From Prosopocoilus inquinatus (taxonomy: Eukaryota; Arthropoda; Insecta; Coleoptera; Lucanidae): a stretch of DNA of 64,000 nt. The stretch lies in NCBI GenBank assembly GCA_036172665.1, contig CM069878.1, positions 22,144,501 through 22,208,500 of the forward strand, written 5' to 3'. Position 1 is the stretch's first letter; each line of letters begins with the position of its first letter. A model generated the notes under the pieces. It had not been told where the DNA came from and ran no database searches. It saw nothing but the letters and a program-made list of their open reading frames with translations. Of this stretch, positions 1 to 64,000 are shown piece by piece. The position numbers and the translations under genes are program-made.

Positions 1-237
1 TGGTTTAATTTTAATTGTTTGAACGTTAAAACTTGAAACCGTATTTTTAATTGATATATGTATCATATGTGGCGCAAACGATACAACGAAATGTAACAAC
101 GCAGATACAGAAATAATCTGGCGCAAAACTGGAAAAGTAACTATTACAAATTACATTGGATCTAAATTACCGTTGTTTAATACCTCTCCCTATATGTGAT
201 TTCCTTGATCTATCATTTCATTTGAATTTCCTCTTTT
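1..237. other. AT-rich gene-free stretch
   Basis: No open frame, repeat or RNA signal that I can support is visible before the first MITE. Confidence 0.6.
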
Positions 238-365
238 TTGTATCAGAAGCGTCAAACTTAAAGGGCCGTTAAATTTTACTGCTAAAGTAACAACCAATCA
301 AAAAACTGCACTTTCAATTTTCAGGTACCTTTGAACTTTAACAGCCTGTTAATAAGTAACAGAGT
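238..365. mobile_element. MITE family A, copy 1
   Basis: About 125 bp with imperfect inverted ends (AAAGGGCCGTTAAATTTT near the left, AACAGCCTGTTAATAAGT near the right). The same layout recurs at 8635 and 14019, so this is a dispersed non-autonomous element. No coding capacity is seen. Confidence 0.75.
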
Positions 366-2047
366 CTCCCAATTCGGACATAAAATAAAAATTAAACAAA
401 ATTATTTCTTGAGCAAACTTGAGTTAACAACTTTTCAGTGGACAAACTGACTTTGCAAATGTCTGCAGCAACTTAATTTAAACGCAGTTCAATTAAATAA
501 GATATGTTTTTTCCTTGAAACTCAAAAAAAGGTTCCAATTAAGTTTAAGAGTCGATTCTGAATAAACTTGAATGAAACCAGGGTAGTAAAAACGTGATTG
601 TAATAATGACGCAATCGATTATTAAACAAATGCGATTACTAAATAAAAATATTAATAAATAAAATTAGCAAACCAAATAAATCTGCAAATGTCAGTAAAA
701 TTTGGCACAACGATCAGTGTTTTTCGAACCACAAATTAATTCCGTCAGAACCGTTCGATGGAAGAGGCAAAATTTCGAAAATAATAGCCTGACACGTTAT
801 AGCAGTAGACTTTATACATTTAAATTGCAAATTCCCATTAAAATTCCAAGGATAGAAGCAGACGGCACCATGACCATACATATTAATGCTGGCTATGAAT
901 GAGAACGAAAAAAATAATCATTGCTAAAAATAAACATTTACTCACTACACAAATACACACGTTAATGCAAATATGGACGTAATCGTATCACTCCCAGCAA
1001 CTTGTTTTAATTAAATTAAAAAAAAAAAGCATTACAATTACTTGTGTCTGTATATAGAGGGTTAGTTTTATTAATTAATTATCAACGAAGAAAAGAAATT
1101 AAAAGAATAACGTTATATGGCAGTGGCGATTTCTGTTCATAAAAAGAATAAGTATCAGTTTCTCAATATTTCTATACGATGTGATACATCTGTGCACTCA
1201 GAAACAAATTCTCTCTTAAAAGGACCAAAAAAATTCTGAGGTACCAATTTAAAATTTTGAGGTTAGATTAGTTCACTAAAAATTTACAAAAATGAAATTG
1301 ATTTTCTTAAGTAGTACTTAAATTACCATACAAACTAATTCAAACCGCATCTCACTATCTTAAGTAAAAAAAAAAAATACGACAAATAAAAGAAATTAGG
1401 ATATTTTAGTACTTGTAAAATTTTGACCAGCACAAGTAAAATTTGAAAATGGACTTTTAATGAGCTCTCAAACCCGCACCTTTTTGCTAATTTAACCATC
1501 TCTGTATCTCTTTAAATACAACAGTTACCTATGTTGTCCCTACGAAATCCGGGCACACTGTATAAGGTTTCTCATTTAAAAATAGAAATGATTTTTGCTC
1601 ACCCTGTATGTAGAAAACGCTACCGCGCTGAATAAAATCTTTACAAAAGTCTATGTTAGACTTATTTTTTTTTAGTGTTTCGTATTCGTTAATAATTAAA
1701 ATAATAAAGGGTGGTTTTTATTAACAAAACTAACCCTGTACATAGGTACAAAACGATCGGGTTTGCCCGAAACACAAAATAAATTAAATTCCGAATTGAT
1801 TCTTAAGGTCGCTTCCTTAAGCCAACTATTATGCTGATCCTCGAAGGATTAAACTAATGATCGCTCTCATACGCCGTAACACACCGGTCGATGTTTAAAC
1901 TGCCAACAACTATTAATATGGAGTAAGCATTTCCTAGACTGCAGGCCTAGGATAATTCTGTTTGTTAAGGTAAACTTTATGGCCACATGTAAATACGAAT
2001 TTGAGTTATGTTTTGATACACCTCAAATCTGTTAATATATGTTGCAG
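366..2047. other. Gene-free, probably intronic or intergenic
   Basis: AT-rich sequence with poly-A tracts. The only open frame of note (702-902, 66 codons) resembles nothing and has no codon bias I can see. At about 1550-1615 two stretches ending in cACTGTATA and cACCCTGTATG resemble the tips of TATA-flanked inverted-repeat elements found elsewhere here (for example 55553), suggesting very old insertions. A denser block at 1730-1930 includes the palindrome CTTAAGGTCGCTTCCTTAAG. Confidence 0.5.
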
Positions 2048-2111
2048 ATTTTAGCGTTGCTGCTAAGATTAGACCGATACGTAACTCCTGAAGCATTACA
2101 TTATGCCGAAG
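2048..2111 (+). CDS. Candidate internal coding exon (64 nt)
   Basis: A 64-nt block is bounded by a good 3' splice site (tatatgttgcag just before 2048) and a near-consensus 5' splice site (G|GTAAGT at 2111-2112). Only one forward frame is open through it, reading ILALLLRLDRYVTPEALHYA followed by E and one leftover base; the other two frames contain stops. The peptide starts hydrophobic and then turns polar, as at a membrane or hydrophobic-core edge. I do not recognise the protein. An alternative acceptor (TTTTAG) lies 6 nt inside. The exon ends with one base of a split codon. The exon candidate at 63958 would hit a TGA in the frame required for direct splicing, so either another exon intervenes or one of the two calls is wrong. 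The call rests on splice signals plus one open frame only. Confidence 0.45.
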
Positions 2112-3221
2112 GTAAGTAGTAAGCTGTAAATAAAAAATTAACAGTTTTAACAGGCAAATTCCTTGAAGGCAAAATCACGTGGTTTGATCTCTGATTATTG
2201 GCGGTATAAAAAAGCACACATAACTTGCAACGTACGCGATAATATCTCCTGAAAATTTATTTTTACTATGGCCGCTTCTGCAAATATTTACTTGAATCGT
2301 CTGGAAACTCAGTTTTATATAAACATTTTTTTTAATGTATCTCGTTTTTCCTAGATCTAAGCAACGTTAGAAATTCTTAGTTACACTTTTTCACAATGGC
2401 CACGAGTTTCTATTTTGGACTTACAGCTCCTCAAAATTCAAATAAATTATAATCAACGAATACAAATTTAGGTTTAGTAAGCTTAAAAAGCTCTTGCAGC
2501 TTTCAGTTGCATTTAAAACTTGGAATGAATCTGTTTGATATACATATTTAGGCACTTGCAACGGTTTGTTTAGCCAATTAATGCACTAATCAGCTGTTTA
2601 ACTAATTAAATGTTTAATTGCTTGTTTATTTGACGGCTCGATTATGCATGTAATCTGTGAATGATTACGATTACGGATAGCACTGTTGCTTATTAATGAA
2701 AGCGATTATTGAATCTCTGAATTGAATTGAAATCAAAGATAAATTTTGCATTATTTATGAAACTTGACTTTCATAGTAACCCTAAGCAAATAAATAAACA
2801 AATAGTTAAAATAAAAAATAAGCATATAATAAAAGCGATTGGTGAATTTTAACAAATCTAAAATAATCTGCTAAAATACATCCGTCATTTTAAAAGCAAC
2901 TGGAATTTTCAGAAAATATGACAACAAAAGTTTTACAATAGTTGAGATACCTATTTCTGAATGAATTTGACATGTCTTTAGGTGTGCTCTACTATTACCT
3001 GTTCACCTTTTTTTATACTCTAGAGGGCTATGCTTTTCTTTTCGTTAAGTTACGTGGAGGTATTTTGAAGAAAATCAAAATCTGACATGAAAGAAATAAT
3101 GACAGTGTCACTTTAGCGGTACTGACTGTGTTGCCAATACGTAGAAAACATGGACTATGGTGGCATAATTAAAGTAAAAAGTAAGTTTAAGGAAGTATAT
3201 TTGTTATTGTATCTCGTCAAA
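2112..3221. other. Gene-free, intron-like
   Basis: AT-rich sequence following the candidate 5' splice site, with short homopolymers and no repeat family I could match within the window. Confidence 0.5.
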
Positions 3222-3483
3222 ATGCCAAAAGTTAAAAGTGGCGTAACTAAACGTGCATTAGTGAAGGCGTTTAATTCTTATATAAAAGATCACCCAAATT
3301 TAAAAAGATTACCCAAATTTTAAAAACCAAACGCATTTGAAGAACTGCCGTCTTAGCAGAAGAATCTAAAAATGTGCGCGTTGGTGACGAAACGTGATGA
3401 AAGAAGTAGACAGAATTCTCAATGAGGTCCAAATGACCATGAAGAAAGTTCTAAGTCATCAGCAACAGCAAGAAGATCATGCT
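3222..3483 (+). pseudogene. Decayed short ORF of unknown family
   Basis: An ATG at 3222 opens 33 codons beginning MPKVKSGVTKRALVKAFNSY, basic and helix-prone, before a stop at 3321. Downstream, to about 3480, further peptide-like stretches rich in K, E and Q (ending with a run of glutamines before ATGCTATTTAA) appear in shifted frames. This looks like the N-terminal part of a small DNA-binding or transposase protein broken by frameshifts, sitting next to the tandem array. I cannot name the family. Chance cannot be excluded. Confidence 0.25.
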
Positions 3484-3639
3484 ATTTAAATTCCCAAGCA
3501 AGTAATTACTTTTTTAATGAAAAAATAAATAATTATCCTCTGTTTGCTGGAGACGATACTTTTAACGGAATACTCAGTCTTGCTTTGGTCGAGCTGGCAA
3601 TAGTGGCAGTGGGAGTTTTCAAAAATATAACCATAAAAT

Positions 3640-3840
3640 TAATGAACATATAAAATAGCGACATCTTACTATCGCTTTTTGACCTAACATTGCAGTAGGA
3701 TAGACAAATTGAAGCGGGATTTGCTCCTAATGAGTCCCCCATGCAAGGCGGCCATGCTTGCTGTCAAAGCATAATGAAAGATTTTAGAAAAATTTTGTGC
3801 AAATCGTTTTTGATTGCAGTGAGAACCTCGAGCAGCCTCT
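3640..3840 (-). mobile_element. Hammerhead repeat, inverted partial unit
   Basis: About 200 bp of the 312-bp unit in reverse orientation. It meets the forward array head to head at about 3840. The inverted copy starts, on its own strand, about 4 nt before the ribozyme cleavage position (CTGTC then CAGAGG), so it lacks the catalytic core. Confidence 0.85.
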
Positions 3841-4101
3841 GGACAGCTGCTCGAGGTTCTCACTGCAATCAAAAACGATTTGCACAAAATTTTTCTAAAA
3901 TCTTTCATTATGCTTTGACAGCAAGCATGGCCGCCTTGCATGGGGGACTCATCAGGAGCAAATCCCGCTTCAATTTGTCTATCCTACTGCAATGTTAGGT
4001 CAAACAGCGATAGTAAGATGTCGCTATTTTATATGTTCATCATTCTTACATCGCATTTGCGAATAAATTGGGCAAGTCGTTTTTGGTCTGCAGTGGGAAT
4101 G

Positions 4102-4167
4102 TCGAACTACGTTTCTGCTGAAGAAGCCTCAAGCAGGGCTGAAACAGCTGTCCAGAGGCTGCTCGAG
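4102..4167 (+). ncRNA. Hammerhead ribozyme, array unit 1
   Basis: Core CTGAAGA at 4118-4124, stem II AGCCT/GGGCT with loop CAAGCA (last pair U-G), GAAAC at 4141-4145, palindromic stem III ACAGCTGT, triplet GTC with predicted cleavage between 4152 and 4153. In stem I, GTTTCTG pairs with CAGAGGC, and outer arm TCGAAC pairs with GCTCGA with one mismatch. Type I topology, stem I open to the flanks. Confidence 0.88.
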
Positions 4168-4413
4168 GTTCTCACTGCAATCAAAAACGATTTGCACAAA
4201 ATTTTTCTAAAATCTTTAATTATGCTTTGACAGCAAGCATGGCCGCCTTGCATGGGGGACTCATTAGGAGCAAATCCCGCTTCAATTTGTCTATCCTACT
4301 GCAATGTTAGGTCAAAAAGCGATAGTAAGATGTCGCTATTTTATATGTTCATCATTCTTACATCGCATTTGCGAATAAATTGGACAAGTCGTTTTTGGTC
4401 TGCAGTGGGAATG

Positions 4414-4479
4414 TCGAGCTACGTTTCTGCTGAAGAAGCCCCAAGCAGGGCTGAAACAGCTGTCCAGAGGCTGCTCGAG
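4414..4479 (+). ncRNA. Hammerhead ribozyme, array unit 2
   Basis: Consensus copy. CTGAAGA at 4430-4436, stem II AGCCC/GGGCT, loop CAAGCA, GAAAC, stem III ACA-GC-TGT, GTC triplet with predicted cleavage between 4464 and 4465. Outer stem I TCGAGC/GCTCGA is fully paired, separated from the inner GTTTCTG/CAGAGGC helix by a small internal loop. Confidence 0.9.
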
Positions 4480-4725
4480 GTTCTCACTGCAATCAAAAAC
4501 GATTTGCACAAAATTTTTCTAAAATCTTTCATTATGCTTTGACAGCAAGCATGGCCGCCTTGCATGGGGGACTCATTAGGAGCAAATCCCGCTTCAATTT
4601 GTCTATCCTACTGCAATGTTAGGTCAAAAAGCGATAGTAAGATGTCGCTATTTTATATGTTCATCAGTCTTACATCGCATTTGCGAATAAATTGGGCAAG
4701 TCGTTTTTGGTCTGCAGTGGGAATG

Positions 4726-4791
4726 TCGAGCTACGTTTCTGCTGAAGAAGCCCCAAGCAGGGCTGAAACAGCTGTCCAGAGGCTGCTCGAG
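4726..4791 (+). ncRNA. Hammerhead ribozyme, array unit 3
   Basis: Same sequence as unit 2 through the whole motif. Predicted cleavage lies between 4776 and 4777, so successive cuts would release 312-nt monomers. Confidence 0.9.
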
Positions 4792-5037
4792 GTTCTCACT
4801 GCAATCAAAAACGATTTGCACAAAATTTTTCTAAAATCTTTCATTATGCTTTGACAGCAAGCATGGCCGCCTTGCATGGGGGACTCATTAGGAGCAAATC
4901 CCGCTTCAATTTGTCTATCCTACTGCAATGTTAGGTCAAAAAGCGATAGTAAGATGTCGCTATTTTATATGTTCATCAGTCTTACATCGCATTTGCGAAT
5001 AAATTGGGCAAGTCGTTTTTGGTCTGCAGTGGGAATG

Positions 5038-5103
5038 TCGAGCTACGTTTCTGCTGAAGAAGCCCCAAGCAGGGCTGAAACAGCTGTCCAGAGGCTGCTC
5101 GAG
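5038..5103 (+). ncRNA. Hammerhead ribozyme, array unit 4
   Basis: Same sequence as unit 2 through the motif, with all core residues and stems intact. Predicted cleavage is between 5088 and 5089. Confidence 0.9.
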
Positions 5104-5349
5104 GTTCTCACTGCAATCAAAAACGATTTGCACAAAATTTTTCAAAAATCTTTCATTATGCTTTGACAGCAAGCATGGCCGCCTTGCATGGGGGACTCAT
5201 TAGGAGCAAATCCCGCTTCAATTTGTCTATCCTACTGCAATGTTAGGTCAAAAAGCGATAGTAAGATGTCGCTATTTTATATGTTCATCATTCTTACATC
5301 GCATTTGCGAATAAATTGGGCAAGTCGTTTTTGGTCTGCAGTGGGAATG

Positions 5350-5415
5350 TCGAGCTACGTTTCTGCTGAAGAAGCCCCAAGCAGAGCTGAAACAGCTGTC
5401 CAGAGGCTGCTCGAG
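5350..5415 (+). ncRNA. Hammerhead ribozyme, array unit 5 (stem II mismatch)
   Basis: Core residues are intact but stem II is AGCCC/GAGCT, giving one C-A mismatch in the middle of the helix. Predicted cleavage is between 5400 and 5401. The unit is cut short downstream by an A-run. Confidence 0.8.
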
Positions 5416-5654
5416 GTTCTCACTGCAATCAAAAACGATTTTCACAAAAAAAAAAAAAAATTTTTCTAAAATTTTTCATAAAATTAATAATGTTCGTCAA
5501 ACAATTTTTTTGACGTCTATAGGCGTTTTCGTAAATTGAACCGTGTTGGTCGGGTCAGGTTTGACAGATTAATGTGATATTCCGAACCGGGCGACATCAG
5601 ATCGGAACATTTACGAACGCAAAGAGCAGAAATATTTATTGGTTTGACAAAACC

Positions 5655-6122
5655 TTTAACATATAAAATAGCGACATCTTACTATCGCTTTTTGACCTAA
5701 CATTGCAGTAGGATAGACAAATTGAAGCGGGATTTGCTCCTAATGAGTCCCCCATGCAAGGCGGTCATGCTTGCTGTCAAAGCATAATGAAAGATTTTAG
5801 AAAAATTTTGTGCAAATCGTTTTTGATTGCAGTGAGAACCTCGAGCAGCCTCTGGACAGCTGTTTCAGCCCTGCTTGGGGCTTCTTCAGCAGAAACGTAG
5901 CTCGACATTCCCACTGCAGACCAAAAACGACTTGCCCAATTTATTCGCAAATGCGATGTAAGAATGATGAACATATAAAATAGCGACATCTTACTATCGC
6001 TTTTTGACCTAACATTGCAGTAGGATAGACAAATTGAAGCGGGATTTGCTCCTAATGAGTCCCCCATGCAAGGCGGTCATGCTTGCTGTCAAAGCATAAT
6101 GAAAGATTTTAGAAAAATTTTG
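5655..6122 (-). mobile_element. Hammerhead repeat, 1.5 units reversed
   Basis: One full unit and a partial one in reverse orientation, same subfamily as the main array. It meets a forward block head to head at about 6123, where the reversed copy stops at the GCACAAAATTTTT region of the unit. Confidence 0.85.
5841..5905 (-). ncRNA. Hammerhead ribozyme, reversed unit
   Basis: On the minus strand all parts match the consensus: CTGAAGA (5889 to 5883), stem II AGCCC/GGGCT, GAAAC (5866 to 5862), stem III ACAGCTGT, GTC and CAGAGG. Predicted cleavage is between 5855 and 5854. Confidence 0.88.
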
Positions 6123-6202
6123 TGCTATTTTATATGTTCATCATTCTTACATCGCATTTGCGAATAAATTGGGCAAGTCGTTTTTGGTCTGCAGTGGGAA
6201 TG

Positions 6203-6268
6203 TCGAGCTACGTTTCTGCTGAAGAAGCCCCAAGCAGGGCTGAAACAGCTGTCCAGAGGCTGCTCGAG
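6203..6268 (+). ncRNA. Hammerhead ribozyme, forward copy
   Basis: Consensus motif with all stems and core residues. Predicted cleavage is between 6253 and 6254. Confidence 0.9.
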
Positions 6269-6514
6269 GTTCTCACTGCAATCAAAAACGATTTGCACAA
6301 AATTTTTCTAAAATCTTTCATTATGCTTTGACAGCAAGCATGACCGCCTTGCATGGGGGACTCATTAGGAGCAAATCCCGCTTCAATTTGTCTATCCTAC
6401 TGCAATGTTAGGTCAAAAAGCGATAGTAAGATGTCGCTATTTTATATGTTCATCATTCTTACATCGCATTTGCGAATAAATTGGGCAAGTCGTTTTTGGT
6501 ATGCAGTGGGAATG

Positions 6515-6580
6515 TCGAGCTACGTTTCTGCTGAAGAAGCCCCAAGCAGGGCTGAAACAGCTGTCCAGAGGCTGCTCGAG
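6515..6580 (+). ncRNA. Hammerhead ribozyme, last copy of the block
   Basis: Consensus motif. Predicted cleavage is between 6565 and 6566. One substitution upstream of the motif does not touch a stem. Confidence 0.9.
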
Positions 6581-7048
6581 GTTCTCACTGCAATCAAAAA
6601 CGATTTGCACAAAATTTTTCTAAAAACCTTTAACGTTTAGCATAAATTGAATCCTTATTAGCACGTTATGAAAGAGAAAACTAAAAGAAAAATTGCTGCA
6701 GCCACTGTTTTATGTTTCCAATTAAGTTATGTATATAATTACACTTAAATATCTGGTTCTTATTTACCTTCAACGTTTTGTTTTATTAGATTTCGTAATT
6801 ATTGGAGCAGTAGCAAAATCTTCAGTTGTGGAAATACCTAGATTAAAACCAACATAATTAACATAACCACAACTCCACAACATAACCCGCCCAACCCTAC
6901 TCAGCTAGTAGGGTTACTTCAGTAGCAACCTGGTTTGCAAACCTAGTGTTTTTACGAACACTTTCGTGTTTGCTACCCGAATAAACGAACGCGTATTTCT
7001 CTAACCCGGTACCAACCCATTTAACCTGGTTGAATTTACGAAAACGCC

Positions 7049-7479
7049 TTATGTTTCGTTGTGATACCAACAAAAATGTACCCTAACAGGGTCTACTCAG
7101 AATCTAAAAAGAAGGTGAACAGCTAATATTTACATTTATTATAATTAGTTATTCAATTTGTTTTTTTTGTTTGAAAGATGAAGTAGACAGATTTCTTCTG
7201 AAAGCTTTCCAGCAATGTTGGATTTGATATCCCCAATTTATTTGTTCGTTCGGCTTGGCATCCTCATATAAATATGAATTCAAAGTAGACCAATATACAG
7301 AAACTTCACATCAAAAAGATTGTTACATAAAAATCATTATTATAACAATTATAAATATTGTTTAATATTTATGTTACGTTCGTTATTTCAAGGGTCACAT
7401 CTTACCAGTTGCAAAAGGCGCGTTCGAAAACTTTACATTAGTTCTGTTCGTTTGTTACACGTTTGCTGCACTACACCTT
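7049..7479. other. Gene-free stretch
   Basis: AT-rich sequence after the inverted-repeat element. A 63-codon open frame (7320-7511) has no recognisable features. Confidence 0.5.
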
Positions 7480-7720
7480 TTCCAAGTGTAGTTCAGAAAG
7501 TAAGACATTAATTTCAGAAAGTGTCAATTGTGTTTCAGAAATGTAAAATGTATTTCAGACTGTACTGATTGTAGTTCAGAAAAGTAAAATAAATTTCAGA
7601 AAAGGTCAATTATATTTCAACTTAATTTACAAATGACGCTTTCTTATTTACATACATTTTCTGAATTTCATGTGACATTTTCTGAACTACATACTTACTA
7701 CTACTACGAGTATAATGTGT
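7480..7720. repeat. Short degenerate repeats around TTTCAGAAA
   Basis: The word TTTCAGAAA or GTTCAGAAA recurs about every 20-25 bp at 7488-7610, then appears in reverse (TTTTCTGAA) at about 7655-7690. This resembles a subterminal repeat array of a DNA transposon and lies just upstream of a transposase relic. Confidence 0.6.
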
Positions 7721-7784
7721 TAAGACAATTGTCATTTTTATAAACGCACATAACTTTTCTATTCAAGAATTAACAGATACTCTC

Positions 7785-8145
7785 ATGGTATATCGTAGAG
7801 CTTGTGGAAATGCTAAATGGAAGTATGAAGACTGCGGTTCGTCTCCTAATCGTATTTTATTTCACATTTCAATGAACTGTCCACATTCTCCAGGATGATG
7901 ACTCATTTCAACTTCAAGCCCAAGACCGTGGCAGACCTACTGAATGTTGAAAAAACATTTTGGATGCTGTAACTGTTGTTAGTATAATTACCCGAACTCA
8001 CGCACTTCAGCAAGGAGTGTCACATTTGATAGTTTGGCAAATTTCAAGTGCAATAGTTATGTGCAATTACAGTTTCTCTTCGCTGTGTTCAAAGATTATG
8101 GAAACCCATAATAATAAACAATTATTTGTCTCCCTCAAGTTATAA
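7785..8145 (+). pseudogene. Transposase N-terminal relic, DUF4817 type
   Basis: Fragments in order match the helix-turn-helix N-terminus of the Tc1/mariner-related transposases that carry DUF4817: an initial MVYRACGNA, then QAQDRGRPTEC (about 7918-7950), then ILDAV, then ALQQGVSHLIVWQI (about 8002-8045), then CVQRLWKP (near 8090) in another frame. Known proteins of this group read gDRGRPr, vldav, lgvShtTVwriL and lqrvQ in the same order. An in-frame TGA follows TEC and a frameshift precedes CVQRLWKP, so the copy is dead. No catalytic DDE part follows; the sequence becomes unrecognisable by about 8150. A C-terminal piece of a similar transposase lies at 58116. Confidence 0.6.
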
Positions 8146-8283
8146 ATGCAATTTTTGTTCAAATTTAGTAAATGTGACATTACAACAATTGACTTTCTTA
8201 TGTGACTTTTTTCGTGTCTATGACAACAGAATTTTCCGGACTTAACCAGAGGCGGATATAGATTTTAACATGTATTACGTTTC

Positions 8284-8430
8284 ACCCGGTTTCTGGAAGC
8301 GATTTATGGGCCAATTAGTTTAACTAATGATTAGAATGTGACAGTGTAGGCAGTATAACATAACGTATGTCACATTCTAATCCTTAGTTAAACTAATCGG
8401 CTCGTAAATTGCTTCCAGAAACCGGGCCTA
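8284..8430. mobile_element. Foldback MITE with ~58-bp arms
   Basis: The left arm starts CCCGGTTTCTGGAAGCGATT and is mirrored to GCTTCCAGAAACCGGG at 8411-8426. The arms also share GTTTAACTAA and AGAATGTGAC. The loop is about 30 bp. This is a near-perfect snap-back element without coding potential. Confidence 0.8.
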
Positions 8431-8634
8431 AATCAGTTTAGAAAGCTTTAAATAAAAAGTCAAATAGAAAAAATAATTCATTTAGCTAACGGCACTCCGT
8501 GTTAAAATTAACACACGTATTTCTGATACACCCAGTAGACTTATCAAAATTCACACTCGATAAAATTATCAAAATCGCCTATACGAACTAGCTCCTTTAA
8601 AATTATAAATCACTTAAACCACTATCGAGCATAT

Positions 8635-8764
8635 TCTGTATCAAAAGCATTAAATTTAAAGGGCTGTTAAATTTTCTTGCTACAGTAGCAACTAATCATA
8701 GAGTTGTATTTTAAATTGTAAAGGATTTCTAAATTTTAACAGCCCGTTAAAAAGTTACAGAATA
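8635..8764. mobile_element. MITE family A, copy 2
   Basis: Same layout as at 238 and 14019: TCTGTATCAAAAGCATTAAA at the left and AACAGCCCGTTAAAAAGTTA then CAGA at the right, giving inverted ends beginning TCTGTA. Confidence 0.8.
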
Positions 8765-11599
8765 CTGCCTCTATGGCATTTAATGTTTTACCTACCTAGC
8801 GGATATTCTAAAATAATTTTATCTCAAAAACAAGTATTTTTTAACAACTTTGACTTGGTTCTTGCCTGAACTTTCTATTTTATTGGGTTGCAAAATTAAA
8901 AGGGAGAAGGAACTTTAGACTAGCACTGTATAAAAGTAACATGTGATGAAAGTCTGGTCACAATCACGGTCGCGGAAGCCTTCAAGCTATCTATCTAATT
9001 AGTTTTGTTATAAATGCCTCGTGTTGAGGATTCCAAAATTAGTGTAAGTTAAGAATAAATCTTTGGAATTTAAAGTGTTTAGATTTTTTTGTATGCCAAG
9101 TATTATTTCACTGTTTTTCAAAACGTCGATCGAAAATAGAAAGACAACGCATGCGGAGCAGCATTACGACGTAACTTCACGTTTATGGAAGGTATTAAAG
9201 TAAATTTGGCAACGCCTCCGATTCCGTGAATCGAAATTATTGCCAATAACACTTCGTTAGTCCAATTGTGGCCGGGCTCTGTCTGCGAATAATAGGATTG
9301 ATGATGCTGCCTGCCTGTCGCATAAATAACCGGGCACGAAATATTTGTATGCGAATTAATAGAAAACGTGACGCGAAGCTCGTACAATAATCTTATCCGA
9401 CGCTAATCATCCCTGCATACATACTAATTGCATGCTCTTCAACAGGCCAACGCTGGTGGGATCGTGTTCGGCAACGAGCTATCATTTTTTAAATGTTAAA
9501 TCAGCGTGGGTGGACGCCATCTATATTGTATTGTTAGTAATTAATAAAGCAAGACCGCTAGATCGTATCATATTCTATATGGTTGTCATGAAAACATGTG
9601 ACAAAATCAAATAACAAAACGACTTTGTGGATGAGATGAAAGAGAAGTTATAGATTAAATAAAATGAAAGTGAAGCCACTTTTTCTTAGTATGCGACGCA
9701 GTAATATTATGCGTTTCTTACAATGTACTTACAATTCAGTTGAAAGGGAAGCCTATGGCCTGCAATTTTTAATTACAGCTGCTGGCTTAAAATTTATGAA
9801 ATTCATAAAACGAGCGAGGCGTATCATTCTGTCTTAATTTAAGTAAAAAAGTCGTAAACTTCGTCTTATGTGCGCAGACGGGAACTGCCGACGTAGTAAC
9901 TACGGTTTTAATTTAATTCGTTGTTGAGAACGTATTAATACTACGAGTTACTGTGTGTCTTATTCTTTTTTATGGCATCGATTTACACTCGTTTTCTACA
10001 TTTTACAAAATCCCCTTATTCGTATTACAAAGGCTGACATAGATGGTCTTTAAATTATGATTTTGATAGAATTATTTTAGAATCCTATATTAAAATCATC
10101 TTAATTAAATGAGAAGAACTTATTTAGCGCAGTCAAAAATCCAAGTTAAAAGTTTTATTTGAACTTCTGGTTAGATCAATGCAATGACCCTTGCGAAGCC
10201 TTTCATGTTTTTGCTTGCTTAAAACCCTCCTCGATACCACAAACACAATCAACCCTTGAAAGGTTTCGAATACTCTATTAGACGAGCAAACAATTTTAGG
10301 GGGGAAACCTCCTACAAAAAAACATGAAAAGCTAAAAATACACAGGTGCTGCAAGGTTAATCAGCGTAAATAAGAGAATTTATTACCTTGTCCGGCACAA
10401 AGGAAGAGAATAACGAGCTGGATGGCTTTTAGAGACAACAAATCATTCATCAGGCGAAAAAATATTTGCTCGCGTAGAAAGTTGGGTTGTTTTTACAATC
10501 GTTTTATGAAGGTTTCCTATACGATAAATTATAAATTACCTTCCAGGCAAAATGTTTAAGACTACAATTAACGCAAATTATTTAACCTTTTAGTCCTCTG
10601 CACCGCGATTGAATCATTTGTCAGTTTTTGTTTCATTATTAAACAAAGTTGGTAACATATCTCCTTCTTTTATGCTAAGTACCTCTACCAACCACTTTTT
10701 TCAAAAGTTCAATAGAACTACTGTTAGGTCTGGTAGCATTAATACCTACTTGATTTGTTTTTCTATTAGTTTTACTGTTACGACGCGACGTAAGCGAATG
10801 CAATTACAGGGCATTTCTCACTAAAAAGCCGTAAAAACGATTTGCCATAAGAACGACCGCCATTATTCGAGTACGACGCTAAACTTACAAAATTATTACC
10901 CATAAAAACATAAAAGGTGTACGCTTGTATGTCACCCGCACAATAAAAAAGTTTTTTTTTCACGCTTTAATGGCGTCCTTCGCAATGCTTTTACACTGGA
11001 ACCCATATCTGGAGCTTAAACGCAGAAAGTTAAAAAATCTGAACACGCCATACCAACCAATCGAGTATATCGTTAGTATTAGAAACCCCAAGGAATACTG
11101 GTGCTGTTTGACAACAAAAAACTTTTTCTTTTGTCGGCGGTGCGTATGTTTTTATGAGAATATATCTGTCAACTTATACTACAACTTGAACAATTAATTT
11201 ACCAATAATATTCTAAATTCAAGTTCACGAGACGACGTCTTGTGAAGTCTAGTGGGTCGTGTATAAAATAATAAAAATAGACTCTTGGACAAAAATATTG
11301 CATATTTTTAATTATATTAATAAACCCAGCAAATTGTGAATTTTTTTGGTTGAAATAAAAATTTTATGTAAAATCTCTCTTTTAGGAGACTATTTTATTT
11401 GATTTGATTACGTTTTAATATTTATCATAATTGCGCTATTTTGTAAAAGTAGTGGAAACAGTGCGTTTCTTCAATAAACATAAACGATGTTCTTGACAGA
11501 AATTTAGTTTTCAATGCCTTTTATATCAAAAACAATGGATATTAGACCCCCTATGCATATAGACTTCTTGTTTTATTTTTCTGTGTACTACCTGTGTTT
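8765..11599. other. Gene-free, mostly single-copy
   Basis: No transposon relic is recognised. The block at 9118-9420 is richer in GC than its surroundings and contains TAAT-type sites and TATGCGAATTAAT, as might be seen in a conserved enhancer; both strands have unremarkable open frames there. An 83-90 codon frame at 10925-11197 shows no features. Nothing else stands out. Confidence 0.45.
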
Positions 11600-11624
11600 A
11601 CAGGTCGGACACTTATTTTGAGTC

Positions 11625-11710
11625 AGCCTGTATAGTGGCTGCCCGAGGGATTCACTGCAAACACAAACGATTTGCAACGAAATTTTTCAAGAATTTTCAG
11701 TTTTCAAAAC
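11625..11710 (+). mobile_element. Hammerhead repeat, 3' fragment
   Basis: About 70 bp (GTGGCTGCCCGAGGGATTCA and onward to GATTTGCAACGAAATTTTTC) match the part of the 312-bp unit just downstream of the cleavage site, with about 15-20% divergence. The catalytic core is absent. The fragment begins within a few bases of the cleavage position. Confidence 0.65.
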
Positions 11711-12039
11711 ACTTTTTGAACATAAATTTTAATCGATACGTAACCTGTATGAATATTTGCCAAAAGAATATATTTTTTAACATGAAACACAAAGCTACGC
11801 AATCAATTGGTATTAAAAATTACTCCATCTATCGCTGACCTTTTGATAAACGTACCCATATATTTTCATTAACGTGACCTACTATAATGTATTTTGTTAA
11901 CATTTACGTGCCATATTTTTACTGATATAATATCACGCACAAATGACATTCACTATCCACAAAAAAAAGTCATCATCATATTTGATATTAATAGACGTGA
12001 TTAACGCGACGTTCTTTCAGTAATTCTCGGAAAATCTCT
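11711..12039. other. Gene-free stretch
   Basis: AT-rich, nothing recognised. Confidence 0.5.
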
Positions 12040-12342
12040 AGCGAATCAACTTTCCAATAAATGTATCAGTTAAAATAAATTACTAGAAAAGTTTTCATAA
12101 TTATTGATCAAGGCCGTACTGACAGTTTCGTATAAATTAAATTTAGCTACTGAATCTCCCTAGAATATCTTGAAACTGAGTCAATGAAAAATTCTCAAAC
12201 TGCACAGATAGAGTCATCTTGAAGAGTACTTTAAAAAAACCTTAATGAAATTTTGCTGTAAAATAATTAGGGAAGATAATATTCAAGCACCTCTAGATTC
12301 ACGTAGGATTTGCCATCTTGCGTTCATCAATGCAGCACCCTG
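12040..12342. mobile_element. Right half of a TATA-flanked MITE (family D)
   Basis: Matches the right-hand part of the element at 43336-44623: GATCAAGGCCGTACTGACAG, the CTTGAAGAGTACTTTAAAAA stretch, and the tip TGCAGCACCCTG. Unlike that copy it has no insertion at the TA near 12170, so it serves as an empty site. The left half is missing or too diverged. Confidence 0.7.
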
Positions 12343-14018
12343 TGTAAATCTCCGTGCAGTCGCCACAATATGCATTATGTTTAATTAACAATTTTTACGC
12401 AGGTAAGTTAGTTTCTTATCGCGAATAATCTCGCAGTTTATCTTATCGTTCATTAAATATTTGCGCCAAAAATCATTCTGCGGAAAAGCCTATGATCACG
12501 TTTTATTCCTTTCTTCCCAAGTTTCAATTTTCGGACTAAGTTATTATTAATGTTTAATCAGCCGGCAACTTTAAATCAATAATATTCTTGCCCCGTACCA
12601 CCTACATGAATTCTAAGAACGAAAATGGAATCTTTAATTAGATCAAATCTCTATTATTATTTGTTTTCTCCCGAGCGTTGGAGATCAAACAACAAAAATG
12701 TAATAACTAAATGTCAAATTTAATAACAGCAGAAGAAAAAAGAAAAATATTTCTCTGTTTATAAGTACTTTGTGGTGTGTTATATTCTTACGTCACTCAT
12801 GTACTACATTATGAACATTATTTCAGAATGTCTACGTGTAACGTTACACTTCAACGGTTTCATATTGACTTGGCAGTTCACATATTTTTGTGACATTTAC
12901 GTTCTGTTGTCATACGTTTTCCGCAGAGGTAATAACATCGAGAAATGTCAGCCTGCTATAAATAAGAGAGTAAAATTATTAATCGTCAATTAAACGGCTA
13001 AAAGTAGCGCAATAATTAAATAACGACTTGCGCAATGCTGTACGTTGCTCCGACAAACTTTCTAATTTAATTATAAATATGTCTGTGCATTGTTTATTTA
13101 GTGTGAAATATAGTTTTATTCACTTAGAATACTCAATTATAAATAACAAATATTTTAAATTTAAAAAAATTTATAATTTCTTGTATAATTATTGCATAAT
13201 TATTAATTTATGGAAATTCTAACTTCTAAAAAATTACAAAAATTAATTTCTATTAAAATTACGTTGATATGCCTACATTTAGAAAATGGTTTTTATGACA
13301 TGACAATACTGATTACCGTAAATATTAGAATGCGTAACTAAGTGCTGAAGGCCCTGTTACAAACCCTTCTATTACCAGTCAGATTGCTATGGTCTCCGCA
13401 GTACGGACTTGTGAAAACTTATTGAACGATTGTATTATTGGAGGCTCCCTGTATAATAATTAAACGTCTTCACTATTGCACGTCTAGTTCCAACACTTAT
13501 ACCTAAAGACCGGACTTTTAGGTCGTAACAAGTCGAAAAAGGTACCTAATTTAGGCGACTGAATTAAGAACTTAGGTTTTTATTTTCTCATGGTAGGTGT
13601 TTAAAAAGGTTAAATAAAATTAAATAAAACATTAAAATTAAAATCATCCAGAAAATTATTGTGCGTAATTCTCACGATATTTTAAATCAAATCCAACCAT
13701 CCATTTTTCATCCGTTCCGATAATAGTTACTTACATAGAGTACACAATACGTTGAGTATGGCAAGACAGCGGTTGCACTGGCTGGACATGTCAGATGACT
13801 TCCATCAAGTACCGAGAATGCTACTCTTTCACAAATTTTAACTTTCGGAATATTCTTCTGTGAATTTATTTATTATTGACCCTGTATTGGTTCGCCTGAA
13901 AAGGCCACGTACAGATAACTGCGGCACAGCAACTTATTGAACGAACAGGCTTTTAGGGTGCTTAGTTAGCAAATTAGCTGCTGTGGGTAGTTTTCTGAAG
14001 TCGGCCATTTTGTATCAA
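12343..14018. other. Gene-free, mostly single-copy
   Basis: AT-rich. A weak exon-like block at 12360-12402 has a GTGCAG acceptor and a G|GTAAGT donor with one open frame, but the acceptor lacks a pyrimidine tract. TIR-like tips ending CCCTGTAT occur near 13452 and 13890, hinting at very old TATA-flanked elements. Confidence 0.4.
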
Positions 14019-14136
14019 AATGTCAAATTTAAAGGGCCGTTAAATTTTGTTGCTACGGTAACAACCAATCATAGAACTGTATTTTAAATTGTAAAGGATC
14101 TCTATATTTCAACAGCCGGTTAATAAGTTACAGAGT
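14019..14136. mobile_element. MITE family A, copy 3
   Basis: Closest to copy 2: AAAGGGCCGTTAAATTTTGT, the shared centre AACCAATCATAGAACTGTAT, and AACAGCCGGTTAATAAGTTA then CAGAGTA. Confidence 0.8.
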
Positions 14137-14344
14137 ACGCCCCTGTGTGGGTGACTTACTTTAGTAGGAAGTGACGGTAGCAAAAAAATGCAATTTTTGA
14201 ACATTTTTTCTTCATGGAAAAAATGTCATTTAGGTAAAAAAAGGCAAATTAGGTAGAAAAAGTTGCAATAGGTGGAAAAAAAAATTGAAATAAGATAATT
14301 TAGGTAAAATAAAATGTAGCCAAATAACTATTTTTAATGAAACA

Positions 14345-14545
14345 AAAAGATATGGAATTCAATTCGTTAATTGAGATACATGAACCTGATATTATCTTGA
14401 GAACTGAATGATAATATCCCGTCTAGTGAAATCTTTGGATCTAATTTGGTTTTTAGGTATGACACAATTGATAAAATTGGTGGTGGTGTCTTTATTTTGG
14501 TAAAAGGAAATTTCGACTGTTATGAGTTCTGGAGAGATGATTAAT
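14345..14545 (+). pseudogene. Non-LTR retrotransposon endonuclease fragment
   Basis: Two frames together read like the apurinic-type endonuclease of Jockey/CR1-like non-LTR elements: EFNSLIEIHEPDIILRTE (about 14357-14408), then, after a frameshift, NDNIPSSEIFGSN and GGGVFILVKGNFDCYEFW (about 14408-14540). In this family the PDII-TEsWL motif and the later GGGVli motif have exactly this order and spacing. The W-L after the catalytic TE is missing. A stop follows at 14545 and the next 100 bp are T-rich low-complexity sequence, so the fragment is orphaned: no reverse transcriptase follows. Confidence 0.75.
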
Positions 14546-16516
14546 ATGATAAATGATAAATGTTGGGTGTTTTATTTTTTCTTTTTTTATTTATTTATTT
14601 TTTTATTTATTACTCATTTGCTATTGACAAAGCAGCCAAGTAAACCGGCTGAAACTTCGAGTGGTGACAATTAATCCTGTTCACGGCTTTAAAAAATATT
14701 TTAATTTATGATTAATTATAATATACTACTAAGCTTCAAAGCGTGAACATTTTTACGGAGTAGTGCTTATACCTAACTAACTGGATACTGAAAGTTTTGT
14801 AGCCTGAAACATATCGGGGGGCTTATCTAACGTTAAACAACAGATAATTCCCAACAAAAACAAAGTATTAGATAGACGTAGTGGATTAATTAACTTACTA
14901 TTTAAGCCGCTTGACTTGGAATCTCTATTCGTTGTATCAATGATTCTGATAATTACTGAGTGCGTTGATTGTATTTATTTTTGAGAATTATTTTTAAGAT
15001 AAAAAAAAGAAAACATAAAACAAATCCCATTCCATTTAAATGGAAACTAAATATGTGCATACAATAAATTTAAAAAGAAGTTCAGTCGTTTAATATTAAG
15101 TTACTGCGCGAACGGATTTATTGAATATTAAAATTAATAAATCATTAATTACAGAATGTTATAGTAACTTGCATCTGTTAATTCCGACAACGGAATTATT
15201 TTCATTCAAACATCACACATTCAAACTAACCGGATTTTTGCAGCGGCCTGATAAGTTAGACGGGCGAGTTTGTGGTTCAATGGACTTCCGTCTAATGATA
15301 ATTTAGAGCCGCAAGTGCCCTTGCACTTCGTAATTAACATTCATTAGAATTTATAATTTTTATTACACCTCGGCCGCTCCGTGCAATTAAAATTTCAAAT
15401 TTTCATTGCGGCCTAATGGATATCGTTTTAGTAACAGTATTATATCCGAGTGCGCGCAAATATTTATGCGTCTCTCTACATATTCATTGTGTTTAGTACC
15501 GAGACAATTAATTTTCTTACGCTTGTATATCCCATCGAAACATTGAATACTAATGAGTTACGTGCAATAAATTTACGCCGAGGAAATTCATTTTTATCGC
15601 TAATAAATTTCATTTTCGTTTTGGTTTAACACAAATGGAAATTGATTATTTAAAAAATGCATAAATGTTTAGTCACAATATAAGTCAATCCTACAAAAAA
15701 TTTAACTATCAAAACAAATAGATTTTAATTATACTTCTAGTGTAAATATTTATCCAATTTCATGCAAAAAATTACTGAAACCAAACTTTTTTTTTTATTT
15801 TAAAGCCAAGCAGTGAGTACGTAGGTAACTAGAGAGTCGCTATTACGTATAAGAAAACGACCTCCGTTCCGCCATATTAGTGTGTACACTGCATACCTTG
15901 TATCAAACTGACAGCACAATGTATCATTCTCATTTCTGCAGTAAATCTGAATTCGGGTACCTTTGTTTAGTTTTAAGACGAAAATATAGCGTCCTTGTTG
16001 CAACAGGAAAGAAACAGATAATAAGCAATTATCTAGAATATCATTTCGTACACAACAGACAAGTAAACCGTACTCGAGCAAGATTTATTTTTATTCTCCT
16101 TTTCGGAATACATAAGTTCTTTAAACACCCAAACATTAATAGTAAGACGGTCATTTATTTACACCTAGTTCATATCTTTCATCAAGTTTCTGAAATAATA
16201 GTGCAAGATTACAAACAGTCATGAAAGACAGAGCGCTTAAATTCTCGTTTTTCGTAATAATCGGTCATTACGTCATCTCTGTAGACCTCTGCGAAGCCCC
16301 TTTAATTTGCTTTTTTTCAGTGCAGAGTCAGTAATTCCGTTCTTTACTGTCGAATCAAGATATCATATACCTTAACACCAATAAAGTCAGTATATTTGGG
16401 GAACTATAGAAATTGGTCCTCTGTAAACAACTTTAATAATAATCCAACTTACAAGAACCTAAATTGTACTAAAGGCAAGAATTAATGATAAACTGCAACC
16501 AACATTAACATTCTTC
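14546..16516. other. Gene-free; possible regulatory block
   Basis: T-rich low complexity at 14575-14625. At 15100-15640 many TAAT and ATTA words and moderately GC-rich islands (around 15240, 15360 and 15440) resemble developmental enhancer sequence, but this is only composition. Overlapping open frames of 114 and 93 codons on opposite strands (15800-16224) show no features. Confidence 0.4.
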
Positions 16517-16815
16517 ACGGCCATTTTCATAATAAGACTTTACGGAAGGTTTCATTTAGTCACTTTCAGTATAGGAAAACGAATGTATTTTCTTAATTGA
16601 AGTTTGTTCTTGTCCGATAAAAATAGTAAGTACAAAGTTTTTTTAATCTCAAACCGGACAGAAAAATGAAGGGAACACACTCAACGTTTCGCTATAGATT
16701 TACAGCTTCGTCAGGAGCTATAAATCTATAGCGAAATGTTGAGTGTGACTTTATACTTAGTATTTTTTTAGGTTAAAGTAACTTTTAATTTAAAGTCTGA
16801 TTATGAAAACGGCCC
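16517..16815. mobile_element. MITE family B copy with an insertion
   Basis: Ends ACGGCCATTTTCATAATAAG and AGTCTGATTATGAAAACGGC then CC are inverted. The uninterrupted relative lies at 59850-59970. Here the middle is split by a 168-bp hairpin element (16592-16759). Confidence 0.75.
16592..16759 (-). mobile_element. Snap-back hairpin element (family G) inside MITE B
   Basis: Flanked by a 7-bp direct repeat GTATTTT (16585 and 16760). The core is an inverted repeat of about 31-bp arms around the loop TTCGTCAGGA at 16708-16717. The arm text CACTCAACGTTTCGC and the outer CCGGACAGAAA and TTGTCCGAT recur at 46370-46640, so this is a family. On the minus strand the sequence contains CTGACGA and GAAAC in hammerhead order. 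Confidence 0.65.
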
Positions 16816-16977
16816 TAAAACCAATAAACAATCACTTCCTTAACCTTTCACCGAAAAACTGTATTTGAAGTCGACTCTTATCCGTTGAAATATGTGAGAA
16901 AATAGTATTTTATCTTTAACGGACACTGTAAAATTGGAATAAACGTCTCTCTATCGCCTGATAGCTTTGTCAAGCGA

Positions 16978-17110
16978 ACATCCTCTGTACAGCTGCGTCA
17001 GCCCTATTTAGGGCCTCGTCAGCAGAAGCGCAGCTCGAAATTTCCACTGCAAACCGAATCTACTTGTTCAAGGATACTCGCACAAGCGACGTAAAAGTAA
17101 TGAAAAGCAA
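16978..17110 (-). mobile_element. Old hammerhead repeat relic with decayed ribozyme
   Basis: The minus strand reads as a diverged unit: TTCGAGCTGCGCTTCTG, CTGACGA (core with N7 = C), stem II GGCCC/GGGCT with loop TAAATA, then GACGC where GAAAC is required, then AGCTGTA and CAGAGG. Stem II still pairs although its loop has changed completely. The A14 and A15.1 positions are lost, so it should be inactive. The rest matches the upstream part of the unit to about 17110. Confidence 0.75.
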
Positions 17111-17427
17111 GGTTGGTAGAGTTGGACTGTGTATTAGAAGGTTGCCTTGATCAGCGAAGGGTAAAGAGGGTGTGTATCTCGTTGCGTCACGTCACGTCAT
17201 AAATTCCATTGGGCACATTAACGAAACTTTTGCGTTATTTGATAAATAGGACCACTAAATTGATTCCACTTTTAGTCAATTAGATTATTAAGCTTTAGGA
17301 AACAGATTAAAACTCACTCTATTTACTTCACCGTGGCGGATAGAAGTTTCGTGTGGCGTCACGAGTTACTTTTCCGAAGAAGAAGTTTCAAACTATTATA
17401 TCTTAAATGGGAGCCAGCCCTTGATGA
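17111..17427. other. Gene-free stretch
   Basis: Nothing recognised. It lies between two pieces of the hammerhead repeat and may once have been part of one composite insertion. Confidence 0.4.
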
Positions 17428-17680
17428 AAAGTTTAGGCAGCGACATCCTGTGATCGCTTTTTGACCTAACAGTGCATTAGGATGGACAAATTGTAACCAT
17501 TCCCATACAAGGTGACCATGCTTTGACTGCACGCATTTTTTTTTAAACTTTCATCATGCTTTGACAGCACGTATGGCCGCCTTTATGGGATAACTTATTG
17601 TGTAGTAAACTGGCTTCAATTTGTCAATCCTAATGCGATGTCAGATCAAAAAGCAATCGTAGAATGTCGCTACTTAAGGC
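17428..17680. mobile_element. Head-to-head hammerhead repeat fragments
   Basis: A reversed piece (AGCGACATCCTGTGATCGCT onward, 17428-17535) abuts a forward piece (17540-17680, ending AGAATGTCGCTA). Both cover only the non-ribozyme half of the unit. This is the same inverted arrangement as at 3840 and 6123. Confidence 0.75.
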
Positions 17681-18494
17681 TAATATTCTAGGTTACAGTT
17701 TATCGATAATAGGATTACAAGACTTTTAGGACAGTTAACCATAGGCTCGATTGGTGAAGGACAGAAACAAGTGAAGACACTTCCAAGAGACAAAACTCAG
17801 CCTACTAATACGAGAGCTAGCGACGGATTTACTTAGGTCATTTCCACAAGGCTGAAAATTAATAAAAAGGTAACCTTAAGGACACTGAATACAGAACCGC
17901 GCATCTTACACTGTCACGCGCGGTTTTGTGTTCAGTTTTTCTGGCTAAACCCTAACAGACAGCAAAGTTTGAAAAGACATAAAAGGTTAGTAATGAATAA
18001 CACTTTCTGAAAATAAATTAGTCATACATGTAGAAGGCACTAGAGTTTACCCGTTTTCTGTAAGTAAGTCTGCAGCCACTTATATTTTGTTCGTTTGATG
18101 CTAAACCGCAAGAAATATCAAAAGTTACAAAGATACAAAAAAGTTTCCCATCGAACGCTTCTTACCAAAAAAATATTAACTAAACATATTTTCCTAACTT
18201 GAAAAAATTTATAGTAAGATATGTGTTGCGACAGCCCTGCTTTTCACGATAGCGGTTCATTGAAAGTAACTAAAATCACTTGTAAATATGAACCTTATTG
18301 TAGGGCCTCAATCATCCAAATTGATTCAGAAGTTCCTTTGTTATAAGAAAAAATAACTTTCTCTTTAAGGATTTTGAAGAAGAATACCAGTTTAACGAAG
18401 GAATTTTGGATATGATTAAGTTTGGTTAAATCGTCTTATTTTAAGCCCAGTAATCTGTGATTAAGCCATATCCACGAAATTTAGAGGCAGTCTG
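17681..18494. other. Gene-free stretch
   Basis: AT-rich, with one strong hairpin listed separately. No coding signal. Confidence 0.45.
17885..17936. repeat. GC-rich hairpin
   Basis: Arms CTGAATACAGAACCGCGC and GCGCGGTTTTGTGTTCAG pair over 18 bp with three mismatches or wobbles around a 15-nt loop. It could be a tiny foldback element or a structured RNA; its role is unknown. Confidence 0.6.
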
Positions 18495-18572
18495 TATAAC
18501 AAAAAAAATCTTATTTTAGTCTCATTTACTTGCTCTAGAAATTTGAAGAACGAATTTTTCTACATCCTGTAT
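18495..18572. mobile_element. Fragment of TATA-flanked element family E
   Basis: Diverged match to the right terminal arm of the element ending at 55553 (TCTTATTTTAGTCTCATTTA, then GAACGAATTTTTCTACATCC, tip CCTGTA). Only one arm is present. Confidence 0.6.
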
Positions 18573-19899
18573 CCTACAACAACTTCTGTAGCAGTAACAC
18601 TATAAATAAAGTACTTAGAATTAAAGAGGAATGTTTTCGTAAATTATAAGAGAAATTCAGATTAGAGAAAAATCGTAAAAGAAGACCTACCCACATGGCC
18701 AAATGGTTTAAAAAATGTAACCACAGAGGCGTACAAGAAAAGAATAAAAGACTTATAAATAACATAAAGAACTGAAAAAGAGATTACCTTTCAACAAAAG
18801 CGGAATTTAAAATTGCAAACTTTCTTGTGTATGTGAAGATACAGTTTAATTGTCAGATTTTAGGTTCCAATGAGCCGTATATATCTCAATTCCTGTAAAA
18901 TATGACAAGAATGTTATTTGCTTTTACGGAGTTGTAACGTACCTAAAACTGTCAAACTTCACACTTAATATTTAAAAACGACCTTCTGGAGTTTGAGTGT
19001 TTCTCCCATATCGTTAGATAGAGCAGTGGCATTCTCATACAAGAAAACTAGTTAAAACTACCAGTGTTCAACAATTTACAAAGTCTCTGTCTTAACTGTG
19101 AACACTGATGTTTGATTGCAAAAATTGTTTCTCCCATATTGTTGTAGAAAATTGAAGGAAGCACTGAAATAAATCTACATTAAATGCATAAATTAAACGA
19201 TTTTGTTCAATTTTCAGACAATATATGTACGTCTCATAATGGATAGTGGCAAATTATTATTTTGAATCTTTCTCATATGGTCCGTATGGTTTATTTATAC
19301 TACTTGTTAGGCGACTACCGATAATAATAATAATAAAAGTAAAAGGAAATTAAGAAACATAACGGCAAAACTTGAACAACTTCGAAAAGTGCTATTTTCC
19401 CAGTCAGATTATTGAGACTGTTAATTTATTAGTTAGATTCACCAAGATGACAAAAAAATCATCTTAAATCTTATGTTGGCTGCTCGAATTTCTAGACAAA
19501 CCAAAATAAAAACTGGTTTCGTCTGACAATGAGTTAGTATAGTATTTTTGAGATACTTTAATAAATATCATTCAAACGTGAACCTGCGATGTCATCTTCT
19601 GAGATACAAAAACGATGCTTGATTAAGTAACACATTATCAAATCGATGTTTTGTTATCTTCATTTGAAATCCAGATGAGATACGAGAATTATATGAGAAG
19701 TACCCGTGTTTAATGGTGCAACGTTGAGCATCGTGTTTAGAAAAACTGACGTCTACACAAATTTAGAATTCAGAAAAATTTACCGAGTAGTATTGTTTTG
19801 AGATCTATTGAATGTGGGAGAATTTGTGTTAATAAAGAATAATGTTGGTCAGCGATTGATATTTTCTTTCTTTGAATGAGAATACCAAAGAGGAGTCAT
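18573..19899. other. Gene-free, possibly worn mariner body
   Basis: AT-rich. The 3' part immediately precedes a mariner C-terminus and may be its unrecognisable catalytic region. A short (ATA)n tract lies near 19320. Confidence 0.4.
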
Positions 19900-20215
19900 C
19901 TATAAGAACCAAGCACCTTGGTCCAGCTGAGGTCGCAGACTACCATTAAGTATAATCATCTCAACTGCATTTGCTCACAGTGGAACAAAAACAGATATTC
20001 AATTGCTGAAAGATTTCCTCATTTAACGAAGAATTTGTTTTCAAATATGAGAAAAATCGTTTGAAAGAAAGCGATTCACATCAAATGAGGAAAGAGAGGC
20101 CGCCAAATTTAAACAAATCATACTTTTGGATGGCTTAAAGGAGTTGGAATATCGTTGGACTAAGTGCATTGAGCTGAAATAAGATGTAATTAAAGAAAAT
20201 AGATATTTAGTTCTT
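19900..20215 (+). pseudogene. mariner transposase C-terminal relic
   Basis: The frame around 20045-20177 reads FTSNEEREAAKFKQI and then DGLKELEYRWTKCIELK. Mariner transposases end with a ftSneev...f.dGLkkLe.RWtkCI.l.GdYvek pattern, in that order, close to the C-terminus. Upstream, at about 19905-19955, a worn stretch (GPAEVADYH) fits the aPsDYhLF motif that carries the last catalytic residue of mariner. Stops and frameshifts are present throughout, including TAA directly after IELK. No inverted repeat could be matched, so the 5' part and ends are lost. Confidence 0.65.
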
Positions 20216-21208
20216 TTATGTGAAATTTTACTCCGAACACTCACAAATGAATAATAATCGCATCTACCAACATCACAGTTGAAATTGCAATTCAATGTAC
20301 TCATTAGCATAATTTTGATTCCAGGATGAGATAGATCTAATTTAACCCACTAGTAACCAATCTAACTGGACTTTCGTTAGGCATTATAAACAGCGTAACC
20401 ATGAACTATAATTGGTGGTTTAAACGAATGATTTATCAGCATTAGCATTTGTCACAGAGTATGACGTAAGAAAGACATTAAAATTCTGTTGCGTGGCTGA
20501 ATATTTGAGCACCTTTTCGTACCAGGCCTCTCATTTTGAGCTGAGACAAAGGCAACTCAACCAAGGCATGAAGTCGAGGACTACAAAGAACGTCATTTAT
20601 TTCACGCCAAACATACATATGTGTATTTTGCCCACGCTATTGCGCGTAATGATGAGGCAAATTCGAGACGTATTTAACGGACAATGCAGTTTCAGTTTTA
20701 ATGATGCGCAGGAAACCTGTTACACGCCGGATGATGATGATGCATCGAGTAGGATTAACGATGAATTCTAGAAAAGTACTAGGTTTCCATTGCTCGCTGA
20801 GGACAGAGAATAAAAATAGAATCCTAATTTATTCGCCAATCAGCATAAAAGGTACTTTGCTGGTTTCCACAGTCTAAAAAGATACTTGTGTTACCAATGC
20901 AAAAAATAATCTAGAATGATAAAATGTTTGCTAATATATATCTTGACCATGACCCTAAATTGTTTCTTTTTAATCCTTGATTCAGACATTCTTAATTACA
21001 TCGAAACCGTTCGAGGCGACAAACGTTCACTTCTCGAGCTGGTAACTCATGCTTAATTACGATTTTTTAATTAAAGATAACCAGGAGAGATAACGGCAGT
21101 AATACATTAATTAGAACCTCATATAAATTAGATAAGAATGGATGTTACACAGTAATCACGGCGTTGTTCTTCTAACTTCTAGAACGGTCAACCTATCCCT
21201 TCTTAGTC
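20216..21208. other. Gene-free stretch
   Basis: A 92-codon open frame (20493-20771) has no recognisable motif. Around 21000-21130 several GATA and TAAT words cluster. No repeats seen. Confidence 0.4.
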
Positions 21209-21342
21209 TTAGGGCCGGTTTTTCAATCACAAGTTAACTTTAATCTTCAGTTTATTGCCATGGAGACAATTGTCTTTCCACCTGTTACCACGGAAATAAA
21301 CCGAGAGTTAGGGTTAACCTGTGATTGAAAAACAGGGCCTTA
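21209..21342. mobile_element. MITE family C, copy 1
   Basis: Ends TTAGGGCCGGTTTTTCAATC and GTGATTGAAAAACAGGGCCT are inverted. About 134 bp with a GATAACA-poor, T-rich centre. Relatives lie at 29129, 53408, 63311 and 63701. Confidence 0.85.
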
Positions 21343-22584
21343 GGATGGCATTTATTCAAAAGCCGAAGAAATACAATGGATGAAAATGGGACTCACCAAA
21401 AAACACAAGGAAGCTCACATATTTTCTTTTAAATTAGCAAAGACGTCAGTTAATGTTAAAGTTCACTCCGGATTTAATGGGAGCATTATATGGCTGCCAA
21501 ATTTTCGTTTAACGCTCCAGTTTATTACACTTGCTGCCGATATTAAATTTGAGAAAGACAACTGGCAAGGATTTCAAAACGCTAATCCTCCGCCAGTTAT
21601 CTCGCAGAAAGATCGCACGAACTTTCACGTGCTTACGATGTTAAACATTATAATGTTAATCTAGTGCTACTTAACGACACCGTGACGTAAACCGCCAGAA
21701 ATTTTTACAAACAATAAACTAAAATTAGAATTTCGTTGGTTGCGATGCAAAAAAAAAACACAGAGCTGAATTAATTGCATAACAGAAAACGAAATAAGAG
21801 TATGTTTTTCCAGAATAGGATGCTTCCTTTATGTAGTGATCAAAACGTGAAATATTAAAAATATTGTAAAGATAATTCACTGAAAATATTGTAAATTTTT
21901 CATATTGTCTAGCAAAGACTTCAAAGACATGTATGAAGAAAAAACCTTATAGGTATTACGCCTATGTTCAAAAGATGTTACCCATATTTTTTTTTTGTTT
22001 ACAATTTAGAATTTACTTCCCTAAATTTTGTTTTTCTTAAACTTTCGTTGCTGCAAAAATTATTATTATTAAGATTACAAAGAAATGAATTGGTAATACG
22101 AACGATGGAACAAAACAGGGAAAAATGTGACAGCAAAATAAAAACAAGATAATTCCAACGAAAAATAAGAAAAGGATTTCCAAAAGTAAGAGAAATTTAA
22201 AGATTTTAGGGTGGAAATGAATGAGATTTAATGACGAAGAAAATGTACAATCCACTAACAATAGACCATTATAACCGAATGTTCCATCATAATAGAAATG
22301 AAAACAAATTTTAAAATCGTAGTTAAGCCATCCCGAACTGCGGGAAATATCCTACATCATCTTTCCGAATTCTTCCTCTTTTATTTTGAGCATAGGCCCA
22401 GTAATTAGAAAATTATTAGCTCTTTTCTGCAGAAACCAGATAACTAGGATGTGATGAAACCCACAATTCTTCTTCCTTTTAACCGAGCATTTTACAAGTA
22501 TTTCGACCTTGAAAATAGTTCGTTATAACAGTTTCCATTATAAGTGAGTTCATTAGTGCTTCGTATGTATAAAAATAGTGAACA
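21343..22584. other. Gene-free stretch
   Basis: A 94-codon frame at 21380-21664 begins MKMGLTKKHKEAHIFSF but shows no domain; chance is likely. The remainder is AT-rich single-copy sequence. Confidence 0.4.
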
Positions 22585-22735
22585 GTATAAACAGCGACAT
22601 CCTACAATCGCTTTTTGACCTAACATTGCAGTAGAATAGACAAAGTGAAGCCAATTTACTACATAATAAGTCATCCCATACAAGGCGGCCATGTTTGCTG
22701 TCAGAACATAATGAAAGTTAAAAAAAAAAATGATT
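22585..22735 (-). mobile_element. Hammerhead repeat fragment, reversed
   Basis: Matches the non-ribozyme half of the unit (AGCGACATCCTACAATCGCT to GTTTGCTGTCAGAACATAAT) with scattered substitutions. A 178-codon minus-strand open frame (22492-23028) runs through it by chance; the repeat, not a protein, explains the sequence. Confidence 0.75.
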
Positions 22736-24739
22736 CGACCAAGGATAATCGCAATTGCGACATAAAACCTCTTTCTCTGCCAACGATCACTTAAAACTTC
22801 AACTACCAGTGGGACTATAAATTTTCCATATTGGCAACATTGGACAAAAATAAATAAACTTTTAAAAGATAATAATTTTTGAGTGCGGTGTATTAGAAGA
22901 GACAACTTTAAATTTAACTCGTGTTTATAATATGACATTTTTTTGTAGTTTCTACGAAAGTAAGATTCTAACTGACATTTAACCATATTATTATTTTTAA
23001 TTATCAGCAGAAACCGTAATATGCACACTTTACGCGATTTCTTTTCAGTTTCTTCAACAACGATTTAATTCCGCTTAAAATGAACTCAGTTTTCTCTTTA
23101 TTAATTCTCGGTCAATCGAGTTTACTGTCAGATCTTCTAACTGCATTTACATTTTGAGCTTTAAATGAAATCAAGAGACAAACTGAGTTCATCTGAACTG
23201 AAGTTAAATCAGTATTGAAAAATTAAGAGATTCTGAAAAGTGTATAATAATAAATGATAATGATGATTTTGAAAGTTTCTGATTTTTTTTTAATATAACT
23301 ACCCTACCTATTACCGACAGATTTCTCTGAAAATTACAGGGTTTTCATTTTTACATTAGATTCTAGAAAATTCACGTATTTTTTTAAAGAAGTCTGACAG
23401 TTATATTTCGGGAATGTCGACAAAATTTTACATATTTGAAAAGGCATAATAAAACTAATGGTAGATATTCACATGTATGCTGTAAGCGCCAACTCATTTC
23501 AATTGACATCTAACAATAATTGAAGAGAAATTAATTGTATGTAACCACAGAAACCCATCAATCAAACTATACAATATACCGTAACAATCAATTGAAGAGA
23601 ATAAGATTTTTAGGAAGTTATTATACTTGTTATGGACCTAATTATTAAAGTAAGTCTCCCTTCATGTTTTCTAGAAGATTTTAGCGCTTCGTCGACTTCC
23701 AAAATTGTTTTTGCTCTTCTGAATTTTATATTTAGAATATTTTCCAAGAAACATGATAGGATACAAGCAGCAACACTGATTTGTCACGCTCTTTTGCCTT
23801 TACAGAATTAATAAGCATGTCAACTACCAGTTTTTATATTTTTATGGCAGAAATTTAAACTTTAAAATATTTACTCACAGGCACGTAAATCTTTTTAAAA
23901 TATTATATCATTCGAAAACTAAAAACTGATTTCTAGAAATTGCAATGTATTTTCCTAAAAATAACGCATTTTAGCAACAGACGAAAAAACAAAGTATTGA
24001 TATGATCAAATATAATTAGTTCTGTCTATGCACTATAACATTTTCTGCAGTCCAATTCGTTCTAACCGATGTGCTACACAGTTGAAAATAATAACACTGG
24101 CTGGTGTTATTAGCGGCCCACACCCAATTTTTTTGTTAAAATTAACACATTTTCATGTGAAGATGTAAGAATTTTCACACCAATTTTCACACTGGACTGC
24201 AAATCACACCGTTTTTCAACAATGTATAAAAAATCTACTAAAGGTTTGAAAGCTTAAAATAAATTATTTAGATAGTTTTTAAATGACTCTTTTTAAAATA
24301 GGGGCACTTAAGTTAGAACTAACTTTTTAATAACATGGTTAGTGCGAGACGCGTTTAGTTTACTAGTTTTTAGCTTTGAATTACTCATAATGAACCAATA
24401 ATAAATTAATGTTAAACCATTACATAAGCAGCAGGTTTTAATTTCGATTATGATGACCGCACTGATTCTATATTAAAAAGAAAAAACTTTTAGAAAAGTC
24501 CATGGAGAAATCATCTCCTCGCCTCAACAATTAATGTCAAAACCTTATCACTTTTAATAATAGTGAAGGCCTTCTAATTGAAATAAATCAAAATTAACCA
24601 ATGGCAAGAAACTACAAACTAGTGCCAAAGAGCTTCCATCAGTTTTTCTTATTCTAACTAATAAGCAACACAAGCACTTTGGAGTACCAACGTTTTCGTC
24701 AGGTTTTAACAACATTTCCCAATTTCAAACGAAAAGTTC
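22736..24739. other. Gene-free, AT-rich
   Basis: No open frame or repeat that I can support. A small GC-richer patch at 24095-24125 contains nothing recognisable. Confidence 0.45.
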
Positions 24740-26500
24740 TTTACTGGGATTAAGCGAAGTTATCAAGAGCTACAAAGTTATAATTCCATTGCTTTGCTAT
24801 TGCCAGCAATTTTTGAAGATTTCTTCTGCAATTTTCATTGCTGTGGTTTAAACATAACAGAAACAGCGAAACAGTTAGAAGGATCAGGATTTCAGCAACA
24901 TTTATTTAAACAATCTATATTCTCAAAAAAGGAATAGTTTGCAATTTTGGTTGTAAATAAAAGTTACCAAGGATGAATTTCTGATTCCAGATTTATATAG
25001 AGAACAAGAATTTTAAAACTCAGGAGTGCATTTAATTTTCATGTAGCAATAAACTATGCGGATTTAGCAAATAAGTTCCTCGAATCTGTACACTTGATGA
25101 CACTGTTAACACTTATCATTACTTCATTGGGTTCATTGGACAATTTATTCTGACGGTTTCAAGCTAATCAAAAATGCTCTACAATCAAAATTTATGGAAG
25201 TGCAGCAAGAGTGTGGAAGTCTGGCGACAGTATTTAACAGCTATTGGTTTTCAATTTCGTTTCTGATATCAAGGACTATAAAACATTAGTTCACAATTGC
25301 CAGCTACAAAATTTAGAGTTCTCATTCCGTCTATGCTTCCTGCAATTTCAATACAGAAGAGAAATAAAGCAACAATTACAAGTCCCAAAGTTTTTTATTC
25401 AAATATTCTCTATTTTCTTAAAAGTAGTTTTGATTCAAAACGAAACTAATCACTGAAAATTCGTTGTTCTGTTGTAGTAAGTTAGCGGATTTTGGACTGC
25501 TACAGTACGGCTGTTCATCAGCAGTCGGCTGTCTAATATCAAGATTTTTGAGTTTTGATTTTGATTTTTTGATTTTTTTCTTTTTTCTTACCGAGAACTT
25601 TCAAATTGAATTTACAACTTTTACTTTTACAACAATTCTCGGTTAGTACTTTGGTTATGTCTTAATGCAAAACAGAAGCGTCAGCAGGATTTTTGTACCG
25701 TAGGCTTAAAAAAAGGAAAATTTCAGTCAAAAATTAAATCAATGGTGTTTTTTTTATTTTCAAAAAGCTACTTCGTGGTCTTGTCAATAACTTTAAATTT
25801 ACAATTTCTTGCAATTTTCGGTTGGAACTTTGGTTGTTTTAACTCACAATGGAACTACCAGGGTTTCTGTACCGTAGGTTTAAAAAAGTGCAAGTTTATA
25901 ATTTTGATCAAAAATGAAATCAAAGATGGATTATATTTTCATAAGCTAACATTTGATATTGGCAGCAATTTCACAGTTTAAGGTTGTATTTTGAATTGCA
26001 TTATTGCAATTTTCGTTTTGCTCTACAAACATATAATGGAAAAGTGGGAAAACTTTGGCATGCCAGAAAGCTTTCTGCTGGTTTTCGATTTAGTTTCTAA
26101 CAACAAGAATAATGTAATTTTGAATCGTCAAAACATTTTGCTCTTACCAACAACTTTAAAGTTGAACTTCCTGCAATTTTCGGTTGGAACTTAATTAAGT
26201 TGGCAAAGGAAAACAGAAGTGACAATTTTTGAGTCGTCAACATGTTTTGAATGAATGAATTTGGATATGTGTTAATGGAAAACGGAAGCGTCAGAATTTT
26301 TTTACCATTTTGGTCAAAAATGAAATCAACGATGGATTTTATTTTTAAGAATCCACCTTTTCATATTGTCAAGAGTTTTACAATTTAAGGTTGCATTCTC
26401 AATTAGTTTTCGTTTTGTTATAGCTACATATAATGGAAAGGCAGGAAAATTTTGGCATGCAAGAGTGCTTTTTGGTTTTCGATTTGGTTTCTTTCAGAGC
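24740..26500. repeat. Worn tandem repeat, ~370-395-bp period
   Basis: The phrases TGCAATTTTCGGTTGGAACT (25808 and 26170, with a worn copy near 25630) and TTTTCGATTT.GTTTCT following AATGGAAA..GGGAAAA (26036 and 26430) recur at spacings of about 190, 365 and 394 bp. Other shared phrases are TTTTTGTACCGTAGG and AAAATGAAATCAA. This is a degenerate tandem or satellite-like block with partial units. The open frames inside it follow the repeat and are not supported as genes. Confidence 0.6.
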
Positions 26501-27214
26501 AGTGCAATATAAGTAGTTCTGTTTCTAAAAATGATGTTTAGAAAAATTTAAGTTGGAGTGATGTAACCGGATTAGTAATGTATGAAACATCTAAGTACAT
26601 TTTGCCGCAATTACATTTGTTAACGAACACAAACGGTTTGTGGTTTACAAGCAAAATATTTGATCAGGCGAAAAGAAGTGTAACCGGGTGTTTGTTCTTG
26701 GGCAATTCGATTTGAGTGTTTAAAATTTTTGTGAATTGTAAAGGCGACAACGTTCTCTTCGTGTTTACATAAAAAGGTAAAAATAACGTTCACTTATTGG
26801 CAGCGACGACAAACATAGCGCAAATATTTGCAGCGAGAATTTTTAAGTTTGCAAACAGTAAAATAAACACCACTCACATCGTAAAATTCGCAGTGATGAC
26901 TCACAATAAAGAAAACGAACACCACCTTCGAAATCAACGTCAGAAAACGTTGCTGAACCAACAGAGAAAATTCACTTAGGGTGGTGAGTACTTCGACACT
27001 TCAAAAATATCGGGTCCGGTTTATGGAAACGTCACTTTCAATATTAAAACGTCGTCCGTTTGAGTTTTTCTGGTATTTTTCTTTTTATTTGTTTAGTAGC
27101 GAAAATAAGCTATAAAATCGTGCGAAACTTTTCGCAACTAGGAAGAATAATCACGAAAGCTCAACACTTCGCTATGATAAAGAGAGTGGTTCAAGAGGCA
27201 ATGTGCACGCCTCG
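26501..27214. other. Gene-free stretch before GC islet
   Basis: Contains a 60-codon frame (26797-26979) that ends just before GGTGGTGAGTACTT, a 5' splice-like site preceded by an acceptor-like TTGGCAG at 26803. A non-coding exon is possible but unproven. Confidence 0.35.
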
Positions 27215-27420
27215 ATATAAAGACACTGACTGGTTCGAAGCGTCGCGGGCAAGCTAAGCGGTCTGGCGGTAGGCAAGGGACTGCGGATCGCGATCCGGCG
27301 TCGCGAACTCGCCACCGTAGCGGGGCGCAAGCGCACGGAGGGGTGAAGGGTGATTTCCGCGAGTTGCGCAATTCTCCTACCCCAACCGACCCTACTAATT
27401 ACGTAGGGACTGCCAGCTAG
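27215..27420 (+). promoter_or_regulatory. GC-rich islet with TATA-like box
   Basis: TATAAA at 27215-27220 is followed within 30 bp by an abrupt 200-bp GC- and CpG-rich block in an otherwise AT-rich region. This composition fits a promoter plus 5' end of a transcript, or the end of an unrecognised transposon. GGTTCGAAGC at 27232 resembles a Pol III B box, but no matching A box or cloverleaf was found. Open frames of 77 and 83 codons on the minus strand are typical of CpG-rich sequence and are not supported. Confidence 0.3.
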
Positions 27421-27470
27421 CAATGCCGTTGCTTTCTATGCCGCGGTTGGGAAAAATCCGTGACTTTCAT

Positions 27471-27676
27471 AGCATGTCCCATGAAAATGGAAATTTCACT
27501 GAAACATCCCAACACCACCTCCTCCCACCATCTTATAAGGATGGATTCAAGTCTTCATAAATGACTCAACTAAAAGACAATTACGTTCTAACTAAACCAT
27601 ATACTCATTTTACTACAATATAACGAACACGTCCCATGAATATGGGAATTTACATTTCAATACCGCTTCCTCCCAT
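27471..27676. repeat. 155-bp tandem duplication, second copy split
   Basis: GTCCCATGAA...CCTCCCA occurs at 27476 and again at 27631. The second copy is interrupted at CCTCCCAT by the element at 27677-29807 and resumes at 29816 (ATCTCACCAAGGTCAAATCT), matching the continuation of the first copy (ATCTTATAAGGATGGATTCA). Confidence 0.7.
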
Positions 27677-28171
27677 TAATGATTCGCCCACCCGGTTATT
27701 TTAAGAATCGAGTAGACTCGTACTCGTTAAAAAAAAATCGAGTCTGGGACACAAGGCCAGTACTCGAGTCTAGTACTTGAGTCCAGTATTCGAGTTCAGT
27801 ACTCGTGTACAGTACTCGAGTCAAATACTCGAATTAGGAATTCTCTTAGCTTTCGAGTCTCGTAGTTAAGTCTGGAACACGAGTCCAGTGCTCAAGTCCA
27901 ATACTCAACTCCAGTAATGCGAGGAGATGCATATTTTGAAAATCGAGTCACTCATGTGCAAGGAAATTTAAACGTAACTTCGAATCGACCCTAACGCAGA
28001 GGATTTTGTAACACATTTAGAATAAACGCAACACCGCACATTGCAGGCAGGAATAAGTCTTTAGTCCTGCCTGCTATACAGAGTGGTTCCACAACAAACC
28101 CACAATGTGTTAATTTGAAGTTCTTTTTCGCAAAATCCTGAAACAGGTAAATTTTTAATATTAAAAAGGCA

Positions 28172-28198
28172 CATGTTGTATGTGTGTGTGTGTGTGTA
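28172..28198. repeat. (TG)n microsatellite
   Basis: A short TGTG run inside the hAT-like element. The 100-codon minus-strand frame across it is explained by low complexity. Confidence 0.9.
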
Positions 28199-29128
28199 TG
28201 TTGGTGTAAAAATCTATTCCTGATTTGATTTGTCCTTCCAATGTGACCCCACCATGATTTTTTTTTAAATGACAACCCTAACTTTTCTATCAAGATATTG
28301 ATGGTCCTTTATGTGAATTAAATGCTCATATAAAAAATCAGTACCCTTCATAACAATTGTTTGGAAAAAATAATTTTGAAATTAGCCTATGTCTTTAGTC
28401 TTTAGTTCTGCCTGCCATACAGACTGGTGATAGAGTCTCACAACAAGCCCATTATTTGTTTATTTGAAGTTACTTTCTGCAAAATCCTGAAACAGGTAAT
28501 TTTTGATTTTGAAAATGTGTTTGTGTTACCGTAAAAATCTTTTCCTGATCGTCATTTGACTTTCCACTGTGAGGCCACTATGAATTTTAAATTTTTTTTG
28601 TCAATTAAATGCTCATATGAAAAATAGTATATTACATGACAATTTTTTGGAAAAATAATCATTATTAATTTAATAAAATAATTATTATTATTAACGCAAA
28701 TGTTCATATTGTTCCTTATGAACCAATTATCATTGACCTGCACACTTTCTACTGCACAATCAAAACCGTTTCTGGACTGATATTATTGCATTTCTGCACG
28801 AATCTAATGTTTATTTTTTCCAAAAAAATTGTCATGTACCTAAGGTACTAATTATTTTATATCTAACTGGCGTGAAGAAACATCAAAATCTTGATAGAAA
28901 AGTTACGGTTGTCATTTTAAAAAGTTCATGATGACATCATAGTGGAAAGACAAACGACGATCGAGAAAAGATTATTACTGTGCCTTCTTAAAATTAAAAA
29001 TTTACCTGTTTCAAGATTTTGCAGAAAAAAAACTAAATGAACAAATTTTGGGCTTGTTGCGGGACTTTTTAACTCGTCAATTTTTACTAATCTTTCTTTA
29101 CTACCTTTGATGTGTGTTCTAGGATTCT

Positions 29129-29262
29129 AAGGGCCAGTTTTTCAATTGGGGTTTAACTTTAAGCTCCGATTTATTCCTGTGGAAACAATTATCCTTACAA
29201 TTGTTACCATGGGAATAAAACGAAGCTTAAAGTTAAACTGTGATGGAAAAACCGGGCCTTAG
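29129..29262. mobile_element. MITE family C, copy 2 (nested)
   Basis: TAAGGGCCAGTTTTTCAATT at the left and GATGGAAAAACCGGGCCTTA at the right, about 134 bp, lying inside the hAT-like element, so it inserted later than that element. Confidence 0.85.
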
Positions 29263-29880
29263 AAATTGATTTTCCAAAATTTTTGAAAAAGTCCTCTTAG
29301 AATGTTCTAAAAACAAACCTAACGTAAAATTCCTGGTTATTTAGCTAAGAAGCAGTCGATTGTCATTTCAAGTGTTAAACGAAGTTGCACGAGCCTAACG
29401 AAAACTGACTCGATCAATATCAATCAATATCAATATCAATAGGAATTCGTTACTAAAATTGCAATATTTGAATTTGACTTCAAAGTTTAGTCCATTTCGA
29501 AGTGTTCTCGACTCGATTAAGTATTGCTAAGAATCGAATTTCTACGAATCCACGATTTAACTCGTCAAAACACTTTATAAGTAGTGGAGTAAGAAAATAT
29601 TCGATTCCGGTAGTCGAGTAAAAATATAATAGATTCCGGTACTCGAGTAAAAAATACCCGATTCCAGTACTCGACTAAGAAAATACTCATTTCCGGTCTC
29701 GAGTAAGAAAAGACTCGATTTCAGTACTTGAACACTGTACTCAAGTTACTCAAGTACCGTAAATCATCGAGTCCGGTACCGAGTTTACTCGACTCGGTGA
29801 ATCACTACCTCCCACTAATCTCACCAAGGTCAAATCTTCAAGTGACTTAATTAAAAAAACTGACGAGGGTGGAGTGAATA

Positions 29881-30304
29881 GTTTTCGGTGTGACCAAGAA
29901 CACGTAATTTTTGTTGGGTACTTTTATATTCAAAATATTTTAATAACAGGAATGGAAAACACATTTTGGAAAAGCCAATAATATTTTATTCCCTTTGTTT
30001 TTCCAAGTCACATTTTATAATACCACGCCAACTGACTAAATACACAGCATTTCCTTCCCCATTTAGCTAATATCTTACAGAAGGAAATCGAACAGTAATA
30101 ATATTCAAAACTCTAAACTTGTCCTATTGAATCAGAACAATAATTATAAGTGTAATGTTGATCGGGTTTAAGAACACTATAAAAATCAATAAAATATCAT
30201 TCAGCTGACAGTTTAGATTTATTTTGTTACCTTCGTTAGAGCCTGCAAGTTATAAAATTAATATTTTTCTCACTGCAATTTTATCACCAGTGCTGACATC
30301 GTCC
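29881..30304. other. Gene-free; possible Gypsy 3' flank
   Basis: Sits where the 3' untranslated part or LTR of the minus-strand Gypsy relic would be, but no second LTR copy is present in the window to confirm it. Confidence 0.35.
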
Positions 30305-31745
30305 TCAATACGAAATTCCTTTTGAGTTCGTCAATTCCAGAGATTTTGCATTCAAACGTTGAACTCCACGATGTTCTGATTCGTTTAATTCTGGTTGTCC
30401 TCCCTGCACAATTTGATCCAATTTCATCTGATCTAAGTGTCGCATCCAGAATTCACGTGGTCTGCTCATACTGTACGTATAATTCCTTGCCTTCTTTTCC
30501 ACTGTATGGTCCTTCACGATAGTTTCGAACAAACACCATTTGTCCAGCGTCAAGCGATTTCATTTTGGTGTTTGCCAAACCCTCGCACATGCGTTTAATT
30601 CGTTCATCATACTTTTGCTCGCATTCCTTGGCATCTGCTGCGAAAATTCATTGGATGCACCAAATCCAATAGTATTTGACGTGAAAACAACATTTCACTC
30701 GGAGTTCTGTCAATTATGGGATGTAAAGTAATTTGATACTGTACCGAGAGTTTCCATAGACTGTTCTTTGTTCTTTCGCTTTTTTGGCTTTATGCAGACT
30801 TCTCTTGAACGTCTGTACGATTCGTTCTGCCTCCCCGTTGCTTTGAGGACGGGACGGTGCTGTCAGTGTAAGTATAATTGTGTGGGAAATGCAGAATTTC
30901 TCCAACTCCTTCGCTATGAACTATCTCCCATTGTCGCTCACAATTTGTTCGGGAAACGGAAGCCGTAAAAATACGATTCAAAACATCAATCGCTCTATCG
31001 GCTTCTGTACTTCTCATCTCAAAGACACGTAGTCACTTGATTTATGCTGCAATTCTGAGCCCGATCGTAAGCCTGTAAGGTGGTACAGAGCCATTTAAAT
31101 ACATAGACCGTAAATATGTTACGATGGTTATAATAGTGCTCAAAATTGCAGCATTAGCTTCCACAATTCTGAACCACAGGTTGCCCAAAAAAGGTCCACA
31201 AAAGTCAATGTACCACACTCCCTCCGACCTCTCCCACGGGTAAAGTGTCATCTTACGCTCGTTCAGCCCTGCCGATGTCCAACGATCTGACCGTATTTAC
31301 GCTACTCGTCATTCATTGTTCTCGACGCATAAGCATAACTTTCGATTCCTTGCATCGCTGCAAGTCTCCATCACACATCGGAAAATACCAGAAGCCGATG
31401 CTACGTCAAAGAGAAGCCTCATAAACTGGAACAAACCCTTGTGTATAGTCACTGTCACTCACGCGCAGCATTATCCAACGATAGTTGCAGATAAACGTTC
31501 TTCAGGTCGAATTTCGAAAACTTTTGTTCTCCATGCAGTATATTGAACAGTTCCTCTGCCCTTGGCAGCTAAGCTAATCTTCATTTAGCGTCAAATGGAA
31601 TATCATGTTCAGGTCGATACTCAATGTTTTAATCGCTTCTCGACCGCAGAGATTCGATTTACGTTCATCGTAAACAAACACTTTGATTTGAACTTGCTTT
31701 TTCTGTCCTGCTTTGCACAGCAAAAACACTTCCTGTAAAAGTCAC
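30305..31745 (-). pseudogene. Gypsy-type LTR retrotransposon pol remnant
   Basis: Read on the minus strand, pol motifs appear in the normal order but with deletions. At 31700-31610 is the protease-to-RT linker (ERKSNLCGREAIKTL, cf. LfGRdwL). At about 31532-31470 is the first RT palm motif (FSKFDLKNVYLQLSLDN). The rest of RT and RNase H is missing. From about 31250 comes integrase: PWERSEGVWYIDFCGPF (first catalytic D), STEADRAIDVLNRIF, VSDNG (second D, 30928-30939), PSRPQSNGEAER (catalytic E), then a C-terminal tail ending near 30305 (RPREFWMRHLDQMK). Stop codons (for example TAG at 30921-30923) and frameshifts make it dead. The integrase D, D and E are all still legible. Close to K02A2.6-like Gypsy integrases common in insects. 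Confidence 0.8.
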
Positions 31746-32926
31746 TTTTTTTTGACACCAATAAATATTGGTTTTTAAGAAAAATATGTTTGTTTTTCGA
31801 AAGAAGAATATTTTGTTACATCATCAAGATATTAGAAATCAAATTTTATTCATCTTTCCCTTTCATCTCCAATTTAGATATTTATGAATTATTTCTCGTT
31901 TCTCCACGGGACCCACTGTCAATATTCCAAATAAAAAAGCTCAAGCAGAGAATAACTAATAAAATGCATCCAACAATCAGAAATCCCAAATTTTAAGTAT
32001 GTACCTTCGAAGCGGCCTTAAAAATGAATGTCATTCAATTAATTAAGAAATTAGTCCTTCATCATTTATGACTGAAATTAAAATATTAATGAGCAATATA
32101 AATTGACACATTTCCCGGAATTCTTAAGCCTCAACTAAATCTTTATTTTTCAGATCTGTTAATAAATACTTCAAAGATCGCGTACTTAAAGACTAGAGAA
32201 GTTCACTTTTTAAGAACACGAGCTGATTTAGAAACTAAATTTAAATAATGGATCACAATAAGGTAATAATACTGATTGGGAGAGAGAGAACACAAGGCAC
32301 AGACAGCAAAATGGTCACGTACACTGTAATCAATCACAATTAACTAATATTATGACAAGTTTGTCGAAAGCGTAATATCAGTTACACACCAGTAGATGAC
32401 CATATGACAAACACTTTCATTTGTCTGATTAACAGTGATTTATGCATATAACACACGAAATTACCGTGGTTTCAATAAATTATAAAACAAACTTTACAAC
32501 TTCCATCGGCTTCAAGACTCAATGCGGAAAAGTAAATGAAATTACAAATCGGAAAATGAAAACACATTAAAAAATATACATAAATTAGAGCAAACTTTTG
32601 AGAAACAGATAATAAAATTAAAAAGCTAACGAACTGCTTATCTATATTATAAAACGCGTTAAGACTAAAAAGCATTTAATATAAGTTCAAAGAATTTGCT
32701 TGCGTCATCAGTCGACTAAGCTTTCACATTAGTCTATGTAAGTCTATTTATTGTAATAATAATAATGCATTTATTGTCATTGTTCTCACACGAGACGTAA
32801 GACGTTGTCAAGAATTACATAGATATTGTTAAAAATACATTAAGAGTACAGGCAAATTGTATAAAACATCACATAAAGTCACATATTCCCAAATTAGTCA
32901 CAGCAGGAACAGATTACATATTCTGA
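31746..32926. other. Gene-free; 3' untranslated part of the non-LTR relic at its right end
   Basis: No frame is recognised. The right portion (about 32690-32926) follows the stop codon of the minus-strand reverse transcriptase relic and includes a trinucleotide (ATA/TAA) tract near 32755, likely its 3' untranslated region. Confidence 0.4.
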
Positions 32927-34404
32927 CTAGATATTCGTAGCGTTAATATATTCGTCGAAACTGTAAAAGCTATTACAAATTAAATATGATTTTAGTTCAT
33001 TAAAATATTTGTTATTAGTAATATTTTTAAGGCGGGCGGGTAGGGCATTATGCCAAAATTACGTTATGTACCTTACCTTTCGGAATGGATAAATTATTCT
33101 TGTAGCACGTTATCATACTTGACGATACATCACAATTCCTTCTACAGTAATTACTAAGAATAGGATCTGAATAAGTTCCCGCCATCATTTGAGTAGCGCC
33201 GTAAAAATGTATTGAACAGGCACATTGTGTAATGGGAAGGCGAAAATAATTTACGGCGTTTTTACTACATGATGCAATGTCGCCATATATTCCGGCGGTC
33301 GAGATACAACTGGTCAACTAATTACTCTGAAAATCTTTACACATTTAAACAAGAGTTGATTTTGCATAACTAATTTTTTGTTGAGGCAATATTGCTCTGT
33401 TTTTTGTTATACTGAGTAACACCATTGCTGTAGCGGCGTTAGTTGTCTCCGCAGTCCTCGCGTTTGTTTACACGCTGCGGTCTAATATCTTATATTGCCC
33501 ACTTCATTAGAATTTGAACCGCGCAAAATATATTTCCCCGGCCCATAGTTATTACTGTGTTTCCGATAAAATACTAGCAATTTATATACAAATAGACAAG
33601 GAGCAGTCGTGATTTTTAACTGTTTGAAATAATCTCTGCAACTTGTACGAGAAGGTAATTTCAACATACATCTTATTATTCGTTTTTGCATTATAAAGGC
33701 TTTTTATGAGTCTGCGGAAGATCCCTAGAAGGTGATTCCCTAGGTCAAGTGACTTTGAACAGTTTACTGCAAACATTGTTAATATGATGCTCCCATTTCA
33801 ACAAATTGTCTACCTCTACACCTAGAAATTTTACGAATTCCTCGTCCTTAATTGATTTACCATATATTTTAATATAAACAGATTCAAGTTGTGGTAGCTT
33901 AGTTATGAAATATAATAAGCTCATTTTTTGGGCATTTATGTGTAATGAATTTAATCTACACCAATTAGTCATTTTATTTATAATCTCGTTTGCCTTCGAC
34001 GATAAACTGGCAACGTCATATTCACTAATAATGCACGAGGTGTCGTCGGAAAACTGGTATAATGATTTTTTCCTGATATGATGAGGCAAATCATTTACGT
34101 AAATAAGAAAAAGTGTGGGGCCTAATATTGAGCCCTGCGGAATTCAGTGGATGATTTCAACAGACTCAGACAGAATTTCTCTATTTACATTGTCAGTCAC
34201 GTTATTAATACTAACTTTCTGTGTCCGTTCTGTTAAATAAGATTTGCACAACTGTAATGCTCTACCACGGATACCATACTGGGACATTTTATCTAGTAAT
34301 ATTTTGTGATTTATGGTACCGAAAGCCTTCGATAAATCAAAATTAATTCCAACGACTTTTTTTTTGAAATTTTTCATAATATAAGATAAAGAATCATGAA
34401 TTGG
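32927..34404 (-). pseudogene. Non-LTR retrotransposon reverse transcriptase relic 1
   Basis: Minus-strand order: VVGINFDLSKAFGTINHKIL (RT palm, first Asp, near 34350), YGIRG, a premature TGA at 34144-34146, PQGSILGPTLFLIYVND (about 34137-34085), FSDDT (the catalytic box, YADD in relatives, near 34050), GVEVDNLLKWEHHI (thumb), QKRIIRCMLKLPSRTSCRDY, then about 430 bp I cannot read as RT (33050-33480, probably an insertion), then the C-terminal tail YNALPARLKN-like stretch and FYSFDEYINATNI with a stop at 32927-32929. Typical of Jockey/CR1-like ORF2 C-terminal halves. 5' truncated by a hammerhead-repeat fragment at 34404. Several frameshifts. Confidence 0.85.
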
Positions 34405-34550
34405 TCCCCCATGCAAGGCGGCCATGCTTGCTGTCAAAGCATAATGAAAGATTTAGAAAAATGTTGTGCAAATCGTTTTTTCAGCTGTCCAGAGGCTGCT
34501 CGAGGTTCTCACTGCAATCAAAAACGATTTGCACAACATTTTTCGGAAAA
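34404..34550. mobile_element. Hammerhead repeat fragments, inverted, at the RT break
   Basis: A reversed piece (CCCCCATGCAAGGCGGCCAT to TGTGCAAATCGTTTTTT, 34408-34479) joins a forward piece that starts CAGCTGTCCAGAGGCTGCTC (34482) and runs to TTGCACAACATTTTT. The forward piece begins at the palindromic stem III, 7 nt before the cleavage site, so it lacks the core. Translation across the left junction creates a chimeric open frame fused to the RT. Confidence 0.8.
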
Positions 34551-36673
34551 ATTAACGTTAAATTAACATAAACGTAAATAGGGGAAGTTGGTTTCGTAAG
34601 GCGCATTTTAAGGAATTGAAGTGTTCTGAACAGGACAGACGTATATTGTGTCAAGTTTCTTTTTAACAATCCTTCGTTTCTCAAAGCCGTCGGCAAGCCG
34701 TTAAAATCTGAGTCAGAATTAAACTTGAATGACCTAAGCAAATTATACAAACAAATTCTCTGGAGTTAATGAAACGCTTTTAAAGTTCAAGCTGGTTAAT
34801 TTTTCGAAATAATTTTAATACACAATTTGAACCAATTAAATAAAGTATTGAGTTACTGCCGATGGGGCAAGCACTTGAAGCATCTGTAATGTTGTCCTGC
34901 GTAAATTTAATGAAATTCCGATTGCGTAGGAGGAGGCATAAAGGTAAAATACAACAGTTGTGGAAATTGCACATTTAGTTGATTAGTTAATTTGCTAAAT
35001 TTATACGATCTGAAACAACGAGATTTCGCACAGATTCCAATTTCGAACGCCCACGAGGGAAAATGGAAAAGGCTTTAGTGATATTTGCAAATGGGATTAA
35101 TTAAATTTATCAAAGGGAGGTTTATTTTATTAATAGCGGCGGTACATAAAAGAATTCATGCAAATTTAGCTCTGCACTGACAATATTTTAAATCCTAGTT
35201 AGGTATAATAAAACACTCACCAAAAGCCAGGATCTGGAGTTAAAATCATCCGCCTTTGGGAAAATGAACACACCTGTAACAAAAGTTAAGATAATCAAAA
35301 TGCGTTGCGTAAATAGGTTTGCATTTTATTTTACTTTGGATGATGATAAGGCTTCAATGAATGTTTGCCAAGAGGCATGTAGATAATGAAGTGTTCTGCA
35401 CAAATATGGAACTCGATATGACTCGGAAAAAAATTAGCGCAAATTTGTTATTACAAAATTATCTCGCCAGTAAATAAGCGCACGTAATTTATGTTCCTTA
35501 TTTGTTTAAGTAAATAAGTGGCCAGAGGCTACAAGAATTAGTGCGTAGGATACTTAACGTGTGCAATATCACGAATGTCTGTCTTACAAGGCTCCATTTT
35601 GCCCGGAGAAAGATCTTTATAACATGAAATGAATCACCGTCAACAAATGAGCTGCTAGACACAGTACCCAGAAAATGAGGAAATAAGAAACCCCATACAA
35701 GCTGTTGTGCTGGAAAATCATATTAATAAGGGGTCAGGACTTTTATGCGATAAGGTGCTCAGTCGCTCCTTTATTTACGCAGAATTCGTTTCCTACCAGT
35801 CAATCAATCAAGCAATAGCGAATCGCATTATTTTTGGCGCTTTACGATTGTTTACACGGCACGAATACATGCGGAATTTTTATGGCCTAATTTTGGAATT
35901 TCTGGAATAATATTTTTCATTCGTAGACGGCGAGCGTCCTGGAGATTTCGAGTCGATTTCTATATAAAGAAATCGTTTCGGAGCTACACCTGCGGATAAG
36001 TGTACACATGGGGATTATGAATATACTATGGGGCATCTGAACCGTTCATATATTGCAAAAAATATGCTTTTGCTTGCCGACGCTTGTTTTTCTGGTCCAA
36101 ACTTAATCGAGAATCAATGATTTATTTTTAATACGGCGAATCGAAACGAAGTTTTAGCTTCACCACTTACTTTCTTAAGACCAAAAAAATTCGAACCAAC
36201 AAATTTACAAAACGATTTATTTTCCTAGGCATAGTAACTTACTTCGCCATTCCGTATACGTCTTCATTATTTTTCGAAATTCCGGTTTCCCTTTTTTCTT
36301 CAATTCTGGATTTTAGGGAGATACTGTACCTTCTAATAATAAATCAACACTTAGGATATCACCTGTATTTCAGCACAAACATTGTTTAGAATGTGTTCCA
36401 AGAAAATATCAACAAATAGGTAGTAATATCCTTAACTCTTAACTGTAATAACTGGTACAATTAAAGTTATTGTTCCTCAGCAATTCCCTTGAACACTTTA
36501 AAATTTTCTTTTGCTTCCACAAAAAGTGTAAAATGTAAACACCTTTTCAGGTACTTCTGTACAGAGAACAATAAACAAGAAACAGTGTATTGGTCTCTAA
36601 ACAACATCTTCACGTTTGAGCCCTTCTTTTTGCAATCTCTGGCCTTTCCCAATTTCTCATTATTTCAATAAGC
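34551..36673. other. Gene-free, single-copy
   Basis: No transposon relic recognised. The segment 35640-36010 has more even base composition and long runs without homopolymers, so it could be conserved regulatory DNA, but this needs cross-species data. Open frames of 60-90 codons show nothing. Confidence 0.4.
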
Positions 36674-37472
36674 GATGGAAGAAAGGTACATATACGTTTT
36701 GTTGATTTGGAGAAAGCATTCGATCAATTAACAAGAGAGGACACGTGGATAATTTAAAAAAAAAAGAGACGTGTTGAAGGGCCTGATTAGGGGAATATAA
36801 GCTTTATAACGTAGTACAGCCGAAAAAAAACTCTAGCATGCTTTCAAATGACAACGATTAACGAACATATGTCTTAGTCCATATACAATAATCCATATAC
36901 AATATATTTACAACTATCACTTGCCGCAAAAATAACCTCAAATTTATATCACAAAAAATGCAATACTACTATAATTAAAATTTTATTTTGAACAATGAAT
37001 TTTAGTTAGCAAAACCTTGTTTAGTTTCGCAAAGAACAGATTGCCGAACAGCAATTTTAGCGTGAAAACTGATGATGAATAATTTGACAGTTACTTTACG
37101 TTCAACAAATGTCAATGAGAAATTGGACGATCAAGTTAATAAATAAATAAATATAAATAAATACACATTAATTTTCCCAGGATTGCTATGAGTTTTTTCA
37201 ACTGTACATACTTTGTAAGCTATGTCAGAACAAGATACGAGCAGTCAGAATAGTTTGAAACTGTACGTGGAGTAAAACAGAGATGCATTCTGAGCCCGTG
37301 ACTGTACACTTTGATATTGTATGGATAAAGGAAATTAAAAAAGCAATATTAAAGCCTATGAAGTTGGATACTGGAATGTGTAAAAAGTAACTGTCAAAAA
37401 TATGTCATGCGGTTGACACGGTGATCATTGATAATGCTGAAAGAATTCTTAAACAAAAACTTAAAATACATA
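36674..37472 (+). pseudogene. Non-LTR reverse transcriptase relic 2, N-terminal part
   Basis: FVDLEKAFDQLTRED at about 36694-36738 matches the RT palm motif fvDlekAFD.v.Re. After about 450 bp of unrelated or worn sequence, VRTRYEQSE and FETVRGVKQRCILSP (about 37225-37300) match the vr....f.v..GvkQGcvLSP block. ICHAVDTVIIDNAERILKQK (37400-37460) is the YADD box with the two catalytic aspartates changed to V-D. It is cut at 37472 by a Tc1-like element. It belongs to the lineage whose C-terminus reads WyGHv.RM, found beyond the insertion at 39083. Confidence 0.75.
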
Positions 37473-38740
37473 CAGTATCGGACAAAAGTATCGATCGATT
37501 TCATTTTAATATATTTATTATCTATTTTGCCAAAGCAAATTTATCTAAAGAATTTTGAATACAAATACACAAACTGTTATATAAGCTTTTGTTTGATATT
37601 TTGATTGAAAACATTTTTTTAAATCTTTTACTTGTGAAAAAAGTTAAGCAACAAAATTTCTAGTTGGCTGTAGAACAAGGTACTAACAAGAACAGCAATT
37701 ATAAATAATAGTACACGATTAAATACCGTTAGTTACTAATGCGCATGCCGAAGTCTGGTACACCTCGAAAAACTTCGAAATATTTGGACAGATGCATCGA
37801 AAGGATCTCCCAAAGCGATCCCTGGAAATCTGCCTCAAGAATAAAGGTGAAATTCTTGATTTATATCTAAGTACTCGAAGCGTACAGCGAAGACTTGTTG
37901 AAGCAAACCTGCTTGGAAGACGCCCAGCCAAGAAACCACTTATTTCTAAAAAAATCAAGTCTCAATATTAGAGTTTGCAAGGGTGCATGTTCAGTGGACT
38001 CGCGAAGACTGGTATAAAGTTTTATTCAGTGATGAAACAAAGTACAGTATGTTTAAGTCTGATGGAACACGTTGGATAAGACGTTCTAAAAATGAAAGAT
38101 TTATTTCCAAGTACACAGTACCCACTCTTAGGCACGGTGGAGGAAGTGTTATATTGTGGAATTATTTTTCAAAACGTGGAGTAGGACCGTTACATTTCAT
38201 AAAAGATAACATGGATCTATTCTATTATAGGGACATTTTAAGGGAAACAATGTCGTTAAGATTCATATTTCAACAAGATAATGACCCTAAACATTCCTCA
38301 CAACTCGTAAAAGAATGGTTTCAGGAAAATAAAATTCGGATTATGAAGTGGCCGTCGCAATCTCCATATCTGAGTTCCATAGAGCATCTATGGGAGGAAA
38401 TAGAGAGACGAATTAGAACCCAACACTGTACTAACAAACAAGAATTCGAAATTAGAATACGAAGAGTGGGAAGAAACGCCTCAAAACGTTATCGACAATT
38501 TAATATAGTCCGTCCAGAAAATATCGGGAAAAAACAAATAACTCCGCAACTTCCAGTTCTTGAATTTATGAATGAAACAGTTCAAATAGAGAAAGAAAAC
38601 AGTTTCAGTTAGTTGTTTACGTAATTTCCGTTTAATCCTACAAATTATACTGAACGTTCGCAAAACTTGAAATCAAATCATTATAACCTGAGTATAGCTG
38701 GTACTAGAACTGTCCATAAACTGATACTATTATTTTATTT
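37473..38740 (+). mobile_element. Tc1-like transposon, 3' end not found
   Basis: The left end follows a TA: CAGTATCGGACAAAAGTATC (37473), a typical Tc1-type terminus. The matching right terminus was not found before the RT sequence resumes near 39083, so the 3' end is deleted or too diverged; 38740 is an approximate limit. The element lies inside a reverse transcriptase relic. Confidence 0.7.
37739..38612 (+). pseudogene. Tc1-like transposase, frameshifted
   Basis: The N-terminal part MRMPKSGTPRKTSKYLDRCI (ATG at 37739) includes the GRPRKT-like hook. A frameshift near 37850 leads to STRSVQRRLVEANLLGRRPA, the second helix-turn-helix end, and a stop and frameshift near 37968 lead to the long open part (37983-38612, 209 codons). 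That part carries DDE_3-type catalysis: FSDET (first D), QQDNDPKH (second D) and SSIEHLWEE (E). The spacing between second D and E is 34 residues, the DD34E signature of Tc1. SPYLSS replaces the usual SPDLNP, but the catalytic triad is intact. The first helix-turn-helix appears missing. Two frameshifts mean it is inactive as it stands, though it is the least decayed transposase here. Confidence 0.9.
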
Positions 38741-39082
38741 TTTCTTATGTTTCTTTGTCAAAACATTTTTATCAACCCTTCTTCTTTAATTATGAGCTCC
38801 TCTGTTAAAAAAATGCTGCATATTTTTTCTCTTTTCTTGAATTTGCCATGTTTGCTCAAATCTCCTTGCTTATTTAAAATTATTAGAAGTCAGTGCCTGT
38901 TTCCACTTTTTCTATTTGATTTTTTGTAAAAATAATTTTCACAGAATACTACGCTCCTCAGCTGCTGGGAAAGTCATATTGGAAAAAAATTGTTTAATTT
39001 ATTGTCTCCAAAATTCAGGTTAATCGATTAATAAATAGAGATTCTAGAAGAGTAAACACACGGCGCGGCACACCCGGTATGT

Positions 39083-39330
39083 TCAGTAACTTGACTTTAT
39101 CTGGAACCACAAAAAGAAACTAGAAGCCACTGAGAAGAGATTCTTAAGAAGGATTGAAAATAAAACTAGAACAGTCAAAATAATAAATACAACAAACAGG
39201 TCAAACTGAAACGTGAAGTCCATAGAGAATAAAATAGTGGAAGGATAATTAATAATGTTATGGTCATGTAAACTGGATGAATAAAGTAAGATTAACAAAT
39301 ATGGTATTCAAACCAACAAATACTACACTC
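39083..39330 (+). pseudogene. Non-LTR reverse transcriptase relic 2, C-terminal part
   Basis: ATEKRFLRRIENKTRT (about 39125-39172) and YGHVNWMNKVRLTNMVF (about 39255-39305) match the lEatemrflRRi...r.r and WyGHv.RMn.dRlpkkv blocks that close this class of insect RT. Frameshifts and stops separate them. It is the continuation of the fragment ending at 37472; about 400 bp of the thumb region between YADD and this point was lost. Confidence 0.75.
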
Positions 39331-39946
39331 AACGTCACCCAATGTTTTACACCCATGAAAGTAGATAAACACATGGATTAAGTATGTTTACTATTTCACG
39401 TGCAACAGCTTTCTAGATTATGGAATTGCAATTTGATGCAACTTCACCTACTGTTCTATATTACACAGTATTAAACGAAAAAGAAATAAATAGTTCCTGG
39501 GACCTATTCATTTTTTCTGGGTATTATACCGAGTATCGAAGTACTGGAAACTAGAAATTTTCTGAAACAACTCACAATCATTGTAATTGAAATCCATCTT
39601 AAATGTATTATGTATTTGATATTTAAAAGTACAACTTTTTTAAAAGCAAAACTCTACAAAAGCATCAGAAGATTGAACTAATAATTAGTTGGATGAAAAG
39701 CAAAGCTGATATGAACAGTCTACGCAAAATTTTGCTTGCTTTGCTTGTGCCTGAATGTCAAACAATCCTTTTTTAAATGTTGCGAGATAGAAATTAACTT
39801 AAATAAACATAAAGAGAGCGTTTTAAATTTTGAAGGATTGAAGAGTGAACTTCTAAATGGTCTAATTGTCAATTTTGTGTAAAATTGTTTTTCTTTTCGT
39901 TAAAGGTATCTCGAATTCTGTTTTTTTTTTTTTTTTTTGGAAATTT
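39331..39946. other. Gene-free stretch with poly-T
   Basis: AT-rich, ending in a T18 run at 39921-39938 immediately before a pogo-like MITE. Confidence 0.5.
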
Positions 39947-40103
39947 CAGTAGAGTGAACTCTCTCATTACGTACACCTCTCGTAACCGGACAATTTTGTG
40001 GAACTGTTCTATAGAATCTTTTAATAAAATTCTCTCTAATAAGCGGACACCTCTTGGTGACTAATTGGCGACGGTTGGTGTCCGCTTATCAGAAATTTCA
40101 CTG
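39947..40103. mobile_element. pogo-like MITE 1
   Basis: Starts CAGTAGAGTGAACTCTCTCA and ends AATTTCACTG, then TA. The interior GTACACCTCTCG and CGGACACC/GGTGTCCG words match the ends of pogo/Tigger-type elements, which carry CAGT.GAA.CTC and TA duplications. 157 bp, non-coding. Confidence 0.75.
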
Positions 40104-41535
40104 TATTAAATTGTGATTTGCGTTAAACAAAATTTTAATACATTCATGAATTAGCGCATTTGTGTTAAATTGATTCGAGTTGGCAGCTTCGTGTTACCAT
40201 ACAAAAACCGAAATGATAAAAAAGAAACTCATTCATTTTTCAATATTTACCCGCAAAAAAATAAATATTTACTATGAACTCGGTAAACGTTTGTCTTTCG
40301 ATATTTTATGTTTGTCGTAACATCTCGGCAACAATATTTAAAAATTACAAAAATATCCGAGCCTATCAACTTCTCGATAAACAAATAAACTAATTAATAA
40401 ATTGACAATCCAACTTTTAGCATGAAAATTCGGACATGAATTCTACACATTTGCTATTTCCGGAAAAATAAGTAAAACCTTAAAGTTATAAACAAGTAAA
40501 AATTAAAGTTTCGTTTACTTCACCGGAGTACAAATTTACCAATTTATTTTCTTTCGAGTAAATTAAAATTAGAGGCGTCTGACGCCCGATAGTAGGAAGT
40601 TGCAAAAGCAGTTTCGACAAAATTGAAATTCTGAAAACATTCCTGCGATGCGTTTGAGATATTTAGCAAGAGAAGCAAGCGGAAAAGAATCGTGAAAATC
40701 AAAGAAGTCAAAATGAATTATTTACTATAACAACTACGATTTATGCCTTATGCAAATTACCGTTCGAATCGTATAAACAGTGTCGAAACAATAGAAAAAT
40801 ATTTACTCTCTCAACATCTGCTACATTCCAAGTGTAATCATGTTACGTGTAGAATACTTGTTCAAGGAGACGACTGACTTATTTTCAAATTTATAAATCA
40901 AATATTTGGCAGGCAGTTTATTTTGTGAGAAAAAAATTCTGCATAAGGGTGAAACAAATCCTGTTATAAATAAAGGGGATTGACTCTCTATTGAACTAAC
41001 TGGTCAATCTCGCAGAAATTGGGGAAAACCGTCCTTACAATGAAGCCTAACTTAGGGGCAAAGCTAATCAACGCAGGCGAAACGCAGGGACAAAAACGAC
41101 AGACAAAGAGTTTTAAACAGAAAATTTCTCCTCTTTATCTGCGTCGTCATCTGCTTTATTCGCAATGCTATTGTTTTACAGTTTATTCAAAGAAAAAATA
41201 ATCATGAGCCGGCACCGGCTTTATTGTTCGGAATGTTTGTCGTACGGATGCAACAAGTTAGCGGGTGTAAAGTTTAACTGATTAATTTACTGACGAGTTC
41301 CACGCAGAATTTTTATTTTATACCTTTTTTTTGGGATTCCCTAACTACTCTAAATTGCATATAAATTACAGTTTGCATGAATTCAATAATAAATTGAAAG
41401 TTCGAATGATTAGACTTCAATTGCTTAATTTTTTGTTAAATAATTTATTGGAACAAAGGAACAATAGGATTAAGCTGCGGATACGTTTATTCTAAATTAT
41501 CTTCTAGCCGTTTGCATAATGTCTAATTAAAAATT
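40104..41535. other. Gene-free, single-copy
   Basis: No relic recognised. Evenly AT-rich with a few GC-richer words near 41190-41260. Confidence 0.45.
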
Positions 41536-41645
41536 GAATCAGGTTTAGAAGTAAACCCAGTGTTCACCGCGGAATAAACCGCAGTTAGAATCTCGCTAAA
41601 CGAACTTAACGTTAAACTGAGTTTACTGTTAAACCTGGTTTAATT
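41536..41645. mobile_element. Small inverted-repeat element, MITE-like
   Basis: AATCAGGTTTAGAAGTAAAC at the left pairs imperfectly with GTTTACTGTTAAACCTGGTT at the right. The centre AACGTTAAACTGAGTTTA resembles MITE family C interiors. No target duplication resolved. Confidence 0.5.
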
Positions 41646-43335
41646 TAACTAGACATGATGCAAATGGCTATTAAACATCTTTCGCATCTCGAAAAACACT
41701 GAGAGGAAGCGGCTTCCCGCTAACTAACCCACTCAACTATCTTCATGTATACCGTTTTTAGTCCATTTTAAGACCATGTGACATAAGACAAGTGCCAGAA
41801 TGTCATAACCGATGTCTTTGATTAATGAAACGCACTCGAGTGATTTAAATAAGTCATTCTAAAAAATGTTTCCAAAAATGAAGTCTTCAAGAAAGATAAT
41901 TTTTCAACATGATTCATAATAAAACGAATCAGCGATCGCCACAACTTTACGTAAATATTGTTGACATTTAATCGCTTAAAATATGAAATGTAAAATATTT
42001 AAAGTTGAGCAACTGTAATCACACCTAATATTAAAATGTAATCGGAGCTTACTTTTTTCGGTCATATTTTATGCAATAACTATCTGTAAATAAGCTTGTG
42101 AATGAAAAAAGAAGTGCTCATAAAAGCAACAGTTTAAAACTGACTGTGAGAAGCTTTTACAAATTTATTTATTTCTGTATACTTTTTGTTTATACTGCTT
42201 ATTGATAGAGAGATGTTTAGTAGTAAAATGAAATTGCTACGATAAGATTCACGAATTGTGTACCAATATATTATCGTTTATTAAATATTTTTATGATTAA
42301 AAATTACAGATTAGAGTTAACATGATAAATACGTAATCGTAAGATGATGAAAAGTACCAAATATTTTCTTTGCAGCAGAAAAATTCACTGAATTATAAAT
42401 ATTACCTTATCTTGAAGTCGGTTCGATTATAATGAAGTGAATGACGAGATTATTGCGTAACTGATTTATTTATTAGACGATTCATTGTATTACTTCATTG
42501 CTACATTAATTCATTAATAAATAATTATCAATAATTCAGAATCGTTGCAAAGTGCGACCCAATTATATGGTCTATACCTGTCGTAACGTTGTTCATTTAA
42601 CAAATAAGAATGAGTCATCAGTAAAAATAAGTTATATACAGCACGTTGCAATTTAAACATTAAGTAATAGTTATAGTAAAAACTTGTGAACTGTGTAAAA
42701 TATTTCGTAGCAGCTGTTTCAAGCTCTCGTTTCTCTTCGATCAAAATTCTTCCCTTCCTTAACATAAAATACTTACAACGTTTAATTAGGAGCCGGAAGC
42801 TTTATGCGGCTTCCCCGACAGCCGAATCTTCAAAAGTCTCTCCAGTAGACCATTCAGTCGCACTCGGAAAAAGATTGCAACATTTGAAAAGAAAAAATAA
42901 CATCAAGAGTTTCCTTTTGTCGAAATTGCCTCGGAGAAGTTGCGATTTATACTCGCAGCAAAGTAAATCCGCCAACAAAGAACGATACTCACCACGGCAA
43001 TTTATAATACACCCAAAACACTTCAGTCATAAGCTTTTCTTAAATACTTACACGAGGAACAAAGTAAACGCGACCTGAGAAGAAAAATATTTAGATAACC
43101 CGATTATTTTCGTTCTCTATTTAAAGCACACATTCTGAATCATTTAAATACTGGGTTCTCATAACGGAGGTAACATACTGCTATCGTAGTAACTTTTGCT
43201 TATTAATTAATTTCACTTTCATCTCTTGTAACTTTATAGTTATTGATTTTTTACCAAAAAGAAAAATGCTTTAATTTGATCTCCTCTAACTGCCCTTCTA
43301 GTCTCCTCCATATGTTATGAGACACCCAGTATATA
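41646..43335. other. Gene-free, single-copy
   Basis: Contains one 130-codon plus-strand frame (42686-43078) that is rich in S, K and R and has no recognisable motif or splice context. I treat it as unproven. Confidence 0.4.
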
Positions 43336-44623
43336 CACGGTGCTGCACTTTGAAACGCAACGTAGGAAATTCCATGTTAATTTGAAGGTGCTCGAATATT
43401 GGCTTTCCTAATTAATTTCACAGCAAAATTCTGTCTGTAAAGTTTGAGAATTTTTCATTTGCTCAGTTTCAAGACATTTAAAAAAAGATTATGTAACTAA
43501 ATTCAGTTTATTACAAACTGTCAGCATAAACTTGATCAAAGATAGTGAAAACTGGACAGATGATTAATAACTCTAGTCGTTTTTGAAAAAGATTGCCAGA
43601 AAAAGCTTTTCCAGTAATTTACTTAAAGATTTGCCGATCAAGACCGTGTTGATAGTTTGGCATAAATTGAATTTTGTTACTGATCTTTTTTATACAGTGA
43701 CCGGCAGAAAGTTGGTTACATATGGGAAAATTCTTAATTATTGATTTCTCAGAAAAATCTATTGTTTATGAAAGCTCCTGTATCTTCCCAAACTCATGAT
43801 GCATGTGTCAAAGTTTGAATACCTCCTGTTATACCGAAGAAATCAAAATATTTGATATAGAAATAAAAGTAAAATATCTTTATTTTTCACGCTACGCGGA
43901 AATTTTATTTGGAAAAGTTACTCAGAATTATTACAAAATCTCAAATACGAATTTATAGCTACCTACGATGGAAAAAAATAATTCAGCTACAAAAAATTGT
44001 AATTTTTAGGGTATCAATGTTATTAATAATAATTTCCAGTTGATAGTTGAGCAAAAGACAAATCTTAGAGGATGTTCATGTTATACTTGAAGAAACCTCC
44101 AGCTCTATACATTCAAAGTTCTGCAACACACACGTTGGTACGAAAAAAATTGAAAAATACGTGAAATTCTTTTTTTCATCGTAGACAGCCGTGATTTCAT
44201 ATTTAATATCTCATGATAATTCTGAGTAACTTTTCCAAATAAAATTTCCGCGTAGCGTGGAAAATAAAGGTACTTTACTCTTATGTTGATTTCAAATATT
44301 TTGAATATGACAGGAGGTATTCAAACTTTAACACATGCATCATGAGTTTGGAAAGATGCAGGAGCTTTCATAAACAATATTTTTTTTCTGAGAAATCAAT
44401 AATTAAGAATTTTCCCATATGTAGCCAACTTTCTGCCGGTCACTGTATATCTTAAAACTGAGCAAATAAAAATTTCTTAAACTTCACAGATAGATTCATC
44501 TTGAAGAGTACTTTAAAAACCCTAAATGTAATTTTGTTTTAAAACAATTAGGGAAGCCAATATTCGAACACCTTTAAATTAACATGGGTTTTCCTATGTT
44601 GCGTTTCAAAATGCAGCATCCTG
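43336..44623. mobile_element. TATA-flanked MITE (family D) split by another element
   Basis: Ends CACGGTGCTGCACTTTGAAA and TTTCAAAATGCAGCATCCTG are inverted and flanked by TATA on both sides (43332-43335 and 44624-44627). Arms extend about 85 bp or more (TTAATTTGAAGGTGCTCGAA mirrored near 44560). Without the 751-bp insertion it is about 535 bp. The related half at 12040-12342 lacks that insertion. Confidence 0.8.
43695..44445. mobile_element. Nested mariner-type foldback element, 751 bp
   Basis: Starts CAGTGACCGGCAGAAAGTTG and ends ACTTTCTGCCGGTCACTG with TA on both sides (43693-43694, 44446-44447). Terminal inverted repeats are very long, roughly 350 bp each (for example CGTAGCGTGGAAAATAAAGG near 44253 mirrors 43890). 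Non-coding. The TA target and CAGTGACC end fit the Tc1/mariner superfamily. Confidence 0.85.
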
Positions 44624-46369
44624 TATATAATTTTAACGACGTGATTTCAGGAATCCGTTTCTCGTCAAAATTTCTATGCGTAGATATGCGGTTGGCAACT
44701 CGTGCCCGACTATCCGACCCTTGCGAAAGAACGTGGACGGAAACCGCTGAAGCGTTTCAGCGCAACTGTTAACAGCGAATATTATATAAGAAATGACCGT
44801 GCTACACAGATTCATCATCAAGTAGTTGAGTTATATTTTAACAAAATTTTTGCAAGTGCTGCACATGTAGTAACGTGGGTGATCTGGGTTTGCCCTCGCG
44901 TGTGGGATATCCATCGTAGGTGAGAGACTTGAAGGGGTTCTTGCAATGTATGCAGCAGGGTAGGGCAACCGTGCATGTCAGACAAGCTAAAAACTTATTG
45001 TAATCTTAGTTAACATACTGCTTCGCGATGTAACATGCACTGTAAATTTTAAAATTAATTATGGACTTCCATATAAAAATCCTCGAGCTGTTTAAGTCTT
45101 CATATGCTGAACTTGGTGGGACGCAGAGTTGGTCTTTATTCACAATCGTATCAGCGAAATCAATGATAATTAATTCTTGTTATGGTGTTTGTCTAATATG
45201 AATAATTAATGCCTTAAATAAATGTACCTACATTGTGTGCCTATTTTTATTTCAACTATACTCGATAATTAATTCTTCTTCGTACAACCAAGGGCGTAGA
45301 AAAATACCGTTTCCACCAATATATCTAAATTACACGCGGAGACGAAAAAGGAAATAAAACTTGAAGGGTCCTTACGTTTCGAGTTATTTGTAATTTGCTG
45401 TAACATAAATATAGTTATTTTAAAGGCAAACACTAGATTTAAATACGTAGGAAGCCAGTGACAATATCTGACAATAAATAAGGTGTTAAGCAAAATGCGA
45501 AAGCTTTCTCGGGAATGAGATTCGCAAAGTTCAATTTTCCAACCAGTCTATTGCAGCGCCCTGCGTTCCGAATAAGAACGTCTTCCCATCCGCGAAACAT
45601 TAGTGAAGTGAAACGAAAAATACGACACTTTCACGAACTTCTGCCGCAAAATATACGAACGTGCATGCGAACCGATGTTGCTTGAATTTTACGACGGTGG
45701 TGGTATAGTACCAGGCCGTACCCTTAACCTGCTAATTCATTTATTTTAACTGTACGGTCATAAAACACGTACCCGCTTCGATTTTCGTATATCTTGTGGC
45801 GAACGAAAAAATTTCCGGTAAATATTTCTGGTAAAGATAGCGCAAGTATGCGCGGTTAGATAAACGTATTTGGACGAAGGAATTTGCATCGGATATTTAC
45901 ATGACAATATCAACGTCACATGCTGCATAAACTTTAAGTGAAACGTGCTTCAGAAAAATGTTGTTAAATTGTGTGAAATTCGTTACTGAGATACTCGTCT
46001 AAGCAAAAATTACAAAAAAATGGTAATTTTTGTTCCATCTTAATCAGTTAAGATTTACTTGGATATAAAAAAATAATTAGACATGCGTGTTCATTTAATG
46101 TCCTACTTCTTTCCATAATTATTCTAAAAGACATTCTTCATTCCGACAAACATTACAATTCACTCATTTTTCATCAAATTTAAAGTCCCTAGATCTATCA
46201 AGTAACGCAAATTTGCTGCCATATTGATTCTCTGCTGCGCGCCAACTTCAAATGTGTATTTTATGGAACGGCGTGATTCACAGAAAATACTAATTTTATA
46301 ACTAAAACCGCTCCTAACTTTATTAAAAAAAGTGTTAAATCTTAAACGGATATTGTGAACACTCAACGT
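44624..46369. other. Gene-free, single-copy
   Basis: A GC-richer block at 45530-45860 with many CpG words could be a conserved element. Small overlapping frames at 44584-44923 on both strands are not convincing. Confidence 0.4.
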
Positions 46370-46640
46370 TTCACCATACAAATTTCATCGGACAAGAAAC
46401 GACTTCAATAAAATAAAATTATAATTTAATTACTGTTAGATTTGTCTAAATGTAAAAAAATGGAAGTAAAAAGGTTTTAATCTTGAACCGGACAGAATTA
46501 TGATAGGAAATGCACTCAACGTTTCGCTGTAGATTAGGACAAAGCTGGCGAAACGTTGAGTGTATTTCCTAACATATTTCTGTCCGGTTCAAGATTAAAA
46601 CTTTTTTACTTACATTTCTCATCGGACAAGAGTCAACTTC
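46370..46640. mobile_element. Snap-back hairpin element (family G), full copy
   Basis: A near-perfect inverted repeat: CTTGAACCGGACAGAATTAT through CACTCAACGTTTCGC on the left, mirrored by GCGAAACGTTGAGTGTATTT through CTGTCCGGTTCAAG on the right. Outer flanks CATCGGACAAGA occur in the same orientation on both sides (46388 and 46620), suggesting two joined copies. Relative of 16592-16759. Confidence 0.7.
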
Positions 46641-49600
46641 ATAAAAAAATTGCCTCCGAAATTTTTACCGAGTGTTAAATAAGAACTCTTATAGAATCTC
46701 CCATGATGTGCTGCGTTTGTATCACGATCGCGTCCGCGCTGTGCTCTTATTTCTACACAAACAAAATTTTTCGTACAGCTGCATTAACACCTATGTTTTA
46801 TTAGAAACACAAAAAGAAACAAAAACAAACACACTAATTGTAAAATATAAACAAATTAATTAATTCAATCCAGAGTATTGTAAATGCTTTTGTTTGTATA
46901 TATTTTAAATAGACCGTGCGTTAGCCAGATTAAAAAAGTACTCCGTATAAACAAAAAAGCTCTTGTCAGATCGGTCACGATATTACAATAATTCTCAAAA
47001 TTGTAAATCGGAATTTGTAAAATAACACGAATATGAAATAATCTGCGCAGTCAAAAACTGTCAAAATATTTGAAAGCTTATTAATATTTAATAAAAACAA
47101 AAAAAAATCAGCACTGTATTGAAGCCAGCCTACTGTGATTAGGATACCCACGAATATTAATAAAAAGTTCAGTTTATTCTATTGATTATAAGAAATAAAC
47201 CCAACAAAGTCTGTACTTTCTAAAACAGAAAAAAATCCCAATTTAATTATGGAATTGCCTGTTATGATTTCCATTAAAAAAATATAACTATAACTCGAAA
47301 ATTGAAGTAAATATCAAAAATACCAATTAGACCATTGAATTGTATTTCAAAAAGTGTCCTAATAATATTCAAACAGTTTTTTAATATCTTTAGAAATTAA
47401 CGAGATATGTCCCAAAAATTAAAAGTCAAAACTGCCAATTTCCGCTTATAACTTGAAAACAAAAAAAGATAGCCAATTTTTATTTACACTATTGACTTTA
47501 TCTTTAAAAGTGAGGCCAAGACTTGGCCACTAGTTTTTTTCTATTTCTTATAGTTACGGAGATGCACCTAACAGCGGTCGAACGATCGCCGCCTTTTTAT
47601 ATTACAGAAAGAATACGTATAAGAGCATGTAATTTAAATTGTAAAAGATAAGATATGCATACATACATTCAAATCAGTTAAGATTTAAGTTCGCACCGCA
47701 ATATAAATTACAAGCACACAATGCCATAAGAAAGTTAATAACATTAGGCACATGCCATAAGTCTTAGACTACGCAACCTTCATGGTAGAGTGATGACCTT
47801 GATGAGGTATGCTAGCCTGAGACTCCGAAGACGTGGTTCGCGTACGAATTAGGTGCGCTGTATGGAATTTAGCATTTTAATGCACTTCCATATATTCTGT
47901 AATTAAATGTAACAGCATAATTACGAGTAGTTATGATAATGCGAAGAAAAAAAATTATTATTACACTTATCGGGTTTGTTGATCAACGATGTTAAAAAAA
48001 TACAAGCGCTAACAAGAGACACCACATGTAGCATGTTTGTTATTTTTGCAAGGTCTATGATACTGAAATCCAATAAAAGCTGTAATATGGGAAGTTTCGT
48101 CGGTCTTGCTAGGAAATAGCAGTTCACTTTTAGGTTTATGATTTTTTTTTTTAAATTATGCGTTTTATTTCTAAAATCTGCAGAAATACACAATATAACT
48201 GTATGTAAGCTCTAACAAAATAATACTCGTACACCCTAACAAAATAATATATGTGAAATTTTTTTCCATGATAGCCCATTACGCGATGGAACTTGAAGAA
48301 TCAATATAATGCTAATCACTCATAAAATTGTAGACCTTTGCCTTAAAGTCGTTCTTTAAAGGTCGTAGCACACCACAGCGCGATGCCGGCGCGGCGCCGC
48401 CAAGCAACCCGCGCACGTTGCAAGCGAAACTTCGCCGGGGCCATAAAATAGGCCGTAAATAAACACAATTTAACATCAGAAAGATTACGAATTTCTGAAA
48501 CGTTTTACTGGCAAACCCAGCTCGCATTACGACAATTTCAGTTGCGTTAATAATTTTTCTAAATACACTGTGATCTGAATGATAAATTAGATAATAAAAA
48601 CATTTGCATTTTGACAGTAAAATAAAATTAAAATTAATTGACTAATTTAACTACTCTTTGACTGTATGCGACACACGTAATTAGTGCAGCCCGTACGTAA
48701 AGGTAGAATTTTACTTGGTAGGTATTTTCGTGTCGGACAAAATTTTTGATGTGATTTGCATCTCACGACCTTCTCACTAGGAATATTGAATCTCTGTTTA
48801 TGATGCTACTTACGATGCGTGTGCCCCGTTGTAATGGCGTACTACGCAATAAATAACTTTAGGCACTAAAAAGCAATTTTATGTGTTCCATACTCGTTAC
48901 ATTTAGAACGACTTCGGAAATCAAGGAAACAAGAACGCTGTTTATTTGAATTGAAGTTGAAGATTACAATTTGCTGCAATAATTACGTTCTAAAAATTAT
49001 CCTTTCATTGTTAATCTGCGACGGTTAATACTACACATAATTTATACTATGTATAATTTAGATACATAAATGCATGATCTCATTTATCAATAATATTTTT
49101 AATACACCGACAAAAATCGGTAGCCAGCCGTCGCTTGATGAAACACGCGCACGCGGTTTTGCGCAAATATAACAATCGTTCCAGGCTAGAACGCAATAAA
49201 TGTGGCGGTATTATTTTTACAAAGAAATCATAAATGGATCTAGAAACCTCTCCTTCGAATCCTTTCTCGAGTCCACGTGGACTAGTTTACGCTTCCAAAT
49301 TATTAGCCAATCACGTAACAATTATAACCAATAGTATTCATCCATTCAAACCAGAAAAAAATAACATTTTCTTCGCGCCGACAGGGTCGCCGCAGTTCGC
49401 CGCGCTAGATGTGCCTTAGCTGGGTAGCGGCGCCGCGATTCGCCGCGGGTCGCAACAGTGTGCGCACTCTCGTAAGAATACAGCAAAAGAAATGTTCTTC
49501 TCCGCGCTAGATGTGCGACAACCTTAAAAATGTTCCAGCAATAAAAAATAACGTTGGTGTAGTCATTCATCGTGTCTTCGTTGAAAAATGACACTTTAAT

Positions 49601-50254
49601 AGCTTTTAAATGCATATAGCAACTGCAAACATACGTAAAGTTAAATAACCTAATCGTTTCTGAAAGACGAATTTCTACCTTCGTAAATATTTCGATGATC
49701 TAAAGAGAAGTCTGTGAAAAATAGATTTATTTTTAGTCAAGAAAGAAACTTTAAAGAAAGAAAGAAAAGAAGAGATAATGGCGTATTAAATCAATATTGT
49801 TTGCACTATTTTGCCAACTGCAAACATTAAGATACTGGATTAATAAATTTATAGTGGTGATCACAATGGAATCGCACCATCATAAACCTGGTTTAAGCCG
49901 TAATTGAAAATAGTGTCAAAAATAACATCGATTTCAGTGGATTCATTTGCACGTGCCAAGGCTATGTTACTCAATAAATATTAACGGCAGAATTACATCG
50001 CCAAATAAAAATTTTTTATTACGTGCTAAGAATAAAATGCTTAGGATATTCAGAAACTTTGCTTGAATAAAGTAAAGGTTGAAATTAAGGAACATAATTT
50101 GAAACATCACGAAACTTAAAGGATAAATGATAACGCCATTTTTGATTACTCTTAGCGTTGAGCTCAATTTTTAACAAATTCACTTTACTGTCGAAATATG
50201 TCCGAGATTACTAGTAAAAGCGTGCTTATTGGTCTACAGAATAAAGAAGTAATT
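46641..50254. other. Gene-free; GC-rich islets
   Basis: Mostly AT-rich single-copy DNA. Two short CpG-rich islets stand out: 48350-48450 (GCCGGCGCGGCGCCG) and 49370-49520 (repeating CGCGCTAGATGTGC at 49403 and 49503). Neither has a convincing frame. A G- and A-rich run lies at 49738-49775. The block 47400-47560 has repeated AACTTGAAAA and AACTCGAAAA phrases typical of worn insect repeats. Confidence 0.4.
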
Positions 50255-50670
50255 CCAGAGACAACTCAGGTAATTTCATACTAGATACAGAACATAAAAA
50301 AACAGGTAAGTTAATAGTGACGTAGTAAAGCAATTTATACGAGAAATTTTAAATTTCAATTTAGTAAATGTGAGTTTAGGTAATTTCATACAGCAAAAGG
50401 GTTACAGAACATAGCAACACAGATATATAAACAGTAACACATTAAATAATTTATACAAGTAAGTTTAAATTTTCAGTATAGTAAGTGGGAGTTGAGGTGA
50501 TTTCATACATTAAAGGAGTGACAGAACATATGCAAGTAAATTTAAATCTCATTTAGAAAGTGTGAGTTGAGATGGTTTTATGCAATTAATGAGTTACATA
50601 TAGGTAAGTGAACAGATCGTAGCAAAACAGTTTATACAAATGCTAATTATACAAAATGTGAGTCTCACTA
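50255..50670. repeat. ~127-bp tandem repeats, non-LTR tail
   Basis: Three to four diverged units share AGGTAATTTCATAC, TTACAGAACATA, CAATTTATAC or AATTTATACAAG, TTTAAATT and GTGAGTT. They sit directly 3' (on the minus strand) of a non-LTR ORF end, where tandem 3' tails are common. Confidence 0.65.
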
Positions 50671-50700
50671 ATATCCCTTAATCCGCCTGAGGATTCGTCA

Positions 50701-51036
50701 CTACCGATTTCTAGTCCAGTGAAAGCTTCTTTTAATTGATATATGTAAAGTAATAAAGTAAAAATGGCACTTACTTTTAAAGGACTTGTCTTTTATTTCA
50801 GATTTTATTTCCTTAGGCAAGGCGTTGAAACATTTAGCTCCAATGTAGTCGATGGTGTTAATTCTTACATTCAAAAGTTGGAAATTGGGTCTAATGCCAC
50901 TTGCACTCTGTGTTAAACAGTTATGAAAGACACTGTAATATAATGTTAATTTTGTAAAATGTTTTACTGAATTTCTTTCGGGTTGTTTACTCGTAAATCC
51001 ACCTGTGAGAGTACGTTTTATATTTAAACGAGTCAG
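50701..51036 (-). pseudogene. Non-LTR ORF2 C-terminal domain (open, no ATG)
   Basis: A minus-strand frame of 111 codons is open from 51036 to a TAG at 50701-50703. It reads, in pieces, LNIKRTLTGGFTSKQPERN, YYSVFHNCLTQSASG, RPNFQLLNVRINTID, YIGAKCFNALPKEIKS. The last is the conserved yiGpKlwNsLPeeIk motif that closes Jockey/CR1-like reverse transcriptase proteins. It lacks an ATG, being the 3' end of a larger ORF whose catalytic domains are missing upstream (a TGA lies at 51037-51039). A typical 5'-truncated insertion; its frame is intact over the remaining part, suggesting a younger copy than the one at 32927-34404. Confidence 0.75.
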
Positions 51037-51599
51037 TCAATAAATAGACACACACGAGTACGGGTGTTTTAATTATTAATAATTTATAATGCACGGCATT
51101 ATAACAGACACTATTTGTCCTTTTATGGCTTTTAAAAACTAAACTTACTATTTGATAGATGTACAGGCTCTCCTAAGTTAAGTGGCCTTTTAAAAGTTGT
51201 CGGTTAAAGGAATACACAATCATTAAGAAAATTAACGTACTGCCCTAGGAAGAAACGATTTATATTACTTCCGGTTATACCGGAAGTAGCCATTATCTTT
51301 CTTATTTTAAATAGAATGCTATACCTTTTATTGCAAATTCTGATTGTACACGTTACTCCAAGTAAAAGTTGTTAAGGTTTCCGTATATTTAAATATAACG
51401 GAATTTCGAGATATCTTCAAATTTCTGAAAAAAATTATTTCGGCAGCCTTTTATTTAAGAGAATGTGTTCACGATACTTTCAAATTTCAAGATTCAAGTT
51501 GTCTGTCGTTTATTAGAATAATGTTCAACCTTTCAAATCACATCCCAACACAAAATACAAAATTATAACATAAAATACAAAATTCAGTTTGTGTCTTTT
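51037..51599. other. Gene-free stretch
   Basis: Contains the palindrome TACTTCCGGTTATACCGGAA near 51268 and nothing else recognised. A 74-codon frame (51344-51568) has no features. Confidence 0.4.
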
Positions 51600-52065
51600 T
51601 TATGGAACAGCCTGTATATTGTTTAGAAAGTGAAAGATTATTTTATTCTGATTTCAAAATTTAGTACGTTGATAATTGGAAGATCGGCTTCTGAGATATT
51701 TAAGGTTAAAATATTAATAAACTAATAATTAAAATATTAAGACGGCCTGGTATTTTTTTATTGTTAATTCATTGGATAGGGTTTCCAATATTCGAATTCA
51801 AACTGTCTTTTTCCTAACAAAAACATCCATTTAAAACTTTCGTAAGCATCTCTGGAGGTCGTCTTGATTTCCAACAATTGTGTTTTTTTTTCTCCAATTT
51901 GCGATGCGCTTTTGATTTACTTGTGATAACTCTAAAAAATAAAAGGTATAAAGCCCTATAACTTTTGCATTTAGAGTTTTCCTTTAGCTTCTAAACTAAA
52001 GCCCCTAGGTAGGATGCAAAATGTGAAAAGAAAAAAGGAACCTGTACTCTGTTTATTACAAGAAA
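51600..52065. mobile_element. Inverted-repeat element family F, diverged copy
   Basis: Segments such as TTTGCGATGCGCTTTTGATT, GATAACTCTAAAAAATAAAA, CCTATAACTTTTGCATTTAG and CAGCCTGTATATTGTTTAG match the element at 56646-57456 in both arms. Ends are not resolved. Confidence 0.6.
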
Positions 52066-53407
52066 AAACAAATCAATATAACAGAAATGTGTGAGAAGAG
52101 AAAAAAATATGTCAACATTTACTTCCACATCTTTCCATTTTTCAAGCATCATGTAAATGGTGAAACATGTTCTTATGCCTTAGTAAATACCAAACAATGT
52201 AAATTATAAGAGTACTTTGTATGGGAAATTTTCTTCAATAAAAATGATATGATAGTAAGAACAAGTCATTCCTACAGGAATGCAATTGGCTGTAACAAAT
52301 TAAAAACATTATTTTGAAATTACGAAAATTATTACACCATTCTACTTTCAAGTATTGCCAACACTACTCTTAATTATTAAATTAGTAATGAATAGTTTTG
52401 GAAATAGATAAGATAACGTACATTTATGACAGAGGTCTAGGAGAGAGATTTAAGACAATTTTCGTATATCTAGATCAGATACTAATAATAATAATAATAA
52501 TACCTAAAACACGTAAGACCTATGCTTAAATGGCCCTGTTTCAGATGAACTGACAAGACAGTTCCCTGTACTACCAATGTAAGTAGCCAGCAGCAAGTAA
52601 GCAGGGGCAAAAGTAAACTGTAACTTACACCTATGAGAAAATTAAATAAAACATATTCAAGATATACATTTAATTCATAAATAACAAAAAAATATACAGT
52701 TTTCTTGTCAATCCAATGGCGATTCTTAGAAATTGATAACTCCAGGAACATTTAAAAAGTTCTAATTTGTGGTTAGGTATAGATAGGAGTCCGTGATAGA
52801 CAAAGAAGAACGAAGTATACATTTACATTTAAAAAATAAATATTCTGTGATGTATAAAGTATAAAATTGTTTTATTCAAAAACATACTGAATATTTTCCC
52901 TTTCCATCCAAACATAAGAAAATGATCTAGATTTTTCGATAAACTTTGCTTTTCAATAAATCTTTGTTTTCACCAATCTAGAGTTCCCTAAATATCAACA
53001 TTCTCTTTTTTTCTATCTTCTGTTTATTAGCATACATTTTAAGATATATATCTAGAATGTCACCGTTCTGTTCTTTAATTATCACTCTTCTGATCTTTAC
53101 CTCTTATTATTCCATTAATTTTAAATAATTGGCAATTGATGCCCTGTTCGGGCTGTTTGATTATTGTAACTTTATCAGTTTTATTTGATAATCGCTCTTC
53201 TACTTCTTGCTTTTCAGTGTTTGAATTTTCGTTAACACCGTTTCATTTCTCTATTGTCACTGTGGACTACCTTCCAATTAACGCTATTAGCACAATTTAT
53301 ATCTACACTGTAGGTTCGTTCGTTCAATCTTTACTGTCCCCGGTCCTGTAACAGGTTGTTAGTATTTAAAACGTGTACGTAGTAATTTTTGTTTGCAGTA
53401 TAGTACT
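52066..53407. other. Gene-free stretch
   Basis: AT-rich, with a (TAA)n tract at 52485-52503. Nothing recognised. Confidence 0.45.
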
Positions 53408-53534
53408 AAGATCGGGTTTCTCCATTACAGTTTAAGCCCAGTTTTATTCGTATGGAAACAATTATCCTTGCAATTTTTGCCATGGGAATAAAGCGAAGTT
53501 TAAAGTTAAACTATGATGGTGAAATCGGACCTAA
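53408..53534. mobile_element. MITE family C, copy 3
   Basis: ATCGGGTTTCTCCATTACAG at the left and CTATGATGGTGAAATCGGAC at the right are inverted. The centre GGAAACAATTATCCTTGCAA is shared with the copy at 29129. Confidence 0.8.
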
Positions 53535-53672
53535 GGCTGAGTTGCTCAGCGTCCGATTAAGATACTATCTTACTACCTCCTGATAAATTTAAGCGTCGGT
53601 TAATAATGTTGGAAACCATTGTCGACACAATGATGGTTAAATTTAACAGGAGGTGGTAAAATCGGGCCTAAA
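53535..53672. mobile_element. MITE related to family C, adjacent
   Basis: Arms TACTACCTCCTGATAAATTT and AAATTTAACAGGAGGTGGTA are inverted; the right tip AAATCGGGCCTAA resembles family C ends. It shares the CTAAG boundary with its neighbour, so the pair may be a tandem insertion into the same site. Confidence 0.65.
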
Positions 53673-53732
53673 CGTGCAATTTATTAAGGATGTTGCTAGA
53701 GTCCTGAATGCAGGATCGTAAACAAAAAATTT

Positions 53733-53775
53733 AAATCCCGAACGGGCGTGGTTTAAATGGAGCCGTTCGGGATTT
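53733..53775. repeat. Perfect 13-bp-arm hairpin
   Basis: AAATCCCGAACGG and CCGTTCGGGATTT around a 17-nt loop; GC-rich stem in AT-rich DNA followed by T-rich sequence. Function unknown. Confidence 0.7.
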
Positions 53776-54531
53776 TATATAAAATAGTACGGATCCCGAC
53801 CATTGGATCGCAATGCCTTATTTTAATAAAAATCTTTTATAGAGGTTGTTAAAAAATTGGTTTGCCAAATTTCTACGGCAAGTAAAGGAGGCCAACATAA
53901 GATTTTTTTTTATTATATAACATGGGGTCGGAAATTAATAATTACTTTTTAAGACTGTAAAAATGACTTAATATTGCAGAATATTGAAGAAATTATTAAC
54001 GTGCCAGAACGAGGTAATTAAATTAATAAAATTTTTATTGTACAGGGTGTCGTGAAAATTCTTGGGATTTATTTACAAATAATTTTTTGATGTTTTTTGA
54101 GAATTTTAAATTCTAAAAACTGGTAAAAGTGTTGAATTTTCCGTCAAATATTAATCTAGAATATATTACTTCAATTCTTTGTTTATTTTGAGCTAAGGGA
54201 ACTGTAAATCATCAAAATAAGCATAAGATAGGAATGAAGATGATCGACATTGTTCGGGATAAATTGAAGAACTTACTCTCGAAAGCAAAACATGGTGGAC
54301 AAAAACAATTTGCTGCAATTATTCTTTCTCGAAATGGTATCGATAAAGGATGACTCTACAGACAACATTTAAAAAAAATGAAAGATTTCAGATTTGACAA
54401 ACAAATTTAAGGCTTCGATAAAATTTATTCGTCTTGAATCAATAAAAAGAAAATATTTTAATAAAAAAATTGAAAAATGTTGTGCAATTGCGAATAAATT
54501 GGACAAGTCGTTTTTGTTTGCAGTGGGAATG

Positions 54532-54597
54532 TCGAGCTACGTATCTGCTGAAGAAGTCCCAAGCAGGGCTGAAACAGCTGTACAGAGGCTGCTCGAG
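54532..54597 (+). ncRNA. Hammerhead ribozyme, variant subfamily copy 1
   Basis: CTGAAGA (54548-54554), stem II AGTCC/GGGCT with a U-G pair and loop CAAGCA, GAAAC (54571-54575), stem III ACAGCTGT, triplet GTA instead of GTC, predicted cleavage between 54582 and 54583. Stem I GTATCTG/CAGAGGC has one A-G mismatch; outer TCGAGC/GCTCGA is intact. GUA is a permitted NUH triplet. Confidence 0.82.
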
Positions 54598-54838
54598 GGT
54601 TTCACTGCAATCAAAAACGATTTGCACAAAATTTTTTAAAAACTTGCATTATGCTTTAAGAGCAAGCATGGCCGCCTTGCATGGGGGACTTATTAGGAGC
54701 AAATCCCGCTTCAATTTGTTTATCCTACTGCAATGTCAGGTTGAATCAATAAAAAGCAAATATTTTAATAAAAAAATTGAAAAATGTTGTGCAATTGCGA
54801 ATAAATTGGACAAGTCGTTTTTGTTTGCAGTGGGAATG

Positions 54839-54904
54839 TCGAGCTACGTATCTGCTGAAGAAGTCCCAAGCAGGGCTGAAACAGCTGTACAGAGGCTGCT
54901 CGAG
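54839..54904 (+). ncRNA. Hammerhead ribozyme, variant subfamily copy 2
   Basis: Same sequence as the copy 307 bp upstream. Predicted cleavage is between 54889 and 54890. Cleavage at both would release a 307-nt RNA that includes flanking sequence. Confidence 0.82.
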
Positions 54905-55553
54905 GGTTTCACTGCAATCAAAAACGATTTGCACAAAATTTTTTAAAAACTTGCATTATGCTTTAAGAGCAAGCATGGCCGCCTTGCATGGGGGACTTAT
55001 TAGGAGCAAATCCCGCTTCAATTTGTTTATCCTACTGCAATGTCAGGTCAAAAAGCGATCGTAAGATGTCGCTATTTTATCTATTCAAAAAAATTAAAGT
55101 AAATTAATTAAAAATCGCCACATGAAGGTGAAAATAAAAGTTTGTTCGTGATATGCTTTGAAATTAATCTTTACTAGGCTCACTGGATTATGGGGCTCAC
55201 TCCGCGTTGTTTCTGCAACATTAAGTAGAATTGTGACACATTGTGTGTGAATTGAACAAACACATTCTACATTAATATTTGATGGAAAATTCAATACTAT
55301 TACTACTAGTTTTTAGAATTTAAAATCCTCAAGAAACATTAAAAAATTATGTGTAAACAAAAATCCCGGACACGCTGTACAATAAAAATTTTATTCATTT
55401 AATTACCTCGTTTTGGTATCAATTATGGTATCATTTTTACAGTCTTACAAAGTAACTATTCATTTCCGACCCCATGTTATATAACAAAAAAGTCTTATTT
55501 TGGCCTCCTTTGCTTGCCCTAAAAGTTTGGCAAGCGAATTTTTCAACACCCTG

Positions 55554-55700
55554 TATAAACATACGGAAACGCTTATATTCTAAGATACAGTGTGTAAAAG
55601 TAAAACTACAAGGAGTTTCTTTTTTGTTTTTATCATTTTTTAATGCTCCTAACAATACGCAACAAAAAATGTTTGTTGCATTTCCTACCTAATATTGACC
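55554..55700 (-). mobile_element. Dispersed 3' end of a DNA transposon, reversed
   Basis: Reverse complement matches 58440-58590 (GGTAGGAAATGCAACAAAC-like, TGTTAGGAGCATTAAAAAAT, TTTTACTTTTAC). In the other copy this sequence follows a transposase C-terminus, so both are 3' ends of one family. The family E element above is inserted at the outer edge of this copy. Confidence 0.6.
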
Positions 55701-56078
55701 GATTATTACAATTACACTAGCCTGCGAAAAAAATATTTTTTTTAGGTATGAGATAAGACTAGGTGTTCTTCAATGACTTACGCATTACAAAAAAGAATCT
55801 GTTATTTGTTTTCTTTCACGTCAGGATTTCAAAAAAATTAAATAAATTATGTACAGAGTTTTTGTTGTGTTTTGAACGGCACCTACACATTTTGTTATTA
55901 GACATATAAAAAAAATGGTAATTGCAAAAATTTTAGGGATTTACCTGAACCCCCAGAATTTACCAAAAAAAAAAAATGATCGGAATCCTACCAAATGAGA
56001 ACCAGCTCGGGTATTTTAGATTTAACACACAGTATATTTTCTTGAATTAACAAAAATCCCTAATTTCAAAAACATATA
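55701..56078. other. Gene-free stretch
   Basis: AT-rich with an A-run near 55965. AATTTTAGGGATTTACC and AAAAATCCCTAATTTC form a weak inverted pair. Confidence 0.4.
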
Positions 56079-56241
56079 CAGTCGGATCTTTATAACTCGC
56101 ACCTCCACTAATCCAAATTTTGTATAAGTCGAAACTTGCTGTTGGACCATGCACATTGTGTATAACTATTTCTTTAACTTGAAATCTCTATTACTCGTAA
56201 TTTTCCGATAACCTGAAGTTTGAGTTACGGAGGTTCGACTG
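56079..56241. mobile_element. pogo-like MITE 2
   Basis: Begins CAGTCGGATCTTTATAACTC and ends GAGTTACGGAGGTTCGACTG, flanked by TA on both sides. This CAGTCGRACCTC-type end with repeated AACTCG/CGAGTT words is characteristic of pogo/Tigger elements. 163 bp, non-coding. Confidence 0.85.
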
Positions 56242-56645
56242 TAATTTGTTTATATTTTAAGTTCGAAATTTAAAAATTGATTTACTTTGATTAATAAGAA
56301 ATTTGTTACGTGTGACAAATGTTAACTACAAAATTAAAAGACTGCTTGTCTGGGTCATTTTATAAGACAAAACGCTGACAGCTAAGACAATGTTATATAA
56401 CATAAATGTGTAAGAACATTTCAAAATAAAAATAAATTTCAAATATCGCAAGAAGGACCAAACATAAACAAACTGTATATTTTTAGAATTATAAAAACAA
56501 TCTTTCTTAATTCGTAAAAATATACTGAGTGTTCCATTTAAAATAACAAAATTGGTACTCATTTCTTGGGTTCCGAATACCGTTTATTTCTGATGAGTAA
56601 ATTCTGGCTGTTTGGGTATAAGCAAAAACTGCTGTGACCCCGTTA
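56242..56645. other. Gene-free stretch
   Basis: AT-rich; nothing recognised. Confidence 0.45.
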
Positions 56646-57456
56646 GTACCACTTTTTTTTAAATACAATATTTCAAAGTACACGTTTTTCTTTTATATTT
56701 TACACCCTATCTAGAGGGTTTATTTTAGAAGCTATAGGTAAACTTTAAATACAAAAGTTGTAGGGTTTTATGCCTGTTATCTTTTAGAGTTATCAGAAGA
56801 ATCAAGAGTGCATCGGAAATTGGAGAAAAAAATTAGATTTTTGTTTTTTTAAATGTAATATCCTATATATTGTTTGCTAAGATGAAAGACGCCTATATAT
56901 TTTTCTGATTTCAAAAATACATAATGTGTTGATATTTGGAACAGCCGCTTATGAGAATTTGAGGTTAGATTATCAGTGAATTAATGTTTAAAATATTAAA
57001 GCGACCTGGAATTTTGTTTTCTATTATTAATTCATTGTACAGTTTCCAGCAGTCGAAGTTTTGTTATTTTTTGCTAACTATAACAGCCATTTAGAACATT
57101 TTTAAGCACCTTTTCAGGCTGTCTTGATTTTTAAACGTCATTATTAGGCTGATTTAAATTTAATTATATCAGGTACGACCCCTTCAAATTTGAATATATT
57201 ATATATTTTTGAAATCAGAGAAATATGATCTTTCATCTTAGCAAAGAATACAAAGGTCGTTCCAATTAAAAAAACAAGAATTTAATTTTTTTCTACAATT
57301 TGCGATGCGCTTTTGTTTCTTCTGATAACTCTGAAAGATAATAGGCATAAAACCCTACAACTTTTGTATTTAAGGTTTTCCTCTAGCTCCTAAAATAGAG
57401 TGCAAAATATTAAAAAAAAACTGTACTTTGAAATATTGTATTTAAAAAAAATGGTA
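56646..57456. mobile_element. Inverted-repeat element family F
   Basis: Arms of about 210-260 bp: TACAATATTTCAAAGTACA near the left tip mirrors TGTACTTTGAAATATTGTA at the right, and CTATAGGTAAACTTTAAATA, CAAAAGTTGTAGGGTTTTAT and GTGCATCGGAAATTGGAGAA are mirrored near 57300-57400. A related copy lies at 51600. Non-coding. Confidence 0.75.
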
Positions 57457-58018
57457 CAGTTGCGGAAACATAAAGCGGGACAAGTCTTATAACGAAATTT
57501 CCGATTATTTTGATAGTGTGAAGTTTCCTTGGTGACGGTCGTGACCCTTCTAATTAATTTATTACCGTCAGTGAACGTCAGAAATAACTTGTCAATTTGA
57601 GTTCTTAAGAATGTATCGTCTTTCTAAGGGAAACGTAAGTGAAAATTTTCGACCAGTGAATCAAATGGAATTAGTGAAGCCTTTGGAAGAATTATGTGAC
57701 ATTTTGGATGTGGAATAGGTATATTAGAAATCTTAATTTAATCAATGTCTGGACATTTGCATTCAATAATTCAATCGAAAGGCTGCATGACTGTTATTTT
57801 GTTTCATTTTATTTCGCATGGCAGTGATTGTAAGTAAAATAAAAACTAGTATGATTTATTTGTAAGAGGTATTTGTTCGTTATAATTTTTAATTATAAAC
57901 GGAATGATTAATCATTTAACTTAATGTGAAGGTAGAGAAATTACCATAGTTACCGAAATTTAGAAGTAAAGTTTAAACTAACGAAAGTTTACTGTCCCGC
58001 TTTCTGTTTCCCCCACTG
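57457..58018. mobile_element. TA-flanked element with GCGGGACA ends
   Basis: CAGTTGCGGAAACATAAAGC at the left and GCTTTCTGTTTCCCCCACTG at the right, TA on both sides. 562 bp. It contains a 36-codon frame (57612-57719, MYRLSKGNVSENFRPVNQME onward) of unknown nature. A one-ended relative occurs at 58994. It abuts the end of family F exactly, so it inserted at that element's terminal TA. Confidence 0.75.
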
Positions 58019-58115
58019 TACGTGATGAAAAAATTATTATATTTTCCTGGAACTCGGGAACACCAAATGTACTGCATACACCTATTTTTGTCATCCGCAA
58101 AACCTTCGCAAGCTA

Positions 58116-58352
58116 GTGTTATTATTAGAAAAATGGTCGGGTAAAACAATTATAAAAATATTCAATTTCTACAATAATCAGAGGAAATGTTTTGTGTATA
58201 AAACGCCTGTATTAGATGAAAACGATTTAAGGAATCGAATAATTGAAGGTTATAGTGATATACGAAATACTTCAGAAATTGTTGGAAGCGTGAGGCAGTC
58301 AATGTTGTAACGATTGGGATCGTGCGTTTCATCAGAAGGTGATCATTTTTAA
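58116..58352 (+). pseudogene. DDE transposase C-terminal relic (Tc1/mariner-related)
   Basis: The frame 58116-58310 reads toward its end VYKTPVLDENDLRNRIIEG, IRNTSEIVGSVRQSML, then a TAA, then in the same frame RLGSCVSSEGDHF and a TAA at 58350-58352. Insect transposases of the DUF4817/DDE_3 group end with lkskVY.tp....eLr.RI..a...i..em...vr.sf..Rl..ci...GghFEhll, in exactly this order. The catalytic part upstream is absent or unreadable (58021-58115). One premature stop in the recognisable part. It may be the other end of the type of element seen at 7785. Confidence 0.7.
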
Positions 58353-58439
58353 CATTTGCTAGGATTAATGTAAAAATTGAATATTTTTATTATTATTTTT
58401 GTTATTATTGTTATGCCCTACCATTTCTCTAATAATAAC

Positions 58440-58590
58440 TGTAATAACAGGTTAGTATTAGGCAGAAAATGAAAGAGACATTTCCTGCTGGGTATTGTTA
58501 GGAACATTAAAAAATAATAAAAACAATGAAAAAACTCTTGAAAATTTTACTTTTACCACCAGGATCCCGGAATGTAAGTGTTGCCGGACA
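58440..58590 (+). mobile_element. 3' tail of the transposon with the DDE relic
   Basis: About 90 bp past the transposase stop begins the segment shared with 55554-55700 (reverse). GCCGGACACATG near 58585 may be close to the true element end. Confidence 0.55.
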
Positions 58591-58993
58591 CATGTTTACT
58601 TAAAATATTTTTATTAAAATAACGCAAGGAATTATACCCTTAAGTTAGGGACCTACTTAGAAAACACGTTGTACATAATCATCAATTTAAAACTTTTAAA
58701 TATTTTAGTTATCACTGATTTCTTTACTGTTCTAGCCATTTCAAATATTTTCTTGACTATTACCAAAATTTAAATAATTTTTTAATTACATTTTTTTTTA
58801 ATTTGTACAGCTACAGTTTCACTTAAGTTTTCGTTCTAACTTGTAGTTCACCACAATTTAAATAATTTTTTTGAATTCTACATTTTCACATAATTTTTCG
58901 TTCTAACTAGTAGTTGACTTGCGCATGTCACATCTGATTTTCAATTCCGAAGACGGTCAAATACTTATGTCTTTTCTTCTACACTTTTTACAG
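58591..58993. other. Gene-free stretch
   Basis: AT-rich. The phrase TTCGTTCTAACT.GTAGTT occurs twice (58832, 58899), a weak short repeat. Confidence 0.45.
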
Positions 58994-59180
58994 CTACGGG
59001 CCCATAAAGTGGGACAGTAAACTTTAGTTCGTTTGAATCTTACATCTAAATTACAGTAACTTATCAACCTTTGTCAACTGTCCCACACAACTTCTACAGG
59101 TTTCGTTAAAACTTCGAATTTGTTTACTTTGATTCTCGTTCAATTAAACGTCAGTGTAAACCTCCTTGGTACACTACTGT
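58994..59180. mobile_element. One-ended relative of the 57457 element
   Basis: CATAAAGTGGGACAGTAAAC and the following 50 bp match the reverse complement of the right end of 57457-58018; the phrase AACGTCAGTG...CCTTGGT recalls its left part. Truncated or rearranged. Confidence 0.6.
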
Positions 59181-59849
59181 CGAAAAGTTTTAAGATGAAA
59201 AGCAGTAAATCTGTTGGAATTTGAGCCTTATTGAAATAGCCCGTCTAAATTTAGAACCTTCTGCATTCGAGCCTCCCCGTTTCTCTCTCCCTCTCTTGAC
59301 CAGGGGATGAGCAGGGTCATAAAATCCATTCACGAGAGCAGGTAATCTGTTAAGCATTGAATAAGAAAATGGCAATTCCAGGTAATGAGAACTGCGTAAT
59401 TTGTAATGTATTATGACAGTAATTATTAATAAAATTAGTTCAGGTATATAGTTATATTTTGTGAAGTCATGTTTAGTTTGTTACTTGTTTTTAGTTTAAT
59501 GTTAATAATAATAATAGCTACCCGTGTTTTGTTATATTCTATTTTTTTATGATTCAATTTAGATTTTAAACTGCCAGAAGTTAGGAACGTATTTAAATTT
59601 AAATTTAAGTTTGAACGTGTTATTGTTGTTGAATAATATATAAACGAAGTGATCAGGAAACGTAAATACTTTTTATGTTTCATGTGTTGCAATTAAAAAT
59701 TTCCAACGCTAATTTAGATCAAACTATTATACAGAGTCAAACAAAACGAGTTAAATAAATCAAAATTATTTTATTATCGTATTTTTTCTGTATAAATCGA
59801 ATGAGTAACAAAGTATTTTTAATGACACATTAATTTTTAATTGGACTTA
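59181..59849. other. Gene-free stretch
   Basis: AT-rich with a small TTTAAATTTAAATTTAAG run near 59590. Nothing recognised. Confidence 0.45.
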
Positions 59850-59970
59850 TGGCCGTTTTCATAATCAGACTTTAAGGAAGCTTTAAGTCAATTTAAGAAG
59901 GAGGAAACAAATGCATTTTTTTGGGTTAAAATAACTTTAAAAGTGAAGTCCTATTATGAAATAGGACCTT
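59850..59970. mobile_element. MITE family B, uninterrupted copy
   Basis: TGGCCGTTTTCATAATCAGA and GTCCTATTATGAAATAGGAC at the ends, with internal AATGCATTTTTTTGGGTTAA corresponding to the point where the copy at 16517 is split. Confidence 0.75.
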
Positions 59971-60262
59971 ACTGTTATATTACTTAATTCATGAAAACGT
60001 ATGATAAAGAATATTCTTAAAAGTGTTGCAAATTTCTGTTCATGAAACCGGGAATTTAAATATAAATTGAGGAATTTAAGCATCTAATAAGAAAATAAAA
60101 ATTAATACTAAGTAGGATATTGTCCCTAATATTTAATGTTTCCTGTTTAATTATCTTGCGCATGAAGGATTTTATACCTCAACATTCTATTACATTTGTA
60201 AAATGTTGGTATTCTGGAAAATTTCCGGTAATACCCTGTTTTATCCCAATTTAGTGTGTAGG

Positions 60263-60492
60263 TACACAGAGAAAAACCAATAGTAAAAAGTAACACAAAT
60301 TGTAGTTAGAATGAAGACAGAAACAAATTGTAGCAAATATTCGCACAATTGTCGGACTATTTACTACAATTGTGCTAATATTTACTACAATTGAGTTAAT
60401 ATTTACTACAATTGAGTTAATATTTGCTACAATTTGTTTCTGTCTTTATTCTGACTACAATTTGCTTTTTACTATTGATTTTTCTCTGTGTA
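60263..60492. mobile_element. Palindromic MITE with internal 21-bp repeats
   Basis: TACACAGAGAAAAACCAATA at the left is mirrored at the right (ATTGATTTTTCTCTGTGTA). The inner arms pair through AGACAGAAACAAATTGTAGC. The centre has three to four copies of a ~21-bp unit (AATATTTACTACAATTGAGT). Confidence 0.8.
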
Positions 60493-62290
60493 TAAGAAGC
60501 TGCGAACTGATTATCTTTTAGTATTGAACAATTTCTTGTGTCGGAAAGTTTCGTTTAATTTCGTTGTGAAATGGAACGCAGAACACATACTACCGAAAGA
60601 GATAATCATTCCATTGTATGTATATTGTCATAGGACCAACGATATCTGTTATTATTACAGGAAACCGTAACCAATATTTATTTATTAGGCTTTTTAAAAC
60701 TTTTCGACATCACCGTACAACTGGCCCTAAAGCATACACTTTTATCATTCCGACATCACAACCGATGCAATGGAAACTGGGTCTATGAATTAAAGTTAGG
60801 AAAGAATTTGATCAAAATTTCAAGCAATGCATGTTTTGTATTTGAACGTATTAGGTTTATTACGCTTAGGTTTTACCAGAAATTAGAACATCCACACGCA
60901 CGGATGATGTCATTTTGATTACCACTAATTCGTTGGGTCGTGTCACAGATCAAATACATGGATATGTGAGTGATAAAATACATGATTCAAGGATATAAAA
61001 CTTCTTTCTATTTCTATTCATTTACATTTCGTGTCTGAGAAATTTACAATGGAATTTGAATTTAATGGTTTAAATTCTGATAGAAGAAATAAATAATTCT
61101 ATGCTCTATATTGAAGGTCGGCTAATAATTCTCTTTGAAAGTAAAAGAATTCTTGTAATTGCGACTCTATTAAAGTCAGTATGTACGATACACACGCGTC
61201 TAGGTATGTAACAAACTTCGGTATGCGCCATAAACCACGTCCTTCCGTTCATCCGTCGACGGCATTAGCAACATCAACAACGGGAACGCACTGTTACACG
61301 CCAGAACATCACACAATATGATACCTGTGCGCGGCTCTCCATTCATTACGACACAGCCCATAAATACACTCCGAGGTCGAAAGCTGACTAATGTTACTAA
61401 TTGTCATCGGCGTGTTAATTGATGTTGTGTATTTGTTTTAGGCAGAAATACTCTTCGTAGCACCGCTCTCGTCTAATGACATTAAACGAGCTATGATACG
61501 GACCTCTGGCCTTGCATTACAGCGAAACTTTCATGACAGGAAAAGTTAGGAAAAGAGTGTCCGTCAGTTTCTCAGCTGCCGTATTTCAATTTCACCGAAC
61601 AATAAGGCCTAGTCAGTAAATAGAAGCGCAAACATCATCCTGCCAGCAATCTGATAGCGAAGTTCGAAATTAATTCGGACGGTAATACTGCGGTCGAATG
61701 CTTAGCCCTTTTTAATATTGAACAAGCTCGGGTTGCGTTATTTTTACTCACAAGGCACAGGGTGGCAATAAAAGAACCCTGCGAAGGATGTAGGTAGACG
61801 AAAATAGAATTTGTTTTTTTATATAAAAGAGCAAAGATACACGTTCCATTTACAGCGCAGTTTGTTACGTTAATTAATTTTGCCAACGCTCTTTTTTGTA
61901 ACAAAAGGATTAAATTGAAGTCGACTTTTGTGGATCAAAGTAAATAAAATGAACGGAGTACTAACTTAGGCGGCGCGGCATTCGCACGAGAGTTTCTAAC
62001 GCTTTTTCTACCGTCGTAGATAGAACTTATCAGTTTAAATATATGTATTCGCACTAGAACGCTTTTTTAATGACCACAGCAATGTGAACACAAATATTAA
62101 ATCTGACTTCATCTATTCACAACGTTAAGAAGAAGCGAGCGCTTGAATGTTTCAGAAAACGCTCGTGCGAACGAGGTTTTTTATTTAATCTTTTATTAGC
62201 TAATTTAATCTTTTATTAGCTAATTTAAAAATACGTTTTGATTCTGTGGATATATCTGTGTAAGAAAAGTGATTGAGTTGGAATTTGTGT
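60493..62290. other. Gene-free; possible regulatory or exon-like block
   Basis: At 61200-61620 base composition is more balanced and there is an acceptor-like TTTGTTTTAG at 61441 followed by a 35-codon frame (AEILFVAPLSSNDIKRAMIR onward) without a clear donor. At 62180-62228 TAATCTTTTATTAGCTAATT is tandemly duplicated. No family is recognised. Confidence 0.35.
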
Positions 62291-63242
62291 ATGTTGTGCT
62301 AGCATAGTGAAATCCATCTTTTCATGAAACGGATGTCCACTTCATGAAATGCATCCGCTTAGTGTATTATGATTTGTATTCATTATCACTATCTTAATAA
62401 TCACCTCCCTGTCAATTTGAGACAATGAAACTACCAAGAAATTTAAAAAACAAATTAAGTACTATCTTGAAGTAAATGCCTTCTCACTATTAGAGAATTT
62501 TTTACATCCGTAAACCACTATGATATTAGGTGATCTTTCAACTGAATTGTTTGTGTTGTATTTTTTCGATACATTTTTTATGTTATGTTTTAATTGACAA
62601 TTTCCATTTTGGGATAATTAAATTTTAACTTGTATTATCTCTGTATGACAATTGCTAACATCTACCGATCTGATCAGCAATATAGAATAATAATAATTAT
62701 TATTATTATTATCAGCCCAAATTATTTTGTCCTTTTCATGAAACGAAGCAACATTTTGTGCTCTTCCTGAAATTAATTACAATCTCATCAAGTGAATGGG
62801 CGATTTTACTCTTATCATATAATGATCAAAAGCGACTCTACATAAAGTGCGCACTTCATGAAATAAATAAAAGATCATCATTAGAAACATGACTGAGACA
62901 ACAGAGCCACTGCTGTTCAGGCAAAACTAAGAATCTATTATAAATATAACGCCCATTGTGAAGTAAAATTAGGAAGAAAGTTTACACTAAACTAAAATAA
63001 CTTGCTGCTGCAGTTATTTTTATAATAAATGAAATCCAAGTTGCTAAAATAAATTTTTATCATGTTTTCACATAACTGTTCGTTTTTTAAAATAACACGT
63101 ATAAATCCGATCACATAAAAGAAGTGAATCCACTTAAGGAAATTGTAATTGATTTCATAAAGAGCACAAAAAGTGTTGCTCGTTTCATGAAGTGGATATT
63201 CGTTTCATGAAAAGATCAATTTCACTATGTGAGCACGACATG
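62291..63242. mobile_element. 950-bp DNA element with repeated TTTCATGAAA
   Basis: Inverted ends of about 60 bp: ATGTTGTGCTAGCATAGTGA (62291) mirrors TCACTATGTGAGCACGACAT (63223-63242), and CATCTTTTCATGAAACGG, TCCACTTCATGAAA are mirrored further in. The palindrome TTCATGAA occurs six times (62320, 62341, 62736, 62852, 63183, 63203), clustered toward the ends. No transposase frame. The target duplication is unresolved. Confidence 0.75.
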
Positions 63243-63310
63243 TAAATAAGTAGATTCAAATTTCTAATGATCTTATAGCGTTTTCAATCAATACTGCCCT
63301 GGAGTACTCT

Positions 63311-63424
63311 GAGGTCCGGTTTCTCAGTCACAGTTTAACTTTAATCTTCGTTTTTTTTTACATAGGAACAAATGGAAGTTAACTGAAGATTAACGTTAAA
63401 CTATGACTGAGCAACCGGCCCTGA
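63311..63424. mobile_element. MITE family C, copy 4
   Basis: GAGGTCCGGTTTCTCAGTCA and TGACTGAGCAACCGGCCCTG are inverted, with TTTAACTTTAATCTTCG mirrored by TGAAGATTAACGTTAAA. Confidence 0.85.
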
Positions 63425-63700
63425 GAGTATTTCCATCTTGGTTTAACCTCATATAATAACAAACTTAGAGATTAAACCACTTTAAATCTACATTTTAATC
63501 TTGCGTCTTTAGAACCGCCAAAACTGAAAAACTTCTAGGGCATTTATTTATAAGTCCATTTATAAGTTTAAAAAGCGGAAATTTAATTCCTCACTGTGAG
63601 AATTTTGTTTACAACAACTGCGAATGTTAAAACTCTCATTGACTTCTTAAGAGAACTTCAAAAACACTGAAATAAATCAAACCACCAACTAGAAGTCCAA

Positions 63701-63810
63701 CTTAGGCCCAATTTTTCCGCCTCAATTTAATTTTAATCTTCAGTTTTTTGCCATAGGAGTATAAAAAAATAAACTGAAGATTAAAGTTAAACTGAGATGG
63801 ATGAGGCCAT
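63701..63810. mobile_element. MITE family C, copy 5
   Basis: CTTAGGCCCAATTTTTCCGC at the left and GATGGATGAGGCCAT at the right, with TTTAATTTTAATCTTCAGTT mirrored by AACTGAAGATTAAAGTTAAA. Confidence 0.8.
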
Positions 63811-63957
63811 AACGAAACAAGAATCGAATTCCAACACCAACGAAGTGTCTAAAATTACTTACAAAGTTAGTTTTTGTCAGTTATTTCGACAGTGTATGGC
63901 TTGACGGTTTGGTAACTTTTCACTTTCCAAATACCATAATCTATATCAATTTTTCAG

Positions 63958-64000
63958 CGAAAGGCCAGTCATGGTGAGACCCGATATGCTCGACATTTCG
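63958..64000 (+). CDS. Candidate start of an exon running off the window
   Basis: A good 3' splice site (ATCAATTTTTCAG at 63945-63957) is followed by 43 bases of balanced composition, in contrast with the AT-rich DNA before it. Two frames stay open to the window edge: RKASHGETRYARHF and ERPVMVRPDMLDIS (the latter with ATG at 63971). I cannot choose between them or name the protein. The third frame, which would follow directly from the exon at 2048-2111, meets TGA. Confidence 0.35.

Follow-up and report, generated by a model that had tools for sequence, protein, structure and literature searches.

In unit structure, composition and target duplications, the tandem repeat at positions 3841–6625 of the window (the whole stretch of Prosopocoilus inquinatus DNA analyzed here, 64,000 nucleotides) is an animal non-LTR retrozyme: it carries a type I hammerhead, its 312-bp unit lies within 150–450 bp, its GC content is below 50% (42% at 4001–6000), it is non-coding, and its target duplications exceed 4 bp. 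Its mobilization is probably the work of Penelope-type machinery that primes from both target ends on one circular RNA. The preliminary description had proposed a retrozyme-like element with a 312-nt monomer that is mobilized in trans, and the sequence supports these proposals as well as retro-insertion with target duplications; the mobilizer can now likely be named as a kind, Penelope-like machinery, and not as one family. A coding role for the 103-aa frame is rejected, as this frame has neither a candidate homologue nor a Pfam match. No reverse transcriptase (RT) plus GIY-YIG coding is recognized in the retrozyme, which is therefore not itself a Penelope-like element. A plain tandem satellite is likewise rejected, as the copies are dispersed and have duplications. 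According to the relevant part of a 2020 review, animal retrozymes have no motif that reveals their autonomous mobilizer (PMC7761336). The insertion anatomy agrees on several separate counts with that of a young Penelope-like element in this genome and would, if the reading is true, answer directly who moves animal retrozymes, and the same anatomical test is applicable to any genome with retrozymes.

Hammerhead Ribozymes of the 312-bp Units

A 312-bp period (5.1 copies, 98% matches) is found at 3846–5449 (TRF). Hammerhead cores lie on the + strand at 4118, 4430, 4742, 5054, 5366, 6219, and 6531, and on the − strand at 5862–5889. With a loose core pattern, 11 matches are obtained over the 64-kb window where 0.40 would be expected; when all three stems are required by a stricter descriptor, 7 sites remain, and 300 shuffles yield none. 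The loose-pattern match at 16686–16714 is not a hammerhead and is a chance match, part of a palindrome. The stem II AGCCC/GGGCT, previously ascribed to every full unit, is exact in five of the seven + units; the 4118 unit has AGCCT (a U–G pair), and one of its distal pairs in stem I is broken, and the 5366 unit has GAGCT, which is a C–A mismatch in stem II.

The covariance-model check against RF00163 that had been proposed gives a match at 4424–4470 with 23.8 bits (E 4.6e-4, 116 bases searched), under the cut-off of 34. No match is listed when the whole window or 3.3 kb is scanned, a silence that we think is due to search speed filters. Across the genome RF00163 has eight matches, seven of them above the cut-off (two, L035 and L036, lying in one duplicated 3-kb stretch), and the window copies remain below it. 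A second model, R1, was built from the window hammerheads and related copies. With R1, + strand hammerheads of 89.3 bits are located at 4416–4477 (predicted cut before 4465; also the RF00163 match of 23.8 bits), 4728–4789 (before 4777), 5040–5101 (before 5089), 6205–6266 (before 6254), and 6517–6578 (before 6566), and those at 4104–4165 (before 4153) and 5352–5413 (single stem II mismatch) score 81.8 and 83.8 bits, respectively. On the − strand, 5842–5903 scores 89.3 bits.

The hammerhead alignment consists of 24 of 53 distinct hits (97 in total) and one copy placed by hand (L033); the 29 hits left out are chimeric, cut-off, false, or near-repeats of kept rows. In this alignment, where a gap misplaced in the core of five old copies flatters one pair, 91% of the cells are paired, changes on both sides occur in 9 of 18 pairs (matched by 4 of 500 shuffles), and the covariation score is reached by none of 500 shuffles, which supports the hammerhead fold. 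Pointing the other way, the fold of the single motif is only slightly more stable than those of its shuffles (z −2.3; 4 of 200 do as well). Together, the core patterns, the stricter descriptor, the RF00163 match, and the covariation confirm the original assignment of a type I hammerhead to the 312-bp units.

Insertions in the Window

The region had been read as one tandem array at 3841–6625. The tandem 312-bp units stand, and the array itself resolves into two insertions, both of which begin with an inverted piece and are flanked by a target duplication of 12 bp; the window also holds a third insertion and older copies. Insertion 1 is bounded by the duplication CATAAAATTAAT at 3632–3643, which matches 5477–5488 exactly (a 12-bp match reached by 1 of 5000 random zone pairs). 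Its inverted 5′ piece (3644–3841, − strand; BLAST of the unit) reaches out to u208 of the unit (site A) at its outer end, and its + strand tandem 312-bp units (3846–5476; TRF, BLAST) end near u60–68 (site B). Non-repeat DNA at 5489–5648 separates the two insertions with their duplications. Insertion 2 is bounded by AAAACCTTTAAC at 5649–5660 and its exact 12-bp match at 6623–6634 (again 1 of 5000 random zone pairs), and consists of an inverted piece (5661–6124, − strand; unit and R1 matches) that has its outer end at u197 (site A) and contains the antisense hammerhead, followed by + units (6124–6622; unit matches) that end near u60 (site B).

Insertion 3 (54472–55086, + strand) begins with 16 bp of an inverted site-B end, recognized by eye and differing from the unit by one mismatch, and continues as + units to site A, with R1 hammerheads at 54534–54595 and 54841–54902 (+ strand). 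Its flanking 9-bp duplication AAAAAAATT (54463–54471 and 55087–55095) was found by eye, is of low complexity, and is without a control. A 307-bp tandem period (54434–55048) takes in the left flank, so that this tandem doubling postdates the insertion. The circular fold of the 307-nt unit (−87.7 kcal/mol, without shuffle control) is weaker than that of the 312-nt unit.

Older copies, assigned by unit matches except where stated, comprise a degraded hammerhead with GACGC for GAAAC (16975–17036, − strand; R1 67.8 bits), a head-to-head copy whose two outer ends, u185 and u189, lie close to site A (17439–17675), a single inverted piece that ends at site A (22570–22726, − strand), and a fragment that ends at site B (11628–11697, + strand). 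A short fold-back copy (34404–34544), with u108–u31 inverted, then u305–u55, has one end at site B and lies within a LINE-like RT gene.

Insertion Anatomy Across the Genome

The genome contains at least 124 unit matches, and an older 3′ motif (two or fewer mismatches) occurs at no fewer than 188 forward and 189 reverse places (control, 0). Viral contigs, a set from which relatives of this genome's records may be missing, have no match to a 40-base hammerhead pattern. Of 176 candidate loci, 40 were scored and 30 retrieved, as a ranked sample. Among the 32 complete copies in this sample, 31 are head-to-head, with outer ends at two fixed points of the unit: A, near u198, and B, near u60. The count of ends omits clusters shorter than 150 bp and those truncated at the edge of a locus, and the end classes of the 31 head-to-head copies are A+B (23), B+B (5), and B+other (3, including L004, though its second piece supplies an A end together with a duplication of 12 bp). 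Target duplications of at least 9 bp (9–14 bp) accompany 20 of the 23 A+B loci and reach at least 11 bp in 17, compared with 14 and 2 of 506 crossed zone pairs, respectively. The three A+B loci without a duplication of 9 bp or more are L012, L015, and L020. None of the five B+B loci has a duplication, and two of them (L013, L025) have neither a duplication nor an inverted flank. An odd class that combines same-site ends with an inverted flank is represented by retrozyme loci L002, L005, and L006. The targets show a C(−1) preference (18 of 36 half-sites, omitting 3 of 21 insertions with duplications below 11 bp), and no poly-A tail is found at the retrozyme insertion ends examined.

Penelope-Like Elements of the Same Genome

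Among 150 scored GIY-YIG matches, 47 of 48 neighbor pairs within 12 kb are −/+, that is, head-to-head with the endonuclease outward. PLE1 is a young Penelope-like element with RVT_1 (7.5e-14) and GIY-YIG (6.9e-7) in one open stretch of 601 aa; P0002, 59% identical to PLE1, also has both domains. Ends at q2005–2009 and q2045–2048 with duplications of 11–15 bp are found in 11 of the 17 PLE1 loci that have the second side in view (L062, L063, L068, L070, L072, L073, and L074 run off before the second outer end and are omitted); nine of these 11 (L075–L083) were chosen from −/+ pairs, so that their head-to-head plan, but not their end positions or duplications, is due to selection. The six misfits are L066, which has same-site ends and an inverted flank as in the odd retrozyme class, L055 (ends q2046 and q2018, no duplication), L058 and L069 (whose second piece stops at q744 and q961, respectively), and L061 and L071 (no second piece). 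This end pattern suggests that Penelope-type insertion may use two different start sites, one for each target end.

A C(−1) target preference is not significant in PLE1 (6 of 22, p 0.15). Sequence homology between PLE1 and the retrozyme unit is rejected, as the similarity is not significant (score 22.1; shuffle mean 20.2). The 3′ UTR of PLE2, a second Penelope family, is collinear with u124–u218, around site A (score 46.8; shuffle maximum 42.0, 0 of 1000), in a comparison run with lenient gap costs after a weak BLAST match had been seen; PLE2 apparently ends in (TA)n about 430 nt past the stop, not at the A-like stretch. The pseudo-LTR of PLE1 has core-like hammerhead letters by eye (L074:1927) and no RF00163 match.

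Proposed Mechanism and Alternatives

The repeats would be transcribed, and the hammerhead would free 312-nt monomers, from which a host ligase may make rod-like circles. At an AT-rich target, a Penelope-like RT/GIY-YIG protein that probably acts as a dimer would cut the two strands at points some 12 nt from each other. The two target 3′ ends would then prime reverse transcription on a single shared circle from separate internal starts, A for one end and B for the other. The B-started strand would pass the cut site, run for one or more rounds, and often halt on meeting its own start; joining of both cDNAs would produce the inverted arrangement and the tandem units, along with a duplicated target site. 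Reverse transcription from two ends on one circular RNA would thus explain head-to-head A/B copies, cut-site crossing, and whole-circle stops. The purified Anolis Penelope-like protein cleaves and extends both strands, uses an internal start, and is modeled as a dimer (PMC11167929). On balance, animal retrozymes at large would seem to be parasites of Penelope-like machinery, offering a two-armed circle with one RT start per arm, of which each subunit of an RT/GIY-YIG dimer would use one, with priming from both target ends.

Retrozyme and Penelope-type machinery could also work on a linear, uncut multimeric transcript, with stops at u60–68 caused by protein bound to site B of the next unit. The Anolis Penelope element takes unprocessed RNA in vitro (PMC11167929), and the predicted best fold would favor such a template in that it blocks the hammerhead core: the core GCUG pairs with CAGC and displaces helix III (−24.2, against −18.2 for the hammerhead alone, without tertiary contacts). 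The circle is predicted to be rod-like at −112.1 (shuffle mean −75.7, sd 4.6, 100 shuffles; antisense −85.5), against −107.2 with the hammerhead core kept free, again without tertiary contacts. The passes of one insertion are no closer to each other than to those of the nearest other locus (mean divergence 0.033 vs 0.027; lower within the insertion in 10 of 29), so that single-template proof from identical passes is not decisive. Against a multimer, 90G>A is present in all three passes of insertion 2 and in none of insertion 1, and the passes of L029 have no differences over 594 compared sites. The cDNAs range from 26 to 1634 bp, with 33 of 63 longer than one unit, and 34 of 36 B-started cDNAs exceed 75 bp and therefore cross the hammerhead cut site; the inner ends of L003, L014, and L025 score at the cut site, and are taken as broken BLAST chains because letters upstream of the cut are present. 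Inner ends fall within u60–68 in 12 of 63 cases (p 2e-7 under uniform ends, for a range picked after data inspection), and nine of the 36 B-started cDNAs stop there after one or two whole rounds (two in the 623-bp cDNA of L026), for which a multimer gives no clear reason to skip one occupied site and halt at the next. A linear template is therefore unlikely, and the insertion anatomy suggests that the 312-nt circle may be a real template.

Twin priming of human L1 also yields head-to-head copies, which counts for LINE-type machinery with ordinary twin priming, and LINE-like RT fragments occur in the window. Such movement is nonetheless very improbable here: almost every copy is inverted (31 of 32), each of the two ends is a fixed site inside the unit, the ends examined lack a poly-A tail, and the Penelope family in this genome is built alike, with 47 of 48 close pairs head-to-head and two start sites at 11 of 17 loci. 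Inverted ends with target duplications resemble the terminal inverted repeats of a fold-back or MITE-type DNA transposon, and tandem units are also those of a satellite, either of which would make the hammerhead incidental. We consider this reading scarcely credible, because the two ends differ in sequence (A and B) in 23 of 31 head-to-head clusters (5 being B+B), the cDNAs vary in length with whole-circle lengths included, and covariation is seen at the RNA level.

Comparison With Known Systems

Tandem hammerhead repeats are also found in Dolichopoda pDo500 and in amphibians (via PMC7229834), where the accounts consulted describe them as satellites. The closest match in kind is with the animal non-LTR retrozymes as presented by Cervera and de la Pena (2020; PMC7229834), which share the type I hammerhead with a two-pair helix III and tetraloop, tandem units of 150–450 bp, low GC, duplications longer than 4 bp, and a predicted highly self-paired circle. 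Those retrozymes are described there as tandem, whereas almost all copies examined here are head-to-head and show two fixed start sites; that account demonstrates expression, cleavage, and circles, which for the present element are predicted. Poseidon of Anolis (PMC11167929) and the Penelope element of Adineta vaga (PMC3846280) encode RT and GIY-YIG, whereas the retrozyme codes for nothing recognized, and the duplications reported for the A. vaga element are 8–10 bp or absent, compared with mostly 11–14 bp here. In their insertions, as far as these two reports describe them, both elements resemble the retrozyme in inverted copies, an optional one-sided tail, an internal RT start, cutting and extension of both strands, and AT-rich targets.

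Type I Hammerhead in the 312-bp Units

The preliminary description of this DNA was right in recognizing 312-bp units that each carry a type I hammerhead. The units occupy 3846–5449 of the window, and hammerhead cores lie on the + strand at 4118, 4430, 4742, 5054, 5366, 6219, and 6531, with one on the − strand at 5862–5889. A three-stem hammerhead descriptor gives seven window sites and none in 300 dinucleotide shuffles. Covariation in an alignment of 25 hammerheads (window plus loci fetched from the same genome) demonstrates the fold: standard pairs fill 91% of pair cells, 9 of 18 pairs have two-sided changes (equalled by 4 of 500 shuffles), and the covariation score exceeds all 500 shuffles and all slides. 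In the proposed covariance-model check, the type I model RF00163 matches 4424–4470 at 23.8 bits, under the cut-off of 34, and only with a short stretch as scan input. Genome-wide, RF00163 gives at least eight matches, seven of the eight over cut-off (74 of 83,220 candidates scored); those at L035 and L036 represent one duplicated stretch. The region 16640–16760 was rejected as a hammerhead, being a palindromic MITE-like element with a chance match to a loose pattern. Because 312 is 3 × 104, each unit carries a frame of 103 aa closed by its only stop (4231–4539 and other full units), for which no homologue or domain was found.

Folded as a circle, the 312-nt RNA reaches −112.1 kcal/mol versus a shuffle mean of −75.7 (SD 4.6; 0 of 100 as low), and its antisense reaches −85.5. 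One arm of the predicted circle is a long rod tipped by the hammerhead, and the other is a second hairpin set. In the best predicted fold, core GCUG pairs with CAGC, replacing helix III, and this fold beats the hammerhead by 6.0 kcal/mol (motif alone) or 4.9 kcal/mol (circle), so the ribozyme could be blocked in the circle, or could be weak. For plant circles, PMC7229834 likewise speaks of a blocked ribozyme.

Retrozyme Insertions and Their Ends

Positions in the unit (u-numbers) start at u1, the base directly after the hammerhead cut. The region 3841–6625 consists of two separate insertions, at 3644–5476 between CATAAAATTAAT repeats and at 5661–6622 between AAAACCTTTAAC repeats, each flanking match being equalled by 1 of 5000 random zone pairs. 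Each opens with an inverted piece (outer end near u200) and closes with + units (near u60). By eye, insertion 3 (54472–55086) has the same plan in opposite order, with a 16-bp inverted end at site B (about u60) and then + units to an end at site A (about u198); its 307-bp tandem period takes in the left flank, which indicates later duplication as DNA. Elsewhere in the window, a short fold-back retrozyme copy (34404–34544) lies within a LINE-like reverse transcriptase gene and has one expected end absent, and 37723–38609 is a Tc1/mariner-like transposase remnant (DDE_3 above cut-off, HTH_Tnp_Tc3_2 below).

The 650-Mb genome of the window contains at least 124 unit matches (40 of 176 candidates scored), and 30 loci were fetched. 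In these loci, 31 of 32 complete clusters are head-to-head, the RNA-3′ side facing outward at each end, and with A defined as u185–212 and B as u45–80, cluster ends are A+B in 23, B+B in 5, and B+other in 3. Target duplications of at least 9 bp flank 20 of the 23 A+B loci (11–14 bp in 17), against 14 and 2, respectively, of 506 crossed zone pairs, and the duplicated DNA is 83% A+T versus 65% across loci (20 loci). In 36 half-sites from 18 insertions, C stands directly outside in 18 (p = 5e-6) and A precedes it in 24 (p = 3e-5), both positions having been picked after inspection. Together the half-sites outline a symmetric frame resembling AAC/GTT, spaced by about 12 bp, the trace expected of a dimer cutting both strands.

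None of the five B+B loci has a duplication of at least 9 bp; the B+B inserts at L002/L040 (372 bp, 100%), L005/L041 (103 bp, 98%), and L006/L039 (898 bp, 96%) are flanked by inverted copies of one flanking DNA, and at L040 the left flank seems to have been copied by the second cDNA.

Older retrozyme families (L043–L054 and genome) have CTGCAATCGAAACTNACTTGCAACTA as a common 3′ motif, which occurs with up to two mismatches at 377 genomic places versus 0 in the control. Only a few hundred bases separate a fresh head-to-head copy (L056:2006–2467) from another type of GIY-YIG exon, which is SLX1-like.

Circular or Multimeric Template

If the template were a linear monomer cut by the hammerhead, cDNA begun at B would be about 60 nt long. 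Of B-started cDNAs, 34 of 36 exceed 75 bp, and 33 of all 63 cDNAs are longer than one unit. Inner ends fall at u60–68, just short of the B start, in 12 of 63 (p = 2e-7 versus uniform ends), including whole-round stops in 9 of the 36 B-started cDNAs (eight of one round, 306–323 bp; one of two, 623 bp). These lengths and stops fit a circle as template, where the enzyme would run into its own start, and the template is probably circular RNA. The template may instead be an uncut multimer, as the passes of a single insertion show no greater likeness than those of the nearest other locus. Cleavage, the preferred circle, the dimer, and the choice of Penelope family are what we infer.

Penelope-Like Families of the Same Genome

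A genome search for GIY-YIG scored 150 matches among 2232 candidates, and 130 of them share one score, 33.4 bits; the longest frames of the search reach 788 aa. Neighbour pairs within 12 kb are −/+ (head-to-head, endonuclease outward) in 47 of 48 cases and −/− in one. In this family, PLE1, L074 holds RVT_1 and GIY-YIG within a single frame, protein-database relatives carry both domains, and the relatives named among 120 listed come from beetles (Tribolium, Aromia, Molorchus), mosquitoes, and a springtail, which is at most a hint of an insect host. Among 17 loci with the second side in view, 11 end at q2005–2009 and q2045–2048 (positions in PLE1) with duplications of 11–15 bp; PLE1 duplications are 78% A+T. 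At L066, the same site forms both ends and 30 identical bases run outward on both sides, an inverted flank resembling the B+B loci L002, L005, and L006. The misfits are L055 (q2046 and q2018, without duplication), L058 and L069 (second piece ending at q744 and q961), and L061 and L071 (no second piece found). PLE1 and the retrozyme thus share an inverted plan, two different start sites, duplication length, and a rare by-product; a comparison of PLE1 with the unit found no sequence homology.

PLE2, a second Penelope-like family of greater age (L057, L059, L060, and L065; about 90–97% alike), has a 3′UTR collinear with u124–u218, spanning site A (score 46.8; shuffle mean 21.9, maximum 42.0, 0 of 1000; antisense 21.8; ORF piece 27.1). 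From this collinearity, the retrozyme looks partly derived from a Penelope 3′UTR. PLE2 inserts seem to end at or adjoin (TA)n, farther down than the site-A-like stretch. Some PLE2 copies have hammerhead-like letters in the 3′ region, which RF00163 did not recognize on L057.

Comparison With Known Retrozymes and Penelope Elements

The earlier proposal of a retrozyme-like element mobilized in trans is supported. The sequences show the insertions, the end positions, and the PLE1 parallel, and we add two-ended, Penelope-style insertion: PLE1 or a relative probably moves the retrozyme, and would insert a probable circular RNA from two ends. According to parts of PMC7229834, animal type I hammerhead retrozymes are established tandem repeats yielding circular RNAs, and Penelope-like elements are their suspected movers; a word search of its main text found no inverted two-site architecture for retrozymes. 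Passages of a 2020 review state that no motif reveals the retrozyme partner (PMC7761336), and the term "twin priming" was not found in the portions of literature searched. Helix III of the window hammerhead, two pairs with an AGCU loop, has the two-pair, four-base-loop form of the invertebrate retrozymes in the sections of PMC7229834 that describe them. Inverted pseudo-LTRs, sometimes with a tail on one side, are known in Penelope inserts (PMC3846280). The Penelope protein of Anolis, when purified, cuts both strands, extends them, and begins at an internal site of the RNA that has no homology to the target (PMC11167929).
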